Part shown: piece after piece, positions 1 through 64,000 of the stretch
Layout of the letters: every line of letters starts with the position of its first letter
Position numbering within the stretch: the first letter of the stretch is position 1
Source of the DNA: Sistotremastrum niveocremeum HHB9708
Lineage: Eukaryota; Basidiomycota; Agaricomycetes; Sistotremastrales; Sistotremastraceae
Assembly (NCBI GenBank): GCA_001630475.1
Contig: KV419397.1
Location: forward strand, 19,640 to 83,639
Length of the DNA stretch: 64,000 nucleotides
Direction: 5' to 3'
Program-made: the position numbers and the translations under genes
The notes under the pieces: generated by a model
The model's database searches: none
What the model was told of the DNA's origin: nothing
The model's input: only the letters and a program-made list of their open reading frames with translations

Positions 1-149
1 ACACATGACTATGCTATCTACAACGACGCGACTTGACCAAACAAATGTAAACCTAACATTCATCAGGAAAAATAAGGAGTCCTTTTTCAACTTTACTCTA
101 GAAAAAATTAGACCTACTAATTGTACTTTTGAGTACTTTTTAATAAGGA

Positions 150-290
150 TCTCAACGGGTACGGGTATAGCTGGGATATCCGACCTGATACCCGTGGGAA
201 AACGGGTAACCGCGTGACAGATATCCGTGACGCGGATATGTCACGGGTGGCGGATATGGCCTTTGAAATTTCCGGATATCTGCGATGAAT
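150..290. repeat. Inverted-repeat-rich fragment (MITE-like)
   Basis: The stretch is built from short motifs in both orientations, mainly GGATATCCG, GATACCCG/CGGGTA and CGGATATG. Clustered subterminal motifs of this sort are typical of fungal hAT-type non-autonomous elements. I see no coding sequence. The exact ends cannot be set because the window starts nearby. Family assignment is inference. Confidence 0.4.
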
Positions 291-403
291 ATTTAAATGA
301 TTTATTTATTATTTATTATATTATTTATGTTATTTTCGGGATTTTTAATATTATTATCTATATTATTTACATTTTATCGATGATTATTACAGTGATTACT
401 ACA

Positions 404-933
404 TTATAAGTAGGGTTTTAAAGTCCGGTCACGACTGGACTTTTTCCGTTTTTGCCCATGACTGGCAACTGCCGGTCCAGTTGCCTGCCAAAATTTTGGG
501 CAACTGGCAACAGGACTGCAGTTGCGGTCCAGCAACCAGTTGCCAAAAAGACCAGTTGCCTGACCAGTCATGGCCACGACCTGAGGTCACAACTGGTCTA
601 AACCATTATTTTAATCAATTATATATTGCTTTTGGGTCTTATTAGTGGTCATATAGTGTCTAGTAACACATAGGAACACTATATAATACAATATATGATG
701 AATCTATGGCCATAAATACCCACTTGACACCCAAAATTCCCAGGGTATGCCCTTTCCCAGGACCCTTAAGGGTCCTCAGTCACGACCACGGTTGCGACTG
801 GTCATGACTGCAGTTGCCAGTTGCCTGATTTTCAGAAATCCAGATGACCAGCAACTGCAGTCCAGTCACAACCCCACCACGACCTTCGGTTGCCTGCAGT
901 CACGTGGACTGGACCTTCAAACTCTAATTATAA
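404..933. mobile_element. MITE-like non-autonomous DNA element
   Basis: A block of about 520 bp is bounded by imperfect terminal inverted repeats: the left end reads TAGGGTTTTAAAGTCC and the right end, read in reverse, TTAGAGTTTGAAGGTCC. TTATAA lies on both sides (404-409 and 928-933) and may be the target duplication. The interior is dense in short palindromic motifs such as GGCAACTGG, CAGTTGCC and GGTCACGACTGG. It holds no convincing gene. The class (hAT or PIF/piggyBac-like) is not settled by what is visible. Confidence 0.55.
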
Positions 934-973
934 GGCTTCCAATGAATATAGCCCATTTAAGGATATCCGCAAG

Positions 974-1194
974 TATACTTGCCAAGGGTACCTGCCTAAT
1001 ACACTGTAGGCAAGTATGAGATTAGCGGCTGGACATTTAGGCAGGTACCTGCCTGCTATTTTTACTAGTAAATAGGGGTTATTTAGGCAAGTATAGGCAA
1101 GTAAGTACCTGTACTTGCCAAGTACAAGTATGGGATTTTGGCTGAAAAAAACAGGCAGGTACCTGCATGCAGGTACCCAGGTAAGGCAAGTATA
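974..1194. mobile_element. Small MITE-like element with TATACTTGCC termini
   Basis: About 220 bp start with TATACTTGCC and end with its reverse complement GGCAAGTATA. Inside are repeated GGCAGGTACCTGCC palindromes and GGCAAGTA units on both strands, the layout of a hAT-like non-autonomous element with subterminal transposase-binding repeats. There is no coding capacity. It sits right beside the preceding element, so this end of the window is an insertion hot spot. Confidence 0.5.
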
Positions 1195-1214
1195 TATTCG
1201 TTGGAGGCCTTACA

Positions 1215-1481
1215 CTAGACCAGGCAGCCCGGCTCAGCCGCCGCTGCAGTGCGCAGTGATATAAGATAGTATCTCAGACTTTACACAATAAGGAGTCACC
1301 AGGATCAACTCATGGATCATGTTGGCCTTGCAGCCCCTTGCTCTCCTCATTTGTTTAGCCAAATTACTAGTAGCTTCATGCAAAGTTGCAAACAACACTA
1401 AGTTGGCTTCACTTGAATCTTATATTGTACATGGACCACATCATAACATAACAAAATTCTAACTACTACTGTTGCAGAAGT
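1215..1481. other. Intergenic, 3' flank of fimbrin gene
   Basis: This stretch separates the repeat cluster from the 3' end of the fimbrin gene. I see no gene in it; it probably contains the fimbrin 3' UTR. Confidence 0.5.
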
Positions 1482-3778
1482 CTAGGTTTGAATGCTCATA
1501 AGGCTGGCAACAAATGTCAGAATCTGAGACACCCATTGTGATCAGCATTGGGATGAAAACAAACTAAGATAAAATCTCACAAGTCTTGGTCTGATGTCAA
1601 CAATGTCTTCTGGGACCAGGAATATTAGAGCATTCATCTTACGTGCAATAGAGATTGCCAATTTTGCTAATCACCGATATGTGAACATAAATCTCATGTA
1701 GGACATAAGACATACCATTAGAACGACGATCATCATATGAGCTGGACTCGTTCACATTGAGAACCAAGGCAGGGTCCACTATGCCTGGACGGATAGCATC
1801 CAAAATATCAAGGAAGAACAGGCCGGTAGTCAATGAGGGATCTTTGAAGCTCCGGACGGCTCTACCGGAGAACTGTGACTTCTGTGCGGTTGTGTTTGCC
1901 CATTTAAGGATTTCTTGATCAGTAATTGGCCGTCCGCTCCCTGATAGTTTTGTCAAAGTCTGAGTGATATTGAGTCTGAAATACATCAGCTTCAAGTTGG
2001 ATATATAAAGGGTCGCACGTACCGCATCAATTGCCAGACCAGACCAAGAACCAAGGTCTTCGACCCGTCAACGATATCAGCACCCTGTATGCCCACCAAG
2101 TGCAATTTGTTCTGTCTCGCCAAGTCAATCGCGTAGTTTGTGTTCTCGACACATTTGAATCGAGAGAGTTTTGGTTGATTTGGGGTGATACCCGTTTCCT
2201 CCTCTTCCTCACCAGCCTCTGTAGAGAAAGAAGGCTGTGTCGGCGAAGTCGCTTTTGGTTTTGATACCCTGCGCCACACTACACTTCCCGGGATCACTTT
2301 GTCGAAAACTTGAAGGATGACTAGTCCGTCCTTCAGGTTCTCAAAGAGATTGTGGACGCCAGGCTCCACTTCAAGAGAGTTCAGCCATAGCGTAAACACC
2401 CGCGCCTCGCGTTCGCCTTCGGCATCGAAGTCGTCGACAACGCCATAGTCTTTCGCCTCTTGTTCGTCGAGGGGCGCCAGTCCAGGCCATGTATTGAAAA
2501 GGTTGGCGACGAAGGCAAGGTTTAGGCGTGGGTTGCCGGAGAGCAGGGAGGGTGGGGTGAGATATTTTCGACATCCGATCGCGTCGGCGTTTTGGAGGAC
2601 CTGTGTATGAATGAGTATGCGACGGAATGGTTTACAAGCAACAAACCTGTTCAGCACGCGTCTTTAAATCTTGAGTTTGAAGAGGCGCAACCGAACATTC
2701 CGCAGGCTTCAGTTGGTTTAGAAGGACAGTGTAGTTTTCGCCGTCTGAGACATCCTTGCTGAAGTTGTTGACCCGACGTTTCCAATTTGCTTGCTTGAGA
2801 TGGTAATTAAACCAGCGAAGGAGAATTTGATCTGGCGTCAATCGGAGTAAATCGTCGATGGTTTCATCCTCTTCGCATAGACGGTACAATTCGGGGTGAA
2901 GCTTGATGTCTACGCGGCTGAGGAGGCCACGTCGAATGATCTGCCAGATCAATCCCAATATAAGATGTTCTCGTCCTTCGGAGATATCAGACGATCCAAT
3001 ATTGACAACAGAACAACCGATGGCTTTGGCGGATGTGATGACAATGTTGTTGTTCTCCGTAATTTGGAAAGCATTCAAGGGCTTCCGGAGCGTCGGCTTG
3101 TTGAGAACACGAGGGTCGATTGTATCGGGAACAGAGTCGTTGATCAGTTTACACAGGATCAGGCCATCTCTGCATTCATCGAAGAGTTGCATGGTATCAG
3201 TCGGCACAGGCAGTCGTGAGCCAACATCAGGATCACCCTCCAGAACCTAAGGCGACATAAGGATTTTGACGTTGAGCCGATGGACGTGCACTTACACCAT
3301 TGATATGACTGGTGAACTCTCTGCGCTCTTCCTCGTTGATTGTGTGGCTGACGTTGGCGTTGGACCCTGCTACCGTGACTTTACCGGCTTTCGTCGGTAG
3401 GACAGAGGCGGCTTTCTGGGACTTTAATTTTGCGTTTAACTAGATACAGGCGGAGATGAAGAACCGCGTCACAGAAAAATATGTGTGGGCTAACCTCAAC
3501 CCAATCCTCCAATTCCACTTTGCCACTAGCGTCAACGCTAACGTGCTTCAGAGTTTCTCGGACCTGATCATAGGCTTGTCCCTGACTCTGAAGAGCACTG
3601 ATCACCGCGGCTTTATCGACGCGTCCGGGAGTGTTGGTGTCGATCGAACTTGAGTATAAGCGTATCAGGGATGATCGATAACCTCATTGACATGATCGCA
3701 CTTGAACCGATTGATCAAATCGTACATCTCCTCCTGAGTCACTTGTGGATATTTACGCTGGAGTTTGATGGCTTGCAT
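1482..3778 (-). CDS. SAC6: Fimbrin (plastin), actin-bundling protein
   Basis: Fimbrin cross-links actin filaments in cortical patches and supports endocytosis. The protein starts MQAIKLQRKYPQVTQEEM, matching the Sac6 N-terminus, followed by an EF-hand-like part (SIDTNTPGRVDKAAV, then RETLKHVSVDASGKVELEDW). After that come calponin-homology segments: DGLILCKLINDSVPDTID and GLIWQIIRRGLLSRVD of the first actin-binding region, GLVILQVFDKVIPGSV and LVLGLVWQLMRY of the second, then ILKWAN...SFKDPSL. The last exons give SIARKMNALIFLVPEDIVDIRPRL and ILTFVASLMS before the stop at 1482, the conserved fimbrin end. There are many short introns. It follows Bir1 on the same strand with a gap of about 255 bp. 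Product assignment is secure; exact splice borders are estimates. Confidence 0.93.
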
Positions 3779-4033
3779 GTTGGATTGAAGTCGTTCGAGA
3801 GCTGGGTCAGGGTTGGTCGAGAGAGATGAGTCGGAGTTGGTCGCAGCTGCTGCGACTTCGCTGCGTCATACCAGGCAATGCGACTAGCGCCGGCGTTACG
3901 TGCGCAGAGAGCATCTTCGACCTTACATGTAAACTTGATATACTGGGAAATTCGTGACACAAATTGAACGGATAAGAATTCGTCCCAAGACGAGGTGAGA
4001 GAGATACTAATGATACAGCAATACATGGAAAAG

Positions 4034-5481
4034 TCACAGCAACTCTATCTGTCTACGCACTTCGGCAGCGCGTTCGAGGAACTCATCAATCCGTCTTTCT
4101 CCATCCACCTTGAGTATCTCATATTGTCTATCCATCTCGTGACGAATCCACTGTTCAACAGTCATCTTTCTTTCCTCTTCTGTGAGCACGGATGTCTCTA
4201 CCCTTTCGGGATCAGCGAGGGGGAAGACTGGCAACTGGGAGGAGTCTTCTTCGTCGATGTTGGGCGGCGGCGGAGGGGGTGGTGTGGGAGGTTGAGGTGA
4301 TATTGGAGGTAAGAGAGTCATTGGGGGTTGACCGTTCGGTTTAGACGCCGTTGGAAGTGCTATGGGTCGAAGATCAGGCAGTTTCTCAACCGTCAACGCC
4401 TCTCTGATTGATCTGGCAACCTCGTCCTCAATCGCAGCCTCAGTATCCTCGGGTACAGGAACCGCATCGCTCGGATCAGGGTCAACTGGCTTCGCCTTCT
4501 TCTTTTTCTTTGTCTTCGCACCTGATGAGGAAGCTTTGGACGCCGGAGCTTTCGATTTGGCTGGCAGCTGCGGCATAGACACGGGCGGTGCTTTTGATCT
4601 CGTTTTCCGCTTCTCTGGCTTTGGAGGCTCTGCCTCGACTTCCGACGCGGGCTTAGAATCCGGCGGTTCTGCTTTGGATTTGGACAATGACAGTACGAAC
4701 GCGCATTTCCGTGCAGCAGGACGTCGGATATGCTCTTGTCTGGAGGAGGAAGTCAGCTACGGTATAGGTGGTGATGGGGGAACAGACAGCGGATCATCCT
4801 CGGCATCCCATCCACTCAAACTCGTGTTACAGTATAAGCAAGTGGCCGTATCATCGTCCGGAGTGCTCGAGGGGGTGTATACAAAGCCGGCCTTTGCCAT
4901 CTTCACTTAGAGTAGATCAGAGATCCAATCTTGCCCAACAAGAGTGTATCCACCTTTTTAGACATCGCTCCGTGATTTTTGGTTCCGTCATGAGGCCAAA
5001 TTTTCTCCTTGCCCTTTGTGTAGGTTGCTAAACGCGCTCGTTCGAGAACCCGAGAGTTGGGTAGTCGATCAGGTGTTGGAAAATTATAGCTTGAAGGGAA
5101 ACAACGCGTGAATATCCGCTCGTGCGACGTGTACGATCTGGATCTTACTCACTTGCCTTCATCGTCCAGATCCTGCGCCAATGCACATCTGACGACAACC
5201 CAAGGACATTTCGGACACTTCACCGCGTGTATTTGAAAAGGATCGTCCTCGGCCTCCCAGTCACTCAATTCTTTGGCGCACATAAAACAGACGACATTGT
5301 CAAGATCCGATGACGAGGGAGCATAGTAGAACCCAGCCTCTGCAAGAGTAGCAGGATTGGCACGGAAAGAAGGGGGATGTGGCCACGACGTCTTCTGCTG
5401 ACCCCTAGTGGGTCTTGCACCTGCAGGCTTTGGGGGCGCAGTGAAAGACGCGACCCGAGTTGAGAGAGCCTGCCAGGACAT
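4034..5481 (-). CDS. BIR1: Survivin-like protein with two BIR domains (chromosomal passenger subunit)
   Basis: This is the fungal Bir1/survivin homologue, which targets Aurora B kinase to centromeres and the spindle midzone. The chosen start reads MSWQALSTRVASF. BIR1 follows as WPHPPSFRANPATLAEAGFYY, then CFMCAKELSDWEAEDDPF and HAVKCPKCPW. BIR2 begins KEKIWPHDGTKNHGAM, continues after an intron as MAKAGFVYTPSS, CLYCNTSLSGWDAEDDP, and ends EHIRRPAARKCAF. Zn-binding Cys/His positions are visible in both. A Lys/Pro/Ser-rich linker (KTKKKKKAKP, then nine prolines) leads to a C-terminal helix, TVEQWIRHEMDRQYEILK to EVRRQIELL, the likely INCENP/borealin-binding part. It is divergent from the F-box gene with about 215 bp between starts. 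Confidence 0.9.
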
Positions 5482-5695
5482 GGAGGAGGCGCGTTGTTTG
5501 GTCGTGCTTGGGCAGCGAGGACTCGGACACGGTGTTATCGCGTGTCCCCATAAGAACTTCAGCCCAACCACCATGGACATGCCTGGGTATCCAACAGCTG
5601 AGGAAATCGTTCCATTAAGTCCTCTGCACGTTCCGGCTGCTGTTGACCCCTTAAATGAGGTATTTCGCCCATTCGATGCCATACGGTCTGACCTC
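5482..5695. promoter_or_regulatory. Shared divergent promoter region (BIR1 / F-box gene)
   Basis: About 210 bp separate the BIR1 start from the inferred first exon of the F-box gene on the opposite strand, so both promoters must lie here or overlap the first exons. I see no clear TATA box. The assignment rests on layout only, and the F-box start is uncertain. Confidence 0.35.
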
Positions 5696-7736
5696 ATGCC
5701 TCCCATGGGTAGGTCCAGGGTACCGACGCATATTCAGATGAAGTGAGCATATACCAAGATTCTCTCAATGTTCATGAATAACCATAAATCTCTCTACTTA
5801 GGAGGCCCTGATCACGGAGACCAACGAGACTGTAGCGGGTCACAGCCCACGTATTTCTCACTTAGACGCTGTCTTGTCTTTAGCGCCCGATCAGTCAGAG
5901 GTGAGTCAAAGCAATGTTCAAAATGGTCATGCTAATGATTGTGATTATCTTCAAAACAGAAGGATGAAGAGATTATTGAGACACCAGACACTCGGTTCTT
6001 CCCAGCGCTTCAACTGCGCGAAGTCCTTGCAGAAATCATGTCGCACATGGATATTGCTACTAACGCGGCGGCTGCACGCGTATCGACACTGTGGTCATCA
6101 GTGGCTCTCGATGCGTTATACAGGACGAGCCCAGAACTGTTGAATCTACTGTCTATCCTAGCTCCTATCGCAGAGGTGCGGAATTTGCTTCCGTTCAGCA
6201 AACCCTTACCTGAAACAGTTCTAGTCTTCGTTCGCCAGGGAACTCGTCCCATCAGACTGGGTGCGGTTCAGTCGTTATGCGACTCGTGTCCGATCTCTCT
6301 CGCACGAGACCAATGGTTCTTTGTCGAGCCGCCATTTAAGCGAGAGCGTCTTCCAGGAGCTTGCCCTCTCTCGTCCGTCGATGGAACTCCTTCCCAATCT
6401 CCAAACTTTGCGGTGGACTGCTTCCCGCCCACGCTTCCTTCGATCTGCACTCGTTTTCATCCACAAAGGCTTAACTTCACTCACATTGTCAATAACACGC
6501 CCTGATGGTGCTAAATTCTTGGAATCCATCTTCTATATGCTATCGGAGCGGACCCCTAATCTGACTCATTTTGAGTTGGACTGTCCACGACCTGTCTCGG
6601 AATATGAAGACTCATTTGTCACCTTTCTGTCTTCTCTCCAGAGGTTGCGAAGACTCGTTTTACCTCATTTTTTCCTGACAACGGCAGTGATGCACGCACT
6701 AGGCCCCTTGCCCGACCTGCTAGACATTGTTCTACAGAAGGGTGACCATGTTGGTGCATCGAAAGATCTTGCCTCCTTGAGCTTCCCCACCAATCGGGAC
6801 TTCTTCCCGTGCATCCGGACGTTATCGCTCGACTCTTCTTTGTTCGAAGCCCAGCGGCTGCTCGGCTCCAAAGGTTCGCGTGGCTTCTCCACCTTAACCG
6901 AATTGCATATCTCGAGCCTCGCTCTAGAATCTCCACACGACATACAATCTTTCATCGCATGTATTCCCGAATTTTGCCCGAATCTCACGTCTCTTATGCT
7001 CGCCCTCCTGGCATTGTCGGTCGTCAGCCCCTCTCATCCTACCGAAATCACACTACCTATCCTCAAGCCGGTCTTGAACATCCCTCACCTGATCGATTTT
7101 GGCATCACATACAACTACCCATTAAAACTGACCAACGCCGACGTCGCAGTCCTCGCTGAGAACTGGCCTAATCTGCGATCTTTATATCTCTGCGAATCGT
7201 CCTATGACACTCACGAACGTTCTGCGACCTCCTTAACCCTCCACAGTCTATTGCCTTTCGCTAAACACTGTTCCAAATTGGAACAGCTCGGCATCTTCAT
7301 AGACGCGTGTCCGCCAGAATCGTCTGATGACGACTGTCTGGACCTCACGTCTACCAGGAAAACATTCGAATCCCTGAAGCTTCTGCTTGTTGGACAATCA
7401 TTCCTCCCGCCGGCTTCTGTTGTGCCAACAGCACTCTTCCTGGCAGAAATCTTACCTCCGAACTGCGAATTTTCCACAGGCTGCACTGATCGACCTCATT
7501 GCTTTTCACCAGTGTATCATGAGGCATCCCCCAATCCCGAAAGCGATGACGCCTTCCAGTCTCGCTTAAATCAGTGGGCAGAGGTCAAGAAGCTCGTACC
7601 CGCTTTCCACAGTGTTAAAATGGGGGAAAGGGAGAGAGCGCAGCAGGCGGAACAGCAGCGTCGTGAACTTGCTGATGAAGTGGAAAGCCTCAAAAAACAA
7701 CTGGCCGCACTACAGGGTACTTCGACACAGCGTTGA
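5696..7736 (+). CDS. F-box / leucine-rich-repeat-type protein
   Basis: This is an F-box-type protein of the kind expanded in agaricomycetes, probably a substrate adaptor of an SCF ubiquitin ligase. The N-terminal exon after the intron near 5900 encodes LREVLAEIMSHMDIATNAAA, ARVSTLWSSVALDALYRTSP, a degenerate F-box. An intron at about 6174-6222 joins this to FARELVPSDWVRFSRYATRV, the usual segment after the F-box in this family. Leucine-rich repeats follow (LPNLQTLRW, PNLTHFELDC, LRRLVLPHFFL, PDLLDIVLQ, FSTLTELHIS, CPNLTSLML, WPNLRSLYL, CSKLEQLGIF). The C-terminus is a coiled coil (REQ-rich, ELADEVESLKKQLAAL). The first exon (MPPMGRSR, 5696-5719) is a guess from phase; coding from about 5802 is firm. 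The substrate is unknown. Confidence 0.72.
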
Positions 7737-7920
7737 CCACATCATTTCTTACATTCTCTCATTTCACTCCACAACCACTGTAGCATCTAACGGACTGCTC
7801 TTGTATTTCTTGTATTCACCACTCCTGCTCATCCATCGCGTTTTGTTTTGTTTTGTTTCGTGTCCACTTTCTCTTGTACCAGGCTGTTGTAGGGCGCATC
7901 AAATTGTTGTACTAGCTATG

Positions 7921-9149
7921 CTATTCCGAATCATCGTTCAATTGGGCTTCCAACAAGGGTTGACATAGGGCATGTTGATCTCCAAGACCATAATTCAGAG
8001 TAACTTTCGTATATATTTCACCGTCGAGTTCAAGCTGGGTGTAATGATCATGATTGACGTCCAACTCAAACAAAGTAGCTCACGCACCAGAGAGATCACA
8101 TCATCAAGCAAATGAGCTTGGCCAACGATGGTTCCTAGTGAACCGAAATGATTCGCGTTCACCACGTGCACATGGAAATGATCTTCCATCGTCAGAAGGC
8201 ACACACACACACGAGTGGGTTTCGCGTCATCGTTACTCACAATAAGAGGGTTGATAATGAATAAACATTCTCACTGCGGAGCCGGCCAGGCCTTTTCCCT
8301 GGACATACTGTCGTGCTGTTCTACGAATGTCTTTCAACAAGGGTATATGTTCGCCTCGCAGATCTCTGAGCGATCGGAGAGCCACAGATTTTGCTATTGC
8401 CACGACATAGAGGGTAGAAAGGGGAGAAGTTTCGGCGTCCCATTTCATGTCGGGAAGAAGCACATATCCGGGATCGGAGTATATCAGTTTTTCACTCTCT
8501 GATGTCCCATCTAGAATATTTCGGACCCTGCGACTCTTAGTGAGATGACTAAATTGTGATTACCGGAGAGTAGAACCACTGGGTCCGCTTCGGTGGAAAC
8601 GAATCGACGTATGGTTTTACAATTTTGCGGTACAAATCGATGGATTCATGTACCATGTGCACAGACTGCGCAGAATACTGTCGTCATTTGTCAACTCCAA
8701 ACAGGAATCAGGTACGGCCAATGCAAAATTGACATACTTTTCGTACGTGTACATCCGTGGCAGGAAAAATCACATCGATTTTCACGTCAGGCTTCGCATT
8801 TGATCTCGCGAGCCAGCCATGGAACCACGTATACTTTTCTGGGTGGAAGTAAACAACGCTCGAAAGAGTTTACCAACCTACAATGTCATTGGATTCAACC
8901 AAGTTGAGGCCCTCCAATCGATTAATTAATGTAGAAAATTCCTGAGAGGCTACACTTGATAGTTTCAGGATGCGGACGATCGCCAGATCACGCCCGTCTT
9001 GGACAGGCAAAGTGCCCAGTAAAGCAACGCTGTCAGTGGCAATATCTAAAAGAACCAGTTAGCAGATGGGCAAGTGGGCGGCCGATAATAAAACCCTGAT
9101 TGAGACAACGTTCGAGTTGAAACTCGTCAAGATTGAGAAGTGAAGCCAT
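7921..9149 (-). CDS. dcpS: Scavenger mRNA-decapping enzyme DcpS (HIT family)
   Basis: The enzyme hydrolyses the m7GpppN cap left after 3'-to-5' mRNA decay. The start is MASLLNLDEFQLERCLNQ, which splices to DIATDSVALLGTLPVQDGRD. Further exons give DLYRKIVKPYVDSFPPKRTQ, then LPDMKWDAE, SLRDLRGEHIPLLKDIRR and IHYQPSYYHFHVHVVN. The HIT triad HFHVH is restored by splicing an intron that carries a short CA repeat near 8200. The last exon encodes LELDGEIYTKVTLNYGLGDQ and stops at 7921. All family landmarks are in order and the length fits (about 310 aa). It shares a promoter of about 230 bp with MSH2 and converges on the F-box gene with about 185 bp between stops. Confidence 0.92.
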
Positions 9150-9381
9150 CAAGTTGAGTCAGATGCTACAAGATGCTGGGTAGCGGAAGCAAATAGTATC
9201 GCCGAGTCGACTCAATTCGCTACGCCAAAAAACGCGATCAGTCACGGTCAGTCACGAGCCACACCCGCTTATCCGGTTGGAAAACGAGACAAGATGATGT
9301 ATGGCGAAGTGAGACGCATCGCGATTTCGTTAACGAGCTTTGCGCTGATCAATAATTTCTCGATAGGAGAAAGATGAGTCA
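9150..9381. promoter_or_regulatory. Bidirectional promoter region of dcpS and MSH2
   Basis: Only 232 bp separate the start codons of two divergent, well-supported housekeeping genes, so the promoters of both must lie within it. A short palindromic stretch (CGAGTCGACTC) lies near 9203. I see no TATA box. The function is inferred from gene layout. Confidence 0.5.
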
Positions 9382-13173
<3,792 letters not shown>

Positions 13174-13262
13174 CTTTGTTGATCGTTTGTATTATACTAC
13201 CACCTAGTAATATCGCTACAGTACCTAATAATATAATTGATGTATAGTACAACCGAAACACC

Positions 13263-16390
<3,128 letters not shown>

Positions 16391-16648
16391 TGTAAGAAAT
16401 CGAACGTGACAGCAGAGACGAAGACCGTGTATGCGTGAAATTTTCGGCGTCTCTTGGCTTCAATTGTCTAATCTCAAATTTCTCGACTCAGATACCGGTC
16501 TGAATATACGCTTCGCTCCTCGCGAGAGCCTCTACCGGTTGTTCGTCAAACTACAATATTCTCAGGCAGCAATAATTCGTTCAAGATGACTTTGTAGCAC
16601 GGTTATCGGGTTTTGAGATGAAACCCATCGCAGACAATCATTCAGGTG

Positions 16649-17492
<844 letters not shown>

Positions 17493-18478
17493 TTTCTAAG
17501 GAGTGACGTTGAGCAAGAGTCTAACGGCGGCACGCGAATTCTTACGACGGGTGAACGGAGAAGGATGAGCTGTACAGTTGTTTGTCGGAGTTTCAATCCA
17601 GTGCCTCATTCAGCCGGGCGCTACTTTCGCTTGGTCGCGACGACCTTCTTATCCCTCCCCAAGCTCAGCTTTAATCTAGTCTCCAGCCATTCTTGCCTTA
17701 GGCTCGACTGCTAGTTCACTGGAATGCGTCCTATCTCTCTCTCCATTTCCACATGTTCAACAAAATTCCATCCTTGGAAGAAAGGTTGAAACACCGCTCA
17801 GTCAGCTCGCCATTTTGCGAGAAACATAACTTATGGCTGGCCCATATGAGCCAATCTGGAGGATTCCTCAGTACTGGTACCTCAAAGTTCACCGAATAAC
17901 TCAAGGCTCTTCGCGCGCGTATCTAGTTGGCAGACCTCAATATAACTGCATCCTGGAGTCAGACAAGATCAATGAGTTCTTTGTGGCACCCTCGTCATGG
18001 TGTCCCCCTGGTGTCATCTATGCATCAGCCTCTCCAATCCTAGCTTCTGGTCTAAGGGCCTCTTTCTATATGTGCGTACTGGAGACCGACAATTCTCGGT
18101 CCAAAGAACCGCCTAAGCGAATGAACTCGGCGATGCTCGCCATAAAACTTACAACAACCCTTTTGAGGTTATTGTTATCGTCCAAATCGCGAATGTTCGA
18201 GCCTCAATGCATCGCTGAACGTGAAGGCTGGCACTCAGTCTCATAATTGCGCTATTTTGCAACATAGTCGCTTACGCAGGTAGAAGTAGAGTCTTACGAA
18301 ACAAGTTCTAATAAAAATCCACCTCTCAACACCAACTTGAATGTTCACAACAAGGCCTCACACAAATCCCATCTTCATAATGATCAGCCTTACGAATATG
18401 TTCAATGACCGACTCGTCTTGAAAAGGCCCTGATGACGCCCAGTCACAAATACGTAACACGCCCGATCAGCCACCCTC
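17493..18478. other. Intergenic region between RPL42 and Tag1-like gene
   Basis: This is the divergent spacer that should contain the promoter and 5' leader of the ribosomal protein gene on one side and those of the Tag1-like gene on the other. One open frame of 137 codons (17833-18246, +) has no recognisable family and no supporting neighbours, so I do not call it. Confidence 0.5.
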
Positions 18479-20572
18479 ATGTCCAGCACATACACCTCGC
18501 ACAGGCCAGACAAAGGGAAACGACGGGCAGATCCAACAGAACAGACACCTCTCCTCTACAATTCCTACGATCCCACTAATACTAATACCGATTCCTCATC
18601 AAGCTCGCCTCCTCAACTAATCCATGATGTCCCAAGCGCCCTACCCTCCCGCTGGGCAGTCTTCCGGACATTCCTAATCACACTAGGAATATGTCTATCC
18701 ATCTTCATATTATTCCTCATCATATCTGCCAACGATGCATATTCACGTATGCATACCGATCCCGACGAAGTCTTGAACAACGCTATAAAGTGGCGAATTG
18801 ACAAGATGAAGATGATTAATATGACGAATGAGGGCGTTTGGATCAGGGTTGATGGTGAAATTGGGGTGGATGGCGATTGGATTGTGGAGTATAATTGGCT
18901 GGGGAGATGGGCCATCAGGAGATTGGGCGCTGTGTCTGTCGAACCTGAGGAAGTGATCGTCAGGTCGACTGCTATTTCGAGAGATTTGGGGACCATTCGT
19001 CCACCATCGTTCAACCTATCATTGGATCCCACGACCCCCACGCTGCTGTCATTACCAATCCTCATTTCTCCGCTTGCCAACGCCTCAGTTCTTGGCCAAT
19101 TCCTGAAGGAATCATGGCGAACGAGTACCATCGACTTGTCTGTCGCTTTAGACTCAATCGTAATTCGTGGCGGACGTTTATCAGATCCGTCATGGAGGGG
19201 GAGTCTAAGCCTCAAGCAAAATTACATCGTGAAACCTATCATATGGAATAGTGAGTATCCTCACGCCATACGCTATATGCGGTCTAACCTCACCTCGATT
19301 CTCAGTACCTCCTATGCCATTTTTGCCTTCGCCGCCAGAAATGCCTTCTCTCTCGTCGCTAGTTTCAGTTTCCAACCTGTCAATCTCACCATCCCTGACC
19401 GCGTCGGCGGTCGTCGATATTCCTAATCCATTACATTACCTCAACACCCCACCCATCGATTTTCTCATGTCGCACCAGCTCCAGGTGGCCGTAGCACTCG
19501 CAGTGTCAAACGAGACGCTGTCACTGGATGGATCTCTTCCGGTGGCAAATGCTACTAACGCTGCATTTACGGTCTCCTCTCGAGCGCCGAACATAACGGT
19601 GCCTGTCATAGGCCAGATCGGACCCCTGAACCTTACAAAATCTGATAACTCGTCTAATCTCCTTTCGTCATTCCTGCAAAACTACCTTTCCGGCGAGAAC
19701 TCCCCGATCCTTCTCGTTCCATCTATTCCTCCGTCTCTTTTTCCTAATTCAACAGACGTCATCATACCGTTTTCATTTCCTGGGCCATCTCCAAAACCGC
19801 AGGTTCTTCGAGATGTGCATATCAGCCAGATGAGCATCAAATTAAAAGGCGTCGTTGTGACAAAGGGACAAGTCTATGCGAGTGGGAAAGTAGAAGCAAA
19901 GGTCGTCTTGCCACGCGGGATGCATATGGACATAGATGTGATGAGAGTCGCTGTTGATGCCTTGATCTCAGACGGCCAGGGGACAGACGACTCAGGGTCA
20001 ATATCGCTCTCTGGGGTAGATGGCACGATTTCTCGATTGGTCGATGGCTCGTGGCCGTGGCCCTCTCGTGGAAATGAGAAAGGAACCCCAGCAAATAAGG
20101 GCGATGAGTCGAGGACTGATGATGGTGATTTAGATGCACCACCATCACGGCCATTACCCTCCCCACTTCCGCCTCGAGTCTTCGCGAGAATTCGACCGGA
20201 GAAATGGCTTGAGGCTTCGAGCGAAGAAGTTGATGGCGATGACGAGGACGGGACAACAGTTGTCGTGCAGTCGAGATTTCAAGACGTGCCATTGGAAGTA
20301 CTGGATGGACGGGAAGGGATATTTTCCGGTTTCGTCCGAAAGGTAAAGCTTCTGTGGTCTTGTTAATTTTTCGTAGCGCTGGTGCTGAAGCAGATTGTTT
20401 TCAGGTACTTTTCAAGGGCAGTGCCGTTGCGGGAGTAGAGGGGGTTGCAGGCGTGGGTGTGACTATACCTGGATTATTGGGGGATGCAGATGGGGACGGG
20501 CAGGGGGAGCTGCTGGAGCTTAGTGGACTTCCATTTGAGGGCTCCGTGGAGATTGGGAAGAATAATCTGTGA
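18479..20572 (+). CDS. Single-pass vacuolar-type membrane protein, Tag1-like (tentative)
   Basis: The N-terminal tail is short, polar and basic and carries EQTPLL, a dileucine-type vacuolar sorting signal. One membrane segment follows (about residues 60-86, FLITLGICLSIFILFLIIS). The large remaining part (about 560 aa) is beta-rich, with many N-glycosylation sequons (NMTN, NLSL, NASV, NLTI, NATN) and repeated barrel-like segments such as LKGVVVTKGQVYASGKVEAK. This layout matches the fungal Tag1/DUF3712 type, lumenal vacuolar proteins; Tag1 of yeast takes part in ending autophagy. Two introns lie near 19250-19305 and 20342-20403. An acidic/Pro-rich insert lies at about 20080-20170. Family assignment rests on architecture, not on a clear signature. 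Confidence 0.65.
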
Positions 20573-21101
20573 TATGTAGACTAGTTGTAACATCTTGTGT
20601 AGCGCTATCGACTTGTATTTGTTTGCTGCGTTGTGGCGGTGTCCGGGCGTTCTAGTTACATTTCGGGAGAGTTCTGAGCCGGCTCCGCGAGCGCTGTGCA
20701 AGTGGAATCTGGATGGCACGAGAGTTGATCCTTGTCGGCTGATCGTTGTTTCATTATCATCGATATCGTGACACGGGGAGTGCACTAAGAGTAACTAACT
20801 TAGCCTTGTCCTGATAATCATAGCGCGGATCATGTATTGTCGTCCTTAAAACAGCGACTGAACAAGGTCTTCCCCCCGCCTCCCCATCTCTCAACATCGT
20901 CGCTGTCGTCGTCGTCGTCGTCTGCGCCGTCGTGCACGCTTCTGGAGCGCGTGGCAATTGTGGCAACAGGACTTACGTTTAGTCGACGTCAGTTCCCGAT
21001 TAGGAAAGTCGTACCATCAGAATTTCTTTTCCCGAATATTATTATCGTTTCCCATCCCTTTCTCCCTCTTTCTCTTCCCCTCATCGTCTTCAACGACGAC
21101 C
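20573..21101. other. Intergenic region upstream of HMG-CoA reductase
   Basis: No gene is seen. A short GTC/TCG trinucleotide run lies at about 20899-20935, and pyrimidine-rich stretches (TTTCTCCCTCTTTCTCTTCC) lie just before the HMG-CoA reductase start, typical of strongly expressed fungal promoters. Confidence 0.5.
20899..20936. repeat. GTC trinucleotide microsatellite
   Basis: An interrupted run of TCG/GTC triplets lies in the upstream region of the HMG-CoA reductase gene. It is non-coding in the adopted models. Confidence 0.6.
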
Positions 21102-24100
21102 ATGGTCTCTTTCATCTCCTCAATGGCGGCTCGCTCGCCTATAGAGACCATCGTGGCCACCTTCGTCCTCACCACTTTAGCTTATTTCCAGACTCTCCAC
21201 CAGGTTAAGCACTCTTCCTTTTTCAAGTCGTCCTACCCTGCTGCAGTCAGGCCCGCCATCGCTCTTCGCACTGCCGAAGACATTTGGATTCCACGAGAGG
21301 ACCATGCCCACTACGACGTTGAAGTTCAACAGATTCACGTCCTTCCTGACCCTGCTTCTCCTCTTCCCTCTCTTTCCGACCTCACTCACTATCTCACCCA
21401 CTCTCTCCAATCACGATATGGCCATTCTTATTCTGACCTTTGTTTTTCCGCAAACACGTCGTGCATCGCCCCCAGCGCTGCGAACACAGTCACTCTTGCC
21501 TTCCGTCCCGAAGGCCGCGATGAATTCGTTCAAGCTCTCAAAAACACTCCATTCCCTTCTGAACGGCTAGGCGCCAAGTTTCAGATCCAGCGTCCTCAGA
21601 GAGACACTATCGCAGAGATGCGAAGTGGAAAATGGGTCGCATATGCCGCAAGAGCTTTGGTCTTGCGCTTCTGGGAGCTCGCTCAGGTAAGCACTTTTCA
21701 TTGGGCCTTTATGCGGCTTTTTGCTAAGCATATATTCAGAGAGCGGATTCGCTAGACATCCTCACAGTCTTAGCAGGCTATATTCTCATGCATGGCACCT
21801 TTATAGCCCTTATCCTCCGCACGCGATCCTTCACATCCTCTTATCTCTGGCTCACCTTCGCCATCCTCGCCTCATCTATCCTTTCCTTCATTATTGCACT
21901 CCCGCTGACTGGTCCTCTCCTTATCCCCGTTGATCCAATCTGTCTATCTGAAGCGCTCCCTTTCTTTGTCATAACCGTCGGGTTCGACAAGCCGCTCCGA
22001 CTCGCCAGAGCTGTCTTCTCCTCGCCGGACGTTTTATCGCGTCAGGCTACTCCTGCAGCAGATCTCGTCCAGAATGCCGTAAAGAAAGCAGGGGGCGCTA
22101 TCGTCAGAGACTATGCCATCGAAGTCGCCGTACTGCTCGTTGGCGCTGGATCAAGAGTGGGAGGACTGAGAGAATTCTGTGCGCTTGCTGCCCTCATCCT
22201 GGTCGTAGACTGCATCGCCCTCTTCACGTTCTACGTCGCAGTCCTCTGCGTCATGGTGGAGGTGCACAGAATCAAGGAAATGAGGAAACAGATGGCGTCT
22301 CCCACCACGGCTCAGAGCAAAGGCATCTCTTACAAGGCCGCTCTTCCCCGAGAAGACCCCGTTGCACGTCTCAAGTTACTCTTATTGGCGTCTTTCCTTA
22401 CTCTCCATATCCTCAACCTTTGCACAACATTGACACCAGCATCAGCTATCGCACGCCACGCCAAACATTCCCACTCCCTCTTACACTCTTCCGCTCCATT
22501 CGACCTTCCATCCCGTAAAGTCGATTTATCAACGACAACCATCCTCTCAGCACTCTCCGCTCTCCCTGCCGCACCTATCGCAGTCAAAGTGTATCCACCC
22601 ATCAACCTCCTCGTTCATCAATCCATACACGCCCCCAAGACTGAATTCCTGGAACGATTCATGATCTCTTGGTCTTCGCTCGTTAGCGATCCTATCTTGA
22701 GCAAATGGATCGTTCTAGGCCTTGCTATTTCGGTCTTTTTGAATGGGTACCTATTGAAAGGATTAGGCGCTGTACCTGTTGTGCCTTTTATTGCGCAACC
22801 ACAGCCTGGGAAGAGCTCAATGAAGAATGCGAGTGGAGAGCAGAAGGTCGTGTCATTCGTTGCGCATAGCGAGGTTCCTGCTATGAGAGTCAATGGAGAG
22901 GATATTGCTTCGGAGAAGAGTCTGAAGAAAGTGGAAGATGTCAAGGCTGTTCCTGAGTCTGCCAGCGTGGCGAACGGAAATGGTCATGCCACCGAGGATC
23001 ACAAGAAGGATCATAACCCGAAACATCTCACCATCGACACTCGCCGGAACTCATCCACCGAGTCACTGCTCTCATCTCCCAATGACGACGTTGTCCGTTC
23101 TTTGGAAACTTGCGTTGCTGTCCTTGAAAGTGGCCCTGTTCATCTGACCACGACAAGATTGACCAATGAAGAGATCATTCTCCTCTGCCAGACTGGAAAG
23201 ATCCAACTATATGCGCTCGAGAAGACTCTCGGAGACCTCGATCGGGCCGTATTCATCCGTCGCGCAGTTATCTGTACGTTCATTCCGATATCTTCCTTGT
23301 TCGCATAGATGCTAATCGCTTTATTAATAGCACGCGCATCGAAGACGAAAACACTCGAGGCGTCAGATCTTCCGTACAAGGATTACGATTACTCACGTGT
23401 TCTTGGTGCATGTTGTGAGAACGTGGTGGGATATATGCCCATCCCTGTCGGCATTGCAGGTCCTCTACGCATCGATGGTGAACTCTATCCTATTCCAATG
23501 GCTACCGCCGAAGGAACTCTCGTCGCATCGACTTCACGTGGCTGTAAAGCTCTCAATGCTGGCGGAGGTGTGACGACTGTGTTGACTCAGGACGGAATGA
23601 CCCGTGGACCTGCGATCGACTTCCCATCCATTTCCAGCGCCGCTAAAGCAAAAGCATGGATCGACTCCGAAGAAGGCGGCTATATTATCAAGGAAGCCTT
23701 CGATTCAACAAGTCGGTTCGCTCGGTTGCAGAAGCTCAAATGTGCAATGGCTGGACGAACACTCTACGTTCGTTTCGCAACGAGCACGGGCGACGCTATG
23801 GGCATGAACATGATCTCGAAGGGTACCGAAAAGGCTCTTGAAGTCCTTCAGGAGTATTTCCCTGACATGACTGTTCTTGCGCTCTCCGGTAATTATTGCA
23901 CGGATAAGAAGCCTGCTGCTATCAATTGGATTGAGGGGAGAGGGAAGAGTGTTGTTGCGGAGGCTGTCGTTCCTGGGAAGATCGTTCAGTCGGTTTTGAA
24001 GACGACCGTCAAGAACCTTTGTGCGCTGAATGTTAAGAAGAACTTGATTGGAAGTGCTATGGCCGGAAGCGTCGGCGGATTCAACGCACACGCTGCTAAT

Positions 24101-24678
24101 ATCTTGACCGCTGTTTTCCTTGCTACCGGGCAGGATCCTGCTCAAAATGTGGAGAGTTCTAACTGCATGACACTTATGGAACCGTACGTTTGCCACTTTA
24201 CTTTCACGACTTTATCTAATCACTTGCGTTTTACAGAACGAACAATGACGAAGATCTCTTGATCAGCGTCTCGATGCCATGTATCGAAGTTGGCACTGTA
24301 GGAGGTGGAACAGTCCTCCGACCACAAGCCGCCATGCTCGAACTCCTCGGTGTCCAGGGCGCTCATCCAACGTCACCAGGCCATAATGCACGACAGCTCG
24401 CCCGTATCATCGCGGCGGCTGTCATGGCCGGTGAACTTTCTCTCATGAGCGCTCTCGCAGCCGGACATCTCGTCCGTGCTCACGTCGCCATGAATCGTAC
24501 CCCTTCCGCTACGCCTACCTCAACTCGGCCCAGCACCCCCGCCCCCATGGCTTATGGTCTTCATGGCCTGACGTCAATGGAGGGGCCTTCATCACGAGTC
24601 ACAGTGAACAAAGATCGAATAGCTACTACTTTATCACCTACCCCTTCCCAGGGGTACTTCGTCGCTGGTCGTACGTGA
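21102..24678 (+). CDS. HMG1: 3-hydroxy-3-methylglutaryl-CoA reductase
   Basis: This is the rate-setting enzyme of the mevalonate pathway to ergosterol and terpenoids, anchored in the ER. The start [20 protein letters not shown] is followed by a first membrane segment. After an intron near 21690 comes a multi-span sterol-sensing region ([34 protein letters not shown]). A polar linker leads to the catalytic domain: [38 protein letters not shown] (catalytic Glu), [34 protein letters not shown] (Lys), [13 protein letters not shown] (Asp), VGTVGGGT and [12 protein letters not shown] (His). Introns lie near 23272-23330 and 24184-24237. The C-terminal tail of about 55 aa, rich in Ser/Thr/Pro, follows the last motif. 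All catalytic residues are present. Confidence 0.96.
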
Positions 24679-24971
24679 TGGACTTATCTTGCTCGCCGTC
24701 TTCATTCCCATTCGCCCTTCATATTCATTATCATCATCTTATAACGTCCTTGAGTTTTAATGCACTTATTGCTTCGATTGCATTGTTTATAGTAGACACA
24801 ATTTTGCAAAGAATACCATCGAATTACGGAAATCTACCATAACGCATTATTTACAAGGGAGAACATCATCAAACACACGACAGCATGGACAAGGAAAGCG
24901 AGCGAATAAACATCAAAAGCACAATACGACGAATGGTGCACCGAATTCTGCGACTCCACGAAGCCAATAAT

Positions 24972-27900
24972 CTAGGCTGGTTCTTCGGGGATCACTGGGC
25001 GAATTTGATTTATACGAGTTACCAGTGGCAGCAGAGCTACGTTCTCGCTTGAGGCGACGAGTTGCACCCGGTCAGCAAAGCTCTATGGACCATGTCAAGC
25101 TACATCGTAGGGAGCGAACTTAGATCGGCCTACCTTGAGCCAATGTTCGAAATTGGTCTGGAACTTGTTTAGGAAACTCCAGCGCTTTTCCATAGCAGCT
25201 TCGGTTGTGTCATCGGCACCAGCTTCTTTAGAGAATGAAGAAGAATAGGTTGTAAAGGTTGCACATGTCATCACAGCCTTTGAATAGTACTGTCACCAAT
25301 CGTCAAGATCACCTCGAAATTTGAGATTCAAGTGACTCACTTTCAACAATCCAGCGTGTGTCAGCATACAACCTTTCAGACATGTATCCAGGAAATCTAC
25401 GTGATCTCGTATGAGATCGTCCACCGTCGTGACGGTCTTGAGTCTCTCGTGGAATGCTCTCCAGCTGGGTTCCAGGATGTCAAAGGCCGCGAAGGCCAAG
25501 ATTTGCTGAATAAAGACGTTCATGCGAGTTCGCAGCAAGAGTACGCGACCTCTCCACTTCCCAAGATCAGTTGTCGAGTGAAGTGGCTGCCGCCATACCG
25601 ATCCTTTCTGATCGATCCACATTGAAGAGAGAGAGCGTTCCACGTGTCTCAAATGCAGAAGGAATCTGAATATGATCTGATATCGAAGGAGTGTACTTCG
25701 AGATATAACCAATGACAGAGGGAAAGGGACGTTATAATCGAGACTGAGCGCATCGATGGCTGCTTAATCGTTAGTATTTACTACCACCTGTAAGACCAAC
25801 AGACTCACTCATCAAAGAAGACTTTTCTTTCTCCTTGGATTTTTTGGCATCCTCTCTCTGTTCCTCGTCGCCGACTTCGTTCGGTCCTGCTCCCTGGACG
25901 CTGACGATCTTCAACAGCCATTCATACAGCGCACCGTTCGTACTGATGACTACTTTGACGTCCTCTCTATATGGAGCTCCTTCAGCTGCTAGAGCTAGGT
26001 CCATTAAAGGTTGCAATCGAGCCTGACTGACACTCTTCGTTGACCTGCGCATTTCCGAAACCGTAAGATCCAAGAAATGTAGCAAGAACGATCCTTGGGA
26101 AAGGAAGAAGAAGTGGCGTAGAGAATCCAACCGAGATACCAAAGTGTTGGCGGTAGTCAGGGATTTATCACCAACGAGTAGGGATAATAAAGTGATATTC
26201 GCATAAGTATACGCTTCGTCCACTTGTTTGATCCATCTAGACGTCGTCAAACTACAATTGAGTGGTAAAGACGGGGAGACGTGCACACCTGTCACTACCT
26301 AGGTCGATGTCCTCAGAAGTGTATGTTTCGAAGTCACTTTTGATCTGGCCGCCACAGGCTCTTATGACGTTCAAATATTTTCCCGCCAGAAGGATCTTAT
26401 GTTTTAATGGCTCAATTTCTGGCGGAATGCAAGCCCCACCCGGCAAACGGGTCGGTTCTTCAGGTTGTTTCCCTTTAGTAGACGTGGGCGGCGTCAGGGG
26501 CGTCAGGAAAGGTCGAGGAGGAGGAACGCCGAGGAGGCCTTGATCAGCCATTGCACTCGATATTCGATCATCCTGTGAAGATGAAACAGAAGTGCCATCG
26601 CGAAGCTAAACTCCAGTCAGAACCAATGTCGCCACTGCGAAAGTCCAGCTCACAGTATATCGCTTATCCCATTCTTCGTCTCCTCTCACAATACCGTCAG
26701 AAACGCCCCACTGAGCTTCTCGGATGCATCCCTCATCCCACCTGTCTCTCCAAACGCCTCGAGTCATCCAGTCTCTTAGCATCCTCGCGTACGGGACGCT
26801 AGCAGACTTCCAAAGACTGCTAAACACTTTCTGCGCGTCGGGGTCCCCGACATGCAACTGCATCATAGCCGAAATCACAGTGAGGACCTCCCCACCGATG
26901 ATCGGAGATTCGTTGTACTGGCTGTTCCGGGGCTTGGATGAATCCGTGAGATCCTTAGGCATGGAGAGTCCGAGATCTCGTCTGAGTACTCCTCCGGGGG
27001 TCTCGTCGTCAGACGATTCTTCATCAGCAGATTCTTCGGAAGGCGGCGTGACTGGACAGAGAGCTACCACCAGCTTTTGAAGTAAAGTCAATGTATGCAA
27101 CGTAGGGTGGACGTAGAACCACAATTTCTGCAGTGTGAAATCTGGAGAATGGTAGAAGGCGCTCTCTAGTTGCGCAAGGAGGACTTGATACTCCTGATAG
27201 TGTATGAATGAAATGGTCATGGGACAAAGAGGGCGAGACGATATGTACCTTCACCATATCTCTCAGAGCGGCGCAGAGCGCGTGATTTACCAAGCCAAAC
27301 TCCAAGGAGCTCCGAAGTTCAATGAAGGCCTTAATAGAGGAATAGTGCGTTGCGAGGGGAAGTGTTCGTTCGACTAGGTCGCGTAGAGAAGGATCTGTGG
27401 TGGATTGAGACTAAGCCACTCTAACGTGAGACTGTGCTCACTTAATTTAGGATCAACGACAAACTGGGGACCTGCCAGTAAGCTCTCCTCGTCAGCGTCC
27501 TCTGGAGCATAGCCTTCATGGAAGGTGATGTGCGTTCCTTCGATACCCTGGAGGCATGTTTAGGAGTGGTTGGTGTAGCTCGAATAGCTCACCATTAAAA
27601 CAGATAGCAAGTCTTCCAATATAATCGCTTCCTGCAACTCGAGACTGCATTCGCTGAGATTATCCTTGGTTTTCCTCCTGCTCTTGGCCTTCGGGGCAAT
27701 CGTAGGTCCCAAACCCAGGCGTGAGTTGAGTGGTGCCCGAACGAACGAACGCTCATCAATGAACGACTGCTCAGGTGCATTGTCTAGAAACGGTTTCTTT
27801 AAGTACAGCCCACTATTAAGACCTGAAGACACTCACAGCCCTCTCCATCTTCGTCAATAGCGCCGTTCACTGGACCTCGTTTCCGTCTTACTGCTTCGAT

Positions 27901-28045
27901 AGTGTGTGAGATCTGAGATATCGCGTTAGCTGAGTTGGAGCGATCGAACTGGCTCTACCTTGGTATACTGCTTCGCAGAGAGGGTGACTTGCGCTTTGCG
28001 CGACGAGGGACGCGTTCGAGGGGTGTAAGGGATGCTTGAAGCCAT
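24972..28045 (-). CDS. SPC97: Gamma-tubulin complex component 2 (GCP2/Spc97/Alp4)
   Basis: GCP2 pairs with GCP3 to hold gamma-tubulin at spindle pole bodies and start microtubules. The N-terminus reads MASSIPYTPRTRPSSRKAQV. Middle exons contain the GCP N-terminal (GRIP1) features: QEAIILEDLLSVLM, RTLPLATHYSSIKAFIEL-like, HALCAALRDMVKEYQVLLAQ, LWFYVHPTLHTL, then the conserved IPPEIEPLKHKILLAGKYLN. The C-terminal (GRIP2) part has RLDSLRHFFFLSQGSFLLHF, SLDYNVPFPLSLVISRSTLL, RYQIIFRFLLHLRHVERSL and DDLIRDHVDFLDTCLKGCML. The last exon ends NQIRPVIPEEPA with the stop at 24972. Length, about 850 aa, suits GCP2. It converges with HMG1 (about 290 bp gap). Eight or more introns; borders approximate. 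Confidence 0.9.
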
Positions 28046-28387
28046 GTTGGATGACATCGGCGTGACAGCACGCGACGACGCGTTTTCAACTCGACGTCGA
28101 CCGCAGCCTCAACTTGGGCATTCATGTCAACTCTGAGGACTAAAGGTCGTGTTTCACAGCTGGGGCAATCATATGCTGAAAAGGAAAACCAGAATCTACA
28201 ATCAAATTCCAACACCAAGGATCTCAGACTTTTATTCTCGATTTATTGTGGCTCAAGCTCTAACTTGTGCGACTGTTGACCCTAAGCTTCAATGAGTCAT
28301 TCAGCTATCATAAACGGGACATAGGCTAAGAAAAAAGGATTCAAAATATCTAAGAGAAATAACTACGATTAAAGCAGAGGTTATAGA
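28046..28387. other. Intergenic, GCP2 promoter side
   Basis: This 340 bp stretch between the GCP2 start and the stop of the DUF4243 gene (both on the minus strand) shows no gene. It should hold the GCP2 promoter and the 3' UTR of the next gene. Confidence 0.5.
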
Positions 28388-30123
28388 TCAATCCTCATAA
28401 AACCCGATCAGATCCCAATCTCCAGCCTTCTGTCCCTCACGCATCCATCCAAGGCGGTTGGCAGTGAGCCAAGCCACACGCAGGAACAAAGATCCATCAA
28501 GCAGTTCAGCGCCAGCAAGCTCCGTCCCAGTAAAATGTCCAGCCTTTCTGTTTCCGTACACAGTCGCATAATGAACAACTGCCCGTTGGAATTTCAAGAG
28601 ATGCTCATCAGGGTGAATGACGGTGCTTTGAAGAAGAGGCAACCAGGGGTTTGGCACTACGGAATCCACGCCTAAAGTGGCCGTTGCTTGGGAAGGTTGA
28701 GGGCCCGGGATATAGTAATTTGTTGAATTGGTGGCATCCCAAAAGCCCTTGATATCGAGAGCAGGGCGACCGCGGTTCACCCAATATGCGAGTGTCATGG
28801 CGAAGTATGCACGTAAGAGTGCAGATTGAGAAGAGGGCTGAACACGATCCATGATGGAAGGTAGGAAGAGAGATGAAGTGACAAAATGCATCCTGATAAA
28901 CGATTACAACATGATTGCAGTCCTCACGCGAAAACTCACGTTTGAAAATCAGCCTTGAAGTCGCGACCCTTTCTCCATCCTCCAACACCATAGATCAAGA
29001 CCATAAGCCAGGCAAGTTCCTCGAGTTTCTTATCCAGTTCTCCTGCAACGGACGTGTCGATCTGCCACAGGCTTGCATATTTCAGGATAATTTCTCCCTT
29101 GGGAGATTGCAAGAAAGGATCAATGGTGTCAATCTGAATCCCATCCATAACGACTTTGAATTCTGGAGTGGGGTCGAGCGCTGGATCGTTGAGCATGCGA
29201 GTCAGGATTGAGAACGAATGCAGATTGGATTCTTTGGTTGATGTGGCCGATTGCAACGTCAAGGTGGAAAACAGAGAGGATAGCGTCCCCGAAGCAGAAT
29301 GCGCAAAGAACTCCTTGGGCAAAAGGACTGCTGGAGAATTTGAAGAAATCGCAGTCCAACCCAGTCCTGTACGAAACCTCAGGGGGACTAATCTTGCGAG
29401 CAGAATGAGGACTTACCCTGGGCTACCGTCCCTAGAATGCCGAATTCGCATCCCTGGCCTGCGTGAATCAACGGGTGAAGTAAACCTGTCGGAAATGATT
29501 GAGTATCGTCCAGGAGTGAAGAAGCAACGGGGGCAACTTACCGCTCACGAAACGGCTCAGCATCTGAGGACCCGGTTTCTCTCCAGATGTTCCCCAATTC
29601 GCTTCCGCAGAAAAGATATACTTTTCGAGTGCGCCGGAGATGCCGAGGGATGCAACGACTCCGTAGAAGAACTCGAGATAGCCTTTGTAGTACCTTGCAG
29701 AAAAGGTCAGCAAGTACTCACGACATTGAAGGTCAACATACTTGTCATCGCCCAAATGCTCCTTCCAATTTGCTTCCGTTATTTCGACCGGTGACGCAAA
29801 AGCCTTGCGTTGAGTCTTGGCTTGAAGCTGGTATGCATCTCGAATCACGGAAGGCGATGCACCGAGCCCATAAGCGGCGTACAGATGATGAGCTAGGTGA
29901 CTGAAACAAGGGATGTAAGGATTATGTTGATGGCAGTGGCGAGCTATGAGACATACTTGTGGAATCCTCTGTCATCGAAATAGACGTGCCACGTCTCTGC
30001 GTCGACCTTGAGCCACTTCTGCAGCTCTTGGCCAGACTCTACAGAGAAACCCGGGATAGGCCTTGGTGCCCTCGCAGTCGTGACGGCGGGCAGAGGGTAT
30101 AGAATATCATCGTCGGAAGACAT
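28388..30123 (-). CDS. Questin-oxidase-like protein (DUF4243)
   Basis: The start MSSDDDILYPLPAVTTARAP leads to WHVYFDDRGFHN, then HLAHHLYAAYGLGASPSVIR, KEHLGDDKYVDLQCREYLLT, YYKGYLEFFYGVVASLGISG and LLHPLIHAGQGCEFGILGTV, the His-rich pattern of the DUF4243 family. Family members include GedK questin oxidase of geodin biosynthesis, a Baeyer-Villiger-like ring-opening enzyme; most members have no known substrate. The C-terminal exon has AYFAMTLAYWVNRGRPALDI and ends IGFYED. About five introns. No polyketide synthase or other secondary-metabolism gene is nearby, so a role in an anthraquinone pathway is not supported by context here. Family assignment is good; function is open. Confidence 0.82.
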
Positions 30124-30583
30124 GGTGGAGGGAAAGGATGGCTTGCTTTGATGGGAAGGAGAACATGGGGTGCACTCTCAAGATATACCTGGCTCGAATA
30201 TTAGCTTCCGCCCCTGAAAGTAAAAGATGAGCAGCGTACAACTGAGCCACCGTCTCTCGTCCAGGCACAGGCTCCACTTTCTCGCCCAAACTGACATCGG
30301 CCATTCTGCCCTATCGATGATGTCACTGGAGAGGGAGGTGATTGGGCGGCGCCTCAACGGTGAATGTTGTGCTAGGTTCACCAATGAACAGGCTTTCGGC
30401 GAGATCATTGCACTGATGAGACTCACTGAAAGGCGGGACCAGTGGGTCGAGCACATATACGATGCGAGAATCCACTCTTTTTCCATTTTCAGAGGTGTTT
30501 AGTTTTTTGTCCTGATCGACTCGAATTCCACGAGCTTTCCTTCCCCACAAACGTGTGCGACTCCGCAAAGCCACGCCAGTCAT
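30107..30583 (-). other. Possible small gene or gene remnant (unrecognised)
   Basis: Two minus-strand segments look protein-like: 30583-30420 (basic start MTGVALRSRTRLWGRKARGI, then VDSRIVYVLDPLVPPF) and 30304-30107 (MADVSLGEKVEPVPGRETVA, LYAAHLLLSGAEANIRA). A GTGAGT donor and a TAG acceptor lie between them, but joining at these sites does not keep the second frame, so the model does not close cleanly. The last codons overlap the start of the DUF4243 gene. It may be a small gene with a splice I have not found, or a remnant. I do not recognise a family. Confidence 0.3.
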
Positions 30584-30686
30584 TAAGCCAGTCTTCTGGG
30601 GCCATTCATATCAAAGATCACAGATCTTATTGACAATGTTGATTCATGATGTCACCGTCAACTCCAAAGTCTCACTGGCCATTCCA

Positions 30687-31012
30687 CTAAAATTGCTGGC
30701 CGGATTCGAAGCTGTAAACCACATCAGATTTTGAGTTCAGCCCACCATGTAGGTCACAAGCTTAACTTACTTGCGTATACCATCTTCGTATTCTGCCAGA
30801 ACTGGAGATAGTAGGATGGTGCTTCTGGAATATGACCCTGGGGCAAATGACGTCCGCGCTCCTGAATTCGAAACCTGTTTAAGATTTGATCCAAGACTGA
30901 ACCAGTGGGGAGGATCTCGTCAGAACAGCTACTCTTCAACAGTCATATCCATCTTGTCACTCTTGGACACACTGAATGCATTTCGATTATGGTCATTTGG
31001 TCCGTTCGACAT
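30687..31012 (-). CDS. Small unrecognised spliced gene (about 75 aa)
   Basis: The frame starts MSNGPNDHNRNAFSVSKSDK. Removing a possible 36-nt intron (GTAGCT..TTCAG, near 30930) gives MTVEDLGSNLKQVSNSGART, and a second intron (GTAAGT..ACAG, near 30770-30708) gives AEYEDGIRNFESGQQF before a TAG at 30687. The product would be small, polar, without signal peptide or membrane segment. A rival frame through the same exons (LPQGHIPEAPSYYLQFWQNT) also stays open across the second intron, so the true frame is unsure. The first intron is shorter than usual here. No family is recognised. Confidence 0.3.
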
Positions 31013-31382
31013 AGGAATTATAGCGAGGATGCTCCAAGGGGTGTTCAAAACAGGACGCCAACACGGCCAGCGAAAGTCCTTTCGAATATAGCATTAGCTA
31101 GCCCCAGACGATCTTGAGATGTTTTGTGAGCGAACGAGGGTCCGAGAAAGAGCCATTCACGAGCCTTCGACAACCGTGCGACATGGTCGGGTCAGACCGC
31201 GAAAATATTAATGTCGAACGTCCAAACAATGTGGTCAATCTTGGGGCTGCGCCTCGAAAACTAATAGCATTCCGACTCCTAATTATACAAGACTACGTCG
31301 CCTATGGTGATTCAAAAAAAATAGCAGGAATAGAACAGAAAAAAATCCGCAACAACATTTCAAGGAAAGGTAATGTCTACAC
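31013..31382. other. Intergenic, no clear gene
   Basis: This short spacer lies upstream of the small candidate gene and downstream of the long disordered protein gene. An A-rich stretch is seen at 31314-31345. Plus-strand frames here look random. Confidence 0.45.
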
Positions 31383-34300
31383 CTACAGCCTCCATCGAGG
31401 AGGAAAAGTTGTAGATACAGTTCTGGATCGCGGCTCTTGCATACGCGAAGTCGCACCTATATTGCCAAGGCTTTGAGGTCGTTTCAGCTCTCGGTTAGCC
31501 TGCTTATCCATAGAGTTGAAACTGTTGATTAAATCCTTCACACTACCCGTGCTAGCCTTGCGCTCTCGACGCGCAAAGTCCTCTTCTTTCTCCACGAGTT
31601 CAACATGGTTGAGATCGACCAATCGTTTAGCAGGCTTAGGTTTAGCCAGTCGAGGAATAGCCGAAGGTGGCGGGCTCGTATGCTGCAAAGTAACGAGCTC
31701 CTTAGGAGGGACTATCTTCTCGGGAGGTGGTCTCGTAGGAGTAGTAACTGGCCCGCGAGATATCTGAGTCATCTCTGGAGGGGGTAGGGCCGGAGGACCT
31801 GGCTCTATAACTCGTTTACTCGGTTGAGTTGCAGGAGGCGGGTTCTTAGATATAAATGACCCGATGTAGCTAAGTACTCGCTTGGTTGTAGACACAGGGG
31901 GCGCAGGCGTGCTAGATTTGGAGCCGGAGCGTACAGGTGTGGCAGGAACTTTGAACGTCGGAGGTTCCTTGGGCTTCTCGGTGCGCTTGGGAGGAGCGAC
32001 CGGGGTTGATACGATCGCTTCATCGTGAAGATGTGAGTAGCGCGGAGCGAGCAAGCTGGCAGGTAGCACAGGAGTGGCGGACGTCTTCTCCAAAGAAGTC
32101 CTCGGAGGTATCTGCGAAGTGAACCGCGACGCCGGGCTTGGCGTGAAGTCAGGAACGAGTATAGCAGGGCCTCGTTGTGCGCGAAGAGGCGTAGGAGGAG
32201 CTCCTTGACCAGCTTGTTGCTTCGATCGCAAAGCCAAGACACGACTAAGCAATTTCTCCCTACTCCGGTATCAACATTTGTCTTTCAGAAAGGACCGCAT
32301 TACTAACCTGGTCCATTCTTCGTGGTCGATAGGACCGACTTCTGTTGTGTATCGGTCTACGACATCTTCTGGATCTACTTGATCCACATCTGCCATGATA
32401 CCGTTAGCGCCTCTAGCTAATCTCTCATCAGAGAAGCAGCGATCTAGGTTCTTCCAATCAGACTTGGTCCATTCTCGTGGTAAATCTTCTCCTCCAGCGG
32501 GTGGAGCGACTTCTTCTCTCGTGGGGAATGAAAACCTGAGCGGCAGTGGCGTGTGCGACGCCTCTGACACAACGTCTCCTCTGAGAGGGCGAGGCGTGCC
32601 TGCAATGCTCGCTTCGGCTTCGTGAAGCAGTTCACGAAGCGCCGCTGGGCTGCCGACTGCTGCCACTCTGGGAGTTTCGAGCGTTCGTTTCTTGATACCA
32701 GACGTGCTCACTCCGTGGAGCCTGGAAGCGCGAGCTCGTTGTTCTGGTGTTCGGGGCGTTGCAGACTTGCGTCGGGCGTAAGCCTGAGAGCGTCGAATGT
32801 CCTCTTCATAATCATGATGCTAACACAGACTAGGTCAGAAAGATAGATACAGCGGCCTAGTTGACATACCATCTTCAAGATCGCAACAGCCCTGGCGGCT
32901 GCCGAAGGATCCTTACTCGAGATTCTGACAACATCGTCAGGGGCAGCTTCAAGGTCAGCGTCGGATTCGTCGGCTTCTTCATCAAACGTGTGTACGGGAT
33001 TCTGAGGCGTAAGTAATCCTGGGTTGGGCGAATGGATTATAGATGGAGATCGAGGAATAGAGAGCAGGGGCAATGTAGGTCTTTTCTGCGGGGATGGACG
33101 AGAGGAGAGATCCAAAAAAGGGAGCGTGTTATGGGTAATATGGGATTCTGAATGACTGTCGTTATGATAATCCAATGTGTTTGGGTTCCCTGCAGAAAGA
33201 AGTTCCTGAATTTCAGGAGAAGGTAGCAAGCTTGATGGTGGGGAAGAAGGGGGAAGAGTGGAGGGATCAGATGACGCCATTGAAGATCCTGAGATCTTCG
33301 GAGGAGTTTCAGGAGCGTCTTCTTGGGTTGCTGATATTTTAGCTTCCTCAGCTGCAACAGAACTCGCAGTATTCTCCGCTTGGTCCGCTTCTTCAATCAA
33401 GATGGCAGGCATAGTGTTGTCCTCTAGTGTCTCAAGAGGCTCCTGCTCGGGTTCTTCATACAACTCGACTTCAGGCATTTCTTCTTCAGAGATCTCGGCT
33501 TCTGAGTCGCTGTCATCGGGCGCAGCGTGCGAAGGGGGAGTTGCCATGGGCTCAGAGACTATTTCAGCAACTCGAATGGCGTGATTGAGGGCAGGACCAT
33601 CTTCGATATCATCGGCTTCATCGTCAAGCGCGCGCGATTTCGAGCGAATATGTGGTGATGGACTCTTCTTTCTCTGGGAATCTAGATAATCTGCCATTTC
33701 GCTCAACGTTCGCCTTCTGACCGGCGTGCGTTCTCTGCTCGAAGGGCGAGACGGCGACTCAGGCATGCCATTCAGTATACCGGAGTCATTGCGTTCCTCA
33801 CGCTCTGGAGAGCTCGATGGAGGCTCAGAGGACGGTGGCAAGAAGCTGATTGACTTCAGCGGATGAGGACTACCAGGTCGGATCCGTTCAGCAGAGGTGT
33901 TAGGTCCGTCGTCTTCCAGCTCGAGGGGCAGCGTATATTCCTTGTAATGGTCGACTGCCCTTGGACTCCGGACAGACGCACTCTCAAAGGGATCGTGCAA
34001 TGTCTGTCGCCTACTCGCAGGCGACTTGCTTGCCCTGATGTTGACTAATTCATTTTGTCAATGATTTCATCCTGTTCCACTAAGAGTGACACCTACCGGG
34101 TTCGAACTCATCTTCCTCGGGATCGGATGAGGGAACAATGTCTGCAAACGTCGTGAGGAAATTACAGAGAGAAGCAGGGGCGTCATACCTGTTGGAATCG
34201 GCTGGCCATCGTCATCACTATCCGAGGCGAATCCAGCATCCATCGCGTTGGCATTGGCATCATAAGGGAATTCTTCGGGTTGGGTGTTAGATTCTACCTC

Positions 34301-35806
34301 GTCTCTCTGACTGAGAATCGGAGATCCTTGGCCCTGCAATTGCGAGCGCGGAGGCGACGAGTTTATGACGGGGGCGGTGACATCTCCGTCATCGCTGCCA
34401 CGATCAAGATCCTTGAATAAAACTCGCTTCTTGGAGATGAAGGTATCATCAGCTGCATCACTGGATGTAGTCTTTGTGTGGCGAGATGGCCTAGTAGGTG
34501 ATGACAAAGGAAGGAATGGGATGCTTTGATTTAACAAGAAAGTGCCTTCACTGGCTAGCGGTGCATCGCCGAAGTACGAAGTTGTGTTGCCGGGTTCATC
34601 CAATTCGTTGAGGAGGCTATCTTCATCGTACGGTTGGTCTTTGACAAGTTGAGATCGTCGTTTCACAGCAGGGCCCTTGAGTAGAAGAGGGTCCTCACCT
34701 GGACTTGCGGGTGGCAAGGGCAATGTTAGATCGATTTCTGGAGGTGGTAAGCTTCCAGTTATGCGACGTTCGACTAGTTTGAGTGGCTGTGGAGTGGCAC
34801 TTCGAGCCTTGCTGTTCGGTTTCTTGGCGGTTGCTCGACGCGCAGTCGTCAACTTCCCAGGTGCGGGAGAATAGACGATTCGGGGAGGGGTGAACTGCTC
34901 TGCGGGTGGCTCGTATGGAACGCGCACAGGCGTACGTGCTCTGACAGCCACAGAAGGAGATGCGGGAGGTGAATAGGAAATACGAGGTGATTTGGACTTT
35001 CGGCGCTGCGGTTTGACAGACGCTTGGCTCGGTTGAGCAGGGGAGGGCGGTTGAGTAGATGCTCCCGAATGAGTTCGCGAATGCCCGCGCTTAATACCCA
35101 CAGTAGTCGGTTGAGTAGAGGGTGGAGTAGCTATAGAAAGCTGAGCAGCGATAGTCTTGGGCTGTTTCTTAGCTCGAGGATTAGGTGTATCAGGGCCTCC
35201 GGTTATCGGTGTGCTGGAGGAAGATGCCTCATTGAACGAAGGAATCGAGTTGACTGGACGGGGTCGTTTCTTAGAAGCAGAGGTTGATAGCTAGGATACA
35301 CTATCAGTGTCGAACAGTGCGAGTTTTGTGTCACTCACTGAAACTTTAGCCTTTCGCTCTTGTTGCAACTGAGACTCAGGCGGAGGACTGAGCATCCTGA
35401 CGTGACTTTGATTCCGACTTGCAGGAGGTGTCAAAAGTCCAGAATGACTGCCCATGTCACTCAGTTCTATGCGCAACACGGACTCTGCTTTCCTAGCAGC
35501 CCCAATCGTTCCGCTACTCTGCTGTCGTGGAAGACGCGTCTTTTTCCTCTTGGCTGAAGCAGGACCGACTGGACGAGCGTCGGGTGGCACGTTCTCGTCC
35601 ACTCTTGCCATGGTTGCCGGCGGCGGCGAAGCAGAGGACGATAAACCAAGATGTGGAACAAGACCTAATTGTTGAACGAGCGTGGGAAGAAATGTTGAAC
35701 CCGTTATGGTCACGTTTGCATCACGTGCTTCGTCTCTTTCCTTTTTCGCGATATCATTTCCAGATCTGGCTGTTCTGCCATCTGGCTTCGTACAAGGACG
35801 CGCCAT
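31383..35806 (-). CDS. Long, mostly disordered protein (unrecognised)
   Basis: The frame starts MARPCTKPDGRTARSGND and runs through about seven exons to PPRWRL at 31383, about 1,350 aa. Most of it is Ser/Pro-rich and highly charged, with many SPxx/TP sites (possible CDK sites), RRKSKSPR and KKRPRP-type basic clusters (likely nuclear signals) and an acidic Glu-rich middle (33400-33520). Two parts look folded: AAARAVAILKMHHDYEED (near 32870) and the C-terminal third WTKSDWKNLDRCFSDERLAR, VDPEDVVDRYTTEV, EEWTR, KLLSRVLALRSKQQ, which suggest a helical module. I do not recognise the family. A regulated nuclear or cell-cycle protein is inference from composition only. The first exon up to 35291 and the rest are joined by estimated introns. 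Confidence 0.72.
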
Positions 35807-36775
35807 TCGGAAGTGATTTTAGTCTTATCTGCTCAAAGTAACCAGTCGTTCACTCAATTTTTTTTCTGCCGTCAGTCCAGTAAAGTGCGAAATTGTTTGG
35901 CAATCTTTCTGTCTAGATCCCTAACAGAAAGTCTGCGTCAAGTTTTGTCACTAGTACAAGCCACAACGTTCTCTGGTACTATGTGATCTTCGACATCAAC
36001 AGGGCATCGCAGCATCTTCATGACTCTTGCGTCGAGATGGCTCGCTTCACTGGCGCTCTGTTCCTGTTCAGCGTTACTTGCCCTTGATCTCTTTCCTAAG
36101 ACAGCCCACAAAGATTATCGGACAAGTGAAATCGTGCATGGATGACTACAGCTCGATACTCTCAAGCAAAGACCAGCCTTTTTTGTATTATCAATGTTCT
36201 CCCAGCCCATGATTGTGTGGATCGCACTCAATGGAAACCGCCCGAAGGATCCCGGAAAGTCAAAGGAGGCGATCTTTCGAACCTGGTCCCTGTCTGGAGA
36301 CCTTGCTCCTACCTCTTAGGACGATTTCTGCGGGATCTTGTTTCTGTCCAAGGCATAACACTATACAGTGTCCATGCCCCTTCGGTTCATATCGGGAGAA
36401 CAAGCGCTGATCGAAGACAGTCGCCCCATCAAACTCAAAGTTAGAACTGACAACCTATGTTCCCCGCGTCAGTAGGGGCTAAGGAACCCGACAGTATCCC
36501 ATTGGCTCGACATCGTCTTCACGATGCTTTTGAAAGCTCGCAATTGGACAGAAGCAGTGCTGTGTTCTCTTTCAAGTCTTGTTTCCGTAAAGACCCGAGT
36601 GGTCTGTAGACTCCCAGACTATCCTTTTTATTACGCCTGCGAGTTTCTATATAGATACAGCGGCTGCCAGTATCAGTACCATCTCATCAGTTTAGCAAAG
36701 CCATCGCAGTCGCAACGTACGCGTTCATCATGTTCTTGGATCTTGGCTAACGTCCACCCTCATTCAGACTTTATC
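35807..36775. other. Intergenic region, divergent promoters
   Basis: This spacer of about 970 bp separates the starts of the disordered-protein gene (-) and the lipase gene (+). No gene is seen. A TATATAGATA box at 36651 lies 125 bp before the lipase start. Confidence 0.5.
36651..36660 (+). promoter_or_regulatory. TATA box of the lipase gene
   Basis: TATATAGATA lies 125 bp upstream of the ATG at 36776, in the right strand and spacing for a fungal TATA-type promoter. Its place favours the start at 36776 over an upstream in-frame ATG at 36524, which lies before the TATA box. Confidence 0.5.
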
Positions 36776-37939
36776 ATGTCTTCCTTTGATATATACCAGC
36801 AGACCTTCCTTCTTACCTTCGTCGTCGAAGCATTGCAGGATACGAAAGCGCCTCTAGCCGTGCTCCAGGCCGAAGCTCAGTCGATGATGCCTAAGCTGAT
36901 CTCCAACTGGGGCGTAGGTCCATGGAAAATTGTCTGGGGCCCGACCGTCTGGAAGCACACGCTAGAGCACGATCCCAAGACGGGTCCCGACAACACCTGG
37001 TTTATCGCCCGCAGCAATGTCCTCGGACAAGACACCTACGTCCTCGCGATCGCTGGCTCTGCTAGCACATACGACTACATCCACGACGACTTTGGCATCG
37101 ACAGTGTTGTTGACTTCAACGCCTTCGTCGCCTCTTATACCGTCCCTCCGACTACCACTCCCCGCGATAAAGTCAATGACAATGGTACCGCTTATGTAGC
37201 ATACGGTACTGCCAGTGCATCCTACACACTATTGAACGTTCCAGCTCCCGTCGGGGCTGCTAGTGCCGGGTTGAACATCGTTCAGTTCCTTTCGACTGTC
37301 TCCCCGTCTTCCCAAATCGTTAGCGCCGGCCACTCTCTCGGTGCAGCACTAGCCCCTACCGTTGCAATGGTCCTCAAGAAAGCAAAGCAATGGAACAATC
37401 TCACGGTCTATGCTACTGCAGGACCTACACCGGGAAACGGGCAGTTCGCGAACCAATACTACCTCGCTTTCCCCTTCATTCGCCCCGGCCCTCAGCCTTG
37501 GCAATGTTGGAACAAAAACATCTGCAATTCAAATGACGTAGTGCCCCAAGCATGGTGCACAACTGCAGCCTCTAACCTCAAACTGGCAAACATCGTCACC
37601 ATTTACCAATCAGCTCCTGCACTCCTTCGCGCAGTTCTGGAGGGCATCGTCGCTGTCGCGAAGGCGCTTCTCGTTTTATCCGAGATTTCTTACGCGCCCA
37701 TCGCAAACGTCATCTTTACCAGCGATGACTTTGTAGTCCCCACGACGCGCGCAGAACTTGATCATATGGTTGGGGTACAGCATCACGACGCGTACTTTGA
37801 CTTTATGAAGCTCCCGCCATCTGTCTCAGTCAAAGCCATACATGCTCTAGCCGCAGAGCATGGGCTGACGGTCAAAACAGAAAGAGAGCGGATTGCAGAC
37901 CTGCCGGTCTTCGGGTTACTCAAGATATTTGAACAGTAG
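36776..37939 (+). CDS. Class-3-type lipase/esterase, probably intracellular
   Basis: The protein (about 387 aa, no intron) starts MSSFDIYQQTFLLTFVVEAL. Its nucleophile elbow VSAGHSLGAALAPTVAM (GHSLG, Ser near residue 188) is that of alpha/beta-hydrolase class 3 lipases, which cleave ester bonds of acylglycerols or similar. AIAGSASTYDYIHDDFGID gives the strand and oxyanion region before it; the aspartate is likely in NSNDVVPQAW and the histidine in DHMVGVQHHDAYFD. No signal peptide is seen, so secretion is unlikely. A longer upstream in-frame extension lies before the TATA box and was not used. The intron-free structure is unlike most neighbours. Substrate unknown. Confidence 0.82.
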   Translation: MSSFDIYQQTFLLTFVVEALQDTKAPLAVLQAEAQSMMPKLISNWGVGPWKIVWGPTVWKHTLEHDPKTGPDNTWFIARSNVLGQDTYVLAIAGSASTYDYIHDDFGIDSVVDFNAFVASYTVPPTTTPRDKVNDNGTAYVAYGTASASYTLLNVPAPVGAASAGLNIVQFLSTVSPSSQIVSAGHSLGAALAPTVAMVLKKAKQWNNLTVYATAGPTPGNGQFANQYYLAFPFIRPGPQPWQCWNKNICNSNDVVPQAWCTTAASNLKLANIVTIYQSAPALLRAVLEGIVAVAKALLVLSEISYAPIANVIFTSDDFVVPTTRAELDHMVGVQHHDAYFDFMKLPPSVSVKAIHALAAEHGLTVKTERERIADLPVFGLLKIFEQ

Positions 37940-38157
37940 GACTGCATGTTCCGAGACTTATCGCAGGTGCACATGAACCAGAGTCGGTAGACTTCCAGAC
38001 CGTACTATTCTCATACATTTGATAACGGTGATCAGGCAACTCTATTTCACTGTCATGTTATACACGAGGGCCATCGTCGAACTGTGATATTTAGTTACAT
38101 ATATACATACTTCATATCCTTTTTACTAAGACCTAGACGGGCCGTGGCTACCGTGGC

Positions 38158-40122
38158 TTATGCGTGCCCATTCAAATGCCCATTGCTATGTCCATTCCCA
38201 TTCTGGCTCGTCAACTCAGGTATCGGTATAGCCGCCAATCTCTCTTCCAACCCCTTGATAACCTCGTCCGTATAGGGCGGGTATCTGAAGCCCAAATGAG
38301 GCTCAGCACTAAAGAGACCAGTCAATATTCGAACGCAACGAATAAGGTACAAACGAACGCTTTAGGCATATCAAGGGACGATCTGAAATGACTGAAAGTC
38401 TGGAAAGTGTAATACGAGAACTGATATCCATCTGCCAACCATTCGATCAGATTGTAAAGTGGACGGATGTTGAGAGAGCTTACGGCCCGACTCTCCGTGT
38501 CCTCCGAAAGGCGCTTCGTGGACGGCGACTTGGGTGACACAGTCGTTGAAGATCAATGAGCCGCTATTGGTCTTCTCCAGGACTAAATTAGGTCGTGAGA
38601 AGAGATCACTAGTGCACTCGTGCCTTGAATACCTTTCTGTTTGAGTTCTTCGTCTTCGGTGAATGTGTAGAGAGCCAATGGGTGAGGACTTGAATCCGAA
38701 ATGAATACGAGCAATAGCAGGTTTGCGAGGACGGAGACGCTTACTGGTTGTTGATCCACTGGATAGCTTCGTCGATGCTGTCAACAGGAACGAGGGGAAG
38801 AATTGGTCCAAATAGCTCCCTGACAACTCCATCAATCGAAATTTTCCGAAAGATCAAGGGACGAGCTTACTCTTCCAGTAACGAATCAACATGTGGAACA
38901 TCTCTCACAACCGTAGGCTCGATGCCCCGCTCTCCCTCAAACCCTCCACCGAACACAATCTTTCCTTTCGTCCTCTCCAGAAGAGCCTTCAGTCTTCTAA
39001 AGTGCCCGGGGTTCACGATTCTGCCGAAGGTGCTCGAGGAATGAAGAGCGCCATTAGGATAGAACTCCTTGTTGACTTCTTTCAAAGCTTCGATGAGCTC
39101 TTCCTGCTTATCGCGTGTGACGAGGACGTGATTGGGAGTAACGCAAAGCTGTCCGGAATTCTGGACTTTGCCCCATAGAATACGTTTGGCGGCGAGTTTG
39201 ATGTCGTAGGATGGATCGATGATGACTGGGCATTGACCGCCCAATTCGAGAGTCAAGGGAGTGAGATGTTTGGCTGCGGCTGCAGAGATGATCCGTGCGA
39301 CCCTAAGAGAGTCAGACGCGCGAAAGAAGAACGAAGTGAGATGCGGCTTACTTTCCATTGCCGGTATAGAAGATATGGTCCCATTGGAGCTAATGGGTAT
39401 AAAAGTCAGTCGATATTGAATGAACAAGAAAGCATATACATACCTGAAGAAGGGTAGTCACTTCAGGAATCGCACCCTTAACAATGATGTATGCGTTCGC
39501 ATCCAGGTATTTGGGGAAGAGATCCGCGAAAAGCTTGGAGACGGTAGGAGTGTATTCGGAAGTCTTGACGGCAGCAGTGCATCCAGCAGCGATCGCACCA
39601 ATCAACGGTTGGACGGTCAGAATGAGAGGATAGTTCCAGGGTCTGTCCGAGCCAAAACGAATTCGCTTAGATATAGCATCATGTGCAAAGGGTCGTAGAT
39701 TTGGTACTCACGAGATGATGAGTGCAGCGCCCTTGGGAACACGGTTCACTGTGATGTTCCAGTGCTCTTTGTGGGGTTCGACCTTCGGCTTCTCAGGCTT
39801 TGCCCATTCCTCGAGGTTGTCGGCAGAGTCGATACACATGGCGACGGAGCTGTTGACTTCTTGCAAGACCACTTCCAGTTTTTGCTTTCCGAGGTCCTTG
39901 TGCAAGGCATCGACAAAGGCATCCTTGTTGTCTCGAACGAGCCTAGCAAGTTGGTACAGCTGATTCTTGCGATACTGAAGTGGAAGAGTAGTTTGAGAAT
40001 CGAACGTCTTTTTCAAGGTCGCATGGATCTGTCGCAATAGAGTCAGGAAAAGGGATCTGTACTTGCGCTAAAGATCGCACCTTGGGAATCTGCTCGAGCG
40101 GGGTGTACGATAAATCTGACAT
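38158..40122 (-). CDS. HFD1: Fatty aldehyde dehydrogenase, ALDH3-type
   Basis: The enzyme oxidises long-chain aldehydes to fatty acids with NAD(P)+. Start MSDLSYTPLEQIPKV; then YRKNQLYQLARLVRDNKDAF, KLEVVLQEVNSSVAM and NRVPKGAALIISPWNYPL (the conserved PWNYP). The cofactor region has LTVQPLIGAIAAGCTAAVK and WDHIFYTGNGK. The catalytic Glu lies in LTLELGGQCPVI and the catalytic Cys in VQNSGQLCVTPNHVLV. ELFGPILPLVPVDSIDEAI and NNHPLALYIFTEDEEL follow. The C-terminus is IPPYTDEVIKGLEERLAAIP and then an Asn-Gly-His repeat tail (NGNGHSNGHLNGHA); the usual hydrophobic anchor of Hfd1/FALDH is absent, so localisation may differ. About eight introns. Symbol by homology. Confidence 0.9.
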
Positions 40123-40682
40123 GGTGGTAAAAGCCAAGAGGGAGAAATGTCGATGGACGAGGGCATGGCTGGGCTTTTGTAATGAGATTCAGACGATCGT
40201 GGGACTAGTCCACCTGTTCAATTGACGTGCCTGGTGCTTGCCTCATCTGATTTCCCATCTCCAGCATTCTTCCAGCCCCTCGGTCTCCGCCCGACCAGGA
40301 GTATTGGTTGCTTGGTTGCCACTATCTTCCGACTCGGCTGACCTTCCAAGGCAGTACTAGACGACTTCGAACTGGCGGCCTGAGCTCATCTGGAAATGCC
40401 ATGGATGCGGCACTTTCTCGGTTCTTGGAGACGGCGACTAGCAACATCCAACAAGAAATGGCAACGATGGTTCCGATACTCATTGCAGAACATCCTGAGA
40501 TGGTAAAGAAAAATGGCTGTAATGAGAGCAGCGCTTGAAGCTTGAAGAGCGGTTGATTTCATTTTTGGTCTCGCTTCTGGGGGCAAGATGGATTACGTCA
40601 TCAACTGTGGTTATGAACACGAACAAGAAAATGTCGAAGAAAAGCGATTCGCGGTAACATTGTGTCATAAAGCTGCGTGCGT
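40123..40682. other. Intergenic, upstream of ALDH gene
   Basis: No gene is recognised. The part next to 40122 should hold the ALDH promoter. Short frames (for example around 40308-40538) show no family features. Confidence 0.45.
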
Positions 40683-41289
40683 CTAAGGTAGGGGACAGTC
40701 AGGTCCCGCGAGCTTAGCCGAAGACCCTGTCACTCGGCGTGACATTTGACCAACAGCGACAACGGATATTCCTCACAACATTTATGTCAAATTAGCTTCC
40801 TAGATCTTGAAGAGATGGACTGTATCTACAATCTCTCGAGAGCCAAATCTTTGTAATGTGTCTGGAAAAAAAGTTTTATGCAAAATTTTCCGACCCTTTT
40901 TGAGTCATTGTCAAAACCATTTTCTCATCGATTGGAGCAATTTTCGCCGGAACGCCCAAAAATTCTGGCGCAAAAATATTATATAATGATACTATATATG
41001 GTCCTATATCCGTTATCTCCGTTATCTCCGCTATATCCGAGGGACCCTTCGCCTCCCAATGATTCCAAGCAAGAGAAGCCCATGAAAGGGAGTGTCTAGC
41101 CAATGGATACAGCACTGTATCTACTTGGATAGGTAACTCTGAGTATCCCCGGATTCCAAATGAATATTTAAATGAATTAAAATATTGGGTTTTCATGGGC
41201 TCTCGAGGATTCTGGCGCTGTGACGCGTTACATGTCACGTTATGTCACGCTTCCCACGCTCGGCTAAGCTCGCGGGACCCCTACCTTAG
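40683..41289. mobile_element. Non-autonomous TIR element, 0.6 kb
   Basis: The left end reads CTAAGGTAGGGG, then an 8-nt insert, then GTCCCGCGAGCTTAGCCGA; the right end in reverse reads the same without the insert. If TA is the target site, both ends carry it (TA at 40684-40685 and 41287-41288), as in Tc1/mariner or PIF-type elements. The interior has an AT-rich middle (ATATATGGTCCTATATCC near 40995, then repeats of CCGTTATCT) and GTGACAT motifs at both ends. A minus-strand frame of 120 codons (40876-41238) has no recognised domain. Non-autonomous status is inferred from size. Confidence 0.7.
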
Positions 41290-42130
41290 AAGCTGTTGAA
41301 CAATTAATGTAGAGGCGCTAGCCTGGGCGCATCAGTGTTGAGACATGTGCTGGCGAGTGGTACTGGTTTGTTATTGAATTGGTCATTCATTTGATTGCAT
41401 GAAAAATATTCGCTATGCAGACAATATGATGCTGTAGTGGATCTTTGGGCCTAACTTTACGATACATAGTGTCATGGAAGAGCAACTAAATCTCTTCATC
41501 CTGTCCGTGCTCATCTAGAAATACCCCCGACGGGGGGACGATGGTATCATTGATCATAAAATATGATGGGGAAACAGCAGTGGAGCGCCAGAGGCTTACC
41601 CGGAGCTCATGTGTACCGTGTCAAGGCTTTGAAGCCCAAAATTGAAGGCAAAGCACCAATCATTGCAAAGAAGTACAGGACCCGGGCGCATTTGTCAGCG
41701 CTTTGTTGGCGGCCATCGATCTATCATACGTCCTTGAATTTGTTGCGAGGTAGATTATGTTGATTTGTGGTTCAAGGCGTCATAGTTTCCGTGCAAAGAC
41801 TCTACGAAAAAATAGGGACACAGGCACGATTGAACGGAGTATCATATGCGCCAAAGATGGCTCTCAAGACTTTGAGCTTCTCCGTCTAAGACATCAGCAC
41901 TATGTGACGCCATGTAACATCGGGAAGATAGCGATGTCTGGAGGGAGATTTTCTGGTGGTTAATGCTGAGCTTCTACTGCCGATACTCATTACCGATTTT
42001 TTGAGAAAAAAGAAGCAAAAAGGAAGGTGAGAATTTGTGGAAGAGAATCGATATTGGATAATAGATTCAGGTGCCTATGACTCTTCATTATTTTACATCT
42101 TGCAAAACATCGCTCTTCAAGTTTTTGCGA
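41290..42130. other. Spacer between two mobile elements
   Basis: 840 bp between the TIR element and the large transposon. Small frames around 41563-41963 show no known features; I see no gene. Confidence 0.45.
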
Positions 42131-42176
42131 GCTCAAGAGCAAGGGGTGAGCGCCGGCAAATGCCGAGACACCGACT
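42131..42176. repeat. Left terminal inverted repeat of the 6.1 kb transposon
   Basis: It begins GCTCAAGAGCAAGGGGTGAG and continues with CGCCGGCAAATGCCGAGACA. It pairs with the reverse complement of 48203-48248, with a perfect first 18 bp and scattered mismatches afterwards. Confidence 0.75.
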
Positions 42177-42269
42177 AGGGGGTGGGGTGGTCCAGCTCCC
42201 GACCTTACAGAATGATCTGACCTCCATATTTTCCGCTGCGAAATAGCTCGTAATCAGTCTTCGTTTGAT

Positions 42270-42276
42270 ATATAAG
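42270..42276 (+). promoter_or_regulatory. TATA-like box of the transposase gene
   Basis: TATATAA lies inside the left end of the element, about 200 bp upstream of the ATG at 42471. It is the only clear TATA-like sequence between the terminal repeat and the start codon. Confidence 0.35.
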
Positions 42277-42470
42277 TTGTTCTGGGAGTGTCCAAACAGT
42301 CTTTACAACGATGATTATGCATTTTGTATCCTTAAATAGTTATTCCGAGCATTTTGCCGGCAAAATATTGTCTGAGCCACGATTTCTTTCCTCCGCAAAT
42401 ATTCACTGCTCATCTTCAAGCACATTCTCTTCTCGACACATCGTCAGACAAGCCACTCTAACATCAACAA

Positions 42471-45400
42471 TGCCTAAAAAGAAAGCCCCAAAGGTCCGTT
42501 ACGATTAATACTGTCACTCAAGCGTTGGGTCTCACCTTGAGAAGGAGCCTGCGACATACAGCTGCGATGTCTGCTCCAAAACCTTTGACAACGAGAATAA
42601 TTGGAAAGTACATCTAGAATCAAGAGATCATAAACGAAAGGCAGGCGAGAAGGCAACAACTCACTCCCTCAGTAAATTCTTTGTCCCTATTGCACCCGCC
42701 GCAAAGGCACCTGCAAAGCAGCTCATGGTTCCAACCCTTCGAAGTGTGCCACCTGGTTCCAAGAAGCGTGGCAATGAACCAGAACCCATCGATGTCGATA
42801 TGCTTGAGGAGACGGATGGTCCGTTGTTGTCCAAACCTACCGAGACACCTTCAACGACATCTGAGACATCGGCCCACACAAGCCCAGACACGTCCGAGAC
42901 ACATCAGCCTACATCCGAGACACATCAGTCTGGCTCTCAGAATGCAAAGGACACTCACTCCACTATAACCTCCTTCCCACCGCTTTTTCGCGAGCTCGAA
43001 ACCCTTGTGAAAAACCTGCCACTGTCGCTCACGCCAGGGGATAAGAAGGATGGTCCACAATCCTTTGCCATCTTCAATTACGATCCTTCTGGTGGGAAAC
43101 AAGCTGTCGAGACAGACTGGGAGATCTGGGAGAATCAGCTTGATGGCATGTTGATCGCGGTTCTGGGGGTTCCGCCGAATACAGTAGCGTCGGTTGCAGC
43201 AAAGCTTCGTGGAGGCGAGTGGGGAGTCGAAGGCTTTGTCCGATGGGTTCGCTTGTGTATGACACAATTGAAGATTCCGTTCGGAACCTTTGAACCTCGT
43301 GTTGAATTGGTGATTGCTGCACTGAAATTCATGTGAGTCGCCCTGCGTTCACAAGGATTATTACTTACACATGAATGATTATCCCCAGCGGAGTGAACGG
43401 AGACGCTGAGCCTTCACATCCACCCCCTCCCCTCACAGCGCACAGTAGCGCACCCGCATCACTCCCATCCCAGTCGAAACCCGTCCCTCGTAAGCCGATC
43501 AAACAGCGCTGTGCCGGATATAGCTTCCCAGTTCCTCCTGGGGCATCACCATACGGGGTTTATCCTGTGATGCTACATGCGGCGCGTGATCTTCCGTGGC
43601 GACCTGAGTTTGCGACCACCACACTTCATCTTCGTGCGAACGCATGTCACGAAACTATCACGCCCGACGAAGTTGGATCGGGCATGACTGAATGTCGCCA
43701 ATGCTCAGCGTTGCGTCACGAGGTCATCATCCTGAATATCATTGAGCGTAATAAAGAAGGTCCACAAGAGCACACACCATATAAATATCTCACCGGATAT
43801 CAAATGATTGCCCTTGTTGAGCGCATCCAGGCTCTGCTTAACGCATTGAAGTTGGCTTCACTAAATAAAGCCCGGGCATTCCTCTGCAGTGCCACAAACG
43901 TGGACGCCTATAAGCGATTTGTCATTGCAGTCGGCCGAGGAGACGTACCTCGTCTGAATGCACTCGTGTCGACGGCGCTTCGTAATCGAGCGTCAATCAC
44001 TACTATCCTGGAGCGAATCAAGTTAGCTGTCAACGACCAATATCATGCGAAGGGTTATACAGACGATGACTACGAACTCGAGTACCTTTGCTTGACCTTA
44101 GGGGGGCGACCGTTAGCCGAACTTGCTCATCGAACTTTGGGCTTACCTTCTCTCACAACTGCCAAACGACATGTGGCTTCCAAAGCTATCCGAGCCTCCC
44201 CGTCTACTCCTACACTGGCTGAGATGAGTGAGAATCTGGATTGTGGCCTTAGCGAGCATACCGTAGTGTTGGCCGCAGAGCCTGTTGTGCTAGGCGCCCA
44301 GATCATGATCGACGAGATCAAGGTGACCCCTACATTGCGCTACGATCCATCCAACGAGATGATCTTGGGGACTTGTCGCTCACACAGTAAACACTGTGTG
44401 CACGAGTTTCGCACAATGGCGCAAGCAGAAGCGATCCGGAAGGATTTGGAAAGTGGCAAGATACATCTGTCGACAGAGGTAAGTGCAGCATGATAATCCA
44501 AAAGAATCCACTGACGTTTACGCTTCAGGCATCAGTCATCGGTCTTGGGTTCTTGAGCAAGAATCCGCGGTTATATTCGGCCCATCCGTTTGTGGTCTCG
44601 GGAACCTGCAAAGTAGAGGAGATCATTGATCAGAAAGGGACCATGGAACGCTGCATCGAGGCTGTCGAGCTATATGCATCCACGCACCGCTTGAAGGTCC
44701 AGGTCTGGTCCTTAGCCACGGATGGGGACTCTCGTCGCCGACGCGTGTTTGCCATGCTCACAATGATCGATACAATTGAGAAATCGAGCCCTTTGGGGCT
44801 GGTGATGGGGGATATGCCGTTATTTGATTTTCACTGCGGAAAGAATCAGCTCACGTCAGACTGTGACATCAAGCACGTAATGAAACGTTACCGAAACACC
44901 CTCATTCGACAGTCGGGTGTGAGTGTTGATGACGTGGAATTGCCCCCTAAACGCCTCCGAACGTTTTTGGAACCAGAGTTTGGCAAGGCGACTACGCATA
45001 ATCTTCTGGAGCCGACCGACAAGCAAGATGTAACTTTGATGTATCGACTGTTGGGAGGAATAGCTGGCCTCCAAACATCTCAGCATGCTACACCTCTGGA
45101 GATGAACGAACGGCGAATACTCACGCTCCTAGGTCGTGTCTATTGGCATCTCCTAGAGCCTTACACCAACAGGGAGCTATCGTTACATGAACAACTAGTT
45201 CATTTGAGTGCACTTGCTCACCTCGTGCTCTCCCTGTACTCATCCGAACGTGGCCGTTTCATGCCGGTCCAACTCTTCTATGACACGATGGCCTGCATCA
45301 AGTCAGTATACGTCTGTGTCGCCAAGACTATCCTCGTGAATCCCGACGGAGAGTTCTGGATTATTTTGTTAGGAACGGATGCACTGGAGAAATCATTTGG

Positions 45401-48036
45401 GACGGTGCGCACCATAGTTGGGAATGACGCCAATTGTGATACTCTGCAACTCTCGCATCGACTCGGACAATCTAGCAGAGTCAACGGAATTTTCGATAAG
45501 CATCCCACGTGGGCGAAAGGACCGAGAAGACTCACATTGAAGAGTGCCACCATCCAAGGCGCAGATACCGTCCAGAAAACCGACCATATCAATCCTGCAT
45601 CTTGGGTTGGAGACGTGAGAGTGAAGAACATCGTTCCGCGGTCACCATGGCTCGAAGGGCGATCAGTTGCCGAGGAAGACCTGAAGGCTGCGGGACTTTC
45701 TTCTCCCTTCGATGCGATGGAGAAAGCTGGTGGATACTCGATGTTCTGTCCATTCGGTCAGAATAAAATGGTCATTATTTCGGATATCAAGGCACCCGGG
45801 GAGATTGACGAAGAGGAGGATGAAGCCCCCCCTAAAGACCCTCTCAATAAGGACCCTCCCCCTCCAGAACCACAACCAGTAGCCAATCCTGCTCCTGCCA
45901 TCACGCGTGAGAGTGTACAGGACTTGGTCGACGGTCTATCAGCGCAGCCTGATCTAGAAGATCATGCAGCAGACGAGCTCACCTCTTTGCAATCAGGGGT
46001 CACACGCAATCCCTGGTTGTCCCTCGATCCCAGTAATCCAAATGCGAAGATGATCCATAAATCTTCGGTGCTCAGAATATTTGCGACAGCATGGACGAAG
46101 GGACCGGAATCAACCGATCGACTCAAGCGGGTAGCAGGCAAATTACGTCACGCGACGGCGAGCGTTCCTCGCAACCTCGGTGAACCCACGGACAGTCCTC
46201 TCAACATCTCTGATCCTGCTGCAACCCTCGTTAGATGTAAGGGTACTCTATTCGTGGCCGTGGTCCAAATAAAAGGTTTCCGCTACGACAGCAACGACAT
46301 CGCCGAACCACCTAAGGAATTGCTCAAGGATGAACGACTCATGGCGACAGTCCAAATCATGCGACTGTCAATGGTAACCGACGCCAGCAAATTGGACGAA
46401 GGGGATTGGGAATGGTCTGGGAGGCTTGAGAACGTTGGCAGACCTCCTACACACGAAGTCCCCGTCACCCTGATCCAACCATTGAATCCGCCGACCCTGC
46501 CGCCCACTCTCTCTACGACCCTCGGTGCCTCTACGTATCGATTCAGCACTAGTGAGATATGTACAGTGGGTGCCGAGCTTCTAGGACGGTTGACGGATAC
46601 CTACTCCGTCGAAAATCTCCCAACAGTCACCTTCACTGAAACTTTCCCCTACCGCACTGTTACCGGTACGCGCATAGCACCCGCCTCCGAATCTAAACTA
46701 ACTGACTGATATATATTAAGGCTCGGCTGCATTTCACGCTGACGAAGTGTCGCCGCAGCAGCGTCTCCTCAAGGACACTCATCGATGCATCAGATGCCCT
46801 CATGTTACACTCACCCTCACCAAACCGGCCTTTCTTCGAGATCATATATCTGCTCATATCATCAATCGCGACGGAGGACTGTCAACAGAGGGCGACACTT
46901 GCTCATTATGTGGCGGACACTGTCAACTCTACATCTCCAAGGGCAAAGGACGGAATGGAGCTTTACGAATTGATCTTGATCTGTCGAAGGCTGCGCAGTA
47001 TCCATGTACCAATCTGGCATCGCTCCGACTCAGCGGATATGGCAAGTTCGACCCAAAGAAGCCCAGATGTACCAACATACCTATCATCTGCCCGTATTGT
47101 CCGGCAAAGTCGCCCGCTGTCTGGCGCTACAATTATGAGCATCATCTCGATACAGCTCATCCAAGGGACAAATCGCGAGTTGCCAAGGTTGATTATCACA
47201 TCTCCATGCCTGAGAAGACCTACATGAAGAACATAGCACGCGCTCAACCTCGGAATACAGTTGCCAAAGCTGAGCTGACCCTTGGATTCGTTGTCTCAGA
47301 TGCACATAGCGTATGCCATGCGATGAGGTGAGTCTTTGAGCGATATCTCGATCACAACTGCTGATCATATGTCAGGGATTTAAGTTATTCGAGCCCTGGA
47401 AGCGGGACTGAGGCGTTGGACGAAAACGGCGATGATGCAGGCCATACTGAAGGCGAAGATGACCGTTCGTGAGTGTAATATCTGGCGTTAAAATGAATCT
47501 TTATTGACTGAATCACTAGCAATATTGAGCTATCCGAGCCTGAGCCGAACGAGGCCGAAAACGAAGATATTGAAGAAGGTGGATCCGACTCAGAAGGCCC
47601 GGAACTGGATCTCGGCGACTCATCAGGATCAGAAATCGAGGATAATGAAGAGACTTCGCATACTTCGACGGCTAGGACGAGGCGGAGGCGGAGTGCAAGA
47701 AGCAGGAACCCGGTTGCTGACTTGTCTAGAAATTTCATTGAATCTCATACATGCGCCGATCCAGGTTGTCTCGGAGAGGGGGTTTCGGGGGAGATGGTCA
47801 AATGCAAGGGCCCATTGTGTGTCGCACCATATGTAAGTCTTTTACATCCTGAATGATTCCTGTACTCTGCTAAACTGGAATAACAGTGGCACATCGAGTG
47901 TGCCGGACTCAACGAGAAACCGGCGGACTGGTATTGCGATGCCATATGCGAAGATAATGCTACGGGACGAAGTCAGGGAAAGAGAAAGAGAGGCCAGCCA
48001 AAGAAACGAGCAGCGAAACGTTCGCGTGTGCAGTAG
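42471..48036 (+). CDS. P-element-like DDE transposase with zinc-binding clusters and C-terminal PHD finger
   Basis: The spliced gene encodes about 1,700 aa. The N-terminus has MPKKKAPK, then a C2H2-type finger (CDVCSKTFDNENNWKVHLES..DH). The one in-frame TAA at about 42507, before the finger, has no good intron around it, so the start may be downstream or the copy slightly damaged. The catalytic core shows P-element-type blocks: MIDEIKVTPTLRYD, SLATDGDSRRRR, FHCGKNQLTSDCDIKHVMKR-like and TDALEKSFGTVRTIVGND (putative D, D, H/K and E). Introns at 43334, 44480, 46657 and 47329 restore the frame. The third part is a Cys/His cluster (CIRCPH, CSLCGGHC, CPYCPAK, HHLDTAH). After an acidic stretch and RTRRRRSARSR comes a PHD finger (CADPGCLG, MVKCKGPLC, WHIECAGLNEKPADWYC) and a basic, AT-hook-like tail (GKRKRGQPKKRAAKRSR). 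Confidence 0.72.
47740..47960 (+). other. PHD finger coding segment of the transposon gene
   Basis: Cysteine pairs CADPGC and MVKCKGPLC, then, across the intron at about 47832-47887, WHIEC and WYCDAIC, give the Cys4-His-Cys3 pattern of a PHD finger. Such domains usually read histone H3 tails. A basic tail with GQPKKRAAKR follows. Confidence 0.75.
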
Positions 48037-48202
48037 TTGACGATCCATTAAATGTGTTTTGTCGTTTTTAGGTCGTTTAATAGAACAGACGATAATATTT
48101 ATCACGAAGCAATATATTATGTATTAATCTACTGAGACCGGGGCCAAATAAAATGGGTATGGGGGGTGGGTGGTCCTAAAGTTGGCCTTACAGAATGATT
48201 CG

Positions 48203-48248
48203 AGTTAGTGTTCCGGACTTTCCCGGTGCACACCCCTTGCTCAAGAGC
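48203..48248. repeat. Right terminal inverted repeat of the 6.1 kb transposon
   Basis: In reverse it reads GCTCAAGAGCAAGGGGTGTG, then CACCGGGAAAGTCCGGAACA. It lies 169 bp before the start codon of the GPHR gene, so the element inserted in that gene's upstream region. Confidence 0.75.
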
Positions 48249-48416
48249 TTTGTTTATTCCGAGGCCAGGCACGGAAATCGGACGAGACCGTCAGGCACAT
48301 GCTGACGTAATCTCCTCTGTGGCGTCCGCGCTCATGCTGTGGCCCTGAAGCTTTATCGGCACGCCGGCCAAGCTCTCAAGATTTTTCTTATGTCTCACTC
48401 AGTATATTCATTGTAG

Positions 48417-50410
48417 ATGTCTCTGGATTCGAACGTCTTATTCGAGTCGTGTGTGTTGGTGGGCGCGAGGTACGTCTCAGTCATACACGTCATTTCCATA
48501 ATCTTACCGAATCTGGCTAGGATTGCCCTATTTTCGTTCTGTCAAAGAGTTTTGCTTCGTGCTCTCTACGTTGACCTCAGGTCGCTCTCGTCATCTCAAC
48601 CATCTCCTTCAACGCAGTCGCCATCATCGTCTTCGATACCGCTTTCATCCCTAGGCCTGCCACACCCGACCACGACTCCTACATTCTCTTCATCGTCAGC
48701 AAATTCAGGCTCTTCGCATGTCCGTGTAGCAAGAACAGTCTTTCCGCTCTGTTTCTCCGAATGTTGTATCCTCTTCTCGTTGGTCATATTTCAAAATATC
48801 GATTTCTTCGATTCAAGGTGCGGCACTTCGGTTTTGCCACATTCTGAGGTGTTTATGCAGATTGCAGGACTCGATACCTTAACTGGAGACTATCGATTAC
48901 TCTCCTGTTGCTGCTCATACTCGTCGTATCTCCACTTGCTTTGCTTCTTGTCATAGACTGGTGTGAGTATTTTACTCTGACATCCAGAATTCCCGACTGA
49001 CGTAATGGGGGTAAATATAGCCCCGCCATTGCTTTCCAAGACTCTCCATAATAAATTCCTCATAGCACTGATCCCATATACAATCTATCTAATCCTGTTA
49101 ACGCACATCCCCCTCCCATATGGGACATCAGAATACGGTCAGTCTATTACCCCACATCTAATGCTGCCCCCCCTGAACAGGATTTGTCTTCATTACAGGA
49201 ATCCTGGCACTTTGGCTCACCCGCCTCCTTGTCATTGGAACATCCATACTTGGTATCCTAACCGGTCTCGGAACTATCTCATCAACCTATGACTCTCTCT
49301 CATTACTACTCTCATTTTCTGCTGGCGGATCGAGGAGGGTCACAGACCAGGATATCTTACAGGCTGAAACGACCCTGCAGAGGATTCAGAGTGATAAAGA
49401 GGAGAGGAGGAGAGAAATGGAAAGGATGAGCGCATCGGTACGTCAGTCATTGTAGTCGACTGGTTGGAGTAGTAAGTGATGTCTTTCCTGCAGACGCCTA
49501 GTAGTTCGACGTGGACTTCCTTTTTCAAATCACAACGTTCGTTATACTTGGTTCAAAGCAAATCTACTACTTGTATTGACAACGTATGACATTCAGCGAC
49601 ATCCTCAATTGCTCACGAACTCGCCGGGCTAACATCCCTCGAATCCCAGATTCAATCTGATCTCACATCACTCCGCCGGCGCCAATCCTTCCAATCTCGC
49701 TCCTGGGTAGAAAAGATTATAGGACATACTCTAGCAGCATATTGTGTACTGCGAGTAGCAAGTGTATGAGTACCCCATTCACGTTCCATACCAAATTGAC
49801 ACCATATACAGTCCCTGCGAAACCTTCTATTTCTTCGTCAAGTTGTACCAATCCCAACATCAGAACAGACATCAATCACGACAAGTTCGCCCGACATCGT
49901 AGCGCGTCTCATATCGTCGCTCCCGTTATTCGGCATAACCGCCATCGACGCTCCCGCCCTCTCTCATCAACTGTCCCTTCTCTTCATCGGAATCATCGTT
50001 CTCTCCAATGTCCGTCGTGTATTGGTGGGATGTACGAAAATCTTGCGGTTGACGAGCGATTCGAGCGTCAGAGGTGGGGGGTTAGAAAATAGACGAACGG
50101 CATTGATGGGCTTATTATTGGCTCAATTGATGGTACTTCTCCCAACTATCTTTATTGCTTCGGAATTAACTGTTTCTAGGGTGTATATCTCCTCGCAACA
50201 CTCATTCAACTCCGAACTTCTTTCCCTCCTTCTGACCTCTCCCGAACATCCTCCACATATTCCTCCTCCAGTATCGAAGATGAGATCCCAACAAATCTTT
50301 TCGAAACATTGCCTTCGTTTGAACTCTTTGGCCATCTCTTCGACATCTTCTTCCTCATTACCTGTCTGTTGGGATACTGTTGGCGGTGGATCGCTCGGAA
50401 CTTGACTTAG
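48417..50410 (+). CDS. Golgi pH regulator-type membrane protein (GPHR / GTG family)
   Basis: Members are multi-span anion channels of the Golgi, also described as ABA-GPCR-like. The first exon MSLDSNVLFESCVLVGAR splices to IALFSFCQRVLLRALYVDLR, then a Ser-rich loop, and RVARTVFPLCFSECCILFSL. Further exons give PPLLSKTLHNKFLIALIPYT, GFVFITGILALWLTRLLVIG, GTISSTYDSLSLLLSF (the conserved GxGTxxxxY segment), LQAETTLQRIQSDKEERRRE, ELAGLTSLESQIQSDLTSLR, then SLLFIGIIVLSNVRRVLVGC, LLLAQLMGVYLLATLIQLRT and ELFGHLFDIFFLITCLLGYC before the stop at 50410. About nine membrane segments are visible. The order and length fit the family. The transposon ends 169 bp upstream of its start codon. Confidence 0.87.
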
Positions 50411-51884
50411 GCCCGCTGAAGCTGCTTGAGCGTGGCTTGAGGAATGGGGCGATATATGCCGAGTGCTCGTTGCATCATAACTGTGGTGATAATGCTTCCG
50501 TTGGTGTATCGAACAGGTGCATCTTGCGACATGCGTCACCTCTGGCATGAGTATCCCGAAATTATTGTTGACGCGCATGTTCTATCCTCCGATTTACCAT
50601 GGAGTCCGACGTTGGCAATGGTCTGGTTTATTGGGTTTCAAAATGGAGATCAAATGGTTCTGAAGACATCATATCGTACTCGTACACAGCAGAATTCGGG
50701 GATGCACTCCTCTTGGATACTCATACAGGGCTCGCCCCTGGCGCCAATTATCTATAATGGGACTCTGCAGCTGGCTGCAGGCTTTGACACTCGTCTATAA
50801 TATAAAAAAAAGAGGGTGCGCTGATTACCTAATGTCGGAAACCGGAATGTCCGCCGCGTCGTGCATTCTCACCGAGTGAAATTCAAACCCCGACGTCGCA
50901 TCGTATCGTTCGCGTTCTCTGCGACGCTGCCCTCGCTCTCGGGCTGGACATCTTTCGCCGCCATCCCAGCATCACGTAGCGACCATGCGGGATCTCCATG
51001 CAATGTTACCTGTTTCAGTATCTGTCAATTCCGTCCCAGCAAGTTTATCTTCAACTGTCAACACCATTTAATCAGTCTATCGACGCTGCATTGCTGTACG
51101 GAATCTCGCGACCACGCTTCGTTCAATGGTGAGAGCAATTAGTAATCAATCTACAAATCATGTCTTTAAAGCCATTACACCGAGTTTTCTACCTTCTTTG
51201 CGCTGCTTCTGCTATGCACTACTTTCAATGCCGCTCTCAGTGCCTCAGGTTACTCCCTACTTCTTTTGAATCTGTTGGTCTCTCTGCTGAACCATTGTAT
51301 GCTTGGATATCCATGGCTTTCAGTATTCTTCTGCTGCTTGAGTGTGCGCCCTCCGCATACATCTTTGTACCGTCACTACCGTGGTACCATACACAAAACT
51401 AAACTGATTTTTGGACCTGGGATTCTCTGAGATGTTACTCGACTGCCATTCTGCTTGCAAATATTAGATGTATTTAATAATATTCCTGCCGGTCTGACTT
51501 GGCTGAGGAGCATTCAATCAATTTGATCAATGTATGTGTATTTAGGATAATTGTTTGTGCTGTTTCTATCAGTGAACTCTTTCACCTTTCTGGGAGCAAT
51601 ACTCTGCAAGACAATACACTGCTACTAGGACTCCTGCGCCGGGAGGCGCGTGTCTCGGGGCTCTGTCTCGGGGCTCGGGGCTGTTGGGGCTTGCTCGGGT
51701 GCTCGGGTGCTTGGGGCTTGGGCTTGGGCTTGGGTGCTGCTCAGGTGCTTGACTGGATGCTTGCTTGGCTGCTCGGGCTTGAGCTGGGCTCTCCGTGCGT
51801 GGCACGGGTTTTTCAGCTAGTTACGAATAAGAAAGTCGAAAGCAGAAGGAGGACGCGTCGTGTCAACACAGAATTTCGTTGAAA
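50411..51884. other. Intergenic, with low-complexity stretch
   Basis: About 1.5 kb between GPHR and the kinase cluster. Several short open frames (for example 50444-50800, 51160-51402) show no family features. A GC-rich simple repeat lies at 51640-51790. Confidence 0.45.
51640..51790. repeat. GC-rich degenerate tandem repeat
   Basis: Overlapping units of GGGGCT, CTCGGG and TTGGGC repeat in a row, with strong G bias on the plus strand. It lies just past the 3' end of the first kinase-like gene, next to the start of the duplicated block at about 51826. Confidence 0.65.
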
Positions 51885-53211
51885 TCAAGGTGTGCTTGGT
51901 GAGACGAGTGTTTTAAACCACCAGAGCAAAATAATTGCCGAGAAAGCTGGGATCACTGGCCGAAAAAGATTCATACCAATGAGACTGCGCCGAATGCTAG
52001 GCTGTTCATGCGAGCAAGAATTGTGGCTTCTCAACACCGTTGAATGTTCATCGTCGCTGGTTGAGTTTCGATCTTGTTCAGTGTATAGAAGTGCCTCAAC
52101 TTCAGACTCGTCTGAGAAGCAGCTGGTCGTCAACAGTTGTGTGGCATTGCTCGACGACGCCTGTTGATTGGTCGTCGACACGTAAAGATTTGGATACCAT
52201 ATGTCTTCGCCACGGAGAACTCGCGTGCGATCCGCAAGCTGGATAATGACAGATGAGCCTACGGAGGCATGGTACAATCTATGCTTACAAGAAACCGAAA
52301 TAGCATGCTGGCGACAGTTCTGTATTCTTTAACTTGAGTTTGGGGTCTGACTCTGTCATTCGGTGAATGTTCTGAAGATCCAAAGTCGATCTATTAGAAA
52401 TAAAGACGCGTCATCAGACAATTAATTATGAACAGCAAAAATGTTACCCAGACAGGCTTCCCGTCTCTTGCTACCATCAAATTACGTGGGAATCCATCGC
52501 AGTGAAGGAGACCAATAGAATGGATTTCCGAAAGAAGCCTTAGAGCCTCATGCGCGATTTCAGGGGTTATGTTCCAGGGACTGATCGGGGACGCGCTTTC
52601 CAGATACTCGATCAGCAGGGCTTTCGGGGGTGTCTCTGAGTGTGGGAGTTCGGATAATCGAGGATGGTTCGAGATGTGGGCAAGGGCTGGATCGGACCGC
52701 CATGATGGAGGAAACTCGTACCATCCATAGCATCGAGGAACGTAGCCTGCTTCACAAAGGCCAGTTTTCGCTAGTCGGCCATAGGCAATCGCTTCCTGGT
52801 CGAATGAGTAGAACAGATCATCAGGATCCGACAACGTCGGCGGTACCTGTGGAAGATATCAACGCTTTTGATGGCGTGGAGCAACACTTGAGCACTCACC
52901 ACCTTTAATACGATTAAGCCTTGATACTTCGTGTATTCAGCGAATGCCTTGAAGACTCGGGGCCGTTCGGATTCCGGCCGCTGAGAGGTATATGGGTACA
53001 GCCTTTCTGAGGTGCTGGACTCTTGATCCAGACATTCCAGCAGCTGAACTTTCAGTTTGCAAAATTGCCGTGGTTTCTTGACAAAGGTCTGGTAGCTTCT
53101 CGCATCTTTACGGGGAGGAGGGTATGTACTTTCATGGACGGATGGAGGCTCAAGACGGCATGGATCATCGGGGATAGTATAACCGTAATTCCAAAGAGTC
53201 TCGAGAGACAT
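51885..53211 (-). CDS. Kinase-like membrane protein, copy A of a tandem family
   Basis: The protein starts MSLETLWNYGYTIPDDPCRL. N-lobe features are PRVFKAFAEYTKYQGLIVLK (candidate ATP-binding Lys) and FDQEAIAYGRLAK (helix-C Glu). After YVPRCYGWYEFPPSWRSDP come SLLSEIHSIGLLHCDGFPRN-type residues (catalytic loop HCDGFPRN, Arg replaced by Cys), then, across an intron, IDFGSSEHSP (DFG). The C-terminus has a hydrophobic segment, LFRPVIPAFSAIILLWWFK, likely a tail anchor. Five exons. Copies B and C share the exon plan. Similar kinase-like proteins of unknown role are common in agaricomycetes; the presence of the HxD and DFG motifs suggests activity, but no substrate is known. Confidence 0.78.
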
Positions 53212-53626
53212 GGTGGTAGCGAGAAGCAAGAAAGAGAGCACGCCTTGCCTTGATGAGCGCGATATCACTTGCCAGTACTAGTGCCACGAGTGCCAGTGCG
53301 AGAAATGCAGTCACGCATACGAAATGTCACGCGATGGTCACAACGACAACGATTCATTTCCTTGAGGTAGAGGCGTGCACTGGTGCCTTAGGCTATGACT
53401 TGGGGACAGTTCATCGTGCCGGAAAAAAAAAACTCAATGTCAAAAATCACGCGGACAATCATCGAATAGTTAATTTCTTGACCCTGGTCATCCACACGAA
53501 ATGCGCATATAACTCAGGCGCGCGGCGCGGCGCAAATATGTCGACTTGGACCCACTGTCAATAACAGAACCTCAATGATGCCGTTTCGGGGAGGGTCCTT
53601 ATCAAGATCTAGGATCAGTTGCTACC

Positions 53627-55137
53627 GTGCAACTCACATACATCGAAGCCATAGCGTACACTTTACTAGATGACGCTAAGCGCGCCGGAAAGCAAGAAGA
53701 GACCACGGGATGCTATGCCATCCAGTCCAACGGAGTCAGAACACCCAAGACAGATCTCCAAGGTTCGTCTTCGCACCATGCGTGCGTGGTATTAACACGA
53801 TCCCATGGAAACGTGAGCAGATGGTCACCCCAGAACGTCCAGCAGAGACTCTCCTGGGCTTTTTGACTAGACGACACCCTCCGATCAAGGTTGTCCTGGG
53901 TCAGACAGCCTTAGGCAACAAAAGACAGAAAAGCAGTCTCACTACCAGTGAGAAGTACAGGGGCCAAGACATCAAAGGTCTTCACGAATGGACAGACTTC
54001 AATATAGATGCAGTACTGGAAAGATATGGGGCGATCCTAGGCACCAGACGATTATTCGAGGAGGTCAATATGTCTACTCAACGTGGGCGATCTGGGGTGG
54101 TCAGCGAAGATGCGATTCACGATCGCCTGTCCAGATCGGTCCTTACCATTGCCAACCGCGGCTTGGACCAGGCACACCACAAATTCGACCCGAAGACGGT
54201 GACGGCGAGCCCATCTCCAGCAGCACTGGAGCTCATCGACCGAGGACATCAGTATTTGTACATCGACGCTGCAAAGGAAGCCCCCCTCACAGATCAATTC
54301 AGCGACGACCGTGTCGCCATCAATGAAGATGGCAAAGGCTGCGTCTCGATCGAGATCAAGCCGTCCACGAAGTTCAGTGCGCTTCCTAACAAGAACACAG
54401 GCAAACAGCTGTCGTCCTACAGAAAAGTGCTTGCTCAGTTGAATTTTTATATGCACTTGCGCAATTGCCGATACGGATGCATACTTACCGATCAGGAGAT
54501 AGTATGCGTTCGCAAGCTAGTAGACGACGAAGGAAAGGCAAGGCCAGGGCATTTGGAAGTCAGCGAACCGATTGAGCGGGCCGCCTGGGGAGAAAAAAAC
54601 CTGACCATAGAACTGGCGTTATGGTATCTTATCATGCTGGCGGGAGAGACCGATCCCAACGAAGGCTGGCATCTGGAATCGATCCGGCATACCGAGGACG
54701 CGCCACCTACCACCGAAGCTGCGTCCAGCATGGACGAATCACACAAGTCCAAGCATGAGGTCGAAGGGAGAGCTCTTGCTGAAAAAGAGTCAGGAAACGT
54801 TGCTCCACCGGAGATGGACCCGAAACCAGCCAGAGATGCGATCATAGAAGAGGAAGAGGAAGAGAAGACGGACAGCGACTCGTACGTTGTGGATAATATA
54901 GAGATGAAGCACATCGACAATACAAGTGACAGCGACGGTGCTCTCGCTGGACTCCGACTCGCTGGGGATTCCGAATCAGAGAGCCGGGAGAAGTCATTCA
55001 ACGTCGAATATGGGGCAGAGCTTTGGGACGACGACGATTCAGAATCTGAAGTCGGCTTCCATGGCCAGCCGAATGCGACACCGACTCGTCGAGTTCCTTC
55101 TCAAAATTACCCAAGATCTCGTGGAGACAGGCGTTGA
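53627..55137 (+). CDS. PD-(D/E)XK nuclease-fold-like protein (unrecognised subfamily)
   Basis: A first exon segment (LTYIEAIAYTLLDDAKRAGK, NGVRTPKTDLQ) joins across an intron at about 53762-53817 to QMVTPERPAETLLGFLTRRH. The middle has YIDAAKEAPLTDQFSDDRVA and GCVSIEIKPSTKF, an ExK pattern after an Asp, then GKQLSSYRKVLAQLNFYMHL and CRYGCILTDQEIVCVRKL, the sort of strand-helix order seen in restriction-endonuclease-fold proteins. The C-terminal third is acidic and disordered (six Glu in a row, DDDDSESE). The start codon is not fixed: no ATG is in frame just upstream, so a further 5' exon is likely, or translation starts at MVTPERP (53821). It sits between two copies of the kinase-like gene on the opposite strand. 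The fold call is inference. Confidence 0.6.
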
Positions 55138-55502
55138 CTTCATCCAGAGAGGCCTCTTTCACAGGACGTCGATCATAGGTCATGAGATGCATCACAGCTA
55201 GGCATCGCTGAAGCAGATATCGACTGCATGGCAGCACGGGACGTCGGACGCTAGCGCTGATACAATATAATGTTCATGTATGTCTGTTCCCAATTTCCCG
55301 TTGATGTCTTTCAAGATATCACTCTATCACAAATTTAAACATGGAACCTAACCTCATCGATGCATCTCACACTCGTACGAAAGGGAAGCCATAGATGCCC
55401 CCTGTTAGCCCTCTGGGATACGATCCCGGGTGGCACGTATACGTATAATAATAGGAAAGTCGAAAGCAAGAGGATAGCTCGTCGTGTCATCACAGACTTT
55501 CG
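55138..55502. other. Intergenic, convergent spacer
   Basis: This spacer lies between the stop codons of the nuclease-fold gene and kinase copy B. The duplicated block shared with copy A starts at about 55448 (AAGTCGAAAGCA). No gene is seen. Confidence 0.5.
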
Positions 55503-56835
55503 TCACAACCAAGTTGTGCTTGATAAAACGAGCGTTTTCAACCACAGGAGGAGAGTGAGGACCGACAAAGCTAGGATGAGCGGTCGAAGGAAACCTGATA
55601 TACGGGGAAGACTACGCCGAGTGCTAAAATGTTTATGCAAGCAAAGATCTCGGTCTGTCGACACCATTGAATTGTCATCATCGCTGGTCACATTTTGAGG
55701 TTGTTCGCAGTATAGCAGTTCCTCCACCTCGGACTCATCTGAGGAGCTGACTGTTGGCGAGTGTGTGGCCTTGTTCGACGACGCACGATGAATTGTCGAC
55801 ACGTAAATGTCTGGATACCATATGTCTTCCCCTCGGAGGACTCGGGCGCGATCTGCAAGCTAGATGACAATGCATGAGTCTACGAAGAGGAGGTAGAAGT
55901 TATGCTTACAAGAAATTCAAACAGCAAACTGGCAACATTTTCGTACTCTTCAACTAGAGTTTGGGGTCTGACTCTATCATGCGGTGAATGCTCTGAAGAT
56001 CCAAAGTCGATCTATCAAAAGTCAAGACGCGTCATTAGTTGATCAACCATGATCAGCGAAAATGTTACCCAAACCGGTTTTCCGTCTCTTGCTACGATCA
56101 AATTACGTGGGAATCCATCGCAGTGAAGGAGACCAATAGAATGGATCTCAGTGAGACGTCTCAAAGCCTCGTGCGCGATCTCAGAGGTGATATTCCAAGG
56201 ACTGATTGGGGACGCGTTTTCCAGATACTCGATCAGGAGGGCTCTCGGAGGTGTCTCTGAGTGTGGGAGTTCGGATAATCGGGGATGGTTTGAGATGTGT
56301 GCCAGGGCTGGATCAGACCTCCATGATGGAGGGAATTCGTACCATCCATAGTATCGAGGAACGTAGCCGGCTTCACAAAGGCCAGCTTTCGCTAATCGGG
56401 CATAGGCGATCGCTTCTTGGTCGAATTGATAGAACGGATTATCGGGATTCGACAATGTTGATGGCGGTACCTGTGCAAGAGATCAAGATATGTGATGGCG
56501 TGGGGCAACAATTGCACACTCACCACCTTCAACACGATCAAGCACTGAAACTTTTCGTATTCAGCAAATGCCTTGAAGACTCGCGGCCGTTCGGATTCCG
56601 GCCGCTCAGAGGTGCATGGGTACAGCCTTTCTGACATGCTGGACTCGTGATCCAGACACTCCAGCAGCTGAACTTGTAGTTTGCGAAACCGCCGTATCTT
56701 CTTGACATATGTCTGGTAGTTTTTCGTGCTTTTGCGACGAGGAGGGTATGCGCTTTCGTGAACGGATGGAGGATCAAGACGATATGGATCAACGGGAGTA
56801 TCATTTTGGTAATGCCAAAGAGTATCAAGAGACAT
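55503..56835 (-). CDS. Kinase-like membrane protein, copy B of the tandem family
   Basis: The start is MSLDTLWHYQNDTPVDPYRL. It resembles copy A closely throughout: PRVFKAFAEYEKFQCLIVLK, FDQEAIAYARLAKAGLCEAG, YVPRYYGWYEFPPSWRSDPA, the catalytic loop HCDGFPRNLIV (again Cys in place of the usual Arg), then IDFGSSEHSPHDRVRP. The C-terminal hydrophobic segment is LRPLILALSVLTLLLWLK. Intron positions match copy A. Homology also extends past the coding region (about 55448-55502), so the two genes arose by a segmental tandem duplication, not by retroposition. Confidence 0.77.
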
Positions 56836-57691
56836 GGTTGTCACAAGGAGCAAGAAAGGTGAGAAGCAAGGAAGGCGGCAAGCCCTGGACCACGGTTGGA
56901 GGATGATACGTCACGCGTCACGGGTCTGAAAGGTCACGCGCTGTCACACTATGTTCGTTCAACTCTTGGTTCAACTTCGTTGCGGCATGGACCAAAAAAT
57001 GATTGAAAAGGACACACTGCGCTACGGTCTTGAATTTTCAACAGGTCCAGTAGTCTCGATATGGATGATTTGCGATCTGGACCTTGATTTGCATATTGTT
57101 GTTGACTCGTATATTATTGACGAACTTGAATGCTTAGCACTTCGGCTTATTTCCTTGGTGATTTGTAGGATTTCAGTCTTGCCCACTCGATAACTCCTGC
57201 GTTCGGATTCTGATAGTGACATGCCTTATAGTGTACATGTAATGCTAATAATACTAATACTAATACTTCATTACTACTTTGCGAGTCTTCACCAATTGAG
57301 ACGCCTTGGACGCAACACTACGAACAAGGATCTTGATAAAAGGATGAGCATGCCCATTGCGATAGAACTAGGCTAAGCTCTGGGTGAGATGGCAAGAGCA
57401 AATCGTCCGTGTAGGAAGATCCTGAATCTCTGGACTGAGTCAGCGAGGGCCATCCGGGGCGTGTCCAGAAAGTAATGTGCAGATGAGACATCACAAGATG
57501 TCCATCCGAATACGCATAGGGAGTAACAGCCACCGTGCCCTTCGAACAAAGGCGAGACAAACAATACTATGCCCCAAAGGACCGCAGCGCTTATCAGGAT
57601 TACTTGGATCAATGTGCGCGAACCATTCGGTATCGTGCGAAAACAGGAATGCAACGTTAAAAACGCGATTTGAAGCCCGAGTATGCGTTGA
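56836..57691. other. Intergenic region, kinase copies B and C
   Basis: About 850 bp. It holds the upstream region of copy B. A short ACT/AAT-type repeat is at 57243-57273. A minus-strand frame at about 57373-57600 has a hydrophobic stretch (LIQVILISAAVLWGIVLFV) that may be the lost or alternatively spliced tail anchor of copy C. Confidence 0.45.
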
Positions 57692-58855
57692 TTATAATCT
57701 TTGTACTGTTTCAGCTTCGTAGAGGCCTGTTGGGTCTTGCTCGGGAGAGAGCAGACCCTCCAGCTCCGACTCGTCTGTTGGCGGGAGTGAGCAGTCAGTC
57801 GATCCGGCCTTAGGAGGAGAAGTCGACGCGTAAAGATCCGGATACCAAATTTCTTGACCGCGGACCACTCGGGCATGATCAGCTAGCTGCATGAGCGGCA
57901 TTGAGTGCACGCAGCAAAGGTAGAGATCTCACTTACAAGAAAGCAAAAGAGGATGCAAGCGACCCAACCGTACTCTTCAGCTTGGGTCTGGGATCGAACT
58001 CTGAAGTCTGGTGAGTGCATTGAGCAACCAAAGTCAATCTGTCAGAAGTCAAAATTAACGATTAAATTCCACGACAATGAAAAACAAGTACCCAAACCGG
58101 CTCCCCGTCCTCCCTTACCATCAAATTGCGAGGGAAAGCGTCGCGGTGAAGAAGACCAATCGAATGAATCTCAGTGAGACGTCTCAAAGCCTCATGCGCG
58201 ACTTCAGTGGTGATATTCCATGGACTGATCGGGGACGCGTTATCCAGGTACTCGATCACGAGGGCTCTTGGAGGCGTGTCTGAGTGTGGAAGCTCGGACA
58301 ACCGAGGATGATTGGAGATGTGGGCAAGGGCAGGATCGGACCGCCATGATGGAGGAAACTCGTACCATCCATAGTATCGAGGGACGTAGCCTGCTTCACA
58401 GAGGCCGGTCTTGTCCAATCTGCTATAAGCCACCACTTCTTGTTCAAATTGGTAGAACAGATTGGACGGATCTGATAGTGTCGGAGGGATCTATGCCAAC
58501 GATAGAACACTTGATTGTGTGAGGGTTGCCATGTCATACTCACCACCTTGAATAAAACCAATCCCTGGTACTTCTCATAGTTCGCAAATGCTTTGAAAAC
58601 TCGCGGTCTCTCGGATTTGGGGAGTTGACGAGAGGATGTATTAGATTTCTCTGAAGCACTAGACTTGTGATCCAGGCACTCCAACAACCGGATTTGCAGA
58701 TTACGACAACGGCGTGTTTTCTTGACGAATTTCTTGTAGCGTTTCAGAGGCTTATGATCAGGAGGATAGGTGGTTTCATCGACAGACGGAGGGTCGAGAT
58801 GGTATGGATCATGAGGGATAGTCCGTTCATAGTAGCAGACAGTCTCCAGAGACAT
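57692..58855 (-). CDS. Kinase-like protein, copy C of the tandem family
   Basis: The start is MSLETVCYYERTIPHDPYHL. The N-lobe reads PRVFKAFANYEKYQGLVLFK and YVPRYYGWYEFPPSWRSDPA; the catalytic loop is HRDAFPRNLMV, with the canonical HRD that copies A and B have lost, followed by IDFGCSMHSPDF. In the chosen frame the protein stops at 57692 after LLSPEQDPTGLYEAETVQRL, without the hydrophobic tail of A and B. A hydrophobic stretch, LIQVILISAAVLWGIVLFVS, occurs about 90 nt further in another frame, so an extra intron could restore a tail anchor. It is the most diverged copy and may be the oldest. Confidence 0.75.
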
Positions 58856-59431
58856 GATGATGGGCAGAAAGGGGGGTAGCTATGTCACGTGCTCGCGAAA
58901 CGTCACGCGATGTCACAGACACAGCGCCCCCCACAGCGTGACAAGTTAGACGTTAGACTCAAGTTAGTTACCCAAAACGAACCAAACGCTTCGTTGTCCG
59001 TGAGTCCGTGAATGAGGACTAAGTTTCATTTACGGGCCACTATCGCTCATTTATAGCGGCTTTATCTCAAAATGAAGAACAGACAACGTGTGGACATTAT
59101 AGCGACTTTCACAGAGTGTCCCTCTCCGAAATCCCTGTTTGAACTCCAGTTTGCGGTGAGTAATTGAAATTGTTCTGTTCCAGCCTGACTGATTCACGGT
59201 TGTGTATGGCTATGCTAGCTCCAAACGATACCCACGCCCGAGTTCGAGAGCGAATCACTTGAGTTTGTCTAAAGAAAATCTGAGACAAACATGGAATCAA
59301 GGTGAAATCGAACAACAGAAACAGTAGTAGGGGATTTCAAACTCGATATGATCTTAGTACATGATTAATTTGTGTCCATATTAGCCCTAGCATCAAGCAT
59401 TCTTTTGGCTTTGAGATCTTGCCGAGCTAAG
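58856..59431. other. Intergenic region, no clear gene
   Basis: This spacer holds the upstream region of kinase copy C and the 3' side of the expansin-like gene. No gene is seen. Confidence 0.45.
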
Positions 59432-60025
59432 TTACTCTCCACCCCCATTCAATTGCCAGCTCACATTATGAATGCGTCCCACAGACTCATTTGCAAGTTT
59501 ATCAAAAGCAGCTGGTGAGAAGTTTAGGTCGAACATAGCACAGCCTGTGCATTTATCGACGACTTCGACCGTCACCGATTTTCCTTGGACTATGCGAAAA
59601 TTCATCAGGATTCAGCGTGGAAGTACGGAAGACTCCTGAAACTTACAGGTTGCGGTTATGGTCCTCCCACAGATGGGATTGCTGTGGAGCATGAGAACGG
59701 TGGATCGATCATGGGAAGGTCAGGCTTACTTATTGGGATTGGGAGTCGCTCCGCTGATCAGATGAGCTGTCAGACACGCTTGGGACTCCATGCATATCAA
59801 CTTACGGAAAATCATTGTAAAAGGCAGTGGAAACGCCAACGACTAGCTGGCTGTTGTCATTTGTGAAGCCGCAGGCTCCGAGGCCGAACGTCGTGAAGGT
59901 TCCTATGAAAAGATTGGTAAGGTTCAATACCAATGACAAGATGAGATGCTAGCAGTACCATCGCCACTGTGCGTCACGGCCAAGGCAGAGGAGACCAACC
60001 CAAGGATGAGTGAGACGAAAAGCAT
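59432..60025 (-). CDS. Small secreted RlpA/expansin-like double-psi beta-barrel protein
   Basis: The start MLFVSLILGLVSSALAVTHS is a classical signal peptide with cleavage likely after SSALA. Five short exons then give GDGTFTTFGLGACGFTNDNS, QLVVGVSTAFYNDFPGATPN, NNPICGRTITA, FQGKSVTVEVVDKCTGCAMF and DLNFSPAAFDKLANES, ending LNGGGE, about 130 aa. CG, NPxCG and VDxCxGC match the RlpA-like/barwin family (also called riboflavin-aldehyde-forming enzyme-like in fungi), whose members act at the cell wall or in fruiting and stress. Cys pairs for disulfides are present. A TATA-type box lies about 40 bp upstream. The precise role is unknown. Confidence 0.85.
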
Positions 60026-60062
60026 GGTAAATTGGGATGAGGACAAACCGCCACTACGGTGA

Positions 60063-60073
60063 CCCCTTTATAT
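60063..60073 (-). promoter_or_regulatory. TATA box of the expansin-like gene
   Basis: On the minus strand the sequence reads ATATAAAGGGG, ending 38 bp before the ATG at 60025. Strand and position suit a core promoter for this secreted-protein gene. Confidence 0.5.
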
Positions 60074-60394
60074 GCGAAAGCTATCCAGAACCTGACATGT
60101 GAGTGAAAGAAGAAGTCGTTTGAGGCGTCCTAAACTAGATCGCCAAGCACTCAACCACAACAGAAGTTCATGCCTGGATTCAATTTATCAACTTCGCATA
60201 TGTTTACGACGCAGCCGGCGGTTCAAGTAAAAATTTCATTGGTGGAGAAACGGCAAGAATCAATTGTTGCTCAGTTCTCCGGTCTTGACCGTACTCGTGA
60301 ATTCGTAGAATGAAGAACAAGTCAACGCCTGACCGCCATAGAACTGGGATCATGTGCGATGGGCCGCGATCACGGTCATTCTGTGTAATGCTTC

Positions 60395-60421
60395 GCTATA
60401 TATATATATATATATAGCGAT
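60395..60421. repeat. TA dinucleotide repeat inside a palindrome
   Basis: About nine TA units are flanked by CGC on the left and GCG on the right, so the whole stretch TCGCTATA...TATAGCGA is a perfect inverted repeat that could form a hairpin or cruciform. Confidence 0.75.
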
Positions 60422-60720
60422 AATCGGCAGCGGAGTGCACGTTCCTACAAAACTGACTGGCTGAACTTCTTGTAATGAAAGTAAGAAGCAACTCGGCGCC
60501 GATTCCAAGTGTACTGGGAGACGGAAGCAAATATTGAGAAGTAAATTTGAATAGGCGCCTAGGCGCTGCGCCGGCTCGGAACTATCTGCTCCTACCGGAC
60601 CGGTTTATGTTCGAATACTTCAAATTCATGCACAGCGGGATACTGTACGCTCAGTGCCTCCTGTGCGTCCAGAGAATGTTATGCAGCCGATAAGGCTACA
60701 TTGATTTTGCGCGAGAATTT

Positions 60721-62939
60721 TCAAAGATCATCCCGGTAGCGTTGTCGTGGGGAGGACCAATCAAACGCATTCACAAAGTCAGGGTCAACATCTGAACGAA
60801 GTGAATGATTAGAACATTAGGTGTTGATTTCACAATACAGCAGAACAGACCTTTGAAAGTCCTCCAATACGACTCCGCCATCGAGTGAGTTTCGGGACAT
60901 ACCAGCGGACTATTGTTGCCCTTGTCGAGACAGAAAGCCAGAAAGTATGCCAGGAAGTTCTTTTCATGAAATTGGCGGGGATGGCATCGAGAAACGAAGA
61001 GCATGAGAACGAACAGTTGTTCTTCTGAACGTGATGCTGACGGAGTATAATATATCTTATAGAGGGCCATGCGCAATATCGCCGAAAGATCCAGGGTTTC
61101 TGGTACGTTGATCTGCGTGCCCACACGCTTGTGAACGAACACCAAAAACTCAAGATGGTTCCTTGAATCAGGTTTGTCGCGTGCAAAAGGTTTGTTGAGA
61201 ACGTCAACGACTGGCAACAGAACGTCGTTGTCTTGTCGCCAAATGATCAGGTCGAGTATCGGTTCGACAAGTTCCCATCGAGAATCTGCCGAAGGGAAGA
61301 GCAATGATTGAAGCAGTGATGCTTTAGAAAGGCCACGCCGATACAGGATGTTTGTTAGCGTTTCCTGCGGTTCTGTTCGACTGATGATCGCAAATTCCTG
61401 AAGAGCGTGCCGGAAAGGATGCCCGAAAGGAGACCAAATTTTCTTCCCTCCGGTCCGCAAGCAACGGGAAATACAGTCCTCGAATCTATCTCCAGGTTCC
61501 CAGACTTCAACGCCCCGGTAGAACTTGAGGCATTTGAGTCGGACGAGAAGATATAAGCGCCGATAGTCGGCAACGAGGCGAAGGGCATCGGCATACAGTC
61601 CCTCTAGAGTGTATGCAAGTTCGCCTGTGCTCAACACCAATTGAAGATTTGTTTGCTGTTCTTCGATGAACTCTGAAAAGTCGATGTCCTGCAACTGCGT
61701 CACCATAGTGAGCTTGGCTCTCGTGGAGGTATCAGAGCTCAACACTCTTGACGCAGCGCGGAGATAAGGACCGATGCTCGACTTATTGAGTGGTCCAGTC
61801 AAGAGAGCACATGTAGAATCCAGGACGACAGGGTCAACCGTCTGGGAGATGAGGCTGTAATAGCGGAGTTGGATTTGGCGAGGTGCGAGCCGTGGACTGA
61901 GTGGTGCGAAACGGCGAATTTGAGGCCATGCGCGGATGACGCGACGCAGCAACATAGAGATAGCATTCCCAAACACAGAATTCTCGTGTCGCACGGCATC
62001 AAATGTGGTCAAGATCATCAATAAGATGACAGCGCCAGCCAACGTTGATGCAAGGATGCTAGTAATAAGCACAATTGTTTGCCTTGACTCGAAGGACGCA
62101 GAAAGGGCCCAAAGTTGATAAAGTAGGCCAATGACGAAGAGGGTGATGGACACAATCAATGTCGCGTTTAACATGGGAATTAAGAATGCCACCCATTTAT
62201 CAGCCAGTTCTTTCATTTCCGTGTGTCGAAGAGTTCGATCTTGATATGTGCGCCCACCAGGAAAGCCCACGAGCTTTCCGATCCATTGTCGCATCAGCAC
62301 GCAGAGGATGGCTGAGAGGATCTGAGTATTGCGTCAGTCGACTGTCGATAAAGCGATATTTAGGCGCTCACGCTAATGATGAGAGACGAATAGAAAAGAA
62401 GACAAGCAGCCTCAGCTGCGAGGGATGGTTCAGATGCGTTGGGATCGATGGCTTGAATCGCAGGGATTAAGAACGCAGTAACGACAGTCAGAAACAAAGC
62501 AATCTGATAGTAGCGGTCAAATTTTATTGACGAGAGAAAACTGCGGGTACATACGAATACGAGGTTCACGTCCATGCCACTCTTCCATAATTCTGCAACT
62601 TCTCTTGTCTGGCTCATGACTGACTTGAACAAAGCTGCCCAGCCAGACTCATCATCCCATTGTCGGGGATTCATAGGTCTCTCGTCTAGGATAGAGATAG
62701 TTGTGAGTCAGAGAGGAAACTAACGCTGAAGATGACCTACCGCTGAGAGCCTGTTGCGCCAGAGTTGCCAGAGATCTACTGTGTGACTTCAAAATATCTG
62801 CAATTTCTTTGTGGTTCTCGTCCTGTTTTTTGACAAAGTCCTTCATTAATGAAACCAGTTCCGCGGTGAGTTTGGAGACATCGGAATCTCCAGGACCAGG
62901 AGGCGTTGAATGTGGCATTGACGATCCAGAAGTCGTCAT
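60721..62939 (-). CDS. DUF6535 membrane protein (agaricomycete family)
   Basis: The start MTTSGSSMPHSTPPGPGDSD leads into a coiled-coil stretch (ELVSLMKDFVKKQDENHKEI). The DUF6535 domain follows: WAALFKSVMSQTREVAELWK, GMDVNLVF, then ALFLTVVTAFLIPAIQAIDP and LLFYSSLIIS, ILSAILCVLMRQWIGKLV, and two more membrane segments (FLIPMLNATLIVSITLFVIG, VLITSILASTLAGAVILLMI). The soluble remainder (about 400 aa) is helical. The ending is chosen after an intron (GTCTGT..TTCAG) giving RTFKDVDPDFVNAFDWSSPR and a stop at 60721; reading straight on stops at 60771. The family is expanded in mushroom-forming fungi; its function is unknown. Confidence 0.85.
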
Positions 62940-63930
62940 AGTCGAGGAGCGATAAAGCAAGGTGCTTATCTTGTCTACAAGGCCAACGCGGGGGTCAAAA
63001 TATACTAGCAGATACGGATCAGAGTTGCTTTGAAGGCTACTCCATGGCCATCGCTGACGAGCCGATTTGTCGTCGTAGCTGTTGGCAGGCACGAGATTAT
63101 GCGGCTGTCGGATGCATGCCATCTGCGGAAAGTGTGTCCGCCTAAGCTCAAGAGCATTGTAACACACGATTTCTTTCTATTCGACAAGCATGCTATAACT
63201 GATAGCATAGCGTCAAAAGGCTGTAACGCCCTATAAGATACTCTATAGGAAGGCGGATAAAATCATACTAGTATCAATGATTACAAGCTTCGGAGCGGTC
63301 ACCGGAACGCTTCCAAAAGTCAAATTCAGATTGGATCTTCTCGAAGCGTTGGGGTATGATAGACAAGGCACGTTTTTCTCAGTCGATAAGAACGTAAAGC
63401 TCGGAGTGCGAGAGGAAGTCATTAGTGCAGTGTCCAATATTGAGATCTGGGGTCCTGTGCAGTACAATGAACGGTGGCATCAGTGGCTGTGATTTTGATT
63501 TCAACAGTCGGTTGCTGACGGGAGAAGACAGCAGCGCTACGTTTGAAACAGCCGCCTAGTAGATGATACGATTGTACAATTGTCAGGCAATCCATGCCTA
63601 AAATGCATGCTGGAAGCATTGCACCAGATTCGGCCTTCCGTCGCTCATTTAGTCGAAATAATCAAGGAAAAGACATGGCAGAGAAAAATATTTTGTCTAT
63701 TAGTTCAGTTGGCCAGCACGCTGCATGCTAAACCCCAGTATCTGGGATGGGATAACGAGCTCCCCATGGAGAGTGTACGGAATGTTGTGTGACGGGGACT
63801 GCTACCGAAAGAGAGCCGTGAGAACTTTGGGGGACAGGGACTTTGACCCCAAACACAAAATCTCGAACCATAAAAGCCGGTCAACGATTTTTAGCGCGGC
63901 ATCGTCTTACCCCCTTCCATCACTACCACC
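62940..63930. other. Intergenic region, no clear gene
   Basis: It contains the promoter side of the DUF6535 gene and of the gene starting at 63931. A plus-strand frame at 63277-63492 (RLDLLEALGYDRQGTFFSVD) looks a little protein-like but has no recognised family. Confidence 0.4.
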
Positions 63931-64000
63931 ATGTCCTCCAAAGGTATCTTCAGTCCTTCGAATGCATCCTGAATATAACTCACATTTTGCGCAGCCATCC
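63931..64000 (+). CDS. 5' end of a gene running out of the window
   Basis: ATGTCCTCCAAAG is followed by a GTATCT donor and, at the very end of the window, a TTTTGCGCAG acceptor. A short coding first exon (MSSK) with a first intron is a common start in these genes. Pyrimidine-rich sequence (CTTACCCCCTTCCATCACTA) before the ATG supports a real start. The product cannot be named from this. Confidence 0.4.

Follow-up and report, generated by a model that had tools for sequence, protein, structure and literature searches.

The window analysed here is a stretch of 64,000 nucleotides from Sistotremastrum niveocremeum HHB9708, and it holds an element of 6,100 bp at 42140-48239 with one gene inside. 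The terminal sequences of the element were CAAGGGGTG...CACCCCTTG. An identical 8-bp sequence, CTCAAGAG, was present at both sides as a target-site duplication (42132..42139 and 48240..48247, no strand), the two copies matching perfectly and each standing directly outside the element. The left terminal inverted repeat, starting with CAAGGGGTG, was located at 42140..42176 on the plus strand, and its partner, ending with CACCCCTTG, at 48203..48239 on the minus strand; the repeat was perfect over 9 bp and imperfect over 37 nt. The interval proposed in the first-pass annotation, 42131-48248, agreed with the element plus both duplications within one base on each side. Just inside the inverted repeats, a subterminal direct repeat of 38-39 nt was found, with a G-rich left copy ending in CCTTACAGAATGAT (42178..42216, plus strand) and a right copy at 48162..48199 on the plus strand, and its local score was 43, compared with a maximum of 31 in 500 shuffles. 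In addition, the left end carried a subterminal palindrome, CGGCAAATGCCG (42154..42165, no strand), which is a candidate binding site of the transposase.

The transposase gene (42470..48036, plus strand) had 8 exons, encoded 1,734 aa and ended with the stop codon TAG. Exons 1-4 were placed at 42470-42493, 42542-43332, 43389-44478 and 44529-46665, and exons 5-8 at 46721-47327, 47376-47468, 47520-47832 and 47887-48036, all on the plus strand. With the predicted splice sites, the seven introns were 48-56 nt long and all GT-AG, and the spliced frame had no inner stop. A gene predictor whose codon usage had been trained on the gene under test recovered exons 3-8 together with the last part of exon 2, with a later ATG as the start; this run served as a consistency check and not as independent proof. 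The protein comprised, in order, a basic start, a C2H2 finger, a small Cys cluster recognised by eye, the DDE core, a Cys/His-rich region, an acidic stretch, a PHD finger and a basic tail. All four motifs quoted in the first-pass annotation were found in the spliced protein, and the N-terminal C2H2 zinc finger it had suggested (aa 14-39; 42557..42634, plus strand) was confirmed by PF12171 with an E-value of 1.8e-6, above the curated cut-off. The Cys/His-rich region (approximate limits 46780..47170, plus strand) displayed, by eye, the patterns C-x2-C, C-x2-C-x3-C and C-x2-C..H-x4-H; it was kept in the alignment of the relatives and is probably zinc-binding. The C-terminal tail (47956..48033, plus strand), of which the last 19 residues are basic, may act as a nuclear localisation signal.

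The 34.7-Mb, 111-contig genome was found to hold seven coding loci of this family, counting the window, in ten matching stretches, and a second query recovered six of them, without C34 (L023). The relatives L019, L020 and L022 were complete, with inverted ends and the exact 8-bp duplications ACGCACCC, GACAGCGC and GACCTGCG, respectively; L021 and L024 were interrupted or decayed, and L023 was a fragment. The core identity to the window was 38% for L019, 38% for L020, 41% for L021 and 30% for L022, while L019 and L021 shared 65%. The order of core, Cys/His region and PHD was kept in relatives, and together with the open spliced frame of 1,734 aa and its seven GT-AG introns this is far beyond chance. 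C2H2-like N-terminal stretches were also seen by eye in L019, L020 and L022, upstream of the predicted starts. In viral and prokaryote collections, neither of them fungal, 87 and 85 pattern matches were obtained, and none was a relative.

The putative catalytic residues of the core were D580 in MIDEI (44311..44313), D700 in ATDGDS (44721..44723) and E922 in TDALEKSFG (45387..45389), all on the plus strand and aligned to D230, D303 and E531 of the P-element transposase, respectively. Furthermore, D748-x2-H751 in DIKH (44865..44876, plus strand) aligned to D339-x2-H342, where the insertion domain of the P-element transposase starts. The numbering of the catalytic residues follows PMC7776569 and PMC8230255, and PMC8230255 also names the [C/D](2)H motif of this position. 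The second Asp, the Glu and the D-x2-H motif were kept in all five aligned rows and the first Asp in the four rows that cover it; the first Asp was also visible in the raw translation of L021. When the core profile was searched against the PDB at E <= 10, the only match among 177,635 sequences was the Drosophila P-element transposase (6p5a, E 0.002), with separate stretches that were collinear and each non-significant alone (i-Evalues of 12, 6.3 and 3500). By hhalign, the P transposase was aligned in two collinear stretches with E-values of 1.8e-4 (D230, D303 and D339-x2-H342) and 4.0e-4 (E531), compared with 0.15 for the reversed control and 0.013 for the best of 60 shuffles, and a run with only the C-terminal 153 aa of the fragment yielded 0.0079. 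Across the two programs, D230 and D303 were aligned by hhalign together with E531 from its second stretch, and D230 and E531 by hmmsearch.

Pfam gave a less uniform picture. TNP-like_RNaseH_C matched three of the five family members (best E 0.0012) and TNP-like_RNaseH_N two of the five (best E 0.022), and the unrelated YphA model reached 0.034 in one member. The P-type matches of the family members were thus close to unrelated chance-level ones, which slightly lowers our confidence in the P-superfamily reading. The window core sequence matched neither TNP-like_RNaseH model, its sole Pfam match being a chance-like MOZART1 (0.19), and a Pfam scan of the whole protein matched no transposase model. 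Likewise, phmmer found no PDB match for the window core alone, and the PF21787 profile found nothing in its own genome, where its 14 controls were equally silent. The interpretation in the first-pass annotation was upheld in part. Its link to the P element gained support from the profiles: the single PDB match, the hhalign values beyond the reversed and 60 shuffled controls, the aligned triad and the weak Pfam P-transposase RNase H matches of some relatives spoke for it, and the window protein itself had no Pfam P-transposase match. When the first 507 aa of exon 4 were modelled as a single sequence, the mean pLDDT was 36.1, too low for use.

No hAT or KDZ model appeared in Pfam at E <= 10, and the P transposase was the best profile match. 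The hAT elements have 8-bp duplications, YARNG-type ends and an insertion domain. The CAAGG ends and the 8-bp duplication of the present element would fit a hAT assignment, but no Pfam hAT dimerisation or transposase model was found at E <= 10 in the whole protein or the five core sequences (above about 0.1, most matches are lost to the filters of HMMER), the PDB matches at E <= 10 included no structure of a hAT transposase, and the Glu block resembled that of P transposase. An element of the hAT superfamily is thus very unlikely. The Kyakuja-Dileera-Zisupton (KDZ) elements, which are found in mushroom genomes, were considered very unlikely. The probable host group would fit, and Zisupton also has an 8-bp duplication (PMC12730594), but Kyakuja has 7-bp duplications and CA..TG ends with no inverted repeats (PMC12730594), and neither the whole protein nor the five core sequences matched a KDZ family of Pfam at E <= 10.

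The combination of 8-bp duplication and terminal inverted repeats, a trait of the P superfamily, was present in the window element, L019, L020, L022, a 2,618-bp element and 22 short elements. Compared with the Drosophila P element and THAP9, the present element was alike in its aligned DDE triad, its D-x2-H motif and its similar Glu block, as well as in its 8-bp duplications and its inverted repeats with subterminal repeats (as described in PMC7776569). It differed in its 1,734 aa, in its C-terminal PHD and in the GTP-contact residues, which were only partly recognisable: of the eight listed in PMC7776569, only D528 and V401 had clear counterparts, K400 aligned with Asp, and the rest gave no clear alignment. 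It also differed in the absence of a THAP domain, since a Pfam scan of the whole protein at E <= 10 did not find the THAP model, and C2H2 and other Cys/His regions were present instead. THAP domains are described as restricted to animals (PMC7776569), and THAP was treated here as an animal feature that is not required for membership in the P superfamily. Taken as a whole, the element is best read, with a probability of roughly 80%, as a fungal member of the P superfamily: a divergent cut-and-paste DNA transposon that is complete, probably autonomous and without a THAP domain. It documents an architecture of the superfamily that lacks this animal domain. P-like elements in fungi are already known, because a 'P-Fungi' class is in use in PMC12387193 and PMC8594854; in Pleurotus ostreatus PC80, this repeat class has 10 copies covering 46,557 bp (PMC12387193). 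By its name it is a fungal branch of P-like DNA transposons, and it is likened to the present element by name alone.

The pattern CAAGGG-N8-CGGCAAATGCCG, with at most two mismatches, occurred 45 times in the genome, compared with one occurrence of the reversed control pattern. Right ends were sought at 30 of these 45 left-end loci, and a right end with an 8-bp duplication was found at 25 of the 30, namely for 22 short elements, the window element, L020 and one element of 2,618 bp. The short elements were 269-942 bp long. Their right ends, found within 1.5 kb, closed with CCTTG, and the adjoining 8 bp repeated those before the left end (exactly in 21, with one mismatch in one); the 2,618-bp element had an exact 8-bp duplication. 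No right end was found for L036, L040 and L061 in the 7.4-8.3 kb searched, nor for L037 and L049, where contig ends intervene; L049 is a duplicate of L041 with an identical 300-bp left flank. L059 and L060, which lie at different sites, showed no difference over 405 bp, and the identity between L051 and L055 was 99.5%, so the system has moved recently. The ends of many short elements resembled those of L020, and L035 (618 bp) had left and right ends like those of the window element (82% and 77%); the pairing of a given short element with a given transposase is provisional and is read from the sequences.

The C-terminal PHD finger proposed by the first-pass annotation proved real. It is of the C4HC3, ING type and is encoded in two parts, at 47749..47832 and, after an intron, at 47887..47955, both on the plus strand; the intron splits it just before its His, a position shared by the window, L019, L020 and L021. 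In the window sequence alone the signal was weak (PF23011, E 0.3 for the whole protein and 0.0031 for an 81-aa piece). The profile of four copies had ING1 as its best match (E 3.8e-8), followed by YNG1, YNG2 and other ING proteins, and the ING family filled the first 20 of 28 rows. Seven zinc ligands were invariant in the four aligned copies, the eighth was readable by eye in each, and a W two residues before the seventh ligand was likewise invariant in all four. Five of the seven coding loci carried the PHD. These were the window, L019, L020, L021, where a foreign stretch has been inserted ahead of it, and L024, where it is decayed and separated from the acidic stretch by about 2.9 kb. No PHD was found in L022, which has complete ends, or in the fragment L023. 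The fold signature survives among copies with 38-65% core identity, which suggests selection on the PHD.

The first-pass annotation had also assigned the PHD to the same single gene as the transposase, and the two indeed shared one open spliced frame. A separate gene beside the transposase might be supposed from the decayed L021 and L024, in which the PHD is parted from the remainder of the gene by foreign sequence. However, the frame was continuous in the window and in the models of L019 and L020, and in these three elements the PHD lay inside the terminal repeats, which makes a separate PHD gene very improbable. The closest solved PHD fingers to that of the element were those of ING, YNG and PHO23, which differ in being host chromatin proteins. 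In a comparison with 8 of the 11 genomic PHD places (L001-L008, two of them overlapping), in which intron-split ING genes may be missed, no host donor stood out (best E 2.5e-4).

The PHD fingers of host ING proteins possess a full aromatic cage, formed by the Tyr before GEM and the Trp before F-H. None of the four aligned PHD copies of the element family had a counterpart of this Tyr; at the Trp position, the four copies had Y, Y, Y and H, and the decayed L024 had W. The methyl-lysine cage thus appears to be only partly kept. Contact of the PHD with histone H3 is plausible, and H3K4me3 specificity is doubtful. The suggestion of the first-pass annotation that the PHD could choose chromatin for insertion or reduce silencing is a conjecture that these results neither establish nor refute; a simple H3K4me3-reader reading is weakened because the cage Tyr was not kept and the PHD was not found in the complete L022.

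PHD and other zinc-binding modules have been described in DNA transposases of other groups. The transposase of Rehavkus also contains a PHD finger, but these transposons form an outgroup to Mutator elements, with 9-bp duplications, and occur in arthropods and annelids (PMC6446971). PiggyMac and Tpb2, which are PiggyBac-related and belong to another superfamily, carry a cysteine-rich, zinc-binding domain with affinity for the tails of histone H3; the domain of PiggyMac is a cross-brace finger unlike PHD, with no discrimination of methyl-lysine (PMC8086355). A chromatin-tether role for the PHD would have a precedent in Tpb2 and PiggyMac (PMC8086355). In a partial literature collection of titles and abstract beginnings, there was no description of a PHD in P-like transposases.

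From these features a mechanism can be proposed, in which we infer catalysis, fold, DNA binding, histone binding and targeting from the sequence. The zinc-finger regions of the protein would take the place of the THAP domain of animals and bind the subterminal repeats and the palindrome. An RNase H-type site of D580, D700 and E922, with its insertion domain, would cut both ends, and the element would be joined to the target with an 8-bp stagger. A transposase of such a kind could also mobilise short elements with matching ends. The ING-type PHD would most likely contact histone H3 tails and so tether the transposase to chromatin, possibly open promoter chromatin. RAG2 and RAG-like transposons couple a transposon-derived recombinase to an H3K4me3-reading PHD; in RAG2 the PHD is on a separate subunit, and the transposase superfamily is other than P. 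A fungal P lineage that took a host ING-type PHD, reads H3 tails with it and thereby directs its own insertion and that of its short dependants to active promoter chromatin would be a one-protein counterpart of the PHD-coupled RAG recombinase; we regard this as tentative and rather unlikely. If it were true, L022, which lacks the PHD, would be a natural control. P elements are a model for transposon invasion, and a single 34.7-Mb genome that combines a P-type transposase bearing a PHD of the histone-tail-reading kind with a relative lacking this finger and with numerous recent short dependants would make chromatin-guided insertion directly testable. The interest of the element is middling unless the targeting role of the PHD holds.

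The insertion sites were examined with a crude codon model, and the count included the duplicate L049 and L061, which has a weak left end. The nearest gene end was called for 28 of the 57 flanks, of which 17 were 5'-proximal and 11 were 3'-proximal, and 29 were left uncalled. These counts would also suit a P-type element whose PHD has no chromatin role and would be either a zinc module for structure or DNA binding or an ING capture that has decayed. The cage Tyr without a counterpart in the four aligned copies and the intact ends of L022, in which no PHD was found, favour this explanation as well, but seven zinc ligands line up in each of the four copies, with the eighth read by eye, and the signature of the fold persists at the core identities given above, suggesting selection. 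It is a serious possibility, although short of an even chance. Fly P elements are described as favouring promoters, which has tentatively been put down to open chromatin (PMC7776569). On either side of the window element, no call was made by the codon model, despite the gene on its right, so the model was too insensitive. The neighbours of the element were a minus-strand gene for aldehyde dehydrogenase and, on the right, a Golgi pH regulator domain gene on the plus strand; as a single case, this layout is compatible with promoter-side insertion.

The complete relative of the window element in locus L022 (C36:341600-351599) occupied positions 2191-8028 of that locus on the reverse strand, with termini of CAAGAGGCG and a target duplication of GACCTGCG. 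The PHD finger was not found in this complete relative, and the palindrome was absent from the left end of the element. L022 provides a natural control for the role of the PHD finger.

The 12-bp palindrome CGGCAAATGCCG occurred 39 times in the genome, compared with 3 occurrences of the reversed control pattern. The exact left-end signature (CAAGGG, then the palindrome 8 bases on) held 17 of these sites and a near variant of it 3 more; the remaining sites, such as those in loci L026 and L028, fell outside both. Many short non-autonomous elements of 269-942 bp with 8-bp duplications were observed among the left-end loci L033-L062, for example in L059 and L060. They included several subfamilies (CAAGGGTACGTCAT, CAAGGGTGCTTCAC, and CAAGGGGCATGCAY), and for some of them no coding partner was found.

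The decayed coding copy L021 was broken twice by similar foreign sequence, at about 3500-4080 and about 7380-7900 as judged by eye. This sequence seems to recur in L024, another such copy, and by visual inspection it appears to be a different repeat nested inside these elements.

On the right of the window element, an open frame toward the Golgi pH regulator N-terminal domain was located at 48417-49455 (gene limits inferred), with its ATG about 180 bp from the element and a PF12537 match at 49177-49452 (E 4.7e-14). On the left, an aldehyde dehydrogenase gene (PF00171; 39708-40064, minus strand) was directed away from the element.
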